Shown piece by piece: positions 1-54,976 of a stretch of DNA of 54,976 bases. The DNA is from Pirellulales bacterium (GTDB lineage: Bacteria > Planctomycetota > Planctomycetia > Pirellulales > JAICIG01). A program made the position numbers and the translations under genes. The stretch is taken from NCBI GenBank assembly GCA_035533075.1, contig DATLUO010000234.1:1-54976 (forward strand), read 5' to 3'. Below the pieces are notes generated by a model, which saw only the letters and a list, made by a program, of their open reading frames with translations, searched no databases and was not told the DNA's origin. Position 1 is the stretch's first letter. Every line of letters begins with the position of its first letter.

Positions 1-3000
1 CGGTCGCGCAGCTCGTAAAGTGGCCGAGACACCTCCACCTTTACCAGGTCCCAGTTCGGCTCGTTCGAGTGCCGCTTCAGCTCGGCGCGCATGCCGCGGG
101 CACGCTCGCGGATGCGGGCGGCCTCGGCACGCAGTTCCGGACCGTCGACCATCTCTTCCACGTCGCGCAGCCGGTCCGACCAGTCGCGGAAGTCTTCGCC
201 GGCCAGCGGCGACCAGGGCCGGTTGCCCGGCTCGAAGAACGGAGCGAAGCCGCCTGGGCCCGTGGCCGTGTTGGGATTCGACTGGCTGCGATTACCGCCG
301 CGCCGTGAACTTGATTGCTGCTGGCCACCTTGGCCCTGCTGGCCACGGTTGGAGCCGCCGGCTTGTTCGCCCGGTTGATTTCCCTGGGGCATAGGCTGGC
401 CGTCCTGCTGAGGAGCGTCCTCACCAGCCGGTTGATTCGACGACCGTGTCGCGTTCGCTGGCGGCTGGCCCCCGCCGTTTGCCGGCTGCGGCTCTGGATT
501 GCGCTGCTGTTGATTGCCCCCGCCGGGTTGACGTTCAACTTGTTGTTGCGAACCTTCATCACCCTGGTCCCTTTCGCGACCGTCGCGTCGGTCGACCTGA
601 CCAGTATTGCGAGCGATCTCGTCGCCAAGCTGATCGGCCAGACGATCGAGCTCTTCACGCGCACGGCGGAGGGCCTCGGTGTCGTCGCCCAGCACGCTCT
701 CGGCCGCTCGCTCGATGCCCTGACGCAACTCGCCGATGCCTTTGCCGGCAATGCGCTCCTGGCCGCGGGCATCGTCGGCCAGTCCGCGCCGCACGGAAAG
801 CTCGGCGGCCTCCAAGGCCCGGTCGAGGTTCTGCTCCTGGATTTTGCGGGCCGTGTCGTAAAGCTGCTCGGCCAACAGCGGTTCGGTCGGCTCCGCTTCT
901 TCGATCGTCTCACGCATGCGATTTAGCAGCTCTCTCAGCCGTTCTTTCTGCTGCGCCAACTCAGCCGGCATCTTTTCGCGGTCGTTGTCGTCTCGCAACG
1001 ACCTTGTAGGCCCGGCACTCCGTGACGGGGGCGCCAGCCCGTCGCCTGCGGCGACGGGTTCTCCGCCACGGAGTGTCGGAGCTACGGTAGGCTCGGCCAG
1101 ACGTTCGGCGATCTCGTGCTCTTTTTCGTCCAGCTCGCGGGCACTGTCACGCATTTCGCGCATCTGGTCGGTGAACTGACCCGATGTGCGGCGGCGGAAT
1201 TCATTTCGCAGATCATTGAAATCGCGTTCGGCGCGCGTGCCCGCCGCGGCGGCCTGCGAAACCCTTTCCTGGTCGAGGGCCTCGCTGGCTCGCTGCACCT
1301 GATCGCGGGTCTGGTCGAGCTGCTGCCGCGCGTCGGCCATCCGTTCCTGGTTTTCGGGCTGGTCCATGCGGGCCTTCAGCTCGTCGGTGTCGCGCAGGAT
1401 CTCCTGTTCCTCTTCACGCAGCCGCTTGAGCTGCCGGCGAATCTCGTCACGCTCCGGCTCGCTCTTGGCCTCTTCCAGAGCCGATTGCAATTCCTTCAGC
1501 CGCTCGTTCAGATCGTTCTGACGGCGGGCCAACTCGCCCAACCGATTCAGCACCTGCCGCGTCTCGCGCTCTTGCGTTTGCTGCGGCGACTGTGCCGTGC
1601 GCTGTGTCTCATAGCGGTTTTCGTCGTTCTTCAGCTCCAGTTGCTGCAACTGCTGCTGCGAGCGGTTCGAGGCGCCGGCCATCCCGCCACCCTGCTGCCG
1701 CTGGCTGCGAATGACGCTGTGCTCGCGGGCACGCAGCTTGAGCAACGCCGAATACGCCGCTTGCTCCGCGGTCAGCGCGGGCTTGAGCGGCCCGACCGCC
1801 GGCGCATCATGGGCCGCCTGCAAGTTGTCGAGCGCCTGCTGCATCGCCCGCGTCACTTCGCCCGCGTGCGCTTTCGACTGCGGGTCTTGTAACTTCTCGG
1901 CCAGCGACTCGGCCTGTTCCAGGGCCGAAGACTGCGACTCGCGGACCGACTGCACGTCGGGGGCGAACGCGCTCGACGGCTCGGCCGGCAACTCGCGGCG
2001 AATCAGTTTCCAGGTGGCGTTGATGATGTCCTTTTGCAGTTGGGCCAGCTTCTCGGCGGCCTGGGCGTTTTCGGCCCCTTGCTGCTGTTGCTGCTGCGAG
2101 CCGCCCGGCGGCTGCTGGCCTTGCCTGAAGATTTCTTCGAAGGGCCGGACTTCGGCAAAATACATGTCGCTTTCGGTGCGGCGGGGCTGGCCGTCGGGAC
2201 CGGCGTCTTCGGCCCAGAAGTGATACGACAGCAATTGGTCCGGCTCCGCCTTGAGGTCCTCGAAGCGAATCACGTGCATCATCTCACGGCGTTCTTTCGC
2301 CGCGGCGTTTTCGCCCAGCACCACGTCAGTCGGCTCGCCGCCGGCCAGTTCATAGGTCAGCCCGAACCGCTTCAGCCCAAAATCGTCCCACGCCGTTGCC
2401 TTGACTTCGGTCTCTTCCAACGGCGATACCTCCACATCGTGCGCCGGGAAAACCAGCTTCAGGTCGGGCGGCTTGTTGGGCAACACGTTGATGGCAAACT
2501 CCACCGGGTTCTTGTTCTGCCGGCCCTTGTCATCGACGAGCCGCAACCGCAACCGCCGCGACTTCTGACACGTCAGCTTGGTCTGCCAGGTGAGCGCGTC
2601 GTCATCGGTCGCGGCGAGCGCGATCGGTTCCACTCCTTCTTCGGTCAGCGTGGCCGAGACCACTGCTTTGTTCAGATGGCAGAGTAGCGTCAACTCGGTG
2701 CCCTCGACGGCCGAGACGGTGCGCACGTCCTGCACCAGCCGCTCTTCGAGTCCCGTATAGGCGGGATAGACGAGCTTCGCGTCGGCCCGGATCAGTTTGG
2801 GATACTCGAACACCGTCACGTGGTAAGTGTCGCTGGTGTGGCCCGTCAGCTCGACGCGATAATCGAGCGGCCCGTCGACCACGGGGATGCGGCCGCCGAA
2901 CACCGGATCGTCGAGGCTCTTTGACATTTTAAGCACTACGGCACGGCGTTGTTGCGCGTTCTTGGAGGATGGCCTTCCTAGGCCGTCACCCTTGCTACTG

Positions 3001-3710
3001 GACGGCCTAGGAAGGCCATCCTCCTTTTCTCGTCCGCCAAATGCATAGACGAGCGTCGCCTCGGCCGGTTCGTTTCCCTGAAACCGGGCCAGCACCAGCA
3101 GGCTGGTGCCGCGTTCGATCTCGGTGTTGCCTGGTTCGATGGTCACGGAAAACTGGCCGGTCGGCTGCAGGCCGTCCTTCGCCAGCGATGCCGCGGTGGC
3201 GCGTTGCGAGACCGACTGCGAGCTGAGCGCCGCCAGCACGAACAGCAGCAGCACGCCGGCCGCCAAGTTGGCGAATATGGCCGTCGCAATCCGCCGCGTG
3301 GGCACGACGCCTTGCCAGGCGTGCCCGTAGGCGTGGTTGAGCGCCTGACGAATGACGCGGTCTTGCAGAAAGCCGAAACGTCCGTCGGGCAGCGTGGGCC
3401 GCTGTTCCATCGCGGCCAGCAGGCATGAGCCAAGTTCGGGATAGGCCGCTTCGACCCTTCGGGCCACCCAGTGATAGTCGCCCGCCGAGCGAACCGCCAG
3501 CCACGTGCAGAGCGCGGCGGTGACGAGTGCCAGGCCGAGAGCCAGCGGCACCGCGCCGGGCGGAAACCAACCGATCGCCCGGTGCAGGCCGAGCATGGCC
3601 AGCCCGCACCCCGCGGCCAGCAGCCAGGCAAACGAGAGACCGCGCCAAAACCGCAGACGCCGAAACCGGGCCGCTACTTTTTCGAGTTGTTGGCTAAGGC
3701 GGTGTTCCAT
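1..3710 (-). CDS. Large DUF4175-like membrane/coiled-coil protein, C-terminus outside window
   Basis: One frame stays open from the ATG at 3710 to the left edge (at least 1236 residues). Hydrophobic helices lie near residues 22-43, 52-73 and 142-163. An extracytoplasmic region follows, then from about residue 560 a Gln/Glu/Arg-rich coiled-coil region and a low-complexity Gln/Gly/Pro/Asn tail. This matches the long DUF4175-type proteins common in Planctomycetota, often found near MoxR/BatA genes; their biochemical role is not known. Two palindromic DNA insertions lie in frame, around residues 229-249 and 878-899. Plus-strand open frames across this gene are antisense shadows of its Gln-rich codons. 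Identity as a gene is firm; the family name is from memory. Confidence 0.85.
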   Translation of the reverse strand, partial: MEHRLSQQLEKVAARFRRLRFWRGLSFAWLLAAGCGLAMLGLHRAIGWFPPGAVPLALGLALVTAALCTWLAVRSAGDYHWVARRVEAAYPELGSCLLAAMEQRPTLPDGRFGFLQDRVIRQALNHAYGHAWQGVVPTRRIATAIFANLAAGVLLLFVLAALSSQSVSQRATAASLAKDGLQPTGQFSVTIEPGNTEIERGTSLLVLARFQGNEPAEATLVYAFGGREKEDGLPRPSSSKGDGLGRPSSKNAQQRRAVVLKMSKSLDDPVFGGRIPVVDGPLDYRVELTGHTSDTYHVTVFEYPKLIRADAKLVYPAYTGLEERLVQDVRTVSAVEGTELTLLCHLNKAVVSATLTEEGVEPIALAATDDDALTWQTKLTCQKSRRLRLRLVDDKGRQNKNPVEFAINVLPNKPPDLKLVFPAHDVEVSPLEETEVKATAWDDFGLKRFGLTYELAGGEPTDVVLGENAAAKERREMMHVIRFEDLKAEPDQLLSYHFWAEDAGPDGQPRRTESDMYFAEVRPFEEIFRQGQQPPGGSQQQQQQGAENAQAAEKLAQLQKDIINATWKLIRRELPAEPSSAFAPDVQSVRESQSSALEQAESLAEKLQDPQSKAHAGEVTRAMQQALDNLQAAHDAPAVGPLKPALTAEQAAYSALLKLRAREHSVIRSQRQQGGGMAGASNRSQQQLQQLELKNDENRYETQRTAQSPQQTQERETRQVLNRLGELARRQNDLNERLKELQSALEEAKSEPERDEIRRQLKRLREEEQEILRDTDELKARMDQPENQERMADARQQLDQTRDQVQRASEALDQERVSQAAAAGTRAERDFNDLRNEFRRRTSGQFTDQMREMRDSARELDEKEHEIAERLAEPTVAPTLRGGEPVAAGDGLAPPSRSAGPTRSLRDDNDREKMPAELAQQKERLRELLNRMRETIEEAEPTEPLLAEQLYDTARKIQEQNLDRALEAAELSVRRGLADDARGQERIAGKGIGELRQGIERAAESVLGDDTEALRRAREELDRLADQLGDEIARNTGQVDRRDGRERDQGDEGSQQQVERQPGGGNQQQRNPEPQPANGGGQPPANATRSSNQPAGEDAPQQDGQPMPQGNQPGEQAGGSNRGQQGQGGQQQSSSRRGGNRSQSNPNTATGPGGFAPFFEPGNRPWSPLAGEDFRDWSDRLRDVEEMVDGPELRAEAARIRERARGMRAELKRHSNEPNWDLVKVEVSRPLYELRD
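1016..1075. repeat. Nested palindromic insert inside a coding region
   Basis: Outer arms 1016-1024 and 1067-1075 (9 bp) enclose inner arms 1038-1046 and 1050-1058 (9 bp). Like the one at 2964-3024, it keeps the reading frame and adds a Gly/Ala/Pro-rich peptide of about 20-25 residues to a coiled-coil region. Confidence 0.8.
2964..3024. repeat. Perfect inverted repeat inside a coding region
   Basis: A 24-bp arm at 2964-2987 is perfectly complementary to 3001-3024, with a 13-nt loop. It sits in frame in the large minus-strand gene and encodes a Gly/Pro/Ser/Arg-rich stretch between two ordinary segments of the protein. Hairpins of this kind are usually intergenic. Confidence 0.9.
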
Positions 3711-3877
3711 GAGGCCTTTCCATCACAAAGTTTACGCAGCTTGGAACGCCCCGTAAATGGATCCACGACTTGTCCGTCGCATTGTGGACGCCCTGCCCGA
3801 AGAACAACAGTCGAAAGTTGCGGTGCGCCAGTGCTCGTAGCATACCGTCAAGTTAGCAGCCGCGGCGGAGAACGCGA

Positions 3878-4435
3878 TCAGGTAGGTGGCATGCGCACCA
3901 CGGGCTTGACGAGTGGATGCTGATCATGGCGGCCGCCGACAAAGACGGCGACCCACTCGGCCAAGCGCCGCCCCAGGATACGGCAGGCGGACTTCAACTC
4001 ATCGCTTCGCGGTTCGCGGGCCGAAACGGCGCCGTAGTGGAGTGTCGTCAATTTGCCGGCATAGTCGGTGACGCCGAAGACCAGGAAGCCAAAGTTCATC
4101 AGCACCGTCAGTAGCGATTGGCAGGCCAGTTCCTGACCGCCGCCCCATCCGCCGGACGACGAGAAGGCGCAGGCGATCTTGCCATCGACTTTCATCCAGT
4201 GCGGCATCATGGTCTCGTCCCAGAAGCGTTTCATCTTCCAGGAGAGGATGCCCATATTCGTCGGGCTGCCCAGAGCCAGACCATCGCACCACAAGACATC
4301 GTCGGCCGTGGCCTCGTCGAGATGGCGCAGCCGAACTTCAATCTCGGGCACCTCCCGCGCTCCCTCGGCGACAAGGGCCGCCATCTTCGCCGTGTTGCCG
4401 CTGGCCGAATCGTAGAGGACGAGAACTTTGTTCAT
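3878..4435 (-). CDS. Flavodoxin/WrbA-like NAD(P)H:quinone reductase family protein
   Basis: A 185-residue protein. The N-terminus has a flavodoxin phosphate-binding loop (SASGNT, residues 11-16) after the first strand. An SPTNMG segment near residue 58 and a GGWGGGQE loop near residue 95 match the FMN-binding loops of WrbA/flavodoxin-like reductases. Such enzymes bind FMN and reduce quinones or serve as cytosolic electron carriers. It stands upstream of the large membrane-protein gene on the same strand with a 167-bp gap, so shared transcription is possible but not shown. Confident on the fold; the substrate is unknown. Confidence 0.85.
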   Translation of the reverse strand: MNKVLVLYDSASGNTAKMAALVAEGAREVPEIEVRLRHLDEATADDVLWCDGLALGSPTNMGILSWKMKRFWDETMMPHWMKVDGKIACAFSSSGGWGGGQELACQSLLTVLMNFGFLVFGVTDYAGKLTTLHYGAVSAREPRSDELKSACRILGRRLAEWVAVFVGGRHDQHPLVKPVVRMPPT

Positions 4436-4708
4436 CGGTGCGGCGACCAGCGGTCTTTGTTTCTCGCCGGATGTTCCCCATCTCGCTTCGACTTGTTGCT
4501 CATCACCCGTGCCTTGTGGTCATGGTAATCAATTTCAGCGCGCAACCATAGGGTCGTTGGCCAATGTGGGCACTGGTGGGCGAGCCGGACGCGACCGAAT
4601 GCCATTTGACTTGTTCCTGGCGGCCGGTTCCGACGGAGCGACCCCTACCTACGTCTGGGAGACGCTTATGAACGCGCACGACGAAACGCGGCCGAGCACG
4701 GCGTCGTT

Positions 4709-5509
4709 TCAATTGCCGCGGAGCGTCTCTGCCTTCCACAGATAGACGTTGAACTCGCCCCGTTGCGTGTCAACCGCGATCTGCTCGTCGGGCTTGATGT
4801 CGGCCATCCGGTGCCCGACCGAAACGACGCGCGCGCCGGGCGGCAGCTTGCGAAGCTGCGGCAACAATTTGGCATTGAGACGCGGCAGCAGGGAGAGTGT
4901 GACGACGGTCGGCCCTGTGCTCAGGTCGAGCGTGAAGATGTCGCGCTCGTCAATCGTGACCAGCCGCTGCACGCCGTGTGTACGTACGTTGGCGAGGGAT
5001 TCCTTGACACGCTGGGGATCGATGTCGAAACCGCATGCCCGGCAGCCGTAGTCCTTGGCCGCCGTCGCCACGATGCGTCCGTCGCCGCAGCCGAGGTCCC
5101 AGACCACGTCCTTTCTGGTTATCTTGGCAAGCCGCAGCAGCGCATCGACGACCTTTTGCGGCGTGGGCTCATATTCGACGTCGGTGATGGGCCGTTCGCC
5201 CGGCGCGCGCAGGTCGATCGATTCGAAGTCGCCCGGCCGGACATCGATCCGGCGCGTGACCGTGCGCGGACCGTTTGGGTCGGGCACGATCGCCTTGATG
5301 GTGTAGACGTACTTGCCGGGCGGCAGCGGCGGCGACACAAAGCGGCGCATCGGCCCCTTCGACTTTGTCTCCTGACCCTCGATCAACAGCCGGGCGCACG
5401 GCGGCAGATAGACCTCGACCGTGACGGTCTGCCGATAGTCCTGAGCGGACATACCGGCCGGGATCACGCACGTAACCGTACTCACCGCCAGAATCAAGTT
5501 GCGCCACAT
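4709..5509 (-). CDS. Exported TIGR03000-domain / SAM-dependent methyltransferase fusion
   Basis: Start chosen at 5509, giving an N-terminal signal peptide (MWRNLILAVSTVTCVIPAG) after a GAGAGG-like ribosome site; an in-frame ATG at 5572 would bury this signal behind 21 residues. Residues about 25-105 resemble the short beta-rich TIGR03000 domain of planctomycetes (VEVYLPPCARLLIEG, PPGKYVYTI). Residues about 125-266 carry a class I methyltransferase fold with motif I DLGCGDGRI and the acidic FDIDP. The substrate is unknown. An AdoMet-dependent enzyme carrying an export signal is unusual, because AdoMet is cytosolic. Confidence 0.8.
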   Translation of the reverse strand: MWRNLILAVSTVTCVIPAGMSAQDYRQTVTVEVYLPPCARLLIEGQETKSKGPMRRFVSPPLPPGKYVYTIKAIVPDPNGPRTVTRRIDVRPGDFESIDLRAPGERPITDVEYEPTPQKVVDALLRLAKITRKDVVWDLGCGDGRIVATAAKDYGCRACGFDIDPQRVKESLANVRTHGVQRLVTIDERDIFTLDLSTGPTVVTLSLLPRLNAKLLPQLRKLPPGARVVSVGHRMADIKPDEQIAVDTQRGEFNVYLWKAETLRGN

Positions 5510-5765
5510 GGAAACGCCTCTCTGTTTCAGATCGCGTTGGCGATGCAAACGATGTGCCGGACGGCTGAGCACAGCCGCCGGACAACTTAAGAGCGTGCGG
5601 TGGTGGCATCGAGCGCTAGGCCGGCACTTTTTCTGACTTACGGTTCGGGTTACTATGGGGCTGATAACGTCGTGCAGACGGGAAGAGCGATCGTCGAGGC
5701 TGCGGGCATCGTGCCGAGCCCCATGACTAGAGCTTCGCTAGAAAACACTGTGTGGAGGTTGGTTC

Positions 5766-6419
5766 TTGGCGAGCCGCTTGATGACAGTCTTCTTGCTCGC
5801 GGCGCTTGGTGGGGGCTGCTTCTTGCTGATGCCGCGGCTGAGGAACTATCACCTGCCTGGAAATCAGCAGGGTTACGAGCCCGCCCAGCCCGTCGCCTTC
5901 TCTCACCGGCAGCACGCCGGCGAGCTGAGTATTTCCTGCCTCTACTGCCACTTTGGCGCGGAACGCAGCCGGCAGGCAGGTTTGCCCTCCGCCAATCTGT
6001 GCATGAACTGCCATCGCTTTGTCACCGCTTCCTGGGAAGCGATGTTCCGTGAGTACTTCGAAGCGCTCCACGCGAATCGACCGGTCCGCCCCGTCGTATC
6101 GGCTGAGCTCGCCAAACTCTATGACAGCCTGGGCCTCGACGATCAACTGCTGCCCGATCCCAAGAAAGCGTCAACGCCGACTGCTTGGATCCGCGTCCAC
6201 AATCTGCCGGCCTATGCCTGCTTCGATCACCGGGCGCACCTGCAAGCGGGCGCAACCTGTCAGCGCTGTCATGGGCCGGTCGAGACCATGGACCGCGTGC
6301 GGCAAGTGGAAGACTTGTCGATGGGATGGTGCGTAGACTGCCACCGCAACCCCGGCCTACCGGAAGTGGGCGGCCAACAACGCCAGCCCTCGACCGATTG
6401 CGCCGTTTGCCACCATTGA
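5766..6419 (+). CDS. actA: Alternative complex III pentahaem cytochrome subunit ActA
   Basis: A 217-residue protein with one N-terminal membrane anchor (residues 5-24) and five CXXCH haem sites at 58-62, 79-83, 165-169, 189-193 and 212-216. Five haems in this arrangement match ActA of alternative complex III, which moves electrons from quinol oxidation to periplasmic acceptors. The TTG start at 5766 lies 7 nt after a GGAGG site (5754-5758); the in-frame ATG at 5781 is too far from it, so TTG is preferred. It is the first gene of the act cluster, 17 bp before actB. Confidence 0.92.
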   Translation: MASRLMTVFLLAALGGGCFLLMPRLRNYHLPGNQQGYEPAQPVAFSHRQHAGELSISCLYCHFGAERSRQAGLPSANLCMNCHRFVTASWEAMFREYFEALHANRPVRPVVSAELAKLYDSLGLDDQLLPDPKKASTPTAWIRVHNLPAYACFDHRAHLQAGATCQRCHGPVETMDRVRQVEDLSMGWCVDCHRNPGLPEVGGQQRQPSTDCAVCHH

Positions 6420-6436
6420 CGACAGGAAACGAGCCG

Positions 6437-9400
6437 ATGTCACTCGATGAACAGCAAGAACAACCGCCGCGAGCAGATCGCGGTGGGGGTCCACCGGACG
6501 TTGCCCATGCACGCCCGGCACCCGACACGGCCGCGGCGACGCGGCGCGACTTCTTGAAGTTGGCGGGTTTTACCTTTGCCGGCACAGCCCTCAGCGGCTG
6601 CGCGCCGAGCGCCGTACGTTACGCCGTGGTGCCCGCCATACAGCCGGACGAGATGGTTCCGGGCAAGTCGTATGATTATGCTTCCACGTGCGCGGCCTGC
6701 CCCGCCGCTTGTGGCCTGCTGGTGAAGGTCCGCGACGGCCGGCCGATCAAGTTGGAAGGCAACCCGCAACACCCGCTGTCGCTGGGCGGGCTCTGCGCGG
6801 CCGGCCAGGCTTCGCTCCTGGGCCTGTACGATCGGTTCAGGTTGCGACAGCCGTGGCACGACGGAAAGCCGAGCGACTGGCACGTCGTCGATGAGGACAT
6901 CCGCGATCGGCTTGACGATATCCGCAAACGGGGCCAGGCCGTGCGGTTCTTGTCGGGCTCGCTGGCGGGACCGACGGCGCGCGGGCAGGTCAAGCAGTTC
7001 CTGAACATGTTTGCCGACGCTCGGCACGTGGTTTACGACGCGCGGTCCTGCTCGGCCATTCTCGAGGCGCACGCCCACACGCACGGCGTACGGCTGCTGC
7101 CACACTACCAGCTCGAAAAAGCGGACGTGATCGTCAGCTTCGACGCCGATTTTCTCGGAACCTGGCTTTCGCCGGTGGAATTCACCGCCGCCTATCAAGC
7201 CGCGCGGCGCCTGGCGGATTCAATCCCGAGGTCGTCCTACCATGTGCAATTCGAGTCGCACTTGTCGCTGACCGGCAGCAAGGCCGATCGGCGGTTTTGT
7301 GTCGCGCCGGGGGAAGTCGCGTTGGTGATGAGCCACCTGGCGACGCGACTGGCGGAGAAAGCGGGCGTGGCGATCAAGACCGTGCCCTTAGAGCCGCCGC
7401 CGGTCTCCGGGCCGTTTCTCGACCAGCTCGCCGAACGGCTGTGCCAGAGCCGCGGCCGCAGCCTGGTGCTCTGCGGCAGCCACGATGTGCAAGAGCAGAC
7501 GCTCGGCAACCTGCTGAACCATCTGCTGGATAATTACGGTTCGACCGTCGACTTCGAGCGGCCGTCGCTTCAGTGGCAGGTAAACGATGCCGAGTTGGCA
7601 AACCTGCTGAGCGAAATCCGCGAGGACAAAGTGGCGGCACTGTTCATCTCGCAGTGCAACCCACTATACGACTTGCCGGACGGGGAGGCGCTGGCCGACG
7701 CCTTGCGTCGCGTGCCCCTGGTCGTGAACTGCGCCGAGCGAATGGACGAAACGGCCGCGCTGGCCCGCTATGTCTGCGCGGTGCCTCATTACTTGGAGTC
7801 GTGGAGCGATGCGGAACCCGTCGCCGGGTTGGTGAGCCTGGCGCAGCCGACGATTGCTCCGCTGGGCAACACTCGATCGCTGTTGGAAAGCCTGGCCGCA
7901 TGGATGGGAAAACCACAGAAGGCCGACGAGTTGTTGCACGCGCATTGGGAGCAACACGTCTTTCCACGTTGGCGCGGCGGGGGAACGTTCCAGGATTTCT
8001 GGGAGCACACGCTGCACGACGGCTTCGCCCAGGTCGCGCCGCAAGGCGATGAGCGCGCGTCGCCCGCGTCACGCCCCTTCGACGTGGATGCCGTCCGCCT
8101 TGTGCCACGTGCGGGCCGACCCGCGGAAGAAGCTTACAGCCTCGTGCTCTATTCGAAGGTTGGTATGCCCGATGCCAGCCATGCCTATAATCCTTGGTTG
8201 CACGAACTGCCCGACCCGGTGAGCAAAATCACGTGGGACAACTACGCCTGCCTCTCGCCTGCGACCGCGGCCGGCTTGGGGATGACGAGCGGCGACGTGG
8301 TCCGGCTGGAAGCCCCCACCGCGGACGGGCGGCCGACCGTGTTGGAGTTGCCCGTGCTGGTGCAGCCGGGCCAGCACGACGGCGTGGTGGCGGTGGCCTT
8401 GGGTTATGGCAGCCGATTGAGCCAGCGTTTTGCCAAGATCGGGCCGGAGTGGCTGCAGGCTCGGCCTACCGTGGGCGCCGACGGCCTGGTGGGAAAGAAC
8501 GCCGCGGCGATGTTGACCTGGGTCGAAGGGAATCTACGCTGGCTGCGCGAAGGCGTGCGGCTGACGAAGACGGGAGAAACGCACGCCCTGGCGGCGTCGC
8601 AAGATTACGACTTGCTTGCCGCGCCCGAGCGCCTGGCGCTCGCCGGCCAAGAGCGGCGGCCGATCGTTCGTGAAATTACGCTTGAGGCCTATCGCACGCA
8701 ACTCGCTCAGGCGGCCACGGTGCCAGGTGCTGAAGCCGCAATCGCGCCGCGGCCGGCGGAAGCGAACGAGGATCTGTGGCCGGCCGACCATCCCACGACC
8801 GGAGCAAAATGGGGCATGGCGATCGACATGAACGCCTGCACCGGCTGTTCGGCGTGCGTGATTGCCTGCCAGACGGAGAACAACATCCCGGTGGTCGGGA
8901 AGGACGAAGTGCGGCGGCACCGCGAGATGCACTGGCTGCGCATCGATCGCTACTATCGCGAGCGCGAGGGTGGCGTCGATGTGGCTTTCCAGCCGATGCT
9001 CTGCCAGCATTGCGCGAGCGCGCCGTGCGAGGCCGTGTGCCCGGTGTTGGCCACCGTCCACAGCGACGAAGGGCTCAACCAGCAGGTTTACAACCGTTGT
9101 GTCGGCACGCGCTTCTGCGCCAACAATTGCCCGTACAAGGTCCGCCGCTTCAACTGGTTCAACTACGCCCACGACGACAACTTGCAAAATCTGGTGCTCA
9201 ATCCGGACGTCACGGTTCGTTCGCGCGGGGTCATGGAAAAGTGTACGTTTTGCGTGCAGCGGATCGAAGAGGCGAAGATCGAGGCGCGCCGGCTAGGGCA
9301 ACCGCTGCGCGACGGCGACGTCAAAACGGCCTGTCAGCAGTCGTGCCCGGCACAGGCGATCGTGTTCGGCGACTTGAACGACGCCGCGAGCCGGGTGGCG

Positions 9401-9523
9401 CGGTTGGCCACCGGTCCACGCAGTTACCGGGTGCTGGAGGAGCTCAACGTGCGGCCATCGGTGAGCTATCTGGCCGTGGTCCGCAATCGCCCGGCCGGTG
9501 ACGAGGAGCCGCGGCATGGCTGA
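6437..9523 (+). CDS. actB: Alternative complex III molybdopterin-like/iron-sulfur subunit ActB
   Basis: A 1028-residue protein from the ATG at 6437; open frame continues upstream inside actA and is not used. Residues 35-44 hold a twin-arginine motif (TRRDFLKLAG) for Tat export. The first about 740 residues are a molybdopterin-oxidoreductase-like B1 domain with an early CAACPAACG cysteine cluster. The last about 250 residues are a B2 ferredoxin domain with four cysteine clusters, starting CTGCSACVIAC near residue 801 and ending CQQSCPAQ. In studied complexes the B1 domain binds no molybdenum. It overlaps actC by 8 nt. Confidence 0.93.
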   Translation: MSLDEQQEQPPRADRGGGPPDVAHARPAPDTAAATRRDFLKLAGFTFAGTALSGCAPSAVRYAVVPAIQPDEMVPGKSYDYASTCAACPAACGLLVKVRDGRPIKLEGNPQHPLSLGGLCAAGQASLLGLYDRFRLRQPWHDGKPSDWHVVDEDIRDRLDDIRKRGQAVRFLSGSLAGPTARGQVKQFLNMFADARHVVYDARSCSAILEAHAHTHGVRLLPHYQLEKADVIVSFDADFLGTWLSPVEFTAAYQAARRLADSIPRSSYHVQFESHLSLTGSKADRRFCVAPGEVALVMSHLATRLAEKAGVAIKTVPLEPPPVSGPFLDQLAERLCQSRGRSLVLCGSHDVQEQTLGNLLNHLLDNYGSTVDFERPSLQWQVNDAELANLLSEIREDKVAALFISQCNPLYDLPDGEALADALRRVPLVVNCAERMDETAALARYVCAVPHYLESWSDAEPVAGLVSLAQPTIAPLGNTRSLLESLAAWMGKPQKADELLHAHWEQHVFPRWRGGGTFQDFWEHTLHDGFAQVAPQGDERASPASRPFDVDAVRLVPRAGRPAEEAYSLVLYSKVGMPDASHAYNPWLHELPDPVSKITWDNYACLSPATAAGLGMTSGDVVRLEAPTADGRPTVLELPVLVQPGQHDGVVAVALGYGSRLSQRFAKIGPEWLQARPTVGADGLVGKNAAAMLTWVEGNLRWLREGVRLTKTGETHALAASQDYDLLAAPERLALAGQERRPIVREITLEAYRTQLAQAATVPGAEAAIAPRPAEANEDLWPADHPTTGAKWGMAIDMNACTGCSACVIACQTENNIPVVGKDEVRRHREMHWLRIDRYYREREGGVDVAFQPMLCQHCASAPCEAVCPVLATVHSDEGLNQQVYNRCVGTRFCANNCPYKVRRFNWFNYAHDDNLQNLVLNPDVTVRSRGVMEKCTFCVQRIEEAKIEARRLGQPLRDGDVKTACQQSCPAQAIVFGDLNDAASRVARLATGPRSYRVLEELNVRPSVSYLAVVRNRPAGDEEPRHG

Positions 9524-10883
9524 CGCCCCTTGGCCCTCCGAGGCGCCGTTGATCGCCGGCCACAAAACGGCGGCCCAGGTAACCCGTGACATCTGCGCGC
9601 CACTGGAGCGCAGCGCCGGCGGCTGGTGGTGGCTGGCGTTCAGCCTCGCATTTTCGGTGCTCTGCCTGGGCGTGGCGGCCGTCTCCTATCAAATTGCCGT
9701 CGGCATCGGCACGTGGGGGCTCAATCGCACCGTGGGATGGGCGTTTGACATCACCAACTTCGTGTTCTGGATCGGCATCGGCCACGCCGGCACGCTGATC
9801 TCGGCGATCCTCTTCCTGTTCCGCCAGAAATGGCGGACGTCGGTCAACCGCTCGGCCGAGGCGATGACGCTGATTGCCGTGACCTGTGCCGGACTGTTTC
9901 CGGTGATTCACATGGGCCGGCCGTGGCTGGCCTATTGGATCGTTCCCTATCCGAATTGGCGCGGGCCGCTGTGGGTCAACTTCCTTTCGCCGCTGGTATG
10001 GGACTTTTTCGCCATCGGAACGTATTTTCTGGTTTCGCTGGCCTTCTGGTACATCGGGCTTGTCCCCGACCTGGCCACGCTTCGCGACTCGCTGCGCCGC
10101 GGCTGGTACTGCCGTCTCGTGGGATTCTTCAGCCTGGGCTGGAACGGCTCCTGCCGCACGTGGCTCCGCTACGAAGTGGTCTACCTGCTGTTGGCCGGAC
10201 TGGCCACGCCGCTGGTCGTCTCCGTACACTCGGTGGTCAGCACCGACTTCGCGGTCACGCTGCTGCCCGGCTGGCACTCCACGATATTCCCGCCCTACTT
10301 CGTCACCGGGGCGATTTTTTCGGGCATGGCGATGGTGCTCACCTTGATGCTGTTGGCCCGCAAGGCGATGCGGCTTGAAGACTATATCACGTTGCGGCAC
10401 GTGGAAGCGATGTCCAAGCTGGTGCTGGCGACAAGCTGTCTTGTCGGGCTCTCCTATGCGATTGAGTTCTTTACTGCGTTTTATGCCGGCAATCGATATG
10501 AGTCGTTCACGTTCCTGAACCGCGCCTTGGGCCCGCTGGGCTGGGGCTACTGGATCATGGTGGCTGCGAACGTCGTGCTCCCGCAACTTTTCTGGCTGGA
10601 CCGCGCTCGCCGCAATCTGCTGGCGGTATTTGCGGTTTGCGTGCTGGTCAACGTAGGCATGTGGTTCGAGCGGTTCATTATCATCGTCAGCTCGTTGGAG
10701 CGCGATTTCCTGCCGTCGAGTTGGAGCGGATACGTGCCGACGTTGATCGAGCTGGCCACGTTGGCAGGCAGCTTCGGCCTGTTCTTCACCTGCTTTTTGG
10801 TTTTTTGTCGGATCTTGCCCGTGATTGCGATGGCTGAGGTCAAGGCGGTTGTCCGAGACGCACATCCGGAGGCGCGCCCATGA
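9516..10883 (+). CDS. actC: Alternative complex III NrfD-like quinol-oxidising membrane subunit ActC
   Basis: A 455-residue polytopic protein of the NrfD/PsrC family with about ten hydrophobic helices. The ATG at 9516 follows a GAGGAG site at 9502-9507, so it is preferred to the in-frame GTG at 9498. Family members bind and oxidise menaquinol at the membrane. The phrase GHAGTLISAILFLFRQ and the helix pair HMGRPW / GPLWVNFLSPLVWD are typical of ActC. It overlaps actB by 8 nt and actD by 4 nt, which indicates translational coupling. Confidence 0.93.
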   Translation: MADAPWPSEAPLIAGHKTAAQVTRDICAPLERSAGGWWWLAFSLAFSVLCLGVAAVSYQIAVGIGTWGLNRTVGWAFDITNFVFWIGIGHAGTLISAILFLFRQKWRTSVNRSAEAMTLIAVTCAGLFPVIHMGRPWLAYWIVPYPNWRGPLWVNFLSPLVWDFFAIGTYFLVSLAFWYIGLVPDLATLRDSLRRGWYCRLVGFFSLGWNGSCRTWLRYEVVYLLLAGLATPLVVSVHSVVSTDFAVTLLPGWHSTIFPPYFVTGAIFSGMAMVLTLMLLARKAMRLEDYITLRHVEAMSKLVLATSCLVGLSYAIEFFTAFYAGNRYESFTFLNRALGPLGWGYWIMVAANVVLPQLFWLDRARRNLLAVFAVCVLVNVGMWFERFIIIVSSLERDFLPSSWSGYVPTLIELATLAGSFGLFFTCFLVFCRILPVIAMAEVKAVVRDAHPEARP

Positions 10884-11410
10884 ACGGGAAGGTTTTTGTG
10901 GCAGGCTTCGCCACGGAAGAAGACTTGCGGCACGCCGTGCATGCGGCGCGCGAGCGCGGCTGGACGATCGCCGACGCCTTTGCGCCGTATGCCTTGCACG
11001 ACTTGCCCGATTTGCTCGGCTGGCGGCGCTCGCGGCTTCCGGTGGCCTGCTTTTTGTGTGGAGCGACCGGCGCGGCCCTGTCGTTGTGGTTCCAGTTTTG
11101 GACGACCACGCGTAACTGGCCGCTGAACGTCGGCGGCCGTCCCTGGAACTCGCTGCCCGCGTTTGTGCCGGTGACTTTTGAAAGCATGGTGTTGTTGGGC
11201 GGGTTCGGGCTGGTATTCGCCTGGCTGATTCGCTGCCGGCTGTATCCGGGAAAGAAGGCCCTGCTGCCGTTGAGCGGACTTACGGATGATCGGTTTGCTT
11301 TGGTGCTCGACATCTCCGATTCGGCCGCAACGATCGCGGAGGTCCGGCAGGCGTTCGAGGACTGCGGCGCAACCGAGTTCGTCGAACCAAGCGAGGAGGC
11401 ATCCTCGTGA
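10880..11410 (+). CDS. actD: Alternative complex III subunit ActD (DUF3341)
   Basis: A 176-residue protein. A soluble alpha/beta ferredoxin-like N-terminus (residues 1-45) is followed by two transmembrane helices (about 54-75 and 97-120) and a short soluble C-terminal domain. This is the DUF3341 architecture of ActD, a structural membrane subunit that binds no known cofactor. The ATG overlaps the actC stop codon in an ATGA arrangement, and the next gene begins in a GTGA overlap, so it is embedded in one operon. Confidence 0.92.
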   Translation: MNGKVFVAGFATEEDLRHAVHAARERGWTIADAFAPYALHDLPDLLGWRRSRLPVACFLCGATGAALSLWFQFWTTTRNWPLNVGGRPWNSLPAFVPVTFESMVLLGGFGLVFAWLIRCRLYPGKKALLPLSGLTDDRFALVLDISDSAATIAEVRQAFEDCGATEFVEPSEEASS

Positions 11411-13101
11411 AGGGACGAAGCTGGTTGAACCTGTTTCTTTTGTTGGCCTGCCTGGTCACGGGCATGCTGTGTTGGATCGTGCCCGAGCATGACGCGACCC
11501 GGCCGAACTACGACTTTTTGCTGGAAGCGCAGATGGACAGTCCCGTGGCCTATGATTCGTTTTCTCCCAATCCCAACTTTCCCGACGGCCTCACGTTGCG
11601 TACGCCGCCGCCGGGCACGATTGCGCGCGGCCGGATTCCGCTGCACTACCAAGCGACGCCACAAGACGCCCTCCGCGCGGGTGACGAGTTGAAGAACCCG
11701 TTTGCCGACCACGACGCATCGCGGCTGGAACGCGGCAGCGTCGTCTTCACCAACTTCTGCCAGGTGTGCCATGGGGCAACCGGCGAGGGCAACACGCCGG
11801 TGACGCAACGCGGCTTCCCCATGCCGCCTTCGCTCTTGGCCCAACGTTGCCTGCAAATGAAAGACGGACAGATGTTCCACGTGATCACCTACGGCCAAGG
11901 CAAAATGCCTCCGCACGCGGCTCAGCTCTCGCAGGACGACCGGTGGAGCGTCGTTTTGCACCTGCGCGTGCTGCAACGAGCCAGCGCCACGAGCGGCGGA
12001 GCGGGGGCGGCGCCCGTGCGGCTCGCGGACATGACCGACTTGTTTCGCAACAATTGCGCCGCCTGCCATGGCGAGGACGGCACCGGCAGTATCATTCGCA
12101 AGGCACTGCCGCTGATTCCCGACTTCACCAGCCTGGCCTGGCAGACGGCGCAGACCGACATGGCGCTGGTCAATCAGATCGACTACGGCTCGATGCCGCT
12201 GATGCCCGCCTTCCGTTACAAACTCAAGCCGAGAGAGATCCTGCAGTTGGCCGTGTACGTGCGCTCGTTCGCGGCACGGTGGGCCGGGGCGCCCGCGGCA
12301 CTCCCCGCCACGGCCCACGTTTCCGCCGATGCGGTGTATCGCACTTTTTGCTTCGCCTGCCACGACACGACGGGCCGGGGGAATCCCGTCATTCGCCAGA
12401 TGATGCCGGAGCTGCCCAACTTCACCGCGACCACCTGGGCCAAAACTCGCACGGATGCCGATCTGGCCCATTCGATCCTGGAGGGGAAGGGCAAATTCAT
12501 GTTGCCCATGAAAGACAAGTTGGGACCGGTCGACGTGAAACAAATGGTGGCGCTGGTCAGAAAGTTCGAGGGAGGCAAGCAAGTCATTGCGGTGGAAGGC
12601 CCCAAATTGCCCGGCCCGCCCGCGCCCGCGACCGCGGCGACTCCCTTGGCCATCGTGGGCGGCCATCTTCCCGCCGTGACTTTGCCGGAGGAGCCTCTGG
12701 TGGCCCCTTCGAGCGAAACGGCCGCACGAGTCCGCGTTGGGGCCACCATTTTTCGCCAATACTGCATCATCTGCCACGGCCCGGACGGGACCGGCAACGT
12801 CATGCGTGAAAGGTTGCCGCCGATCCCAAACTTCACCAACGCCGCTTGGCAGCGACAACATAGCGACGCGCAGTTGTTTGTCAGCATCATGGACGGCAAG
12901 GGGACGCTGATGCCCGCCAATCGCGGCCGGCTGACGCCGGACGAGGTGCGCGACCTCGTGCCCTACGTGCGCGCCTTCGGTCCCTCCTTGCCCGGTGGCC
13001 GGGGCCCGCTGCCGGAAAGCGAATTCTCGACGGCCTTCCGCCAGTTGGAACGCCAATGGAACGAGCTGGAAACACAATTGGGGGAAGCCAAGAGCCCGTA
13101 A
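11407..13101 (+). CDS. actE: Extended ActE: tetrahaem c-type cytochrome with four cytochrome c domains
   Basis: A 564-residue protein starting with GTG at 11407, overlapping the actD stop codon and preceded by GAGGAG. Residues 6-24 are a signal/anchor. The first about 190 residues look like a normal mono-haem ActE (CQVCH at 118-122, likely Met ligand in GKMPPH). Three further cytochrome c units follow, with haem sites at 217-221, 315-319 and 453-457. These share the pattern GxxxRxxxPxxPxF then a Met-rich loop. ActE is usually about 200 residues, so the repeats are an extension. A Pro/Ala linker lies at about 398-415. Confidence 0.9.
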   Translation: MKGRSWLNLFLLLACLVTGMLCWIVPEHDATRPNYDFLLEAQMDSPVAYDSFSPNPNFPDGLTLRTPPPGTIARGRIPLHYQATPQDALRAGDELKNPFADHDASRLERGSVVFTNFCQVCHGATGEGNTPVTQRGFPMPPSLLAQRCLQMKDGQMFHVITYGQGKMPPHAAQLSQDDRWSVVLHLRVLQRASATSGGAGAAPVRLADMTDLFRNNCAACHGEDGTGSIIRKALPLIPDFTSLAWQTAQTDMALVNQIDYGSMPLMPAFRYKLKPREILQLAVYVRSFAARWAGAPAALPATAHVSADAVYRTFCFACHDTTGRGNPVIRQMMPELPNFTATTWAKTRTDADLAHSILEGKGKFMLPMKDKLGPVDVKQMVALVRKFEGGKQVIAVEGPKLPGPPAPATAATPLAIVGGHLPAVTLPEEPLVAPSSETAARVRVGATIFRQYCIICHGPDGTGNVMRERLPPIPNFTNAAWQRQHSDAQLFVSIMDGKGTLMPANRGRLTPDEVRDLVPYVRAFGPSLPGGRGPLPESEFSTAFRQLERQWNELETQLGEAKSP

Positions 13102-13292
13102 CGGTCAGTGCTCTAACGGAGGCGCGTCGTCACCGGCCTTGACGTGCGGTGGCGTTTCAGGTAACTCCAGCACCTTCACGTCTTTCCTTCCCACCACCTC
13201 GCTCATCAAACGCACCGGCCGGTGTGACCTCGCTCCGCGCGCCGATCGCTCGGAAGCGGTTGCCTGTCGGGCATCGCCGGAGCCAAACGCGG

Positions 13293-15062
13293 ATGCGCCT
13301 GCGATACAGCCTCGCGCTCACGGCGGCAATTCTTTGGGCCTGTGGGCGCTCGGCCCAGGCCCAGATGCCGCGCAGCGCGGTACTGTCATCCGCGCCCGCG
13401 GCCGCCGACCAGGGTCTTGGCGGTTCCCCGGTCCCGGATCCCAGGCGCGCTCGCCCGTCCGTGCTCCAGACGCCCAGCGCGAGACAACAACTTCTCGTTC
13501 AAGAAAAACAAATCGAATCGCTGACCAACACGGTCCAGTCTCTCGGCCAGCGGCTGGATCGATCGCCGTTTCAAAGCGCGCTGTCAGGGGACGGCACGGC
13601 ACCAGGCACGCCCGCGATCGGCCCCGGACCAGCACCCTTCTTAACCCCGCCAGCCGGGCCGCCCGGCACGACCGAGCTGCGCCAAACGCAGCTCGCCCTG
13701 CAAAACCTGAAACAGCAACAAGCGGCCGCACCCCTCGACGCTTCAGCCGAGGAACTGCAAAGGCAACTGGAACTGCAGCGCAAACAGATCGAGGTGTTGG
13801 AAAAGATGGTCCGGCTGCTGGCCTCGCAGCTCGAGCAGCAAGGCCCGCTGCTGGCCGATATGCAGACCCAAGTGGCCACGCTCACCGCCCGTTCGCAGCA
13901 GGCCGCCCAGCGCGATCGGCAGTTGGCCAGCGGCATCGACAACCTGTCCGACCAATTCGACGCCCAGCAGCGTTATGGCCCGCCCTTGCCGGCCCAGCTC
14001 AAACAATCATTTCTGGCCAGCGGCACCAATGAAACGCCCTTGAGCATCTTCAACGCGCTCAGCATGCGCTACCAGTATTTTCCCAGCCAGCGGGGGCTGG
14101 GACAGTTCCAGTTCATCGAATATGACCCGATTTTCCTGCTGCAACTGAACAACAGTTTCCTATTCGAGAGCCAGCTCGAGGTCCATCCCGACGGCGTCGA
14201 ACCCGAATTCGCCCAGATCGACTGGACGGTCAACGATGCGCTGACGGTGGTGGGCGGCCGTTTCATGACGCCCATCGGGGTGTTCAACGAGCGACTGCAT
14301 TACCTGTGGATCAATCGGTTACCCGATTATCCGATCTTTGCCTGGCAGGTGGTGCCGGCCTTCGACTTCAATCTGAACGGAGTACAACTGCGCGGCGCTA
14401 AATACCTGTTTCGATCGTCCTGGAAGGCCGAATATGCCTTCTATATGACCAACGGCTGGGGCGTTCCGGGCCAGGGAGGCCTGGGCGACTTCGCCGATCT
14501 GAACGGCATGACCGACCAGAGCAAGAGCATCAACAACGCCGTGGCTTACGGGGGGCGGATCGGCCTCTGGCACCCGGCCAGCGGCTTTTTTGGCGGCATC
14601 TCCTACTTTGGCAACAGTCCCTACAGCACAACGTCGGGCACCAACATGACGATTTGGGACCTCGACCTGAACTACCACCAGGGAAACTGGGACTGGCGCT
14701 TCGAGGGCGCCCAGACGTTTCAGCAAACCGGCAGTTTCATCGGCAACGACATCGTGCGCCGCGGGTTTTACACGCAGATCGCCTATCGCTTTTACGACGC
14801 GCCCACCGAATTCCTCTCGCGGATCGAGGCGGTGTTTCGCTACAGCTATGCCGACATCCGCGGGGTTCCGCTCAATCAACTCGACTTGACGGCGTTCACT
14901 TTCCCGAACCAATCGCCCGTCTCGCGCGATCAATACACGGTGGGAGCGAATTACTATATTTACCCGTCCATGGCGATCAGGTGGGCCTACGAATTCAACA
15001 AGGAAATCGGCGGCAACCTCAAAGACGACGTGCTGTTGACGAGCTTTACTTGGGGATTTTGA
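13293..15062 (+). CDS. Outer-membrane porin with N-terminal coiled coil
   Basis: Start chosen at 13293, giving a signal peptide MRLRYSLALTAAILWACG followed by AQAQ. Residues about 55-210 are Gln/Leu-rich and predicted to coil (EELQRQLELQRKQIEVLEKM). The C-terminal about 350 residues alternate polar and aromatic residues, contain many Tyr/Phe/Trp, and end in WGF, as beta-barrel outer-membrane proteins do. Phrases such as VVGGRFMTPIGVFNERL resemble phosphate-selective-porin-like families. It lies directly after actE and before cytochrome genes, so a link to the respiratory block is likely from position but not proven. Confidence 0.8.
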   Translation: MRLRYSLALTAAILWACGRSAQAQMPRSAVLSSAPAAADQGLGGSPVPDPRRARPSVLQTPSARQQLLVQEKQIESLTNTVQSLGQRLDRSPFQSALSGDGTAPGTPAIGPGPAPFLTPPAGPPGTTELRQTQLALQNLKQQQAAAPLDASAEELQRQLELQRKQIEVLEKMVRLLASQLEQQGPLLADMQTQVATLTARSQQAAQRDRQLASGIDNLSDQFDAQQRYGPPLPAQLKQSFLASGTNETPLSIFNALSMRYQYFPSQRGLGQFQFIEYDPIFLLQLNNSFLFESQLEVHPDGVEPEFAQIDWTVNDALTVVGGRFMTPIGVFNERLHYLWINRLPDYPIFAWQVVPAFDFNLNGVQLRGAKYLFRSSWKAEYAFYMTNGWGVPGQGGLGDFADLNGMTDQSKSINNAVAYGGRIGLWHPASGFFGGISYFGNSPYSTTSGTNMTIWDLDLNYHQGNWDWRFEGAQTFQQTGSFIGNDIVRRGFYTQIAYRFYDAPTEFLSRIEAVFRYSYADIRGVPLNQLDLTAFTFPNQSPVSRDQYTVGANYYIYPSMAIRWAYEFNKEIGGNLKDDVLLTSFTWGF

Positions 15063-15357
15063 TGACGTTCGCCACACGAACCCGAAGCGCCAGCGAGGCC
15101 ATGTCAAGCGGAAGTGCCGCTTATCGTGCTGCGCGTGTGACGGGACGCCGCGGAGCGGCGCGGGAGTTAAGCCGTGGGCGCCAGCCCACGGTTAGCTTGC
15201 CGCGAGTTTGTAAAGCCGCGGAGCGGCGACGGAGCGTGGTGTGCCATTCTCCGTCGCCGCTCCGCGGCTGTGGTGATTTGGCCGACGATGTCCGTGGGCT
15301 GGCGCCCACGGCTAAACTCCGTTGCCCCTCCGGGGCAGGCGAAAGCAGAAAGCAAGT
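15063..15357. repeat. Nested inverted repeats between porin and cytochrome genes
   Basis: Two hairpins are nested. The outer arms are 15170-15191 and 15292-15313 (22 bp, perfect). The inner arms are 15214-15234 and 15249-15269 (21 bp, perfect). The outer arm is itself nearly self-palindromic (GTGGGCGCCAGCCCAC). I see no gene here apart from the end of the porin and the leader of the next gene. Confidence 0.85.
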
Positions 15358-15840
15358 ATGTTAATCGTCCGAAAGCGCTCGGTCGGCTGGCCGACGCTCG
15401 TTTGGCTCCTTTTCGGTGGAGGGCTGGCCCTGCTTGGCTGCCGGAACACGCCCGTCGATTTACAGAACGGCCCGGCGCCCTTGCGCGGGCCGCCGCCCAA
15501 GCTCGCCGAGGCGGAGAGCTATGAGGATTCGCTGACCGGCGGCCAGGTGTTCGCCATGTATTGCTCCTCCTGCCATAACCCGCGCCCGCTGGCGGAGCGT
15601 CCCTTCTCCAGTTACCAAAACGTGGCGGCGCACATGCGGGTCCGTGCCAACTTGACGGGCAAGGAGTACGCCAAGCTGATGGAGTTCTTGCGGCGCTGGC
15701 ACGATGTGCCACCGCCTCATCCGCCCCTCGAGCCCCCACCCAAGCGGTTCTTCTTCAACCAGCCGATCCCGGAACAACAAGAGGAGATTCCGGCCCCCAA
15801 GCCGATGCCGCCGGTCCCGGTCGCGGTGCCGAGCCGGTGA
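15358..15840 (+). CDS. Mono-haem c-type cytochrome lipoprotein
   Basis: A 160-residue protein starting at the ATG at 15358. A hydrophobic signal ends in the lipobox LALLGC, with Cys28 as the lipid-modified residue. One haem site, CSSCH, lies at 69-73, and the tail is Pro-rich. It probably sits in the periplasm, anchored to a membrane by lipid. The domain is short and has a clear candidate Met ligand only in HMRVRANL or LMEFL, so the distal ligand is uncertain. Position between the porin and actF suggests an electron-transfer role with the Act complex. Confidence 0.8.
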   Translation: MLIVRKRSVGWPTLVWLLFGGGLALLGCRNTPVDLQNGPAPLRGPPPKLAEAESYEDSLTGGQVFAMYCSSCHNPRPLAERPFSSYQNVAAHMRVRANLTGKEYAKLMEFLRRWHDVPPPHPPLEPPPKRFFFNQPIPEQQEEIPAPKPMPPVPVAVPSR

Positions 15841-15843
15841 TGA

Positions 15844-16458
15844 CTATTTTGCTTTCGGCGGCGGCAGGTTCTCTGGAGACGGCTGGCCGCCTCCTTGCGC
15901 TTTGGCCTTTCGCTCCCTCTTTCCCGGTTTGGTTTCCGGCCTGGCCTGTTGAGACTCGCCCTCGTCGGGGCGCGAAACCTCCGTGCCGGGAATGAAGCCG
16001 CGCACGTAGCGCGCCAGTGCCCAGGCCTCTTCCAACGTCAGCGCGCCGCGGAACGGCGGCATAACGGCCCCGCGTCCCTGCATGATCGCGCGGGCCAGCT
16101 GATCGTCGGACCGCGAAGCGTGAAAGCGGACGTTGGTGAAATTGGGGATGCCGGGAATGTCCCATACGCCGCGGCCATCGATGCCGTGGCAGCGGATGCA
16201 ATAGCGATTGAAGAGAGCCGCCGCGGCCTGTTTTTCCTCCTCCGGGCTGCGCATCCAGTACCACGTGCCGCCCGGTGGGCCCGCAAACATGGGATGGCTA
16301 TCGACGAGGATCTGGCCGCCATGATGCCGGCAAAAGTGCGAGCTTTTCCGCCTGGGCGGGACCGCCCCTAAGACCGAGACCAACGCCAGGCTGACCGCGC
16401 CAAAAACAAAAAAACGGGCAGCGACGCTGACCCAGAGCATCTCTTGATTTCGCTTCAT
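15844..16458 (-). CDS. Membrane-anchored mono-haem cytochrome c
   Basis: A 204-residue protein read from the ATG at 16458. One N-terminal helix (residues 8-30) is followed by a cytochrome c domain with CIRCH at 87-91 and a likely Met ligand in the AVMPPF loop. The C-terminus is charged and Pro-rich. The segment PGIPNFTN and the domain as a whole resemble the repeated units of the extended ActE, which suggests common origin by duplication. An unusual CRHHGG segment lies at 43-48. Its strand is opposite to the act genes; its 3' end lies 3 bp from that of the lipoprotein cytochrome. Confidence 0.8.
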   Translation of the reverse strand: MKRNQEMLWVSVAARFFVFGAVSLALVSVLGAVPPRRKSSHFCRHHGGQILVDSHPMFAGPPGGTWYWMRSPEEEKQAAAALFNRYCIRCHGIDGRGVWDIPGIPNFTNVRFHASRSDDQLARAIMQGRGAVMPPFRGALTLEEAWALARYVRGFIPGTEVSRPDEGESQQARPETKPGKRERKAKAQGGGQPSPENLPPPKAK

Positions 16459-16600
16459 GCGTCTCACCCTGTAGCGGCGGCCATCTCTCCCGCGCCCCAC
16501 CTGTTGGACTTATCGGTATTGTTCTCACGCTTTGTGCAGGCCGATTCTTGTCAACAATCGCTCCGCGCGCTGTTATGATGTAGCGTGACGGACCCAACGG

Positions 16601-17773
16601 ATGACGATGCCAGATTCACTCGCTTTTCGCTCGCCTCGCAGGGCCATCCGGCTTTTTCAAATTGCCGCGGCCGCGGGGGCGTGTACGCTGATGGCCGGAT
16701 GGTGGCTGGCCCCCCAGCGCACGTGGGCCAACCTGCTGCTGGTCAGCTATGGTCTGCTCGGCCTTGGCTTGGGCGGCCTGCTGTGGATCGCCCTGCACCA
16801 TGTTACCGGCGCACGCTGGAGCGTACCGCTGCTGCGCGTGCCTGAGGCCATGTCAAGTGTGCTGCCCATTGCTGCCGCGGGATTGGTAGTCGTGCTGTTA
16901 TTCCGCCCCTCGCTCTACCCTTGGTCGGCACCAACCTTCGCGGCAGAATCGTCTTCGTTGTTGCAGCGATTCTGGTTGAGCCGACCGTTCTTTCTCATTC
17001 GTGCGCTGACGTATCTGGCGTTGTGGTTGGTTTTCGCGGTCTTGTTCGCGCGCGCTTCGCGACAGCAGCTTGTGGCTGCCGACCCGCCTCCGACGCGAAG
17101 CAGCCTCGCCCTGTCGGCCGCGTTCCTGGTCGTTTTCGGCATCACTTGCTGGTTGGCCAGTTACGACTGGATTATGTCGTTGCAACCGCAGTGGGCCAGC
17201 ACGATCTTCGGCGTCTACAACTTCGCCGGGCTGTTCGTCAGCGGCCTGGCCGCCGCCACCTTGCTGATCCTCTGGCTGCGGCGGCACAGCTCGCTCGAAG
17301 GCGTCGTGACCGACGATCATCTGCACGATTTAGGGACGCTGTTGTTTGCCTTCAGCAGCTTTTGGATGTACATCTGGTTTTGCCAGTACATGGTGATTTG
17401 GTTCGCAAACAATCCCGAGGAAACCGTCTATTATCTGCGACGAGCGTCAGGGGCATGGATCTCGCTGGCGATTGCCAATGGGGTGCTTGGATGGGGCATT
17501 CCCTTTCTCGTGCTCCTCTTCCGCCGGGCGAAACGCACTGCGAAGATCCTGGGAACGGTTGCCATGCTCATTCTCGTCGGTCGCTGGATCGACCTCTATT
17601 TGATGATCTTTCCTTCGCAGGGAGAGCTCCTGCCAACTCCGGGACCGCTCGAGGCGGGGCTGCTCTTGGGCGGTCTCGGCGTTTTGGGCCTGGCCGTGTT
17701 TCGGGCACTCGAGACGACGCCCCACGGTCCGGTTACAGCAACCGGCTTGCGGCAGAACTCTGATGGGCTCTGA
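16601..17773 (+). CDS. actF: Alternative complex III membrane subunit ActF
   Basis: A 390-residue protein with about ten transmembrane helices. Segments such as SYDWIMSLQPQWASTIFGVY and FWMYIWFCQYMVIWFANNPEE are characteristic of ActF, the second quinone-subunit homologue of alternative complex III. ATG codons at 16601 and 16607 are both possible. Here actF is separated from actE by the porin and two cytochromes, whereas the genes are usually contiguous; the three intervening genes interrupt the operon, one of them on the opposite strand. Confidence 0.92.
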   Translation: MTMPDSLAFRSPRRAIRLFQIAAAAGACTLMAGWWLAPQRTWANLLLVSYGLLGLGLGGLLWIALHHVTGARWSVPLLRVPEAMSSVLPIAAAGLVVVLLFRPSLYPWSAPTFAAESSSLLQRFWLSRPFFLIRALTYLALWLVFAVLFARASRQQLVAADPPPTRSSLALSAAFLVVFGITCWLASYDWIMSLQPQWASTIFGVYNFAGLFVSGLAAATLLILWLRRHSSLEGVVTDDHLHDLGTLLFAFSSFWMYIWFCQYMVIWFANNPEETVYYLRRASGAWISLAIANGVLGWGIPFLVLLFRRAKRTAKILGTVAMLILVGRWIDLYLMIFPSQGELLPTPGPLEAGLLLGGLGVLGLAVFRALETTPHGPVTATGLRQNSDGL

Positions 17774-18035
17774 CAAACAAAATCGGTAACGACGTTACTG
17801 CGCGAGACCGCACGCATGATGCGGAACCGCACCGCCTCCGCACGGCCGCCGGCGTGCCTTCACCGCGGCGCCGTGCAGAACGGCCTGTCGCCGGCGGCGT
17901 TTCCGGCGAATGGTCGCCCTACACGCAGCCGGGGTGTACAACGGCACGGCGCTTGCGTTTGTTCCTGACGCCGTAGTCCAAGTCGCGCGGCACGACTGGC
18001 GGCGAGGCTTTCCTTCCTGCGACGTGAGGTGCGCC

Positions 18036-18206
18036 ATGTACAGCGACCCAGAAATGGCGGAGTATTTGAAAGAGATCCGGGACCAGGTTTGCAGCCGTTG
18101 CATCGAAAAGCCGCCCGGTGGCCCGCCCTGCGCTCCCTTGGGAAAATCGATGGCTTGCCATGGTGGGACCCACACTTCTGAACCAGTGCTGCCGCAAGTC
18201 CCTTAA
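18036..18206 (+). pseudogene. Truncated small cysteine-motif protein
   Basis: A 56-codon frame from the ATG at 18036. Residues 8-37 contain a strikingly conserved-looking block (EIRDQVCSRCIE, then PPGGPPCAPLGK) with Cys19, Cys22 and Cys32, which I associate from memory with a longer planctomycete family that continues beyond this point. After GK the sequence turns into unrelated low-quality residues and stops. I read it as a truncated copy; a real short protein is possible. The preceding 260 bp (17774-18035) hold nothing else I recognise. Confidence 0.4.
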
Positions 18207-18224
18207 GTTGAAAACCTTCCAGAG

Positions 18225-18298
18225 TGGGCGATACAGGGCTCGAACCTGTGACCCCCAGCTTGTCGAGCTGGTGCTCTAACCAACTGAGCTAATCGCCC
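18225..18298 (-). tRNA. tRNA-Val (anticodon GAC)
   Basis: The minus strand folds as a 74-nt tRNA. The acceptor is GGGCGAT paired with ATCGCCC, with discriminator A. The D stem is GCTC/GAGC. The anticodon stem CCAGC/GCTGG holds the loop TCGACAA, so the anticodon is GAC. The T arm is present (CAGGTTCGAGCCCTG). The 3' CCA is not encoded. Confidence 0.93.
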
Positions 18299-18417
18299 GT
18301 CAAGGTCACGTAAACAGACAAATCTGACGCGCCGGCGGTCCGCAGTCAAGGGCCCGGTCGCCGTTTCCGCCGTTTCGGCTGCGTCGACGCAGGCGGCACG
18401 ACTACATCAGCAGGCGG

Positions 18418-18457
18418 GACGCCTACGCCACAAACCAGACGCCTACGCCACAAATCA
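18418..18457. repeat. Two-unit 20-bp tandem repeat
   Basis: Two adjacent 20-bp units, 18418-18437 and 18438-18457, differ at one base. They sit just after the 3' end of folC in the gap next to tRNA-Val. No function is visible. Confidence 0.85.
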
Positions 18458-18462
18458 GCAGG

Positions 18463-19857
18463 CTAGCGGGCCGCAGGCGATGCCAGCCGGTCGCCCGTCC
18501 ATAAGGCACGCATCTCGGCGGCGATGAAAAATGAACCGGTTACGCAGACCAAATCCTCCTCGCCCGCTTGCTCGCGCGCCGCTTGCCACGCCGCCGACGG
18601 ATCGGCACACACCTGCACCGGCACCTCCGATATGCCACGGGCCAACGCCGCCAGCTCTTCGGGCGGAACTCCACGCGGGTTGTTCTGATAGCGGGTCAGG
18701 ATCACGCGGTCGAAATCGGGCAGCAACAAGGCCAGCATCTGGGCAACCTGCTTTTCTTGCGTCGTCGCGAACACCAATAACCGCTCGCGCGCCGAAAAAC
18801 TTTCACGCAACGTTTGCACCAAGGCCGCGATCGAGGCCACGTTGTGGGCCGCATCCAGCACCAACGTCGGCCGCCGGCCAACCACCTCCACGCGCGCCGG
18901 CCAACGCACTTCGGCCAGCCCGCGCCGAATGGCCGTCTCGGGAAGCGACCAGCCTTGCAATGCCAATTGATCCAGCGACGCCAGGGCCAAGGCCGCGTTT
19001 GCAGCCTGGTGCGAACCGAGCAACCCCAGCGCGACACCTCGACGGTATTGCTCGCGGCCGGCCGTGTGCGACACAAAGTCGATCGTCGGCCAAATCGGCC
19101 CTTCGTCAACGCGCCGGGCGGGATGATAGGCGAAATCGAAATCGCGGCCAAGCTGCACCCGCGGCGCATCCGACTGCTGGCAAACCAACTCGATCTCGCG
19201 CCGCGGCCGCTCGGCCGTCACACCGCTGATCACCGGCACGCCGGGCTTCACGATGCCCGCCTTCTCGCGAGCGATCGCTTCCAGCGTGTTGCCAAGCTGC
19301 TTCATGTGGTCGAAGCTGATGCTGGTGATGATCGTCAACCGCGGCCGGCAAACGTTCGTGGAGTCGAGCCGGCCGCCCAGGCCGACTTCGGCCACCGCCA
19401 CGTCAATGCCCCGCTCGACAAAGTGCAGCCATGCCAACGCGGTCGTCAGCTCGAAGTAGGTGGGACCTGTGTCGCCGTTGGTCAGGCACGCCTCGCGGTC
19501 CATCTCGGCCACAACTGGCCGCAGTTGGTCGGTAAGCCGGACCAGCTCGTCGGCAGTGCATGCCCGGCCGTCGATCATGAATCGCTCTTCCAGGCGATCC
19601 AGGTGCGGCGACGTGTAGAGGCCCGTCGTATAACCCGCCGCCGAGAGCGCCGCGGCGATCATCGCCGAGGTCGAGCCTTTGCCTTTCGTGCCCGCCACGT
19701 GAACGATCGGCAGGCGGTCTTGTGGATTGCCGAGCCGGACCAGCAACTCGCGCATGCGATCGAGCTTCAGCTCGCTGCCGTAGGGCATGGCCAAGGCACG
19801 TTCATAGTCGATGCGGCCGTACAGAAACGACAAGGCCGCCTGATAGGCGTCGCTCAA
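18463..19857 (-). CDS. folC: Bifunctional folylpolyglutamate synthase/dihydrofolate synthase
   Basis: A 464-residue Mur-ligase-family protein. The P-loop GTKGKGS is at 56-62, followed by the family phrase YTSPHLDRLEERF, and VLDAAHN lies in the C-terminal domain. It attaches glutamate to dihydropteroate or folates in the cytosol using ATP. Length fits the family. It lies 18 bp downstream of dapA on the same strand, so the two are probably co-transcribed. Confidence 0.93.
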   Translation of the reverse strand: MSDAYQAALSFLYGRIDYERALAMPYGSELKLDRMRELLVRLGNPQDRLPIVHVAGTKGKGSTSAMIAAALSAAGYTTGLYTSPHLDRLEERFMIDGRACTADELVRLTDQLRPVVAEMDREACLTNGDTGPTYFELTTALAWLHFVERGIDVAVAEVGLGGRLDSTNVCRPRLTIITSISFDHMKQLGNTLEAIAREKAGIVKPGVPVISGVTAERPRREIELVCQQSDAPRVQLGRDFDFAYHPARRVDEGPIWPTIDFVSHTAGREQYRRGVALGLLGSHQAANAALALASLDQLALQGWSLPETAIRRGLAEVRWPARVEVVGRRPTLVLDAAHNVASIAALVQTLRESFSARERLLVFATTQEKQVAQMLALLLPDFDRVILTRYQNNPRGVPPEELAALARGISEVPVQVCADPSAAWQAAREQAGEEDLVCVTGSFFIAAEMRALWTGDRLASPAAR

Positions 19858-19875
19858 GTTTGTCGGTCCTCACCG

Positions 19876-20763
19876 TCACAACAGCCCGTAGGCGGTGAGC
19901 GTCTTGGCGAGCTTCTGCTCTTCGGACGACGTGAGCGAGGTCATCGGCAGCCGCAACTCGCCGGTGTCGCGGCCGAGCATCTTCATGGCCGCTTTGACCG
20001 GAATCGGGTTCGTCGCCAGGCCCAGCATGTCGCGGCACAGCGGGAACAGCTTGCGATGCCAACGCTGTGCCTCGGCCAGATTACCCGACTCGAACGACCG
20101 CAACAGCGAAAGCATGTCGTTGGGCACGATGTTGCCCACCACGGAGATCACGCCCCGCCCGCCGATCGACAACAGCGGCAAGGTCAGGCTGTCGTCGCCG
20201 CTGAGCACGGTCAAGTTCGTCAGGGCCAGAATCTGCGACGCCTGGTCCATCGAACCGGTGGCTTCTTTCACCAGGGCGATGTTCGGCAGCTCCGCCATTC
20301 GGGCAATGGTTTCCGGCTCGATGTTCTTGCCCGTGCGGCCGGGAATGTTGTAAACGCAGATCGGAATGCCCACCGCCTCGGCCAGCGCTTCGAAGTGCTG
20401 ATAAAAACCTTCCTGCGTCGGTTTGTTGTAGTAGGGGGCCACGACCAGCGCGGCGTCGGCCCCCGCTCGCTCGGCCCAACTCGTCAGCCGCAGCGCCTCG
20501 CGGGTGCTGTTCGATCCGGTGCCGGGCATGACCTTGATGCGGCCGGCCACGAAATCGACCACCGCCCCGATCACCCGCTCGTGTTCTTCGTGCGAGAGCG
20601 TGGGCGATTCGCCGGTCGTGCCCACCGGGCACAAGCAGCTTGTGCCGGCCGCAATCTGAAATTCGATTTGTGCCCGCAACGAGTCGTAATCGACCTCGCC
20701 ATTGCGAAAAGGCGTGGTCAAGGCGACGGAAAGTCCGGCAAACGCTTCACCTTTGGTGGACAT
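19876..20763 (-). CDS. dapA: 4-hydroxy-tetrahydrodipicolinate synthase
   Basis: A 295-residue TIM-barrel protein. It contains GTTGES (48-53), the catalytic Tyr in VYNIPGRTG (Tyr138) and the Schiff-base Lys in ALVKEATG (Lys166). It condenses pyruvate with aspartate semialdehyde in lysine and diaminopimelate synthesis. All catalytic residues are present. A second, divergent family member lies at 36025. Confidence 0.95.
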
Positions 20764-20915
20764 GCGACGATAAGCTCGATCTGGGCGAGGAACAAAACCA
20801 ATATGGCATGATAGAAAACCGGGTGCATTCGTGGAAGTACCGGAAGGTTGCCCGTTCGATGGGCCACAACGTAGACTGGGTTATGTCTAGGCCGCCAAGG
20901 CAACGAACGTAGACT

Positions 20916-21000
20916 GGGACCAGCGAGCTTGCGAGCGCCGGCCCACCGTTTCGGAGGCATTGGGCGATGGTGGGCCGGCGCTCGCAAGCTCGCTGGTCCC
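20916..21000. repeat. Perfect 32-bp-stem inverted repeat
   Basis: Arms 20916-20947 and 20969-21000 are perfectly complementary over 32 bp, with a 21-nt loop. It lies between the divergent dapA and the gene at 21036, and is preceded by two copies of the 11-mer ACGTAGACTGG (20870 and 20907). The stem is unusually long and not followed by a T-run, so it looks like a dispersed palindromic element rather than a terminator. Confidence 0.9.
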
Positions 21001-21035
21001 ACCCTACGACTGCGACATAAAAACCGAGATACCGA

Positions 21036-22577
21036 ATGCAAGCAGAGCTGGCCTCCATGTTGCCCACCGCGCCGCGGGCGATCGCGGGCAAGGCGTCGCC
21101 TTTAGCCCCGGAGGCCGAGGCAGACGCGTGGCAGACTCGCCTGGCTTCGTCGGGGCGCTTCGTGCTCTGCTGGCTGGTCAGCGCCCTGTTGCACATGGTG
21201 CTGGTTTTGGTGCTCGGCGTTTGGCTTACGGTGCGGGAGCGAACGGCCGGACCACTGGTGCTGGCCGCCAGCATCGGCGAGCCGAGCCGCGACGAAGGCG
21301 TGGAACAGCTCGAAGCACCGTCGGCGGACATCGAGGTGGACCGCTTCGATCCGCCGGCCGAGGCGGTCGCCGCCGGACCGGCCGCCGAAACCCAGCTCGC
21401 CGAGTCGATCACCACCGTCGAGCAGCCGCCGGGCGAGTTGATCGGCCGCGATGCGGCAGCCCTGCCCACCGGCCATCTTTCGCCGAGCCAGGTGTTGGCC
21501 GGCCGCGACCCGGCCTTCCGCGGAGCCTTGTTGGCCCGTGAAGGCGGCACCAGCGCGTCGGAGGCCGCGGTGGCCAGAGCTTTGGCCTGGCTGGAGCACC
21601 ACCAGAATTCCGACGGAAGCTGGAGCTTGAACCGGTTCGACAAGGCCGGCGATTGTCACGGCCGTTGCGGCGATCCGGGCGCCGAAAGCGACACCGCGGC
21701 GACGGCCCTGGCCCTGCTGCCGTTTCTTGGATCGGGGCAGACCCACCTCCGCGGGGACCACACCGTGACCGTGGCCCGCGGACTGCGGGCGTTGATCGAC
21801 ATGCAGCGGCCGGACGGCGACTTGCGCGGCCGTGGCAACGGCAACATGTATGCGCACGGCCAGGCCACGATCGCCCTGTGCGAAGCCTACGCCCTGACGC
21901 AGGCCGAGAATCTTCGCCAGCCGGCCCAACGCGCCGTCGACTTCATCGTCTCGGCCCAGCACGCGGCGGGCGGTTGGCGTTATCGCCCCGGCGAACCCGG
22001 CGATCTGAGCGTCGTCGGCTGGCAGATGATGGCCCTGCGCAGCGCCCAGATGGCTTATCTGCACGTGCCGCCGGACGCGTTTCTCAAGACCACGCGGTTT
22101 TTGAACAGCGTGCAACGGAACCCAGGCGTGGGGCAATATGGCTATATGCCCGGCGGGCAGCCGACGTTGGTCATGACGGCCGAAGGGCTTCTCTGCCGGC
22201 AGTACGCCGGCTGGCGGCACAACAACCCGGTGTTGCGCAACGGCGTGTTCTGGCTGCAGGCGAACCATTTGCCCCGCGCCGACCGGGCCAACATGTACTA
22301 TTGGTATTACGGCACGCAGGTGATGCACCACATGGGCGGCGAGCAATGGGAAAAGTGGAACGGCGCGTTGCGCGACCTGTTGATTTCGCTGCAATCGGGC
22401 GGCGGACACGAGGCCGGAAGCTGGCCGCCGCTGGGCGGGCACGACGCCACCGGCGGGCGGCTGTACACGACCGCCTTGGCCGCCTGCACGCTGGAGGTCT
22501 ACTATCGGCATCTGCCGCTGTATGGCGCCGCGGCCATCGGCCACGAAGCGGGCCGCGGCAAGGCCGTTGGGCGTTAG
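21036..22577 (+). CDS. Membrane-anchored squalene-cyclase/prenyltransferase-like toroid repeat protein
   Basis: A 513-residue protein with one transmembrane helix at about 43-66, a Pro/Glu/Ala-rich linker to about 165, and a C-terminal domain of repeated alpha-hairpin units with QNSDGSW, QRPDGDL and QHAAGGWRY. These are QW-like motifs of the alpha/alpha-toroid superfamily. The DXDD catalytic motif of squalene-hopene cyclases is not visible, so cyclase activity is unlikely. The family is common in Planctomycetota with unknown role. An antisense open frame (21102-22682, minus) is a codon-usage shadow. Confidence 0.8.
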   Translation: MQAELASMLPTAPRAIAGKASPLAPEAEADAWQTRLASSGRFVLCWLVSALLHMVLVLVLGVWLTVRERTAGPLVLAASIGEPSRDEGVEQLEAPSADIEVDRFDPPAEAVAAGPAAETQLAESITTVEQPPGELIGRDAAALPTGHLSPSQVLAGRDPAFRGALLAREGGTSASEAAVARALAWLEHHQNSDGSWSLNRFDKAGDCHGRCGDPGAESDTAATALALLPFLGSGQTHLRGDHTVTVARGLRALIDMQRPDGDLRGRGNGNMYAHGQATIALCEAYALTQAENLRQPAQRAVDFIVSAQHAAGGWRYRPGEPGDLSVVGWQMMALRSAQMAYLHVPPDAFLKTTRFLNSVQRNPGVGQYGYMPGGQPTLVMTAEGLLCRQYAGWRHNNPVLRNGVFWLQANHLPRADRANMYYWYYGTQVMHHMGGEQWEKWNGALRDLLISLQSGGGHEAGSWPPLGGHDATGGRLYTTALAACTLEVYYRHLPLYGAAAIGHEAGRGKAVGR

Positions 22578-22687
22578 CGCCGCTACGCCGAACCCATCGA
22601 CTAAAGTATGGGTGTCTTGAACTGCGAGAATCAAGCGGCGAGGCACCGTCTCGAAAAGACACGGCTTAATATGCATAAACAAGGGTC

Positions 22688-23866
22688 ATGATCTCACGAC
22701 GTAAACGGCGCACCGTCGATCGCTGGCGACCGCTCCACGTCGGCCAGATACTCGATTGGGCCGACCGCTTTTACGCGCGTCATGGGCGTTGGCCGCAGGT
22801 CGACGACGGTCGCGTCGAGGACGACAAAGACGAGAAGTGGAGGAACCTCGACGCCGCCCTGCGCAGGGGCAGCCGCGGCCTGGTGGCCGGTTCGTCGCTC
22901 GCGCGCCTGCTGTCGAAATTTCGTGGCAAGCGGAACCGCAAGGCGCTGCCTCATTACTCGATCCGGCTGATTCTGACCTGGGCCGATGCGTATCGTCGCC
23001 GGACGGGCCGCTGGCCGACGCCTCGCTCCGGGCCGATACCCGAGGCCCCCGGCGAAACCTGGTCCGCCGTCCATGCGGCCCTGGAGGCCGGCATTCGCGG
23101 GCTGCGCGGCGGTTCGTCGCTGCCGAAACTGCTGGCAAAACATCGCGGCGCTCCCTATCAGGCGGTCGGGCCGCGCTTGACCGAAGCGATGATCCTGGCC
23201 TGGGCCGACGATCACTACCGCCGCACCGGACTCTGGCCGCAGACGCATTCCGGGCGGGTCGCCGCGGCGCCGCACACACGCTGGTCGGCTGTGAGCAAGG
23301 GACTGCGCGAGGGACGACGCGGCTTGCCCGGCGGTTCGTCGCTGGCCCAATTGCTCAAACAGCGGCGTGGGGTCTTGCCCGCCCATCGCCGCCAGCCTCC
23401 GTTGTCGATCGAGCAGGTTTTGGCATGGGCCGACGCGCATCACCGCCGCACGCGGAAATGGCCGAATGAAGAGTCGGGCAAGATTCGCGAGGCGCCGAAT
23501 GAAAGCTGGGGCAAGCTCGCCAAGGCCCTGCGTGTCGGCCAGCGCGGCCTGCCTGGCGGCATGACGTTGGGGCGCCTGTTGGCCCAGCGGCGCGGCGTGC
23601 GAAATCTGCAGGGCCTGCCACGCTTCCGCGTGAAGCAGATTGTCTCGTGGATCGAGGCCCACATTCGCCGCACGGGCAAACCGCCGACGCTTCGCAGTGG
23701 GAAGATTGCCGACGCGCCGGCTGAGACATGGATGGCCGTACACATGGCCCTGTACAATGGCCGACGCGGCTTTCCCGGCGGTTCTTCGCTCGCCCAGTTC
23801 GTGCGTCACCGTCGCGCCGTCGCCGTGCGGGGGCGTGTGCATCGCAATCGCAGGAGGCCCCAATGA
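22688..23866 (+). CDS. Protein of five tandem 72-75-residue repeats, function unknown
   Basis: A 392-residue, strongly basic protein made almost wholly of five repeats at about 17-88, 89-162, 163-237, 238-311 and 312-383. Each repeat has ILxWADxxxRRTGxWP, then an SGxI/VxxAPxxxW segment, then a GxRGLPGGSSLAxLL segment and a basic linker. Invariant Trp, Gly and Arg positions suggest one folded unit per repeat. There is no signal peptide. I recall similar repeats only from Planctomycetota. Basic charge and modular repeats would fit nucleic-acid binding, but this is inference. Confidence 0.8.
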   Translation: MISRRKRRTVDRWRPLHVGQILDWADRFYARHGRWPQVDDGRVEDDKDEKWRNLDAALRRGSRGLVAGSSLARLLSKFRGKRNRKALPHYSIRLILTWADAYRRRTGRWPTPRSGPIPEAPGETWSAVHAALEAGIRGLRGGSSLPKLLAKHRGAPYQAVGPRLTEAMILAWADDHYRRTGLWPQTHSGRVAAAPHTRWSAVSKGLREGRRGLPGGSSLAQLLKQRRGVLPAHRRQPPLSIEQVLAWADAHHRRTRKWPNEESGKIREAPNESWGKLAKALRVGQRGLPGGMTLGRLLAQRRGVRNLQGLPRFRVKQIVSWIEAHIRRTGKPPTLRSGKIADAPAETWMAVHMALYNGRRGFPGGSSLAQFVRHRRAVAVRGRVHRNRRRPQ

Positions 23867-24225
23867 TTCGGCGCACGGTCCAATATCCGTCCGGAGAACA
23901 GCGCTGGATTCTCATTTCGCAAATCGTCCATGCGCGCGTGGCCGCAACGCTCGCGGACGAGTGGGTAGATCACCAATGCGAACCAACCCGCCGCAAGACC
24001 GATTCGCAGAAGCGGCCACCTTGTGCCAAGTACCAGAAACTGCCCGAGCAGGATGGCTTGCCCCCACAGCAGCCCGACCACGATGGGAAACACGACGGGC
24101 AATTCCCGTAAGGCAAGCAATCCGACGACGGCCTGAACGGCAGAGGCGGACGCAAGAAAGTGCAGTGCGATCAAGACCGCGAAAGCCAAGGTTCGGCCAT
24201 TGGTGCGTGCGAGAAAGCGGGCCAT
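23806..24225 (-). CDS. Small polytopic membrane protein, function unknown
   Basis: A 139-residue frame from the ATG at 24225. About four hydrophobic helices lie between residues 12 and 90 (TLAFAVLIALHFLASA, VVGLLALRELPVVFPIVVGL, and two more), then a polar tail. The tail overlaps the 3' end of the repeat-protein gene by 61 bp on the other strand and may have been altered by a frameshift. An extended -10 box lies just upstream, with no Shine-Dalgarno site. Confidence 0.55.
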   Translation of the reverse strand: MARFLARTNGRTLAFAVLIALHFLASASAVQAVVGLLALRELPVVFPIVVGLLWGQAILLGQFLVLGTRWPLLRIGLAAGWFALVIYPLVRERCGHARMDDLRNENPALFSGRILDRAPNHWGLLRLRCTRPRTATARR

Positions 24226-24233
24226 AGGAGCCG

Positions 24234-24242
24234 ATTATATCA
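24234..24242 (-). promoter_or_regulatory. Extended -10 promoter of a likely leaderless gene
   Basis: The minus strand reads TGATATAAT, a match to the extended -10 consensus TGnTATAAT. It ends 8 nt before the ATG at 24225, so transcription would start at or next to the start codon. No convincing -35 box is seen, as is usual for extended -10 promoters. Confidence 0.45.
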
Positions 24243-24364
24243 CTTCATTAGGCTTCGCGGGACCAGCTCCAGTTATCAGCATAAATCGTATGCACGAAGG
24301 GCTTGCCGTCCGACATTCGCCGATACACCGCGCCGACCACGCGGTCGGCTGGAAGTCACAGAGA

Positions 24365-26197
24365 TCAGTCGGTTTTCGCACGTTGCGCTGAACTCTTATC
24401 GCCCGTCGACGCATCGCTTTCGGTTTGATCGCGGACGATGGTGGAGGGAGGCCAGGGAGGCAACCAGTGCTGACGGGCGTCGTCGGGCAATGTCTCCACA
24501 GAGATCACTTTGAACTCATATCGCACGTCGTGAAGTTCGCCGATGCCGGCCTGATGGTAGCGTCCCTTGGCCGGATATCGAACGCCGTTGAACTCGGCCA
24601 ACTCCTCGATTTCGTAAAGCCCCAGCAGCTCGTTATTCTGCTTCGCATAGCGAGCTTCCCTGCGAAGGATCATGAAATCGGGCTCACCCGTCACTTCGAC
24701 GCGAGACTCAACCCCAAATTCCGCCGAGCCCTTGCCCAGCAGCGTCAATACCTCCCGGTCGTTCGATCGTCGCCTGCCGACGATGTGGAAACGATCAAGG
24801 TGCAGGAATCTCAAGTCGTCCGATGCTGCCACCACCCAGTCCTCGAATCCATTGAGGTGGTGGAACAAGAAGCTATCGAAGCGGTTGGGCTCAAACTCCG
24901 GCCAGGCCTCCCAGGGCACCGCCGACCCCGCTGGCTCGACTCGATACCAGGCGCGGTGATCCCAAGAGGGCCAACGGTCGAACGAGTTTGTTTGAGAGCC
25001 ATTGAAGGCAACGAATCGCTGCAGCGCCCATTGGCCGACCGCATTCTTTACCTCTCGCTGCCAGAAGCGCCAGCGGCGAGCAGACTGATCTGATTGCGGG
25101 CCCAGGGCGGCGAACACATCGCGTGCCTCCAAGACGCCGTTCGTAAGCCGCGGGTCGTCTTCGCCGCGGGTCGCGGTTGGCGAACGTTTCTCTTCCGTGG
25201 TCACGAGCAACGTAAACCGCAGCCCTTCGTAGGCCGACTGTCGCCGCTGGACACCTTCCTCCAAGTGAGCGACGTCGGGGTCGATCGCCGCGCCCTCCGT
25301 GCCGTGCGCCGGGGCATCAACGACCCTGACGTCCTCCGCAAAACTCGCCTTGAACCGGTCGGCCGGTATGTCGTCGGTATAAGAGATTTCGACCGTGCGG
25401 TACGGCTTCCATTTGGAATCGAGCCCGCGCTCGTAGTCGCAACGGCGGATACGCTTCGACCCGTCGATCAGAAACACAATTCGGCGGCCGGAGGCAATTT
25501 CGTCTGGTTGTCCGACGCGATCGTCGGGCAACAGCTCGTCCTTCAGCAGCCAGACGTAGGCAGTGCAGCGGTCTGTGTCGATGGCACGGTCTTTCTCGGC
25601 AAGGCGCGGCAGGGCGTCGGGCAGGTCGTCGACGTAAAACCCCATCACCTTGCCAAGCCGCCTCGCGTCAGGATAGCCGCCATCGCCCAAACGGCTTTTC
25701 GATCGCACGACGAGCTTCTGAGACCGCGAGTAGTCCCAGTGGCTTGCGCCGTCATCGATCTCCAGCCCCAGCGGGCTTTGCATGGCGAAGCCCCTTCCAC
25801 GCCGATACCACACCTCGACCGGGCCGGACGCGCCGTCTGCTTCGTTTTGGATCAGCAGATGAACAGACGCGATGCTTTCCAGGGCATTGCGAACTTCGGC
25901 GAACGCGCGGTTCTCGCGGCCAACAGAAACAAGCACCGCGGAAGCAACGCCGATCACAGCTAGCAGGGCCGCCACCGCCTGCGCCGTTTTTCGGCCGCCA
26001 GCGGCCGCCATGCTTAGGCGGAGCGAAAACCTTTTCGGGCGCGTGCGCGGCGCCCCGGGGGGCGGCATGGCAATCGCAGCCCCGCCGTCAAGTTGTCTGG
26101 CCCTCGTCAGCGCCCGCCGCAACGATTCGTCCGGCACCGGCGCGTCGCGCATGGCGTCGATCGCAGCTTGCAGGGGATCGTTAAGATGCAGAGACAT
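24365..26197 (-). CDS. Membrane-anchored partner of an ECF sigma factor
   Basis: A 610-residue protein. The cytosolic N-terminus (residues 1-70) is followed by one transmembrane helix (about 72-93) and a long extracytoplasmic region. Residues about 95-300 resemble the sigE/lipoprotein-carrier beta fold (VEVWYRRGRGFAM, then WDYSRSQKLVVRS); the rest is unassigned. It begins 1 bp after the stop of the ECF sigma gene, so it is probably the cognate anti-sigma or sensor. No His-Cys zinc motif of classical anti-sigma factors is seen, so that role is inferred from position. Confidence 0.65.
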   Translation of the reverse strand: MSLHLNDPLQAAIDAMRDAPVPDESLRRALTRARQLDGGAAIAMPPPGAPRTRPKRFSLRLSMAAAGGRKTAQAVAALLAVIGVASAVLVSVGRENRAFAEVRNALESIASVHLLIQNEADGASGPVEVWYRRGRGFAMQSPLGLEIDDGASHWDYSRSQKLVVRSKSRLGDGGYPDARRLGKVMGFYVDDLPDALPRLAEKDRAIDTDRCTAYVWLLKDELLPDDRVGQPDEIASGRRIVFLIDGSKRIRRCDYERGLDSKWKPYRTVEISYTDDIPADRFKASFAEDVRVVDAPAHGTEGAAIDPDVAHLEEGVQRRQSAYEGLRFTLLVTTEEKRSPTATRGEDDPRLTNGVLEARDVFAALGPQSDQSARRWRFWQREVKNAVGQWALQRFVAFNGSQTNSFDRWPSWDHRAWYRVEPAGSAVPWEAWPEFEPNRFDSFLFHHLNGFEDWVVAASDDLRFLHLDRFHIVGRRRSNDREVLTLLGKGSAEFGVESRVEVTGEPDFMILRREARYAKQNNELLGLYEIEELAEFNGVRYPAKGRYHQAGIGELHDVRYEFKVISVETLPDDARQHWLPPWPPSTIVRDQTESDASTGDKSSAQRAKTD

Positions 26198-26198
26198 T

Positions 26199-26735
26199 CT
26201 AGTATTCCTCGGGGGAAAGCAGGTGTTCGAGATCGGTTTCCAATTTCGCTCGGGCTTTGTGCAGTGCTACGGCAACGGCATGCGCGCTGATTTTGAGCGC
26301 CGCCGCGATTTCCTGGTGCGATTGTTGATCAAGGAAATGCAGCGCGAAAACCTCCGCCTGTTGCTGCGGCAGCCGCGCAATGGCGCGACGCACTTCTACT
26401 TGGAGCTCTTGTTCGCGTATCAGGTCCTCTGGGGCAGCACGATGGTCGGCGATCGGTTGATGCAGGCTCTCCTCACCTTTGCTTCTTCGTAGAAGGTCAA
26501 TCGCCCGCCGCGTTGCCAGGCTCCGCAAGACCGCCTCCCAGTTTGCGACTTCCCGGGACTGCCAAAGCCGATGGACTTCCAAAAAGACGTCTTGCAGGAC
26601 GTCCTCCGCGTCGGCCGTCTGGCCCACAATGCGCAGCGCAGTTCGATAGGCCATCGGCCCAAATTCGTCAACGAGCTGAACCCATGGAATCAATGGATTG
26701 CACTTTGCTGAGGCCGAACGACCACCGTCTTGCAA
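26199..26735 (-). CDS. ECF-type RNA polymerase sigma factor
   Basis: A 178-residue sigma-70 family protein. Region 2 contains DAEDVLQDVFLEVHR at about 42-56. Region 4 at about 110-165 includes LPQQQAEVFALHFLDQQSH and a helix-turn-helix EIAAALKISAHAVAVALH. Size and organisation fit the ECF group, which redirects RNA polymerase in response to envelope signals. It is the first gene of a two-gene unit with the membrane protein that follows. ATG at 26735 is used; an internal Met28 is too deep in region 2. Confidence 0.88.
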   Translation of the reverse strand: MQDGGRSASAKCNPLIPWVQLVDEFGPMAYRTALRIVGQTADAEDVLQDVFLEVHRLWQSREVANWEAVLRSLATRRAIDLLRRSKGEESLHQPIADHRAAPEDLIREQELQVEVRRAIARLPQQQAEVFALHFLDQQSHQEIAAALKISAHAVAVALHKARAKLETDLEHLLSPEEY

Positions 26736-26908
26736 GGCGGCGATCCGCGAAGGAATATTATGTCAGAGTCGGGCGATCTCGCCCGCCCTACATAGAAGAC
26801 GAATCGCCTGCCTGAATTATCACCCATAAAATTCATTTCGGCGATCACTACCGCGACCCTGCTGGGGGCGATATGCTGTTACTGTTCCATGATCCGCACC
26901 TGCTAACA

Positions 26909-27733
26909 ATGATCGCCCCCGACCGCCTTGCCGTATTGCTTCTCCTTCCGGGCGTTCTGTGCTTCGCCGTTTGCGCATGCGCGGAAGAGAATGAGCTGAC
27001 GGGGTTGTTAAAGACGTTCCGCGAGGAGTTCGTCGCGATCGCTCCCGGCGAAGGCGATTTCCCCGCGTCGTTCACGATGGGCGACGAACATGGTGCCGAG
27101 AGCGAGCGGCCCGCCCATAAGGTGGCGATCAAGCATGCGTTTGAGATTGCCCGCTATGAAGTGCCGCAAAATCTGTGGGAGGCCGTGATGGGCCAGAACC
27201 CAAGCCGCTGGAAAGGCAAGCGGAACGGTGTCGAGATGCTGAGCTACGACGACGCCGTCGATTTTTGCCGGCGCGCGACCGCGGCGATGCGACAGGCGAA
27301 GCTGATTGCCCAAGAGGAATTCGTGCGGCTGCCGAGCGAAGCCGAGTGGGAATACGCCGCGCGCGCCGGCTCGACGGGCCGCTATTGCTTCGGTGACGAT
27401 CCAGCCGGGCTCGGCGATTACGGCTGGTATCACGGCAACGCGGCCGGCAACGATCCGCCCGTCGGCGCCAAACAGCCGAACGCCTGGAAGCTCTACGACG
27501 TCCACGGCTATCTCTGGGAATGGTGTGCCGACCGTTGGCATGACGACTACCGCGGAGCGCCGGCCGACGCGTCGGCGTGGACCACGGGCGACGATCCACG
27601 GCGCGTATTGCGCGGCGGAAGCTGGAAGGATCCGGCGGAGAAGTTGACGATCTCATCTCGACGCGCGGCCGGGCCCCAACTGCGCGACGACGCCGTCGGC
27701 CTGCGTTGTGTGCTGGCCCGCGAGACGTGGTAG
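26909..27733 (+). CDS. FGE-sulfatase-fold (SUMF1-like) exported protein lacking the catalytic Cys pair
   Basis: About 274 residues from the ATG at 26909, which gives a signal peptide (LAVLLLLPGVLCFAVCACA); an ATG at 26873 is an alternative. The fold is marked by FTMGDEH, EIARYEVPQNLWEAVMG, LPSEAEWEYAARAG, GYLWEWCADRW and VLRGGSW. True formylglycine-generating enzymes carry two Cys after the RGGS motif; here that segment reads GGSWKDPAEKLTISSRR with none. It is therefore unlikely to activate the nearby sulfatase. Such proteins are abundant in planctomycetes; function unknown. Confidence 0.8.
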   Translation: MIAPDRLAVLLLLPGVLCFAVCACAEENELTGLLKTFREEFVAIAPGEGDFPASFTMGDEHGAESERPAHKVAIKHAFEIARYEVPQNLWEAVMGQNPSRWKGKRNGVEMLSYDDAVDFCRRATAAMRQAKLIAQEEFVRLPSEAEWEYAARAGSTGRYCFGDDPAGLGDYGWYHGNAAGNDPPVGAKQPNAWKLYDVHGYLWEWCADRWHDDYRGAPADASAWTTGDDPRRVLRGGSWKDPAEKLTISSRRAAGPQLRDDAVGLRCVLARETW

Positions 27734-27774
27734 GGTGCGTGATCGGTTCATCAGGACCAAGGCTCAAGACGCCG

Positions 27775-28105
27775 ATGCGTTTCCTCGACCGTTTCAACGT
27801 GATCCTGCTCGACCTACACGAACTCGGATATGTCCCGAACGCCTACGCCAAATGCCTGCGGCGTCTGGCCACGACACATCGACTCGGACTGGTAACGAAC
27901 ATCTGGAGCAAGAAGGATCGCTGGGTGGACGAGTTGAACGCCGTTCGGAGTCGGCAAGGATGAAGTCGTGCTGCTCGGAGACAACATCGTGTGCGACATC
28001 GAGGGAGGGAAAGCGGCAGGGCGATCAACGGTCTGGATCAATGCCGCCGCTCCGGGCTCCCCGGCAGCAGATTATGTCGTTTCAGACCTGCTCGACCTTG
28101 AGTGA
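27775..28105 (+). pseudogene. HAD-family hydrolase remnant, internally deleted and frameshifted
   Basis: Frame 1 from 27775 gives a HAD-like start (NVILLDLHELGYVPN, then RLGLVTNIWSKKDRW) that stops at 27961. Frame 2 from about 27956 gives the C-terminal HAD motif (KDEVVLLGDNIVCDIEGG) to the stop at 28103-28105. The segment normally between them, roughly 35-40 residues, is missing. The nucleophile motif reads DLHEL rather than DxDxT/V. This is a deletion plus frameshift. Confidence 0.7.
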
Positions 28106-28243
28106 AAAAACACATGTCAACGAGGTCGATGCCACCTCGGCAGGATATCGCGGGTTGTCGGCAGCACTCGCTTGTGTGCAGCGGCAGCCGGCCGATAATA
28201 CTGGGTGCTTGCCTGGAACAGATTCCCAGAAGGAGTTCACCCG

Positions 28244-29695
28244 ATGAAGACACCTCTCTTGATTTCACTGCTGTTGACGTTGCCGTCCCTGGCAACGGCT
28301 TTCGCCGAACCGGCCAAGTCAGATGCGCCGCGGAAGATGAACGTGCTGTTCCTGATCGCGGACGATTTGAACTGTGATCTGCACTGCTATGGTCATCCCC
28401 ACGTCAAGTCGCCGAACATCGATCGGTTGGCGGCGCGTGGCGTGCGGTTCGAGCACGCCTATTGTCAGTTTCCGTTGTGCAGCCCCAGCCGCAGCTCGTT
28501 TTTGACGGGCCGGCGGCCGAATGCCACCCACATTCACACCAATCCCCGCGCCGCGCAGTTCTCCACCGACTATCGCCCCACGCCACACTTCCGCGAGTTC
28601 ATTCCCGACACGCTGACCATGCCGCAGTTGTTCCGGCGGCACGGTTATACAGCGGCGCGGGTCGGTAAGCTCTTCCACTACGGCGTGCCGGGGCAAATCG
28701 GCACCAGCGGCCTGGACGATCCGGAGTCGTGGGACTTTGTCGTGAACCCCGCCGGCCGCGACAAGGCCGAGGAGAACAAGATTTTCACGCTCACGCCGCA
28801 CAGCTACGGCGGAACGTTGAGTTGGCTGGCTGCCGAAGGGGCTGACCCGGAGCAGACCGACGGACTGGGTGCCACGGCCGCCGTCAGCCTGTTGGAAGAA
28901 TACAAGGACCGGCCGTTCTTTTTGGCGGTGGGCTTCTATCGCCCGCACACTCCCTACGTCGCGCCGAAACGCTACTTCGACGAATATGACGTGAATGAGA
29001 TCGGGCTGCCGGCCCTGTCGCACGCCGATCGCGAGCGAATGCCGGCTGCCGCTTACGCCAGCGCCAAACAAGAACAAGCGGCGATGAGCGACGACTTGCG
29101 GCGCGAGGCGATCCGCGCCTACTGGGCGTCGATCACCTTTATGGACGCCCAGTTGGGCCGCGTGCTCGACGCTTTGGACCGCTTGGAGTTGACCGACAAC
29201 ACGATCGTCGTGATGACGAGCGACCACGGCTATCACATGTACCAGCACGGGCTGTGGCAGAAGATGAGCTTATTCGAGAATTCGGCGCACGTGCCGCTGA
29301 TCGTCTCGCTGCCCGGCGCCGCCGGGCGGGGGAAATCGAACGCCGGGCCGGTGGAATTGGTCGATATCTATCCAACACTCGCCGACCTTTGCGGGCTGCC
29401 CGCGCCCGACTACCTCGATGGCACGAGCTTGCGGCCGGCGCTCAACGGTCCCTCAAAGTCGGTCAAAGAGGCCGCCTTCACGCAAGTGCGACGCGGCGAT
29501 TTCGATGGTTACAGCATCCGCACCTCGCGTTGGCGTTACACGCTTTGGGACGAGGGCCGCAAAGGAGAACAGCTTTATGACATGCAGTCCGACCCCGGCG
29601 AGATGACGAACCTCGCCGCCCACCCGGCGCAGACTCAGACGGTGGCCACGCTAAAGGCGCAATTGCAGAACTATGCGAAGCGCGGCGGTAAATAG
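28244..29695 (+). CDS. Cys-type sulfatase, iduronate-2-sulfatase-like
   Basis: A 483-residue protein from the ATG at 28244, 8 nt after AAGGAG, with a signal peptide ending near AFA (residues 19-21). The metal-binding Asp pair is in LIADDLN (40-41). The catalytic motif CSPSR (79-83) fits the CxPxR consensus, in which Cys is converted to formylglycine. Later motifs are TSDHGYHMYQHGLWQK and LYDMQSDPGEMTNLA. It probably hydrolyses sulfated polysaccharides in the periplasm or outside. The adjacent FGE-fold protein lacks catalytic Cys, so maturation must come from elsewhere. Confidence 0.9.
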   Translation: MKTPLLISLLLTLPSLATAFAEPAKSDAPRKMNVLFLIADDLNCDLHCYGHPHVKSPNIDRLAARGVRFEHAYCQFPLCSPSRSSFLTGRRPNATHIHTNPRAAQFSTDYRPTPHFREFIPDTLTMPQLFRRHGYTAARVGKLFHYGVPGQIGTSGLDDPESWDFVVNPAGRDKAEENKIFTLTPHSYGGTLSWLAAEGADPEQTDGLGATAAVSLLEEYKDRPFFLAVGFYRPHTPYVAPKRYFDEYDVNEIGLPALSHADRERMPAAAYASAKQEQAAMSDDLRREAIRAYWASITFMDAQLGRVLDALDRLELTDNTIVVMTSDHGYHMYQHGLWQKMSLFENSAHVPLIVSLPGAAGRGKSNAGPVELVDIYPTLADLCGLPAPDYLDGTSLRPALNGPSKSVKEAAFTQVRRGDFDGYSIRTSRWRYTLWDEGRKGEQLYDMQSDPGEMTNLAAHPAQTQTVATLKAQLQNYAKRGGK

Positions 29696-29805
29696 AGATC
29701 GCCCCGCTTCTCCGCCTCGCCCCGCGGCACGTAGGTCCAGCCGATCTCCTGTGCGTAGGCCAGGATGCGGGCCCGCACGGTCTTGTGCTCACTTGGCGCG
29801 GGCAT
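29671..29805 (-). pseudogene. hsdR: N-terminal remnant of a type I restriction enzyme R subunit (HsdR)
   Basis: The minus strand from the ATG at 29805 encodes about 34 residues (PSEHKTVRARILAYAQEIGW, then EAEKR) that match the N-terminus typical of HsdR. It then diverges and stops at 29671-29673, inside the tail of the sulfatase gene. Full HsdR proteins are about 1000 residues, so only the first few per cent remain. Recognition is from memory. Confidence 0.5.
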
Positions 29806-29810
29806 GTCCC

Positions 29811-29851
29811 ACCGCACGGCCCGGATTGCCGGCCCTTCGGCAGTCGGACGA
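29811..29851. repeat. 41-bp dispersed direct repeat, copy 1
   Basis: The 41 bp at 29811-29851 recur at 32383-32423 in the same orientation with two mismatches. This copy lies next to the HsdR remnant. Confidence 0.9.
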
Positions 29852-29875
29852 AAGTGGGGTGTCTGGAACTCCGCC

Positions 29876-31957
<2,082 letters not shown>

Positions 31958-32009
31958 TTAAGAGTTTACGTCCGGGTCGGCGTGCTTGCAAGATGCTCAT
32001 GGACTGCGA

Positions 32010-32094
32010 GTGAGCCGAAATGCTGTCGCTGGCGCATTCGTCAGCCGATGGCGAGTTCGCTAGAGCGAAGGCCCTGAAAGCAAGATCGGCCCGA
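32010..32094. repeat. 85-bp direct repeat A, copy 1
   Basis: It matches 34000-34085 over about 85 bp in the same orientation, at roughly 80-85 per cent identity by eye. The two copies flank the Rpn nuclease gene at a distance of 1990 bp. Confidence 0.8.
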
Positions 32095-32382
32095 ATGACT
32101 CGCACGCTCTCTTTCCCTCCGCGCCCCGCACGCGGGCACCCCGGGTTGGGGTGAGGGCCTTGGCGCCGCTTTCGATTCGATTCCCGACAACCGCACGGTG
32201 AGACCCGGTGAAACCATCGCCCGCAACAGCTCACCGCGTCGGCACAAAACCGCGGTTCGATGCGCGTGCCGCCCGCGCAGCAATGAGCACCTGCGCGGCA
32301 GCGGCCGGCAGCGCCTGCATTTTCGTCGCGCACCGCGCCGAGCCAGCCTATCAAGCATCGCGGGCGAGAAAGGCGGCCGCCG

Positions 32383-32423
32383 ACCGCACGGCCCGGATTG
32401 CCGGCTCTTCGGCAGTCCGACGA
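32383..32423. repeat. 41-bp dispersed direct repeat, copy 2
   Basis: Second copy of the 29811-29851 repeat, with two mismatches in 41 bp. Confidence 0.9.
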
Positions 32424-32452
32424 GCCGTCGGTGCGGGCGTAACTCTGATTGG

Positions 32453-32477
32453 AACGGCGCATCAGGGTGGGACGGTC
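32453..32477. repeat. 25-bp direct repeat B, copy 1
   Basis: It matches 33682-33706 with one mismatch in 25. The pair lies inside repeat pair A and closely flanks the Rpn nuclease gene. Confidence 0.9.
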
Positions 32478-32652
32478 TCGGCCACTGGGTCGGCGCTCGC
32501 GCTCGGTCCCACGTCCGCGCGCTCGACGATCCGGCCGTCGGGGAAATCGGCACGCCCCCGTCGTTTTTTCCGCGGAGGTTTTCGACGGCCAATTGCTTGG
32601 ACGCGTCGTGGCGACTAACATCGCAAACAACTTTTACCATGGAAAGCTCTTT

Positions 32653-33651
32653 ATGCCGGATTTCGACACCGCATGGAAGGAGGCCCTGGAGGCCCTATTC
32701 GAGCCATTCATGGCCTTCTTTTTCCCCCAGGCGCATCGCGACATTGACTGGACGCGCAAGGCCCTAATGCTTGACAAGGAGCTGGAGCGGATCGCGCCGG
32801 AATCGGAGCAAGGGCGGCGTGTGGTGGACAAGCTGGTCAAGGTCTGGCGGACCAACGGCCAAGACGAGTGGGTGTTGGTCCACATTGAGGTGCAGAGCCA
32901 GCAGGAAACGGAGTTCGCGAAACGAATGTTTGTCTATAACTACCGGCTTTTCGATCGCTATAATCGAAAGGTGGCCAGTTTCGCCATTTTGGGCGACGAG
33001 CGCCCGGCTTGGCGGCCGCAACGGTTTGGATACGAACTTTGGGGAACGAAGGTCGGCATCGAGTTCGCAACCGCGAAGTTGCTTGACTACGCGGCTGATG
33101 AAGCGGCCCTGGAAGCCAATCCAAATCCATTCGCGGTGCTGGTGCTGGCGCATTTGAAGGCACTGGCGACGGCTCATGACGACGAGGCACGGCGAGTATC
33201 GGAGGTGCGGCTGGTCAGGGGGCTTTACGAGCGGGGGTTCAGCGCCGATCAGATCCGACAGTTGTACCACCTGATCGACAGAATGATGAGGCTGCCGGAG
33301 CCGCTGGCGGACCTCGCCTGGAGAGAGATACGTGACTTTGAAAGGGAGAAAAGCATGCCATTTATAACCGGAGCGGAGCGTGTCGAACGCGAGGAAGGGC
33401 TGGAGGAAGGGTTGGCGAAGGGGTTGGCGAAGGGGTTGGCGAAGGGGTTGGCGAAGGGGCTCGCGCAGGCGCGGGAAGACATCCTGACGGGCATCGAGGA
33501 ATTGCTCGACGTCCGATTTGGTCCAGCCGGCCTGGCGCTGCTCGCTGAGATTCGGCCGATCGAAGATCTCGACCTCCTGCGGAAAATCCTCCACAGCATC
33601 AAGCCAGCGGATAGTCCGGAAGCCTTGCGCCGGCTCTGGTCAAAAGCCTGA
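32653..33651 (+). CDS. Rpn-family (PD-(D/E)XK-like) nuclease/putative transposase with DUF4351-like tail
   Basis: 332 residues from the ATG at 32653, after GGAAAG. The N-terminal 200 residues resemble the Rpn/YhgA-like family: a DKLVKVW strand with Asp59, then VHIEVQSQ with Glu79 and Gln81 as the nuclease core, then RMFVYNYRLFDRY. Residues about 250-270 are a Lys/Gly-rich linker of four GLAK units, encoded by four perfect 12-bp repeats. A helical C-terminal domain follows (RPIEDLDLLRKIL). Family members promote recombination or come from mobile genes. Flanked by two nested pairs of direct repeats. Confidence 0.8.
   Translation: MPDFDTAWKEALEALFEPFMAFFFPQAHRDIDWTRKALMLDKELERIAPESEQGRRVVDKLVKVWRTNGQDEWVLVHIEVQSQQETEFAKRMFVYNYRLFDRYNRKVASFAILGDERPAWRPQRFGYELWGTKVGIEFATAKLLDYAADEAALEANPNPFAVLVLAHLKALATAHDDEARRVSEVRLVRGLYERGFSADQIRQLYHLIDRMMRLPEPLADLAWREIRDFEREKSMPFITGAERVEREEGLEEGLAKGLAKGLAKGLAKGLAQAREDILTGIEELLDVRFGPAGLALLAEIRPIEDLDLLRKILHSIKPADSPEALRRLWSKA
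33409..33456 (+). repeat. Four perfect 12-bp tandem repeats within a coding region
   Basis: Units 33409-33420, 33421-33432, 33433-33444 and 33445-33456 are identical (GGGTTGGCGAAG), each encoding GLAK. Because 12 is a multiple of three, unit gain or loss keeps the frame. Confidence 0.95.
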
Positions 33652-33681
33652 CGTGGCTCGCGGTATCCAGCCACCGTTCAC

Positions 33682-33706
33682 AACGGCGCATCATGGTGGG
33701 ACGGTC
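33682..33706. repeat. 25-bp direct repeat B, copy 2
   Basis: Second copy of 32453-32477, starting 30 bp after the Rpn gene stop codon; one mismatch in 25. Confidence 0.9.
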
Positions 33707-33999
33707 GCAAGAAAACTTCCGTGTTCGCCGGCCGCCAGGCCGGCCGAGCGGCCGCTCGTAGGGCAGACGTGACCAATCTATGGGCCCGATGATGGCGGGC
33801 CAGCATGAGACATTGGCCGCCAAAGTTTTTCAGCGACGGCTCGGCCATCTATCTGGCAAGCCATTCGACGAGATCCGCGATTTACTGCGATCCGTCTTCA
33901 CCTAGCGAGCGATCTCACCGTTTTCCAAGGATCGCCAATGATTAAGACGACGGAACAAGCCACCCGCCTTTGCAGCGACCGCCAATAGGTGAACTCCGG

Positions 34000-34085
34000 G
34001 TGAGCCGCAATGCTGCCGCTGGTGCCTTCGTCAGCCGAAGGCGAGTTCGGCGAAGCCAAGACCCTGAAACCGAAATCGGCCCGAA
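34000..34085. repeat. 85-bp direct repeat A, copy 2
   Basis: Second copy of 32010-32094. The match includes long identical runs such as TGAGCCG, TTCGTCAGCCGA and GATCGGCCCGAA-like ends. Confidence 0.8.
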
Positions 34086-34121
34086 CAACGCGGCGGTGGC
34101 CGGTGGTCGCGTGCTTGTATC

Positions 34122-34425
34122 ATGGCGTTGCGTCGGACCGCGGGCAGGATCCATCCCGATTCGGCAGGAATGGGGCGGCGCAAGGCGGCATCGTCCGGCG
34201 CCACGGGCGGCGCGGGGGTTTCGCTGTAGTTATAGGTGCCGAAGCCGGCCGCGTCCTAAGCGCGGTCGAGCACGCTTTGCAAGTCGAGATGCGCGTCGGG
34301 ATCGAGCGCGGCAACGGGCGCTCGCACCACCGGCAACCGCTCGCGCAAAGCGAGCGGCCAAAATCCGACGTTCGGGCGGTCTTCGTAGCGGCTCACCAGC
34401 GCATCGTAGTCGCAGGGATGCCAGT
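34122..34425 (-). pseudogene. DUF4058-family C-terminal remnant with in-frame stop
   Basis: The minus strand encodes a segment that fits DUF4058 C-termini: CDYDALVSRYEDRPNVGFW, then LPVVRAPVAALDPDAHLDLQ, then DAAGFGTYNYS and DAALRRPIPAE. A TAG at 34256-34258 interrupts the frame between DRA and DAAGF. There is no start, and the N-terminal half is absent. The family assignment is from memory. Confidence 0.55.
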
Positions 34426-34515
34426 TTTGTCACCGCTACGACTGGGCTTGCCCCAGTCGAGCGCTGACTGGCAGGCTAGAACGGCGCCGCGAAGCTGCCC
34501 CCGCACCGCCTTCCG

Positions 34516-34563
34516 CATCCTGCGTCTCGTCCGCCGTCGACGCGGCGGACGAGACGCAGGATG
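34516..34563. repeat. Perfect 21-bp-stem inverted repeat
   Basis: Arms 34516-34536 and 34543-34563 pair perfectly around a 6-nt loop; the pairing continues outward with one mismatch (CTTCC/GGAAG). No gene end is adjacent, so it looks like a dispersed palindrome. Confidence 0.9.
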
Positions 34564-34980
34564 AGGAAGGCCGATTAAGAGTGGAAAGGATCTTGACGGC
34601 CGCCGTCTAGCCTGTCCGTCAGCGCCCCACCGGCACAAGGCCGGCGGTGGCGGAGCGGAACACATTCAACCATGATTCCTTGCAAAGCGAGTCGCCGGGG
34701 TTGAATGCGGCAGGATGAACTCCGAACGGCGCTTATGTGTTACTTTGTTCATTATTTACATACAAATAGCTGCAACAACCGGCTGGCCGTCGTGTCGGCC
34801 AATTTGGCAGCCCGACGGTTGACAGGGCAGGCGGCGCGGAGCGAGCCGACCAAGCTCTTTGAAAAGCAAAAATTGGTTGTGATCCGTAGTCGGTGGTCCG
34901 TGGCGAGTCGCCTGTTCGTGTAGAATGCCGGCAGAATGAAATACCTACATCTGCCGGCGTTGAGAGATGAGGGATGAGAG

Positions 34981-36015
34981 ATGAAGGTGACGGTGGAACA
35001 ACCTGAGGATGAAGAGCAGCTCGATGAGTTGCTGAGCCGGCCGAGCGAGCAGGTGATCGACGCATTGGGCCGGCTGCCGGGCGATGTGGTCGTGTGGGGT
35101 GCCTCGGGCAAGATGGGGCCGTCGCTGGCGCGAATGCTGAAGCGCGCGAGCGACGCCGCCGGCCTGCCGCGGCGAGTTTTCGGCGTGGCGCGGTTTACCG
35201 AGGGCGGTGAAGAAACGCTGGAGGCACAGGGCATCGAGACGATTCGTTGCGATCTGCTCGATGAGGACCAGGTGATGCGCTTGCCCGACGCGGAGAACGT
35301 GATCTTCATGGCCGGGCGGAAGTTCGGCTCGACGGGCGACGAAGGGCTGACTTGGGCCATGAACGCCTGGCTGCCCACGCTCGTCTGCCGCAGATATCGC
35401 CGCAGCCGGACCGTGGCCTTTTCGACGGGAAACATCTATGGCCTCGTGCCGGTCGAAGGGGGCGGATCTCGCGAGGTGGACGTTCCGCAGCCCGTCGGCG
35501 AGTATGCGATGAGTTGTCTGGCACGGGAACGGCTCTTCGGCTACTTCAGCCGCAAATATGGCACGCCCGTCGCCATCGTGCGGCTCAATTATGTTTGCGA
35601 CCTGCGCTATGGCGTGCTGGTCGATCTGGCGCAGAAGATCGTCGAGGAACAGCCGATCGATCTTGCGATGGGCTATTTCAACACGATCTGGCAGCGCGAC
35701 GCGAACGCCCTGGCACTGCTGGCACTGGCTCACGCCGCCACGCCGCCCTGGATCGTGAATGTCACCGGCGTCGAGACGCTTTCGGTCAGAGAGGTTTGTC
35801 AGCGATTGGCCAGACTGTTGGATAAGCCGGTGCGCTTCGTCGGCAGCGAATCGCCGACGGCCTTGCTGAGCGATGCGTCGCTGGCCGTCGAAGAATTCGG
35901 TCCCCCCGCGATGCCGGCCGAGCCATTGATCGAGCGGGTGGCAAATTGGGTCGGCCGCGGCGGCCGAACGCTTGATAAGCCGACGCATTTTGAATCCCGC
36001 AACGGAAAATACTAA
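34981..36015 (+). CDS. NAD(P)-dependent epimerase/dehydratase (extended SDR-like)
   Basis: A 344-residue protein. The Rossmann loop is GASGKMG at 40-46, followed by ENVIFMAGRKFGSTGDE and the family phrase SVREVCQRLARLLDKPVRF. The usual catalytic YxxxK is replaced by YAMSC near residue 178, so dehydrogenase chemistry is questionable. It lies 9 bp before a DHDPS-like gene on the same strand, suggesting a common pathway, perhaps sugar-acid or amino-sugar catabolism. A GAGATGAGGGATGAGAG stretch lies just before the start. Confidence 0.82.
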   Translation: MKVTVEQPEDEEQLDELLSRPSEQVIDALGRLPGDVVVWGASGKMGPSLARMLKRASDAAGLPRRVFGVARFTEGGEETLEAQGIETIRCDLLDEDQVMRLPDAENVIFMAGRKFGSTGDEGLTWAMNAWLPTLVCRRYRRSRTVAFSTGNIYGLVPVEGGGSREVDVPQPVGEYAMSCLARERLFGYFSRKYGTPVAIVRLNYVCDLRYGVLVDLAQKIVEEQPIDLAMGYFNTIWQRDANALALLALAHAATPPWIVNVTGVETLSVREVCQRLARLLDKPVRFVGSESPTALLSDASLAVEEFGPPAMPAEPLIERVANWVGRGGRTLDKPTHFESRNGKY

Positions 36016-36024
36016 GCTAGGCGA

Positions 36025-37080
36025 ATGACCATGAATCTCAATCCAGACATCCGGCGCGTCCTGCAACAAGGCGTCGTCGTTCCGGCTTGTCCGTTGGCGT
36101 TGGACGCCGGGCGAAAATGGGACGAGCACCGGCAACGGGCGCTGCTGCGCTACTACCTTGACGCCGGCGCCGGCGGCATCGCCATCGGCGTACACACGAC
36201 TCAGTTCGCCATTCGAGAGCCGCGGCACGATCTCTATCGCCCGCTGCTGCGGTTCGCCGCGGCGGAAATGGCCAAGTGCGACCGCCCTGTGGTGCGGGTG
36301 GCCGGCGTGTGCGGCGGGACGGAACAGGCGCTGCTGGAAGCCGGCTTCGCCCGTGAGTGCGGCTATCATGCGGGTTTGCTCAATCTCGCGGCGCTGGCGG
36401 CGGCCAGTGAGGACGAGCTGATCGATCATTGCCGGCGCGTGGCGGAAGTGCTGCCGGTGTTCGGGTTTTATCTGAACCCGGCCATCGGCGGCCGTTTGCT
36501 GCCGTATTCTTTCTGGCGGCGGTTCGCCGAGATCGACGCCGTCGTGGCCATTAAGATCGCGCCGTTCAACCGTTATCAGACGCTCGACGTGGTCCGCGCG
36601 GTCGTGGAGGCGGGCCGCGACGACATCGCTCTTTATACCGGCAACGACGACAACATCGTGGCCGACCTGATTACGCCGTTTCGCTTCGAACGCGACGGTC
36701 GCCGCGTCGAACGGCGCATCGTCGGCGGCTTGCTCGGGCAATGGGCGGTGGGCACGCGGGCCGCGGTCGAACTGCTCGACGAATGCCATCGCGCCGCGGC
36801 CGGCGTTTCGGCGTCGAGCAAACTGCTGGCAGACAATGTCGCGGTGACCGATATCAACGCCGCGCTGTTCGATGCCGCCAACGATTTCGCCGGCTGCATT
36901 CCCGGCATTCACGAAGTCCTGCGCCGTCAAGCCTTGCTGGCGGGCATCGACTGTCTCGACCCGCGCCAAACCCTCAGTCCCGGCCAGGCTGAAGAAATCG
37001 ATCGCGTGATGCGGGCATATTCCCATTGGTTCGACGGCGATTTCGTGCGCGAGAACCTTGCCAGGTGGCTGCACGAGTAG
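36025..37080 (+). CDS. DapA/N-acetylneuraminate-lyase superfamily aldolase
   Basis: A 351-residue TIM-barrel protein. It has a Schiff-base Lys at about 177 in AVVAIKIAPF, a Tyr at about 149 in FGFYLNP, and GGIAIGVHTTQF in place of the GTTGES loop. It therefore retains class I aldolase chemistry but differs from the true dapA at 19876 in the substrate loop. It is probably a retro-aldolase or aldolase acting on a keto-acid product of the SDR encoded 9 bp upstream. ATG at 36025 or 36031 are equally possible. Confidence 0.82.
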   Translation: MTMNLNPDIRRVLQQGVVVPACPLALDAGRKWDEHRQRALLRYYLDAGAGGIAIGVHTTQFAIREPRHDLYRPLLRFAAAEMAKCDRPVVRVAGVCGGTEQALLEAGFARECGYHAGLLNLAALAAASEDELIDHCRRVAEVLPVFGFYLNPAIGGRLLPYSFWRRFAEIDAVVAIKIAPFNRYQTLDVVRAVVEAGRDDIALYTGNDDNIVADLITPFRFERDGRRVERRIVGGLLGQWAVGTRAAVELLDECHRAAAGVSASSKLLADNVAVTDINAALFDAANDFAGCIPGIHEVLRRQALLAGIDCLDPRQTLSPGQAEEIDRVMRAYSHWFDGDFVRENLARWLHE

Positions 37081-37142
37081 CATCAAACGCCTTTCGCAAA
37101 GCCGTTCATGAAACGGCTTGCGAAAGGCACTTTGTTAATTAG

Positions 37143-37229
37143 CGGAGAGGACAGGATTCGAACCTGCGGACCAGTTTCCCGGTCACGGGTTTAGCAAACC
37201 CGCGCTTTAGACCACTCAGCCACCTCTCC
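37143..37229 (-). tRNA. tRNA-Ser (anticodon GCT)
   Basis: The minus strand folds as an 87-nt class II tRNA. The acceptor is GGAGAGG paired with CCTCTCC. The anticodon loop TTGCTAA is closed by CGGGT/ACCCG-type pairing. The variable arm is long (CCGGGAAACTGG region), as in serine tRNAs, and the T arm is complete (GCAGGTTCGAATCCTGT). The 3' CCA is not encoded. Confidence 0.93.
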
Positions 37230-37400
37230 TGGAGCGATGCCCCGATCAAAGCGATTCTATGCATTAAGTCTAGTCCTGCAAGTGGTTGTCGCCGGCGGCA
37301 GGACCGTGAAACACGACGCCCGTCGCCAGTAGCCACCTTCCGTGCGGCACGCCCTCCGTTTTTAGAGTATACATGCTGAATGACTTGCGAGCCGTTCCCG

Positions 37401-38948
37401 ATGCCGATTTCCCTCATGTCACGAACCACCCTGTTTTTGCTGCTATTCACCTGGGCCGGAGCGTCGAGCGCGGCTGAAACGGCGGCCTCGAAGGTGCTTT
37501 CGTCGATTACCTCCGCCGACCTGCGAAGGCACGCCGAGCGGCTGGCCGATGACACCCTGGAGGGCCGCGAGGCGGGCAGCCGCGGCGGACACGCCGCCGG
37601 CCACTACCTGGGCCAGGAATTCCAGCGGCACCGGCTTGCCGGCGGGGCCGCGGCCCGCAGCTACTACCAGTCGTTCGGCCCGCAGTACCGCAACATTCTC
37701 GGCCTGCTGGAAGGAAGCGACCCGCAACTCAAGCAGGAGCTGATCGTGGTCGGCGCCCATTACGACCACGTCGGCTACGGGAACTCGCAGAACAGCTACG
37801 GCCCGACCGGCTACATTCATAATGGCGCCGACGACAATGCCAGCGGCGTGGCCGGCCTGCTGGAACTGGTCGAAGCGTTCTCGCGGCTCGACGCCCGTCC
37901 CAAACGGTCGATTCTGTTCGCACTTTGGGACGGCGAAGAAAAAGGCCTGCTCGGTTCCGAATACTGGGTGGCCCATCCGACCGCGCCGCTCGACCGCGTG
38001 CGGCTGGCCGTCAATCTCGATATGATCGGCCGCTTGCAACGAAAGCGGCTGGAAGTTTACGGCATCCGCAGCGGCTTCGGCTTGCGGCGGCTGTTGAGCA
38101 TGAACAATGCCGCGACCGATCTGGCGTTCGACTTTTCCTGGACCATGCGCGAAGACAGCGACCATTACTCATTCTATAAACGCAACGTGCCCGTGTTGAT
38201 GTTCCACTCCGGCCTGCACTCCGATTATCACCGGCCCAGCGACGATGTGGAGAAGCTCGACTTTGCCGGCATGGAGCGGATCGTGCGAATGTTGTTCGGC
38301 GTCGTCCACGAGCTGGCCGACGAGCGGAAGCTGTCGGGCTTTCGCGGCGCCGCGCGGCACGAAAACAGCGAGCTGCGACGCGAGCGCGAACAGCCGTTGC
38401 CGGCCCCGCCCGCCCGATTGGGACTGGCCTGGGACCCGCGTGATGAAGGGCGCGACGGCGGCCTGCGGATCGTGCATGTCGCCCCGCGCTCGGCGGCCGC
38501 CGTTGCGGGCATTCGCGTGGGCGACCGATTGGTGCGATTCGCCGGCCGCGACCTGAATCGCGAGACCGACCTGCGCAGCCTGGTGCTGGCGGCGAAGAGT
38601 CCCGCGATCGTCGCGGTCGAGCGGGCCGGCTCCGCTCAGCCGCTGAATCTGACGGTGAAGCTGGCCGGACCGCCGCTGCGGCTGGGCCTTTCTTGGCGGA
38701 CCGACGCCGCCGAGCCGCAGGCCGTGATTGTGGCGCATGTGGTGCCCGGCTCGCCCGCCGCGCGGTCGGGCATGCTGGTACACGACCGCCTTTATGAAGT
38801 ATCGGGGAGGGCCTTTACCGGCGAGGAAGAGTTTCGCCGGCTACTCACGGAGACCGACGACGACACGCTCGAACTGCTCACCGAACGCGAAGGCCGCGTG
38901 CGGACGGTGACGGTCAAGCTGCTGCCACCGGTAAGAAGCGAATTCTAG
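37401..38948 (+). CDS. Exported M28-family aminopeptidase with two PDZ domains
   Basis: About 515 residues from the ATG at 37401; starts at 37380 and 37416 are alternatives, and all keep the signal peptide (TTLFLLLFTWAGASSAAE). Zinc ligands fit M28: VVGAHYDH (His110), ADDNASG (Asp134 or 135), DGEEKGLLGSE (Glu170), NLDMIGR (Asp198) and SDYHRPSDD. Residues about 340-425 and 426-515 are two PDZ-like domains. It probably cleaves peptides in the periplasm. Its stop is followed at once by a DUF1501 fragment, so the C-terminus may be a recombination junction. Confidence 0.88.
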   Translation: MPISLMSRTTLFLLLFTWAGASSAAETAASKVLSSITSADLRRHAERLADDTLEGREAGSRGGHAAGHYLGQEFQRHRLAGGAAARSYYQSFGPQYRNILGLLEGSDPQLKQELIVVGAHYDHVGYGNSQNSYGPTGYIHNGADDNASGVAGLLELVEAFSRLDARPKRSILFALWDGEEKGLLGSEYWVAHPTAPLDRVRLAVNLDMIGRLQRKRLEVYGIRSGFGLRRLLSMNNAATDLAFDFSWTMREDSDHYSFYKRNVPVLMFHSGLHSDYHRPSDDVEKLDFAGMERIVRMLFGVVHELADERKLSGFRGAARHENSELRREREQPLPAPPARLGLAWDPRDEGRDGGLRIVHVAPRSAAAVAGIRVGDRLVRFAGRDLNRETDLRSLVLAAKSPAIVAVERAGSAQPLNLTVKLAGPPLRLGLSWRTDAAEPQAVIVAHVVPGSPAARSGMLVHDRLYEVSGRAFTGEEEFRRLLTETDDDTLELLTEREGRVRTVTVKLLPPVRSEF

Positions 38949-38950
38949 GA

Positions 38951-39394
38951 ACGATCACGCACGCCGACAACTTCGGCCGCCTGAAAGACAAGCTGCTGCC
39001 GCCGCTCGACCGCGGTTTGGCCGCCTTGCTCGACGACTTGGCGGCGTCGGGCCTGCTCGATGAGACGCTGATCGTGGTGACCGGCGAGTTTGGCCGGACG
39101 CCGAAGATATCGATGTTGCCCGGTGCGTCGTTGCCGGGCCGCGATCACTGGGCGCCGGTCTATTCGGCCGTTTTCGCCGGCGGCGGCGTGCGCGGCGGGC
39201 AGGTCATCGGCCGTTCCGACAAGCAGGCGGCGTTGCCGGTGACGCGGTCGTATCGGCCGGAGGATTTGGGCGCGACGATCTACCATGCGCTGGGCGTCGA
39301 CGGCGCGGCCGAAGTCCGCGACACGCTTGGCCGGCCATTGCGGCTGAATGGCGGCGAGCCGATCGCGGCGCTATTCAGCGGCGCGGCGGTTTAG
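38951..39394 (+). pseudogene. C-terminal remnant of a DUF1501-family protein
   Basis: From 38951 the frame encodes HADNFGRLKDKLLPPLDRGL, then ALLDDL, ETLIVVTGEFGRTPKI, GRDHW, GVRGGQVIG and a C-terminal LGRPLRLNGGEPI. This is the characteristic tail of DUF1501 proteins, whose full length is about 450 residues. About two thirds are missing, and the fragment begins directly after the M28 stop. Confidence 0.75.
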
Positions 39395-39446
39395 CCTGAC
39401 AATGCGAAGCCGCGGCGGTAGAATCAGGGCAGTGAGGATTTAGTCC

Positions 39447-39743
39447 ATGTATCGACCCATTGAAGTACGACCGCTGTCAGGCTATCGACTTTACCTGCGT
39501 TATGACAATGGCGTCGAGGGCGAAGTCGATCTTTCCGATTTTGCCGGCCGCGGGGTTTTTGCTGTGTGGAACGATCGAGCGGCGTTTGAGAAGGTGTCGA
39601 TCGGCCCCGGCGGAGAGATTCGGTGGAGCGACAAAGTCGATCTTTGCCCGGATGCGTTGTACATGAGAGTGACCGGTGCATCGCCGGAAGACCTTTTTCC
39701 CCAGCTTGTGCAGGAAAGGCGCGAATCCGAGTTGAATGCCTGA
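39447..39743 (+). CDS. DUF2442-family small protein
   Basis: A 98-residue protein. It has the beta-rich pattern of DUF2442: LYLRYDNGVEGEVDLSDF near the N-terminus, then GPGGEIRW and ALYMRV. In many bacteria such genes stand next to DUF4160 genes and resemble toxin-antitoxin pairs, although activity is not established. The stop overlaps the ATG of the next gene by 8 nt, so they form one unit. Confidence 0.82.
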   Translation: MYRPIEVRPLSGYRLYLRYDNGVEGEVDLSDFAGRGVFAVWNDRAAFEKVSIGPGGEIRWSDKVDLCPDALYMRVTGASPEDLFPQLVQERRESELNA

Positions 39744-39996
39744 CATCAGCCGCTTTTACGGCATCGTCATCAAGATCTACTACGGCGATCATCCGCCACC
39801 GCATTTCCACGCCGAGTACGGAGGCAAGCAATAGGTTGTCAGCATTGACACGTTGTCGACCATCGCGGGAAAGCTGCCATCGCGCGCTGCTGCCATGGTG
39901 GCGGAGTGGGCCAGCCTACATCAGTCTGAATTGCGGAAGGTGTGGGGCCAGGCAGCCAATATGGAACCGCTTGACGACATCGATCCGCTTCCATGA
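39736..39996 (+). pseudogene. DUF4160-family gene interrupted by an in-frame TAG
   Basis: The frame from the ATG at 39736 gives the DUF4160 hallmark ISRFYGIVIKIYYGDH, then PPHFHAEYGG. TAG at 39832-39834 then interrupts it, and the same frame continues with IDTLSTIAGKLPSRAAAM and a family-like helix to the stop at 39994. One base change would restore the gene. Whether it is dead, a sequencing error or read through is open. Confidence 0.7.
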
Positions 39997-40030
39997 ACAA
40001 ACCAAGCTAGCGCCGGAACGCCGATTGCCA

Positions 40031-41110
40031 ATGCATTACAACACCCAAATCAGTACCGCTGACGACCCCGCCCTCGACCAGCTTTGCCTTGCCCTTGCGG
40101 CGCGCGCCGACGCACTCGATACGTCGGGCGACTGGCCGGCGGAGCAGCTTGACCTTTGTCGACGATTTGGCGTCAATCGCTGGTTCGTCGGCCCGGAGTG
40201 GGGCGGCGCGGGGTGGAGCGAGCTCGATCTGATGCGGGGCTTGATGCGGCTCAGCTCCGCATGTCTGGCCACAACGTTCGTGCTTACCCAGCCGCTGGGC
40301 GTCTGCCGGCGACTGACGGTCTGCGAGAACCATGCGTTGCGCGACGACCTGCTGCCGAAGCTGGCCGGCGGCGAAGTGTTCGCGACCGTCGGCATTTCGC
40401 ACCTCACGACCAGCCGCCGGCATCTGGCCAAGCCGGTGCTGGCTGCCCGGCAGAGCGACGAGGGATTTGTGCTCAACGGTTCGATCCCCTGGGTCACCGG
40501 CGCCGTGCGGGCCGACTACGTGCTCACCGGGGCCACGCTCGACGACGGCCGGCAGATTCTGACCATGCTGCCCACGAACCTGCCGGGCTTCACCGTCGGC
40601 GAACCTGCTCGGCTGGTGGGACTCACCGCCACGATGACCGGCGGTGCCGAATGCCGCGATGTGCTCGTCGATCGCCGCTGGCTGCTGGCGGGACCGACCG
40701 AGAACGTGCTGTCGGGCAAAGGCGCGGGGACCGGCGGCGTGCAAACCTCGGCCCTGGCTCTCGGTCTGGCGGCGGGAGCACTCGATTATCTGGAGCGCGA
40801 GGCGGCCCTGCGTGCCGATCTGATGGCGCCGGCCGCCAGTTTGCGCGAAGTACACTCGGAGCTCGAAGCGGAGCTGTTGACCTTGGCGGCGGGCGGCGAG
40901 GGGTGTTCGCCCGACGAACTTCGCTCGCGGGCCAACAGCCTGGCGCTGCGGGCCACACAGGGAGCATTGACGGCGGCCAAGGGGAGCGGATATGTCTTAG
41001 GCCATCCGGCAGGCCGCTGGTGCCGGGAGGCGTTGTTCTTTTTGGTTTGGAGCTGCCCGCAGCCGGTGATGGCCGCAGCACTGTGCGAGCTGGCCGGCCT
41101 GAGTGATTAA
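40031..41110 (+). CDS. Acyl-CoA dehydrogenase-like flavoprotein
   Basis: A 359-residue protein from the ATG at 40031; open frame upstream belongs to the neighbouring genes. The N-terminal helical domain (RFGVNRWFVGPEWGGAGWSE), central beta domain (GSIPWVTGAVRADYVLTGA) and C-terminal helices fit the acyl-CoA dehydrogenase fold, which binds FAD. The catalytic Glu and CoA contacts are not certain, and the C-terminal domain is shorter than usual, so a non-canonical oxidoreductase role is possible. It is followed 1 bp later by the YkgJ-type gene. Confidence 0.75.
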   Translation: MHYNTQISTADDPALDQLCLALAARADALDTSGDWPAEQLDLCRRFGVNRWFVGPEWGGAGWSELDLMRGLMRLSSACLATTFVLTQPLGVCRRLTVCENHALRDDLLPKLAGGEVFATVGISHLTTSRRHLAKPVLAARQSDEGFVLNGSIPWVTGAVRADYVLTGATLDDGRQILTMLPTNLPGFTVGEPARLVGLTATMTGGAECRDVLVDRRWLLAGPTENVLSGKGAGTGGVQTSALALGLAAGALDYLEREAALRADLMAPAASLREVHSELEAELLTLAAGGEGCSPDELRSRANSLALRATQGALTAAKGSGYVLGHPAGRWCREALFFLVWSCPQPVMAAALCELAGLSD

Positions 41111-41111
41111 A

Positions 41112-41555
41112 ATGCCATTACGAACTCCCCAGATTCGCCGCGAACAAGTTCCGCCGGACGACTGTCTGTGCAATTACTGCTCGGCCAAGTGCTGCAAGTA
41201 TTTCGCCCTGCCGATCGACAAGCCGACGACGCACAAGGATTTCGACTACATCCGCTGGTACTTGCTGCACGACGCGGCCACGGTGTTCGTCGAGGGCGAG
41301 CAGTGGTATCTGCTGGTCCACACCCGCTGCAAGCATCTGCAACACGACAATCGCTGCGGCATTTACGAGACGCGGCCCAACATCTGCCGCGAGTACTCGA
41401 CTGAGAGCTGCGAATATGAAGACGATTACGTGTACGACCGCTATTTCGAAACGCCGGAGCAGGTGGCGGAATACGTCGAGGCCGTGCTGCCGCCCCGCAG
41501 CCGCGATCAGTTCCGCAGCCGCCGGCCCCCTTTGCTGAATGTGATCTCGCCGTGA
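41112..41555 (+). CDS. YkgJ-family cysteine-cluster protein
   Basis: A 147-residue protein from the ATG at 41112; a GTG at 41103 would overlap the previous gene. The N-terminus has CLCNYCSAKCCKYF and the C-terminal half has CKHLQHDNRCGIY, TRPNICREY and a final SCEY. These Cys suggest a bound Fe-S or zinc cluster of the YkgJ (UPF0153) type. The role is unknown. Its stop overlaps the GTG start of hisS by 4 nt, so translation is probably coupled. Confidence 0.85.
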   Translation: MPLRTPQIRREQVPPDDCLCNYCSAKCCKYFALPIDKPTTHKDFDYIRWYLLHDAATVFVEGEQWYLLVHTRCKHLQHDNRCGIYETRPNICREYSTESCEYEDDYVYDRYFETPEQVAEYVEAVLPPRSRDQFRSRRPPLLNVISP

Positions 41556-42883
41556 CCAAAGCCCAACGCATCGAGCCGCGCACGCTCAAAGGATTTCGCG
41601 ACTACCTGCCCGACGCCATGATGGCCCGCGAGCGGCTGATCGACACGGCCCGGCGGGTCTATCGCTCCTACGGCTTCAGCCCCATCGACACGCCGGCGCT
41701 GGAATACCTGGAAATCCTCACGGGCAAAGGCGGCGAAGAGACCGACAAGCAGCTTTACCGCTTCGAGGACCACGGCGGACGCTGGGTCGGGCTGCGGTTC
41801 GACCTGACGGTGCCCCTGGCCCGCTTCATCGCACAGCACGCCAGTGAGCTGGGCACGCCCTTCAAGCGTTATCACATCGCCACGGTGTGGCGTGGCGAGA
41901 ACACGCAGCGCGGCCGCTACCGCGAGTTTATGCAGTGCGATTTCGACACGATCGGCACGCGCTCTCCGGTGGCTGACGTCGAGACGGCGCTGGTGATCCA
42001 CGACCTGATGCGGGCCATCGGCTTCGAGGCGTTTACGATTCGCGTCAACAACCGCATGGTGCTCAATGGCCTGTTGCAGCGATTGGGCCTGGCCGACAAG
42101 TCGGGAGCGGTCCTGCGAGCGCTCGACAAACTCGCCAAAATCGGTCGTGAAGCGGTGGCTGAGGAGATGCAGAGTGTGGCGGGAGCTACCGCCGAGCAGG
42201 CCAACGACGTGCTGCGTTTGTCGGAGTTGAGCGGGTCGAACGAAGACGTGTTGCGGCAGCTTGAGCCGCTGGTGGCCGGCAGCGACGTCGGGCAAGAGGG
42301 CGTCGGCCGGCTGGCCGAGCTGCTGGCGGCCGCGGAGGCCGGCGGCGTGCCGCGCGAGCGTCTGCGGCTCGATGTTTCGATCGCCCGCGGCCTCGACTAC
42401 TACACCGGCACGATCTTCGAGACGTTTTTAGACCAGCTTTCCGGCATCGGCAGCATCTGCTCGGGCGGACGTTATGATAACCTGGCGAGCCTTTACACCA
42501 ACCAGGAACTGCCAGGCATCGGGGCCTCGCTGGGGCTCGACCGATTGCTGGCGGCGATGGAAGAGCTAGGGATGCTGACCAAGGTCACGACGCCGGCGGA
42601 GGTGCTGGTTGTCTATTTTGTCGCCGAGCGGCTGCACGATTATCTACGGTTGGCAGCCCGGTTGCGTGCGGCGGGTTTGGGGGTCGAGGTTTATCCTGAA
42701 GCCAAGAAGATCGGCCAGCAATTAAAGTATGCCGACCGCCGGGGTTTCAAGGTGGCGGTCATCGCCGGCGAAGACGAGCTGGCAGCCGGCAACTGCCAGA
42801 TCAAAAACCTGGCCAGCGGCGAGAGCACGACGGTGCCGTTGGCGGGCGATGTAGCGGGGGCGGTCAAGAGCGCTTTGCAGTAG
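41552..42883 (+). CDS. hisS: Histidyl-tRNA synthetase
   Basis: A 443-residue class II synthetase starting with GTG at 41552. Motif 2 is WRGENTQRGRYREFMQCDFD, the histidine-specific signature is LDYYTGTIFE, and motif 3 is GIGASLGLDRL. A C-terminal anticodon-binding domain follows (EVYPEAKKIGQQLKYADRRG). It charges tRNA-His in the cytosol. It is the third gene of a tight cluster with the acyl-CoA dehydrogenase-like and YkgJ genes. Confidence 0.96.
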   Translation: MTKAQRIEPRTLKGFRDYLPDAMMARERLIDTARRVYRSYGFSPIDTPALEYLEILTGKGGEETDKQLYRFEDHGGRWVGLRFDLTVPLARFIAQHASELGTPFKRYHIATVWRGENTQRGRYREFMQCDFDTIGTRSPVADVETALVIHDLMRAIGFEAFTIRVNNRMVLNGLLQRLGLADKSGAVLRALDKLAKIGREAVAEEMQSVAGATAEQANDVLRLSELSGSNEDVLRQLEPLVAGSDVGQEGVGRLAELLAAAEAGGVPRERLRLDVSIARGLDYYTGTIFETFLDQLSGIGSICSGGRYDNLASLYTNQELPGIGASLGLDRLLAAMEELGMLTKVTTPAEVLVVYFVAERLHDYLRLAARLRAAGLGVEVYPEAKKIGQQLKYADRRGFKVAVIAGEDELAAGNCQIKNLASGESTTVPLAGDVAGAVKSALQ

Positions 42884-42923
42884 CGTTTGGCAAAAGGTAT
42901 TGTTGGACCACTGGCAAATCCAG

Positions 42924-43427
42924 ATGGCCAATCGAGACAACCATTACGAAGCCGCCTTCGAAGCCTATCTCCGGGCACGGCAGATACCCTACGTGGCCGT
43001 CGATGAAAGCCGCCGCAGCCTGCTGGCCGACGCCTCGATCAAAAGCCTGGACTACATCGTCTCGTCGACCAATGGCAACACCTGGCTGGTCGATGTCAAA
43101 GGACGGCGGTTCCCGTCGGGCATGCGCAAGCAGTATTGGAAGAACTGGTCGACGCGCGACGACCTGGTGAGCATGGCCCAATGGGAGCGGCTGTTCGGCG
43201 AACGCTTCAGGGCCGTGTTCGTGTTCGCCTACGCCATCCTCGGCGACCGCGCACCGCTGCCCCGCGAGCAACTTTTCGAGTTTCGCGAAGCACTGTATGC
43301 CTTTGTCGGCATCCGGCTGGAACAATACGCCTTTTACGCCAAGCAGATCTCGCCGCGCTGGGATACTGTGGCCATGCCCTACGAGCGGTTCCGTGAGTTG
43401 GCTGAGCCGATGGACCGGCTGCTGTGA
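42924..43427 (+). CDS. HYExAFE-family protein with PD-(D/E)XK-like core
   Basis: About 167 residues from the ATG at 42924; a TTG at 42900 is less likely. The name-giving motif HYEAAFE is at 7-13. A plausible nuclease core follows: LDYIVSS (Asp43), then a strand WLVDVKGRRF with Asp57-Val-Lys59, matching the D...(D/E)XK pattern. The HYExAFE family is known from planctomycetes without an established function. The gene is 40 bp after hisS, and the 3' end abuts the next gene on the other strand. Confidence 0.8.
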   Translation: MANRDNHYEAAFEAYLRARQIPYVAVDESRRSLLADASIKSLDYIVSSTNGNTWLVDVKGRRFPSGMRKQYWKNWSTRDDLVSMAQWERLFGERFRAVFVFAYAILGDRAPLPREQLFEFREALYAFVGIRLEQYAFYAKQISPRWDTVAMPYERFRELAEPMDRLL

Positions 43428-43432
43428 ATCCA

Positions 43433-44083
43433 CTACATCCGCAGCATCTCGCGAAATCCGGCCGTGACGGCCTGGGGGTGCAGCATCACTTGCCAGCCGA
43501 TGCAGGCCGCGAGCACGAATGAGCCGAACGCCAACACCACGCCCCAGGCGTTGGCCGGCGACTCGGCCTGACGTAGCCGCGACCGGAGTGCCTGCTCCAG
43601 ACGCCGCCAACCGGCAAAGCTCTGTTCGTCGCCCGTGGCCACCAGTGAGACGTTTTTCAGGGCCGGACTCGACTCCAAGTGCAGCTCAACCCTCAGTTTC
43701 GGCAGCGACAAGCAAGTGCCTGCCCAGCGGGCCTCCGGCTCGATCTCGTCGATCGTCTCGGCCAATAGCGGACGAAGCTGTTCGAGCGAGAAGTTGTAGA
43801 TCGTCAACCGCTGTCGCGACAAGAGCGCCGCCAGGGAAACGCACAAACTGTACATCACCAGCAGCAGCAGCCAAACGTAGCCCTTGTAGACGTAAATGGC
43901 CTGCTCGGGCAGCAACAGCTCGATCGGTCCCACCAGCACCATGCCTGAAACGGCCACGCCCAAGGCCGCCAGGTCACGGGCACCGGAAACCAAAAACGGG
44001 CGGCGAGAGAGATTGATCCAGGCCAGCAGCAACAGATAAACCGTCAGCGGCCCCAATGCCAGGCAGAGTCGAAAACCGTCCAT
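43433..44083 (-). CDS. Membrane protein of unknown function
   Basis: A 216-residue protein. Three transmembrane helices lie at about 7-24, 37-60 and 65-88. A soluble domain (about 92-180; the hydrophilic stretch includes LSLPKLRVELHLESSPALKN) and a final helix (about 184-205) follow. No family recognised. It diverges from fwdB, with a 130-bp gap between their starts, so a shared regulatory region is possible. Confidence 0.7.
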   Translation of the reverse strand: MDGFRLCLALGPLTVYLLLLAWINLSRRPFLVSGARDLAALGVAVSGMVLVGPIELLLPEQAIYVYKGYVWLLLLVMYSLCVSLAALLSRQRLTIYNFSLEQLRPLLAETIDEIEPEARWAGTCLSLPKLRVELHLESSPALKNVSLVATGDEQSFAGWRRLEQALRSRLRQAESPANAWGVVLAFGSFVLAACIGWQVMLHPQAVTAGFREMLRM

Positions 44084-44213
44084 GCGGCGTCTCGTTGGCC
44101 CATCGTTCCAAATGCCCCAAAAGCCAATTTAGACCGCGGCCGTCGGCCGGTCAAACGGCGCAGACGCCTTTCGCCTTTGCCGTGCGTCCGGCACAATAGG
44201 GCCTTTGCTCACG

Positions 44214-45536
44214 ATGCTCGCCGCCATGCCTCGCCACACCGTCGAAGACGCCACCTGCACTTATTGCACCTGCTTATGCGACGACATCGTGCTCGACGTG
44301 GAAGACAACCGCATCGTCGCCGCCCGGAACGCTTGTGCCCTGGGCCGTGAGTGGTTTACGCGGCCGCGAGACGAAACGCATCCGCCCTGCACTGTCGACA
44401 GCCGCGAGGCCACGGCGGAAGAAGCCTATCAGCGGGCGGTCGAAATCCTCACGTCCGCCCGTGCTCCGCTGGTCTATGGCCTGACGGAAACCACCAGCGA
44501 GGCCCAACGCGTGGCGGTGGCCATCGCCGATTGGCTCGGCGCCACGCTCGACACCGGCACCAGCATGGGGCACGCACCCAGCGTGCTGGCCCTGCAGCGC
44601 ACCGGCAAAGTCACCTGCACGCTGGGCGAGATCGCCAATCGCAGCAACTTGATCGTGTTCTGGGGCACGAACTGCGCCGAAACCCATCCGCGGCTCTACT
44701 CGAAATACACCGCCCTGGCCGAGGGAATGTTTGTTCCCCGCGGCCGCGCCGACCGCACCTGCGTGGCGATCGACGTGCGCCCCACCGCGACCTCCGCGGC
44801 GGCCGATCGGTTCTTGCAGATCAAGCCGGATGCCGATTTCGAGGCCCTCTGGATCCTGCGAGCGCTGCTCAAAGAAATCGAACTCGACGCCGACGATGTG
44901 CTGCGGCAAACCGGCGTGCCGTTGGACTCTTGGCGCGACCTGATTCAACGCATGAAGCAGGCCCGGTATGGCACGTTCATCATGGGCATGGGGCTGATGC
45001 ACTCCCGCGGCCGTCATCTCAATTGCGAGGCACTCTTTCTTTTGACGCGCGAGCTGAACGCCTTTACGCGCTTCGTGACTCGCTCGGTGCGTGCCCGCGG
45101 CAACGTGACCGGCGGCGACAAGCTGGTCGGTTGGCGGACCGGCTTTGCTTACGCGGTGAACCTGGCACGGGGCTATCCGCGTTACAATCCGGGCGAATAT
45201 ACGGCCCAAGAGGTACTGACCCGCGGCGAAGCCGATGCCGCACTGATCGTGGCCGCCGATCCTTTCGAGACGTTCAGCCGCGATGCCTGCCGGTCGTTGC
45301 GGTCGATTCCTTCTATCTATGTCGGCCCGCCGGACACAGCCGCCGCCCGCGATGCCACCGTCGCCTTTGCAACAGCCACTTACGGCATCCACACAGCCGG
45401 CACGGTCTATCGCATGGACGACGTTCCTTTGCGCTTGCGGCCCGCGCTAACCAGCCGCTATCCCAGCGACTACGACGTGCTTGCACAGATCGAGCGGCGG
45501 ATCTTGCAGCGCCAGAAAAGCGGCCGGGGCGAATGA
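44214..45536 (+). CDS. fwdB: Formylmethanofuran dehydrogenase subunit B
   Basis: A 440-residue molybdopterin/tungstopterin-type protein. The N-terminal cluster CTYCTCLCDD (Cys15, 18 and 22) binds a 4Fe-4S centre. A later VTCTLGEIANRSNLIVFWGTN probably contains the metal-binding Cys. ATG at 44214 follows an AGGG site by about 10 nt; TTG 44205 and ATG 44226 are alternatives. In C1 metabolism FwdB/FhcB handles formyl groups on methanofuran. No fwdA, fwdC or fwdD is in the window. The stop overlaps the next ATG by 4 nt. Confidence 0.9.
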   Translation: MLAAMPRHTVEDATCTYCTCLCDDIVLDVEDNRIVAARNACALGREWFTRPRDETHPPCTVDSREATAEEAYQRAVEILTSARAPLVYGLTETTSEAQRVAVAIADWLGATLDTGTSMGHAPSVLALQRTGKVTCTLGEIANRSNLIVFWGTNCAETHPRLYSKYTALAEGMFVPRGRADRTCVAIDVRPTATSAAADRFLQIKPDADFEALWILRALLKEIELDADDVLRQTGVPLDSWRDLIQRMKQARYGTFIMGMGLMHSRGRHLNCEALFLLTRELNAFTRFVTRSVRARGNVTGGDKLVGWRTGFAYAVNLARGYPRYNPGEYTAQEVLTRGEADAALIVAADPFETFSRDACRSLRSIPSIYVGPPDTAAARDATVAFATATYGIHTAGTVYRMDDVPLRLRPALTSRYPSDYDVLAQIERRILQRQKSGRGE

Positions 45537-47191
45537 GCGACGTCGTCAACGTGGCCGCCCGACTCGCCCGCCAGGCACAGGCCAGGCCCGACGCCACGGC
45601 GGTCATCGAAGCGGCTGGTTGCGATCGGTCCGGCAAACGACGATACCATCGTCTGACGTTTCGCGAGCTCGACCAAGACAGCGATCGCATTGCCCGTGGA
45701 CTGCGTCGGCTCGGCGTGACGCCGGGCACGCGACTGGCGTTGCTGGTCAAGCCGGGCATCGACTTTGTCTGGTTGGTCTTCGCACTGCTCAAAGCCGGCG
45801 CCGTTACTATTTTGATCGATCCGGGCATGGGCCGCGGCAATCTCATCGGCTGCCTGGAAGCGGTCGCTCCCGAAGGATTCGTCGCCATCTCGCCTGTGCA
45901 GGCGGTGCGAATACTGTTTCGGCGGCGTTTCCGCCGCGCTCGTTTTAATGTAACCGTGGGACGGCGCTGGTTTTGGGGCGGAGCGACGCTCGCTCAGCTT
46001 CGCGCGACGGAATGGAGCGGCCCGGAACTGGCGCCGACCAAGGCCGACGATCCGGCGGCAATCATCTTCACTACCGGCAGCACCGGCCCGCCCAAGGGCG
46101 TGCTTTATCGTCATGGGAACTTCGACCGCCAGGTCGAGGAGATTCGCGACTTTTACGACATTCAGCCCGGCGAAGTCGATCTGGCCTGCTTCCCGCTGTT
46201 CGGGCTGTTCAACTGCGCGATGGGGGTGACGACGGTCGTGCCCGACATGGACGCTTCACGCCCGGCGACGGCCGACCCGGCGAAGCTCGTGGCCGCCATC
46301 ACGGATTGCGGAGTCAGCCAATCGTTCGCCTCGCCCGCCGTCTGGAACCGCGTTGGTCCCTATTGTGCCACGCACGGCCTGACGCTGCCGACGCTGCGGC
46401 GGGTGATGTCGGCTGGCGCTCCGGTGCCGCCCTACGTGCTGGAGCGAATGAAGTCGTGCATCGCCGCGGATGGCGAAATGCACACGCCTTATGGAGCGAC
46501 GGAGGCGTTGCCCGTGGCGTCGATCTCGGCCAGTGAAGTGCTGTCGGAGACGGCCGAGCGGACGCGCCAAGGCGCTGGCACGTGCGTGGGTCGGCGTTTT
46601 CCGGGCATCGAATGGAAGGTGATCGAAACTGTGGACGGGCCGATTTCGACACTGGCCGAGGCGAAAGAACTGCCGACCGGCCGGATTGGCGAGCTGATCG
46701 TTCGTGGGCCGGTGGTCACGCAAGAGTATGTGACGCGCACCGAGTGGAACGCCTTGGCGAAGATCATCGACGGCGAAACGTTCTGGCACCGCATGGGCGA
46801 CGTCGGCTATTTGGACGATCGCGACCGCTTCTGGTATTGCGGCCGGCTGTCGCACCGCGTGTTGACGGCCGGAGGGCCGATGTACACCGAGCCGTGCGAG
46901 GCGATCTTCAATCATCATCCGGCTGTCTATCGTTCGGCGCTCGTGGGACTGGGCACGAAAGGGCAGCAGCAGCCGGTGATCGTCGTCGAGCCGCTGGTCG
47001 AGCGGCTGCCGTTGACACTTTCCGACCGCCATGCATTGCTCGCTGAAATGCGTGAAGTGGCCAAGTCGAACCCGCTCACCGCGGCGATCGACGAGGTGCT
47101 GATTCATCCCTCGTTTCCGGTCGATATTCGGCACAACGCCAAGATCTTCCGCGAGAAGCTGGCCGTTTGGGCCAAGAAGGAACTTTCGTAA
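45533..47191 (+). CDS. Acyl-CoA ligase/AMP-binding enzyme, OleC-like
   Basis: A 552-residue adenylate-forming enzyme from the ATG at 45533, which overlaps the fwdB stop by 4 nt. It has the P-loop-like FTTGSTGPPKGV, PLFGLFNCAMG, TPYGATEALP (A5-type motif), MGDVGYLDDRDRFWYCG and a C-terminal lysine in HNAKIFREKL. The overall pattern resembles OleC-type beta-lactone synthetases or fatty-acid-CoA ligases of olefin pathways. Length is typical. Its translational coupling to fwdB is unexpected. Confidence 0.85.
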   Translation: MSDVVNVAARLARQAQARPDATAVIEAAGCDRSGKRRYHRLTFRELDQDSDRIARGLRRLGVTPGTRLALLVKPGIDFVWLVFALLKAGAVTILIDPGMGRGNLIGCLEAVAPEGFVAISPVQAVRILFRRRFRRARFNVTVGRRWFWGGATLAQLRATEWSGPELAPTKADDPAAIIFTTGSTGPPKGVLYRHGNFDRQVEEIRDFYDIQPGEVDLACFPLFGLFNCAMGVTTVVPDMDASRPATADPAKLVAAITDCGVSQSFASPAVWNRVGPYCATHGLTLPTLRRVMSAGAPVPPYVLERMKSCIAADGEMHTPYGATEALPVASISASEVLSETAERTRQGAGTCVGRRFPGIEWKVIETVDGPISTLAEAKELPTGRIGELIVRGPVVTQEYVTRTEWNALAKIIDGETFWHRMGDVGYLDDRDRFWYCGRLSHRVLTAGGPMYTEPCEAIFNHHPAVYRSALVGLGTKGQQQPVIVVEPLVERLPLTLSDRHALLAEMREVAKSNPLTAAIDEVLIHPSFPVDIRHNAKIFREKLAVWAKKELS

Positions 47192-47192
47192 T

Positions 47193-47247
47193 AAAGGCAG
47201 AAGGCAGAAGGATGAAGGCAGAAAAAGATTCTCTGCCTTCTGCCTTT
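47193..47247. terminator. Hairpin of heptamer-like repeats after the OleC-like gene
   Basis: Arms 47193-47207 and 47233-47247 pair perfectly over 15 bp with a 25-nt loop. The left arm and loop consist of AAGGCAG/AAGGATG heptamers. It starts 2 bp after the stop at 47191. There is no T-run on the plus strand, so termination is possible but not typical. Confidence 0.5.
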
Positions 47248-47319
47248 CCAGCCTGCCCTGGGCGAGCGGCACACCGGTCGGTATGCTGTGGCATTAACGC
47301 TGTCCGGTTTTGCACTCCT

Positions 47320-48063
47320 GTGTTCTTACTCGAACCACCACGCACGCAATACGATGTCAACTTCGCGCTGGCCGGCGTGCCGGTGCGCGTGCATCCGCTG
47401 TTTTGGCTGGTCACGTTGCTCTTGGGTATGTCGCACGACGCCAAGCCGGTCGAGGTGCTGCTGTGGGTGGCGGCCGTCTTCGTTTCGATCCTCGTCCATG
47501 AGTTCGGACACGCGGTCATGATCCGCTATTATGGCTGGCGGCCGCGGATTATTCTTCATTCGCTCGGTGGGCTGGCAGCCTACGAGCCAACCTACCACCG
47601 CACCTGGCCGCAGGTCGCCATCTCGTTCGCCGGTCCCGCGGCCGGCTTCTTGTTGGCCGCGCTAGTGGCGTTGGCCATTCGCCTGGCGGGGCACGAAGTG
47701 CAACTCGATTGGAAAGATCCGTTTCCCCTGCCCATACGGTTTGAATTCTTCCATGCGACGAATCTCAACCGGTTCATCATCGACCTGTTCTTCGTAAACA
47801 TCCTCTGGGGCTGCATCAACCTGCTGCCGATCTATCCGCTCGACGGCGGGCAAATCTCGCAAGAGGTGTTGAATCACTACAACCCAGCCAACGGAACGCG
47901 GCAATCGTTGATGCTGTCGATTTTCACCGCCGTGGGCATGGGCGTGGTGATGCTGGCCAAGCTCGAAGATTATTGGCTGGCGCTCCTCTTCGGATTGTTC
48001 GCCTACACGAACTATCAGGCGCTGCAGCAATATGACGACCGGTTCGGCGGACGCGGCTGGTAA
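47320..48063 (+). CDS. Site-2 protease family (M50) membrane metalloprotease
   Basis: About 247 residues from the GTG at 47320; no in-frame ATG fits better, but the exact start is uncertain. The zinc motif HEFGH (60-64) is in the second transmembrane helix and NLLPIYPLDGG (Asp about 175) supplies the third ligand. Five to six helices are expected. Such proteases cleave substrates within the membrane. The next gene lies 16 bp downstream. Confidence 0.85.
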   Translation: MFLLEPPRTQYDVNFALAGVPVRVHPLFWLVTLLLGMSHDAKPVEVLLWVAAVFVSILVHEFGHAVMIRYYGWRPRIILHSLGGLAAYEPTYHRTWPQVAISFAGPAAGFLLAALVALAIRLAGHEVQLDWKDPFPLPIRFEFFHATNLNRFIIDLFFVNILWGCINLLPIYPLDGGQISQEVLNHYNPANGTRQSLMLSIFTAVGMGVVMLAKLEDYWLALLFGLFAYTNYQALQQYDDRFGGRGW

Positions 48064-48079
48064 TAGGGGAGTGGATGGT

Positions 48080-48862
48080 GTGACCGCCAGCGAAGTGCCC
48101 CAGCGTCGCGTGGTGTTGCTGGGCGCCAGCAACGTCACTCGCAGCATTGCCACCGTCGTCGACACGGCCTGCCGCGCTTGGGGCCGGCCGCTCGACCTGC
48201 TGGCCGCCGTGGGCCACGGGCGGTCCTACGGTCTGCGCAGCAGGGTGCTGGTGCGGTCGCTCCCTGGCATCCTTGAATGCGGGCTGTGGCCGGCACTGGC
48301 CGCGCGGCCCGCCGCCCCGACTGCCGCGTTGATCACGGACATCGGCAACGATCTTTTCTACGGCGCCTCGCCGCAGATGATTGCCGGTTGGGTCGACGAG
48401 TGCTGCCGGCGACTCGCGGCCACCGGTGCCCGGCTGGTGATGACGCGGCTTCCCGTGTGCAACGTCGGCCGCGTGAAAGAGTGGCAGTTCGCGGTATTTC
48501 GCGCGATGTCGTATCCCGGCTGTCGCGCGACGCTGGCCGAGATAACTCGCAGCGCTCAAGAACTCGACGAGCGGCTGACGGAAGTTGCCGGCCGCCACGA
48601 CTGTCGGTTGATCGAGCCGGAATCCCACTGGTATGGGCTTGACCCGGTTCACATCAGACCCTTTCAATCGCGCCGGGCGTGGCAATCCATTCTGGGCGGC
48701 TGGAACGAAACTCTGCCGGAAGACGCGGCAAGCAGTTCGCTACGTCGCTGGATCTATCTGAACGCGCGCATCCCCGAACGGCGATGGCTGTTCGGCCGCC
48801 AGCAGGGCCGCCCCCAGCCGAGCGGACGGTTGCCCGACGGCACCGTCGTCTCGCTATTTTAG
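48080..48862 (+). CDS. SGNH/GDSL-hydrolase-like protein
   Basis: About 260 residues. Start chosen as GTG 48080 because AGGGGAG lies 9 nt before it; an ATG at 48032 would overlap the M50 gene by 32 nt. The fold shows LLGASNVTRS (block I, Ser about 17), TDIGNDLFYG (block III GND) and YGLDPVHI near residue 200 (the D-x-x-H block). The catalytic set appears complete, so an esterase or lipase activity is plausible. There is no signal peptide. Confidence 0.7.
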   Translation: MTASEVPQRRVVLLGASNVTRSIATVVDTACRAWGRPLDLLAAVGHGRSYGLRSRVLVRSLPGILECGLWPALAARPAAPTAALITDIGNDLFYGASPQMIAGWVDECCRRLAATGARLVMTRLPVCNVGRVKEWQFAVFRAMSYPGCRATLAEITRSAQELDERLTEVAGRHDCRLIEPESHWYGLDPVHIRPFQSRRAWQSILGGWNETLPEDAASSSLRRWIYLNARIPERRWLFGRQQGRPQPSGRLPDGTVVSLF

Positions 48863-48919
48863 GCAACCACCCGCCTGAACAACAGAAACAGAATGGCGAT
48901 GCCCCGGTAGTGCCACCAC

Positions 48920-48993
48920 TCCCGGCGCGCCGGGACTGGCCGGCCGCGCGTATTGCAAGGGCCGGATCGATCTCGGCTCCCGGCGCGCCGGGA
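48920..48993. repeat. Two copies of a 16-bp perfect palindrome
   Basis: The self-complementary 16-mer TCCCGGCGCGCCGGGA occurs at 48920-48935 and 48978-48993, 58 bp apart. The intergenic gap before the histidine kinase (48863-49176) otherwise holds nothing recognisable. Either a dispersed palindrome or a dimeric operator is possible. Confidence 0.7.
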
Positions 48994-49176
48994 CCCCAGC
49001 CACCGACGATTGCGTGCAGCATAACAACTTGGCGGGTGGTTGATTTTAGGAGACTGGCCCCGCCTTTGCTGGGGGAATCGCTGGGTTTTTGCCTATTCAT
49101 AGCGCGCAAATCGCGCAGCCCCCTGAAACTCGCGGCGAATTCGTGGTATCCTAAAGCGATCCGATCGGCGGACGGA

Positions 49177-50949
49177 ATGTCAACCAGCATCAAGCACAGT
49201 GCAGAATCTGGTCACAGTGGACATGGTTTGTCCAGCTCCCGCGAATTCTCTATGAACGCCAAGTTTGTCCTGCGCATGACCGCACCGATGATTGGGGTCA
49301 GCATGTTGCTGCTCGCCATCGGAGTAGTGTCGGCCTGGTATGTCCATCGGCTGCAAAAGGAGAACTCGGATCTGTTGGCCCACGACGTGGCCGGCATGCT
49401 CACCGCGGAGGACCTGGAAATCAAGATGCGGGAGGTCCGCAGCAAGCTGAACCGCTATCTTCGAGGCGACGCCAGCCAACTGGACGACATTCCTGAACTA
49501 CGGAAAAGCACTGAACGACTGCTGGTTTCGGCCAAAGCCTCGGCCCGTGCCGAAGGCGAGCTCGATTACATCGCGAAGGTCGAGCAGGGATGCCACGAGT
49601 TCTTCGCCGCGGTGGAGCGTGCCCGACACAGTGGCTCCCCCAATGAGCAATTCGCTGAGTTTCTCTGGGACTCACGCATGGACCACGATATCTTCGAGCC
49701 GTCGCGGGAGTATATCGACTATCACCGCCAAATTGTGGAGCGCACCAGCGACCAAAGCCAGATGATGGCCGACCGCATGGGTTTGGGATTGCTGCTCTTG
49801 GGCATCTGCGGCTCGGCGGCCGGTTTGCTGGCCGGTTTCGGCATCGCCCGCGGCATCAACCGCTTCATCGTGCAACTCAGCGTGCCGGTACACGGGGCCG
49901 CCGGCAAACTGAACGAGGTGGTGGGACCCATCACCCTGTCGGCGACGGCCAGTTTCGAAGAGTTGGAAAGCGCGCTGAAAGACATGGCCGACCATATCGG
50001 AATGGTGGTCGAACGCTTGGAGCAGCGTGAACGCGAGGTCTTGCGGAGCGAGCAGTTGGCGGCCGTGGGACAGTTGGCGGCCGGCGTCGCTCACGAGCTG
50101 CGGAATCCCTTGATGGCCATCAAGATTCTCGTCCAGTCGGCCGGCGAGCGCGGAGACGGAGGGCTGCGCGGCCGCGATCTGGCGGTCGTCGAGGAGGAGA
50201 TTGGCCGCTTGGAAACCTCGATCCAGTCCCTGCTCGATTTTGCCCGGCCGCCCAAGCCCGAGAAGGTCGCTCTCGATCTCGGGCACCTGATACGCCAGAC
50301 CTTCGAGCTGGTGTCGGCACGGGCGGAGCAGCAGCACGTTTCGCTGGTCAGCCATTTGCCCGAAATACCGGCCATGGTTGAAGCCGATGGCGGGCAAATT
50401 CGCCAGGTGCTGCTGAACCTGCTGCTGAACGCGCTGGACGCTTTACCGGAGGGAGGGGTGGTGGAGGTCGACGTCGTCGGCCGGCGCCGCTGGCGGCCCG
50501 TGGCAGCCGGTGGAGTGGAGCCCGAACAAGCGGCGGTGACGGCCGCCGCCGGGGTGGAGCGTCCGCTGCTGGGGCAGTCGCCGTGGGAAGCGTTCGCGAG
50601 CGCCCTTGATACGATGGCCACCGATCGCGCCGAGCACGGATTTGTGATCAAAGTCACCGATAACGGTTGCGGCCTGCCGGCCGACCTTGGCAACCGAATT
50701 TTCGAGCCGTTCATCAGCACCAAGGAAACCGGCACAGGACTCGGTCTGCCGATCTGCCGCCGCATCGTGGAAGACCACGGCGGCGTGATCGACGCCGGCA
50801 ACATGCCCGGCGGCGGCGCCGAGTTCGATATTTGGCTGCCGCGGGCCGGCGAGCGCGACTTCGCCGAATCCGCGGCCGCGAGCGTTGTTTCTTCCATCTC
50901 TGTCGACGCCCTGGGGCCGCAGCATGCCGCGCTTGCTCGTAATCGATGA
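49177..50949 (+). CDS. Membrane sensor histidine kinase (NtrB-like class)
   Basis: 590 residues from the ATG at 49177; an ATG at 49252 is an alternative. Transmembrane helices at about 36-56 and 201-223 bracket a helical sensor domain. A HAMP-like linker leads to the H-box GVAHELRNPLMAIK (His about 306), then N-box NLLLNALDA, G1 DNGCGLP and G2 TGLGLPICRRI. An extra loop of about 45 residues lies between the N and G1 boxes. It overlaps the next gene by 26 nt, so the two are a two-component pair. Confidence 0.92.
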   Translation: MSTSIKHSAESGHSGHGLSSSREFSMNAKFVLRMTAPMIGVSMLLLAIGVVSAWYVHRLQKENSDLLAHDVAGMLTAEDLEIKMREVRSKLNRYLRGDASQLDDIPELRKSTERLLVSAKASARAEGELDYIAKVEQGCHEFFAAVERARHSGSPNEQFAEFLWDSRMDHDIFEPSREYIDYHRQIVERTSDQSQMMADRMGLGLLLLGICGSAAGLLAGFGIARGINRFIVQLSVPVHGAAGKLNEVVGPITLSATASFEELESALKDMADHIGMVVERLEQREREVLRSEQLAAVGQLAAGVAHELRNPLMAIKILVQSAGERGDGGLRGRDLAVVEEEIGRLETSIQSLLDFARPPKPEKVALDLGHLIRQTFELVSARAEQQHVSLVSHLPEIPAMVEADGGQIRQVLLNLLLNALDALPEGGVVEVDVVGRRRWRPVAAGGVEPEQAAVTAAAGVERPLLGQSPWEAFASALDTMATDRAEHGFVIKVTDNGCGLPADLGNRIFEPFISTKETGTGLGLPICRRIVEDHGGVIDAGNMPGGGAEFDIWLPRAGERDFAESAAASVVSSISVDALGPQHAALARNR

Positions 50950-52360
50950 CGAGCCGAACGTTCTCTATTCACTGCAGAAGAGCCTGACCAGCTCGACTCT
51001 GGAGGTGCTGACGGCCAAGACGGGCAAGGAAGGCGTCGATCGCGTGGTCGATTCGCTTCCGGACGCGGTGATTGTCGACGTGCGGCTGCCTGACATGTCG
51101 GGCCTCGACGCCTACGACCGCATCCGCCAGATCGACCCGCGGTTGCCGGTGATCGTGATTACGGCCTTCGCCAAGACGGAGACCGCCATTGAGGCCATGC
51201 GCCGCGGCGCGTTCGAGTATCTGCTCAAGCCGGTCGATTTTCGGCGGCTGCGCGAGGTGGTGGCCAAGGCGCTGGAAGTCAGCCATCTCAGCCACGTGCC
51301 GGCGGTGATCAGCGAAGAGGAGCCGACCGATTCGCCGGCCGACCGCATCGTGGGGAACTCGCCGGCGATGCAAGAAGTCTATAAAGCCATCGGTCGCGTT
51401 GCGCCGCAGAACGTGACCGTTTTAATCGTGGGCGAAAGCGGCACCGGCAAGGAGCTGGTGGCCCGCTCCATTTATCACTACAGCCGCCGCAGCCAAGGCC
51501 CGTTCCTGGCCATCAACTGTGCCGCGATCCCCGAAAACTTGCTGGAAAGCGAACTGTTCGGCCACGAGCGGGGGGCCTTCACCGGCGCCGACCAGCGGCG
51601 GATCGGCAAGTTCGAGCAGGTCAGCGGCGGCACGATCTTTCTCGACGAAATCGGCGACATGAGCAGCGCCACGCAGGCCAAGGTGCTGCGGCTGCTGCAA
51701 GAACAGCGCTTCGAGCGGGTGGGCGCCAACGACACCATTCAGATCGACGTTCGCGTGATCGCGGCCACCAACAAGAACCTGACGGACCTGGTCGAACAGG
51801 GCCGTTTTCGCCAAGATCTCTTTTATCGCTTGAACGGCTTCACGCTCGCGTTGCCGTCGCTGCGCGATCGGCGCGAAGACATTCCGCTGTTGATCGAACA
51901 CTTCTTGCGGCTGTTCAACCGCGAACTGGGCAAGAACGTCCGCTCCATCACGGCCGATGCGCGGCGCCTGCTGGAAACGCACGATTGGCCGGGCAACGTG
52001 CGCGAGCTGCAAAGCGCCCTCAAGTTCGCCCTGCTGCATGCCACCGGCGAGGTGCTGACGCCCGACTGCCTGCCGGAAGTGTGCCGTCCGGCGGCCGCGG
52101 AATTGGCCGCGCCCGGCGCCGGCGCGCTCGACGTGGGACGCTACACGCGCCAGTTGCTCGAACTGAACGAGCCGCACATCTATCGGTTGGTTTCCGCGGC
52201 GGTCGACCACGTCGTGCTCGACGAAGTGTTGCGGCACGTGAAAGGCAACCAGCTCCAGGCCGCGGAATTGCTCGGCATCTCGCGCACCACGTTGCGGGCA
52301 AAGCTGCGCACGCTGGGGCTGGCCGTCGAAAAGTGGCTCGCCGACGGGAACGGGGCGTGA
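50924..52360 (+). CDS. Sigma54-dependent NtrC-family response regulator
   Basis: 478 residues from the ATG at 50924. Receiver domain with phospho-acceptor Asp52 in [11 protein letters not shown]+ domain with Walker A GESGTGKE (170-177), GAFTGA (217-222, contact with sigma54) and Walker [10 protein letters not shown]-terminal FIS-type helix-turn-helix (about 445-470). It activates transcription at sigma54 promoters after phosphorylation by the overlapping kinase. The intact GAFTGA indicates real activator function. Targets cannot be told from this window. Confidence 0.95.
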
Positions 52361-52456
52361 GGCATCAGGCGTCAGGCGTCAGGCATCAGGCATCAGGCGT
52401 CAGGCGGTCCTGAACCCTGAACCCTGAACCCTGAACCCTGAACCCTGATACCTCAC
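52360..52456. repeat. Degenerate heptamer tandem repeats in a convergent gap
   Basis: Seven AGGCRTC-like heptamers run from 52360 to 52408, then five CCTGAAC heptamers from 52409 to 52443. The region begins with GTGAGGCATCAGG (52357-52369) and ends with a near-complementary CCTGATACCTCAC (52444-52456), so the whole can fold back. It lies between two convergent genes (ending at 52360 and 52464) and may serve as a bidirectional terminator. Confidence 0.85.
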
Positions 52457-52463
52457 GCCTCAC

Positions 52464-53669
52464 TTACTCGGGGCTCTCACCCAACCGGACCCGCACCTCC
52501 ACCGGCTTTCCGCCGCGGAGAACGGTCAGTTGCACTTCGTCGCCGGGATGGTGCCGGTTTTCGATCTCCGTCAAAAACTCGTCGGCCGTCGTCACCTGGA
52601 CTCCGTCGACCGCCACGATGGTGTCGGCCGTGCTGCGGTCCATGCGGTACTCCATGAACGGCCCGCGCTGCCGCCGATAGACGCGCGGTCCTTGCAGTCC
52701 GGCTTTCTCCGCCGGCCCCTTCGGCACCAGCTCTGCGATCAACAGCCCGTGCTCGGTTTCATAAACTTTGGCGATTCCCACGTCGGGACGGATCACGCGC
52801 CCCTTCTCGATGAGCTGCGGCACGATGCGCGAGATGTTGCTGACGGGTATGGCGAAACCGACGCCCGTGTTTTGCCCGGTGCGGCTGGCGATGGCCGTCG
52901 TCATGCCGATCAGCCGCCCGCGGCTGTCGAGCAGCGGCCCGCCGGAATTGCCGGGATTGATGGCGGCGTCGGTCTGGATGATCGATTTCAGCGTGCGGCC
53001 TTCGCGGCCGGGGATGCTGCGGTTGAGGCTCGAAATGATGCCGGTGGTGAGCGTTCGCTCCAGCCCGAACGGATTGCCGATGGCGAACACGCGTTGCCCG
53101 ACCTTCAAATGCGACGAATCGCCGAAGGGAACCGGAAACAGCAGTTCTTGCGGGGCCTCGATGCTGAGCACGGCCACGTCGCTGGCCGCGTCCTGGCCCA
53201 CGAGCTTGGCGGCATGAGCGCTGCCGTCGAAGAGCGTGACCTCGATCTGCCGCGCCTCTTCGATGACGTGGAAGTTGGTCAGAATATGGCCCGCCTTATC
53301 GAGCACCGAGCCGGAGCCGGCCCCTTCGGTGGGCACCTCGAACATAAAAAAATCTCCCTCGCGGACGCCCTTCGTGTTGATGTTCACCACCGAGCGGTTC
53401 ACTTGCTCATAGACCGAGATGTTGACGCGCTCTTCGGGCGTAAACGCTTCGCCGCTGGGCTGCTGAGGGACGGGCTTCGGCGTCTCTTGCGTTTCGGCGG
53501 GCGCCGGTGCGGCAGGTTGCACGTCGGGCGGCGGCGCGGCAGGTTGCACCACGGGCGGCGCGGCGGCGGGTTTCTCTTCGGCCGGCAGGGGCGGCGCTTG
53601 GTGCAGGAACGCCGCCGCGACCACGGCACCCAGAGCGAACATCGTGATACAGAGCAGGGCTTGTTTCAT
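52464..53669 (-). CDS. HtrA/DegP-like periplasmic serine protease with PDZ domain
   Basis: About 401 residues from the ATG at 53669; ATGs at 53678 and 53696 are alternatives, and all give an N-terminal membrane helix (ALLCITMFALGAVVAAAFL). A Pro/Ala-rich linker precedes the trypsin-like domain with His134 (TNFHVIEEA), Asp164 (ASDVAVL) and Ser242 (GNSGGP). One PDZ domain follows, interrupted by a roughly 15-residue basic insertion near residue 335. It degrades or refolds damaged envelope proteins. Family assignment is secure; the DegP versus DegS subtype is not. Confidence 0.93.
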   Translation of the reverse strand: MKQALLCITMFALGAVVAAAFLHQAPPLPAEEKPAAAPPVVQPAAPPPDVQPAAPAPAETQETPKPVPQQPSGEAFTPEERVNISVYEQVNRSVVNINTKGVREGDFFMFEVPTEGAGSGSVLDKAGHILTNFHVIEEARQIEVTLFDGSAHAAKLVGQDAASDVAVLSIEAPQELLFPVPFGDSSHLKVGQRVFAIGNPFGLERTLTTGIISSLNRSIPGREGRTLKSIIQTDAAINPGNSGGPLLDSRGRLIGMTTAIASRTGQNTGVGFAIPVSNISRIVPQLIEKGRVIRPDVGIAKVYETEHGLLIAELVPKGPAEKAGLQGPRVYRRQRGPFMEYRMDRSTADTIVAVDGVQVTTADEFLTEIENRHHPGDEVQLTVLRGGKPVEVRVRLGESPE

Positions 53670-53832
53670 GGCCACCATGATACCGATTGCACGCATGCCG
53701 CCATACTGCTTATGGCGTGTGACGCCGAAACAACCGGCACACCTGTGCCATTCGCTGTCGGCAGCGTTCGCCTAACGCCCCTGGTTTGCTTGCTCCGATA
53801 ACACGATGCAGTCGGAATACCAGGAGGGGATG

Positions 53833-54501
53833 ATGAGGCGTTCACGGCGGACTTTGTGGTTGTTGCTGGCGGTAATGGCAATGTCGCTGGGCGTCGTCCA
53901 GTTGACGACGCAATCTGGGGCTCCGACGTCCAGCCGGCCGCGTCCGGTGGCAGCGGCAGAGCCCGATCCAGGCGAATCCAGACCGGTCAAGCGGCGCGAC
54001 GGCCGGCCGACGCCCAGGCATGTCGAACGGGGCCGCTTCCGGCAAAAAAAATCCGCGGCGATCTGGAACAGCCTGTCCCACGCTCGGCGAACGGTCGTTG
54101 GGTTTGGCCGGTCGCAACTTGCCTCGCTCTCGGAGAGGCTGGCCGGGGGTTTTACGCCCGCTTTACGGCAGCCGGTTGCTGTAAGAAGCTCCTCGTTGGA
54201 CTCAAGCGAGCGATCGCATGCCGCGGCCATTACGCTGATTGTGGAGTTGCCACAAAGCGCCGCGAGCGAGTCGATGACCTACCGGGCAGGCTGGAGCGGC
54301 TGCGACGCCTATGCGTTTGGCTGCGACCACCTGGGCCGGCCTCTCAGCGAGGATGGCATTGGCCGACCGGCACCTATGCACCGCGCTATCGTCGGTAAAC
54401 TGGCGCGGCTTGTCGACATGGCTGCCCGTTTCGCCGACCTGGCAACGGCGCTGCTCGACGGCGGCGGCGTCAAAGTGGCAGGCACACTCCGTGTGCCGTA
54501 G
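53833..54501 (+). CDS. Short exported protein of unknown function
   Basis: A 222-codon frame from the ATG at 53833, 5 nt after a strong AGGAGG site (53822-53827). An N-terminal signal or anchor (RTLWLLLAVMAMSLGVVQL) is followed by a basic, Arg/Pro-rich region with no recognised domain. The last residues (VKVAGTLRVP) derive from a palindromic repeat around the stop codon, which suggests the original 3' end was altered. The start is well supported; the downstream two thirds are not. Confidence 0.4.
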   Translation: MRRSRRTLWLLLAVMAMSLGVVQLTTQSGAPTSSRPRPVAAAEPDPGESRPVKRRDGRPTPRHVERGRFRQKKSAAIWNSLSHARRTVVGFGRSQLASLSERLAGGFTPALRQPVAVRSSSLDSSERSHAAAITLIVELPQSAASESMTYRAGWSGCDAYAFGCDHLGRPLSEDGIGRPAPMHRAIVGKLARLVDMAARFADLATALLDGGGVKVAGTLRVP

Positions 54502-54843
54502 CCGCCAGTCGAGCGAACCGAACTATTGGCTTGGGCGAGGCGATCCAGAGCCAGCGCCCCACGGCAAGTGTCCCAATTTCACGTCGCGCAGCGCGCTGCG
54601 CGTCGTGTGGAGGGCCTCCCAACTCGGCTATGACTGTGCGCAGCGCGCTGCGCGTCGGCACACCGGCCGCTCGACTCCGCCTTACCCAGCCTGGCCGACT
54701 GGCGCAGCGCGCTGCGCGTCAACACCCCATATAGGTTACGTCGCTCCATTTTCTAAAGCCTTCATAGACTGGGTCGACTCGCCCGTTCATCGCCTCCCCG
54801 GCTCGGACCGATTAGAATGGAGAAGTCGAAGGGAGCTTGGATC
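54502..54843. repeat. Three copies of a 16-bp GCGC palindrome in a gene-free gap
   Basis: The perfect palindrome GCGCAGCGCGCTGCGC occurs at 54586-54601, 54638-54653 and 54702-54717, each followed by GTC or GTCA. Spacing is 52 and 64 bp. The 340-bp gap holds no other feature I can support. Confidence 0.85.
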
Positions 54844-54976
54844 ATGGCAGAAGCGGCGGTCGAACTCAGTGGTTGGGAAAGGGCGCTTATGGCGGCCGAA
54901 AAAGTCAAGGAGCGGCTGAGCAGGGCAACTCGCGCGCTGGACGCCGCCGGCGTACCTTATGCCGTCGCCGGTGGCA
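54844..54976 (+). CDS. Nucleotidyltransferase-like protein, 3' end outside window
   Basis: The frame from the ATG at 54844, after GGGAGC, runs off the right edge (44 codons). The segment RALDAAGVPYAVAGG at its end resembles the N-terminal strand and GG motif of small nucleotidyltransferases of the MNT/AbiEii-like type. The catalytic GSxxxG...DxD region lies beyond the window, so the assignment is tentative. Confidence 0.5.
   Translation, partial: MAEAAVELSGWERALMAAEKVKERLSRATRALDAAGVPYAVAGG

Follow-up and report, generated by a model that had tools for sequence, protein, structure and literature searches.

Inverted doublets of REP-like hairpins in frame within genes of a Pirellulales genome

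The window analysed here is a stretch of 54,976 nucleotides from a Pirellulales genome, at one end of which lies a gene on the minus strand (3..3710) that runs off the end of both the window and its contig. The gene encodes a DUF4175-like planctomycete protein with an N-terminal helical region, the match to DUF4175 (PF13779) being weak (E 1.1e-5) and below the curated cut-off. Within this gene an inverted-repeat search finds, at 2964-3024, two arms of 24 nt (2964-2987 and 3001-3024) which are 100% complementary to each other and are separated by a 13-nt loop, ACCCTTGCTACTG (2988-3000), as an earlier note on this DNA had described. That note had also held the reading frame to be intact through arms and loop with the addition of a Gly/Pro/Ser-rich stretch, and the ORF is indeed open throughout. 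Perfect 24-bp stems with loops of up to 20 nt are expected only about 2e-8 times in 55 kb of the window's composition, and the palindrome, folded as DNA, reaches -31.2 kcal/mol as compared with -8.5 in shuffles (z -12.5). Further along the same gene, at 1006-1085, there is a second in-frame doublet which belongs to another family, with arms GTAGGCCCGGCACTCCGTGACGG and GTAGCTCCGACACTCCGTGGCGG tagged GTAG...CTAC; it is missing from all five of the orthologues that cover the site.

At the palindrome the translation reads ...GGREK-EDGLPRPSSSKGDGLGRPSS-KNAQQ..., in which EDGLPRPSSSKGDGLGRPSS corresponds to residues about 230-249 of the host protein. Following the comparison with orthologues that the earlier note had suggested, these residues are found to be without counterpart in 14 orthologous sequences, where the loop is either short or unrelated in sequence. 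The difference in length between the window gene and its orthologues varies, since the host loop itself varies. In the AlphaFold model the insert forms a disordered loop between the strands at 218-224 and 258-261, with pLDDT below 50 at residues 229-254, as compared with a mean of 84 for a model that is otherwise confident. When used as a query, the window protein matched many unrelated loci through the inserted peptide alone.

The arm itself has an internal structure. Folded alone, it gives four unpaired nucleotides (a GGAG tag) followed by an 8-bp stem closed by a 4-nt loop. In the left arm, read on the plus strand, the tag lies at 2964-2967, the stem at 2968-2975 and 2980-2987 and the loop, TCCT, at 2976-2979; the right arm is an inverted copy on the minus strand, with its tag at 3021-3024 (CTCC on the plus strand). 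The earlier note had proposed a search of the genome with the arm, and the arm proves to be far from unique, with 78 + 81 matches at up to 2 mismatches (0 + 0 for a reversed control), equivalent to about 76 sites in this 8.5-Mb genome. Both a chance and a unique palindrome are ruled out by the small expectation given above and by the dispersal of these matches. Full doublets number 49 in the genome, and their spacers fall into conserved classes, the commonest of which is the 13-nt spacer of the window element (28 of the 49), with minor classes at 12 and 20-22 nt, and single arms are also frequent. The tag is GGAG in nearly all copies and GCAG or GTAG in a few.

Which of the two possible stems is the conserved one can be read from stem pair 10-19 of the arm. 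Across the 98 arms of the 49 doublets this pair is C-G in 85, G-C in 12 and T-G in 1, and is never unpaired, while the exchange disrupts the long arm-to-arm stem in 12 of the 49 doublets. In other words, the swaps keep the arm hairpin and break the long stem. It is thus the hairpin of the arm that is conserved, and these compensatory changes inside the arms rule out the 24-bp stem in that role. The perfect long stem of the window element is the homodimer case of an inverted pair of REP-like hairpins. Thus the earlier reading of an in-frame element akin to those of Rickettsia is supported, with the correction that its unit is a REP-type inverted doublet and not one long palindrome.

For the coding calls, 132 long ORFs served to train a codon model, and the calls hence follow codon score rather than annotation. 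On this basis at least 21 of the 76 sites lie in ORFs that score as coding to either side of the site without a change of frame. In other terms, 28% of arm sites are clearly in frame in coding sequence, as compared with 64% of random window points that are coding by the same kind of criterion, such that the arm family is about twofold depleted from genes, though present there. The statement in the earlier note that palindromic elements are normally excluded from coding DNA is accordingly borne out as regards depletion and not as regards exclusion, and the look into other coding regions which it recommended brings up many further genes with the element in frame.

All loci taken together hold 80 distinct doublets, of which 18 are in frame. 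In 15 of these 18 intragenic cases the span is 1 mod 3, as compared with 32 of the 62 other doublets (one-sided Fisher p = 0.014), and the same bias is found in this genome alone (p = 0.028). Stop codons alone do not force such a preference, since 2 mod 3 spans, from a direct reading of the arm sequence, open more frames through the arms than 1 mod 3 spans. If about four bases of each span belong to the target, the predominance of 1 mod 3 spans in genes means that the number of bases gained is divisible by three.

The host proteins are diverse. In UvrA the insert lies between the interaction and DNA-binding domains, and in RecQ a single arm lies between the zinc-binding and RQC domains. Several Ser/Thr kinases are hosts as well, and in kinases, as in UvrA and RecQ, the insert has Pfam domains on both sides; in PutA the insert is inside the aldehyde dehydrogenase (Aldedh) domain. 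Further hosts are an ABC/GNAT protein, a squalene-hopene-cyclase-like protein, an O-antigen ligase, a mannosyltransferase-like protein and glycosyltransferases, while the ORFs at loci L065, L067 and L069, which have no Pfam match, may be spurious frames. At least twelve unrelated proteins share a near-identical peptide, which falls in a linker or loop wherever its setting can be judged, and other frames of the element (GGWPSQAV...) are used at L068, L069 and L092. In G001, a genome of the same family, the PutA orthologue runs straight through the insert site, the net difference, extrapolated from the aligned flanks, being 69 nt for a 70-nt span; with one codon of local change it would be 66 nt. 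The ABC/GNAT gene of G001 has a different insert at the same position.

Beyond this genome the arm is rare. Among 56 relatives scanned it is common only in G001 (36 matches, up to 1 mismatch) and occurs singly in one other. A scan of 84,980 species returned 77 stretches, of which 68 are in four Planctomycetota MAGs (30 in JAIOPX, 24 in JAICLL, 8 in JAKFUF and 6 in SXOA) and nine are single occurrences elsewhere, those in Verrucomicrobia and Actinobacteria possibly coming from mis-binned contigs. In this regard, the contig of L238 is binned as Actinobacteria (21-64-8) and has 85-88% identity to the planctomycete loci L065 and L067, with which it seems to share the arm position, either from mis-binning or from transfer. 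The three loci were rejected as an empty-site comparison, their flanks being homologous with the arm apparently at the same place and with no empty site among them. The genomes are mostly MAGs, and a DNA comparison in search of an exact empty site gave none, the relatives being only about 70-80% identical and the host loops variable.

Several other repeats are found in the window. At 20908-21008 there is a long inverted repeat (95%) with GTAG-tagged arms, GTAGACTGGGACCAGCGAGCTTGCGAGCGCCGGCCCACC, and at 34508-34571 a 29-bp inverted repeat, 97% complementary, with a 6-nt loop, both non-coding by codon score; the former belongs to a high-copy family, the core 15-mer of which has 24 copies in 343 kb sampled. 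Nested palindromes with the motifs GCCGCGGAGCGGCG and CCGTGGGCGCCAGCCCACGG occupy 15147-15336, and related motifs flank a Y1 transposase gene at L094 (about 1240-2170). Arrays of CTGAACCCTGAACCC and ATTTTGGATTTTGGA are very frequent in the genome (window 52354-52459 and many other loci), and in kinase linkers parts of them are read in frame as protein (NPKSKIQNPKS).

From the foregoing, the element is likely to be a non-autonomous mobile doublet of REP type, similar to REPINs, of which intragenic copies are tolerated where the frame and the position in a loop allow. Such a doublet would consist of two inverted 24-nt units, each made up of a GGAG tag and an 8-bp hairpin, with a short spacer between them, and a single-strand transposase (HUH/Y1, IS200/IS605-like) acting in trans may have moved it into the gene. 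With a 13-nt spacer the span is 61 nt, of which about four bases (one copy of the tag) would come from the target, such that the gene would have gained 57 nt, or 19 codons; with the same spacer each strand has a single open frame (EDGLPRPS...DGLGRPSS). Selection would presumably have purged copies that landed in another phase, had another spacer or fell within a folded core, while those in flexible linkers and loops would persist as roughly neutral peptide decorations. As for the borders, REPIN excision in Pseudomonas was reported to leave behind about 6 bp from one of the ends (PMC3116915). Here the net gains differ between orthologues, because the host loops vary in length.

The Y1 part of this mechanism was approached through the transposase genes themselves. 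No GGAG arm was found beside any of 43 Y1 transposase (PF01797) loci in five genomes, 12 in this genome and 31 in the four other bearers (G001 and three further MAGs), the assemblies being incomplete. The flanks of Y1 genes carry other repeats, GCCGCGTAGCGGCG at L094 and AGCCGGCTTTAGCCGGCT at L095 and L167. An arm-like stretch at L098 and L101 was rejected as a flanking copy, as it is formed by the transposase's own C-terminal codons. The characterised TnpAREP of E. coli tolerates no change of GTAG (PMC8266576). The GGAG tag and the lack of an arm-flanked Y1 locus count against mobilisation of the Y1 type.

A more far-reaching proposal is that of a REP-like family with a dedicated mobiliser, inherently tolerant of genes through its standard size (57 nt or 19 codons gained, one tag being part of the target, and a single open frame on each strand), for which insertion into coding sequence is a normal part of the life cycle and which steadily adds peptides to planctomycete proteins. 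We consider this unlikely. The GTAG family at 1006-1085 would be its extreme case: it has 29 arm matches in the genome, and long coding ORFs hold seven of its eight full doublets here, as well as a number of single arms, all in frame. Among these hosts are UvrA, Lhr-helicase and kinase genes. In G001 none of eight examined doublets of that family lies in a clear coding ORF. The intragenic spans of the family are mostly 2 mod 3, which does not fit a simple four-base rule and so counts against the main reading given above.

That the element is instead a classic MITE, in other words a short relative of a DDE-type IS that a double-strand transposase moves by way of the 24-bp terminal inverted repeats, would agree with its two long inverted terminal arms, its short length and its dispersed copies. 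It is nevertheless improbable, since the arm hairpins are kept by compensation at the cost of arm-to-arm complementarity, single arms are widespread, as with REP singlets, and the 49 doublets show no target-site duplication, with exact 4-nt duplications numbering 1 as compared with 0.3 expected. Selection at the level of the protein, by which several proteins took up a Pro/Gly/Ser peptide as a linker, is very improbable, for while the recurrence of the peptide in linkers or loops of a dozen or more unrelated proteins speaks for it, 55 of the 76 sites failed the in-frame coding criterion, the peptide changes with the spacer and with the frame, and orthologues do without it. A regulatory element in RNA or DNA (a terminator, gyrase or mRNA-stability site) that is found in genes incidentally would account for the very stable hairpin and has parallels in roles proposed for REPs elsewhere (PMC3733652), but its position relative to genes is not fixed, and the mid-gene in-frame copies with their frame-preserving bias of span point to insertion and coding selection, which makes this reading highly doubtful.

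In-frame palindromes within genes are best known from the reduced genomes of intracellular Rickettsia. The family described here resembles the Rickettsia elements RPE-4 and RPE-6, classed as CGTC REPs in PMC3733652, in being in frame in unrelated genes, in adding about 20 residues, in having no known adjacent transposase and in being lacking from orthologues. It differs from them in sequence, in that the unpaired tag is GGAG, with a CGTC-like arm end paired within the stem, in that it forms a doublet whose arms each carry this tag and an 8-bp stem, and in that its host is a planctomycete with a large genome. The precedent of Rickettsia put forward in the earlier note therefore holds for the behaviour of the planctomycete element, while in-frame REPs outside Rickettsia were already known (PMC3733652).

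Indeed, Di Nocera et al. 2013 (PMC3733652) described GTAG and CGTC REPs, heterodimers and CGTC REPs without a dedicated transposase, with intragenic in-frame REPs outside Rickettsia in Opitutus terrae, Thioalkalivibrio and Thauera; most in-frame cases were in O. terrae and R. conorii, uvrA was among the targets, some genes had double inserts, and Rhodopirellula baltica was found to carry GTAG REPs. A partial literature search turned up no account, other than that work, of palindromic repeats lying in frame in genes of planctomycetes. The intragenic GTAG REPs of Opitutus terrae and Thioalkalivibrio are like the present elements in forming in-frame dimers, in their insertion into uvrA and in the occurrence of two inserts per gene, and unlike them in belonging to other sequence families; here the hosts also include PutA, RecQ, kinases and the DUF4175-like gene. 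The combination of in-frame cases, insert-free orthologues, two families in one gene and non-coding control copies makes the gain of residues and the insertion borders measurable. It is also a warning that searches are misled by repeat-derived segments within annotated planctomycete proteins.

The closest comparison is with REP doublets, REPINs and head-to-head GTAG REP dimers (PMC3116915, PMC3733652), for which Bertels and Rainey 2011 (PMC3116915) described the mobile unit as an inverted doublet that is excised asymmetrically. The likenesses are a short hairpin that has an unpaired tag of four nucleotides on its 5' side, inverted pairs with a conserved spacer alongside singlets and heterodimers, and a high copy number over a narrow taxonomic range. 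The differences are that the tag here is GGAG (rarely GCAG or GTAG) and not GTAG or GTGG, that no copy lies beside a RAYT (Y1) gene among the PF01797 loci of the five genomes, and that a sizeable part of the copies is intragenic. REPs and REPINs are mainly extragenic; of the sites here, 28% are clearly in frame in coding ORFs. The family works like known REPs but without the GTAG tag and the RAYT partner, and it is therefore best read as a planctomycete variant of intragenic REP doublets, of a kind with the in-frame REPs already reported, rather than a separate category.
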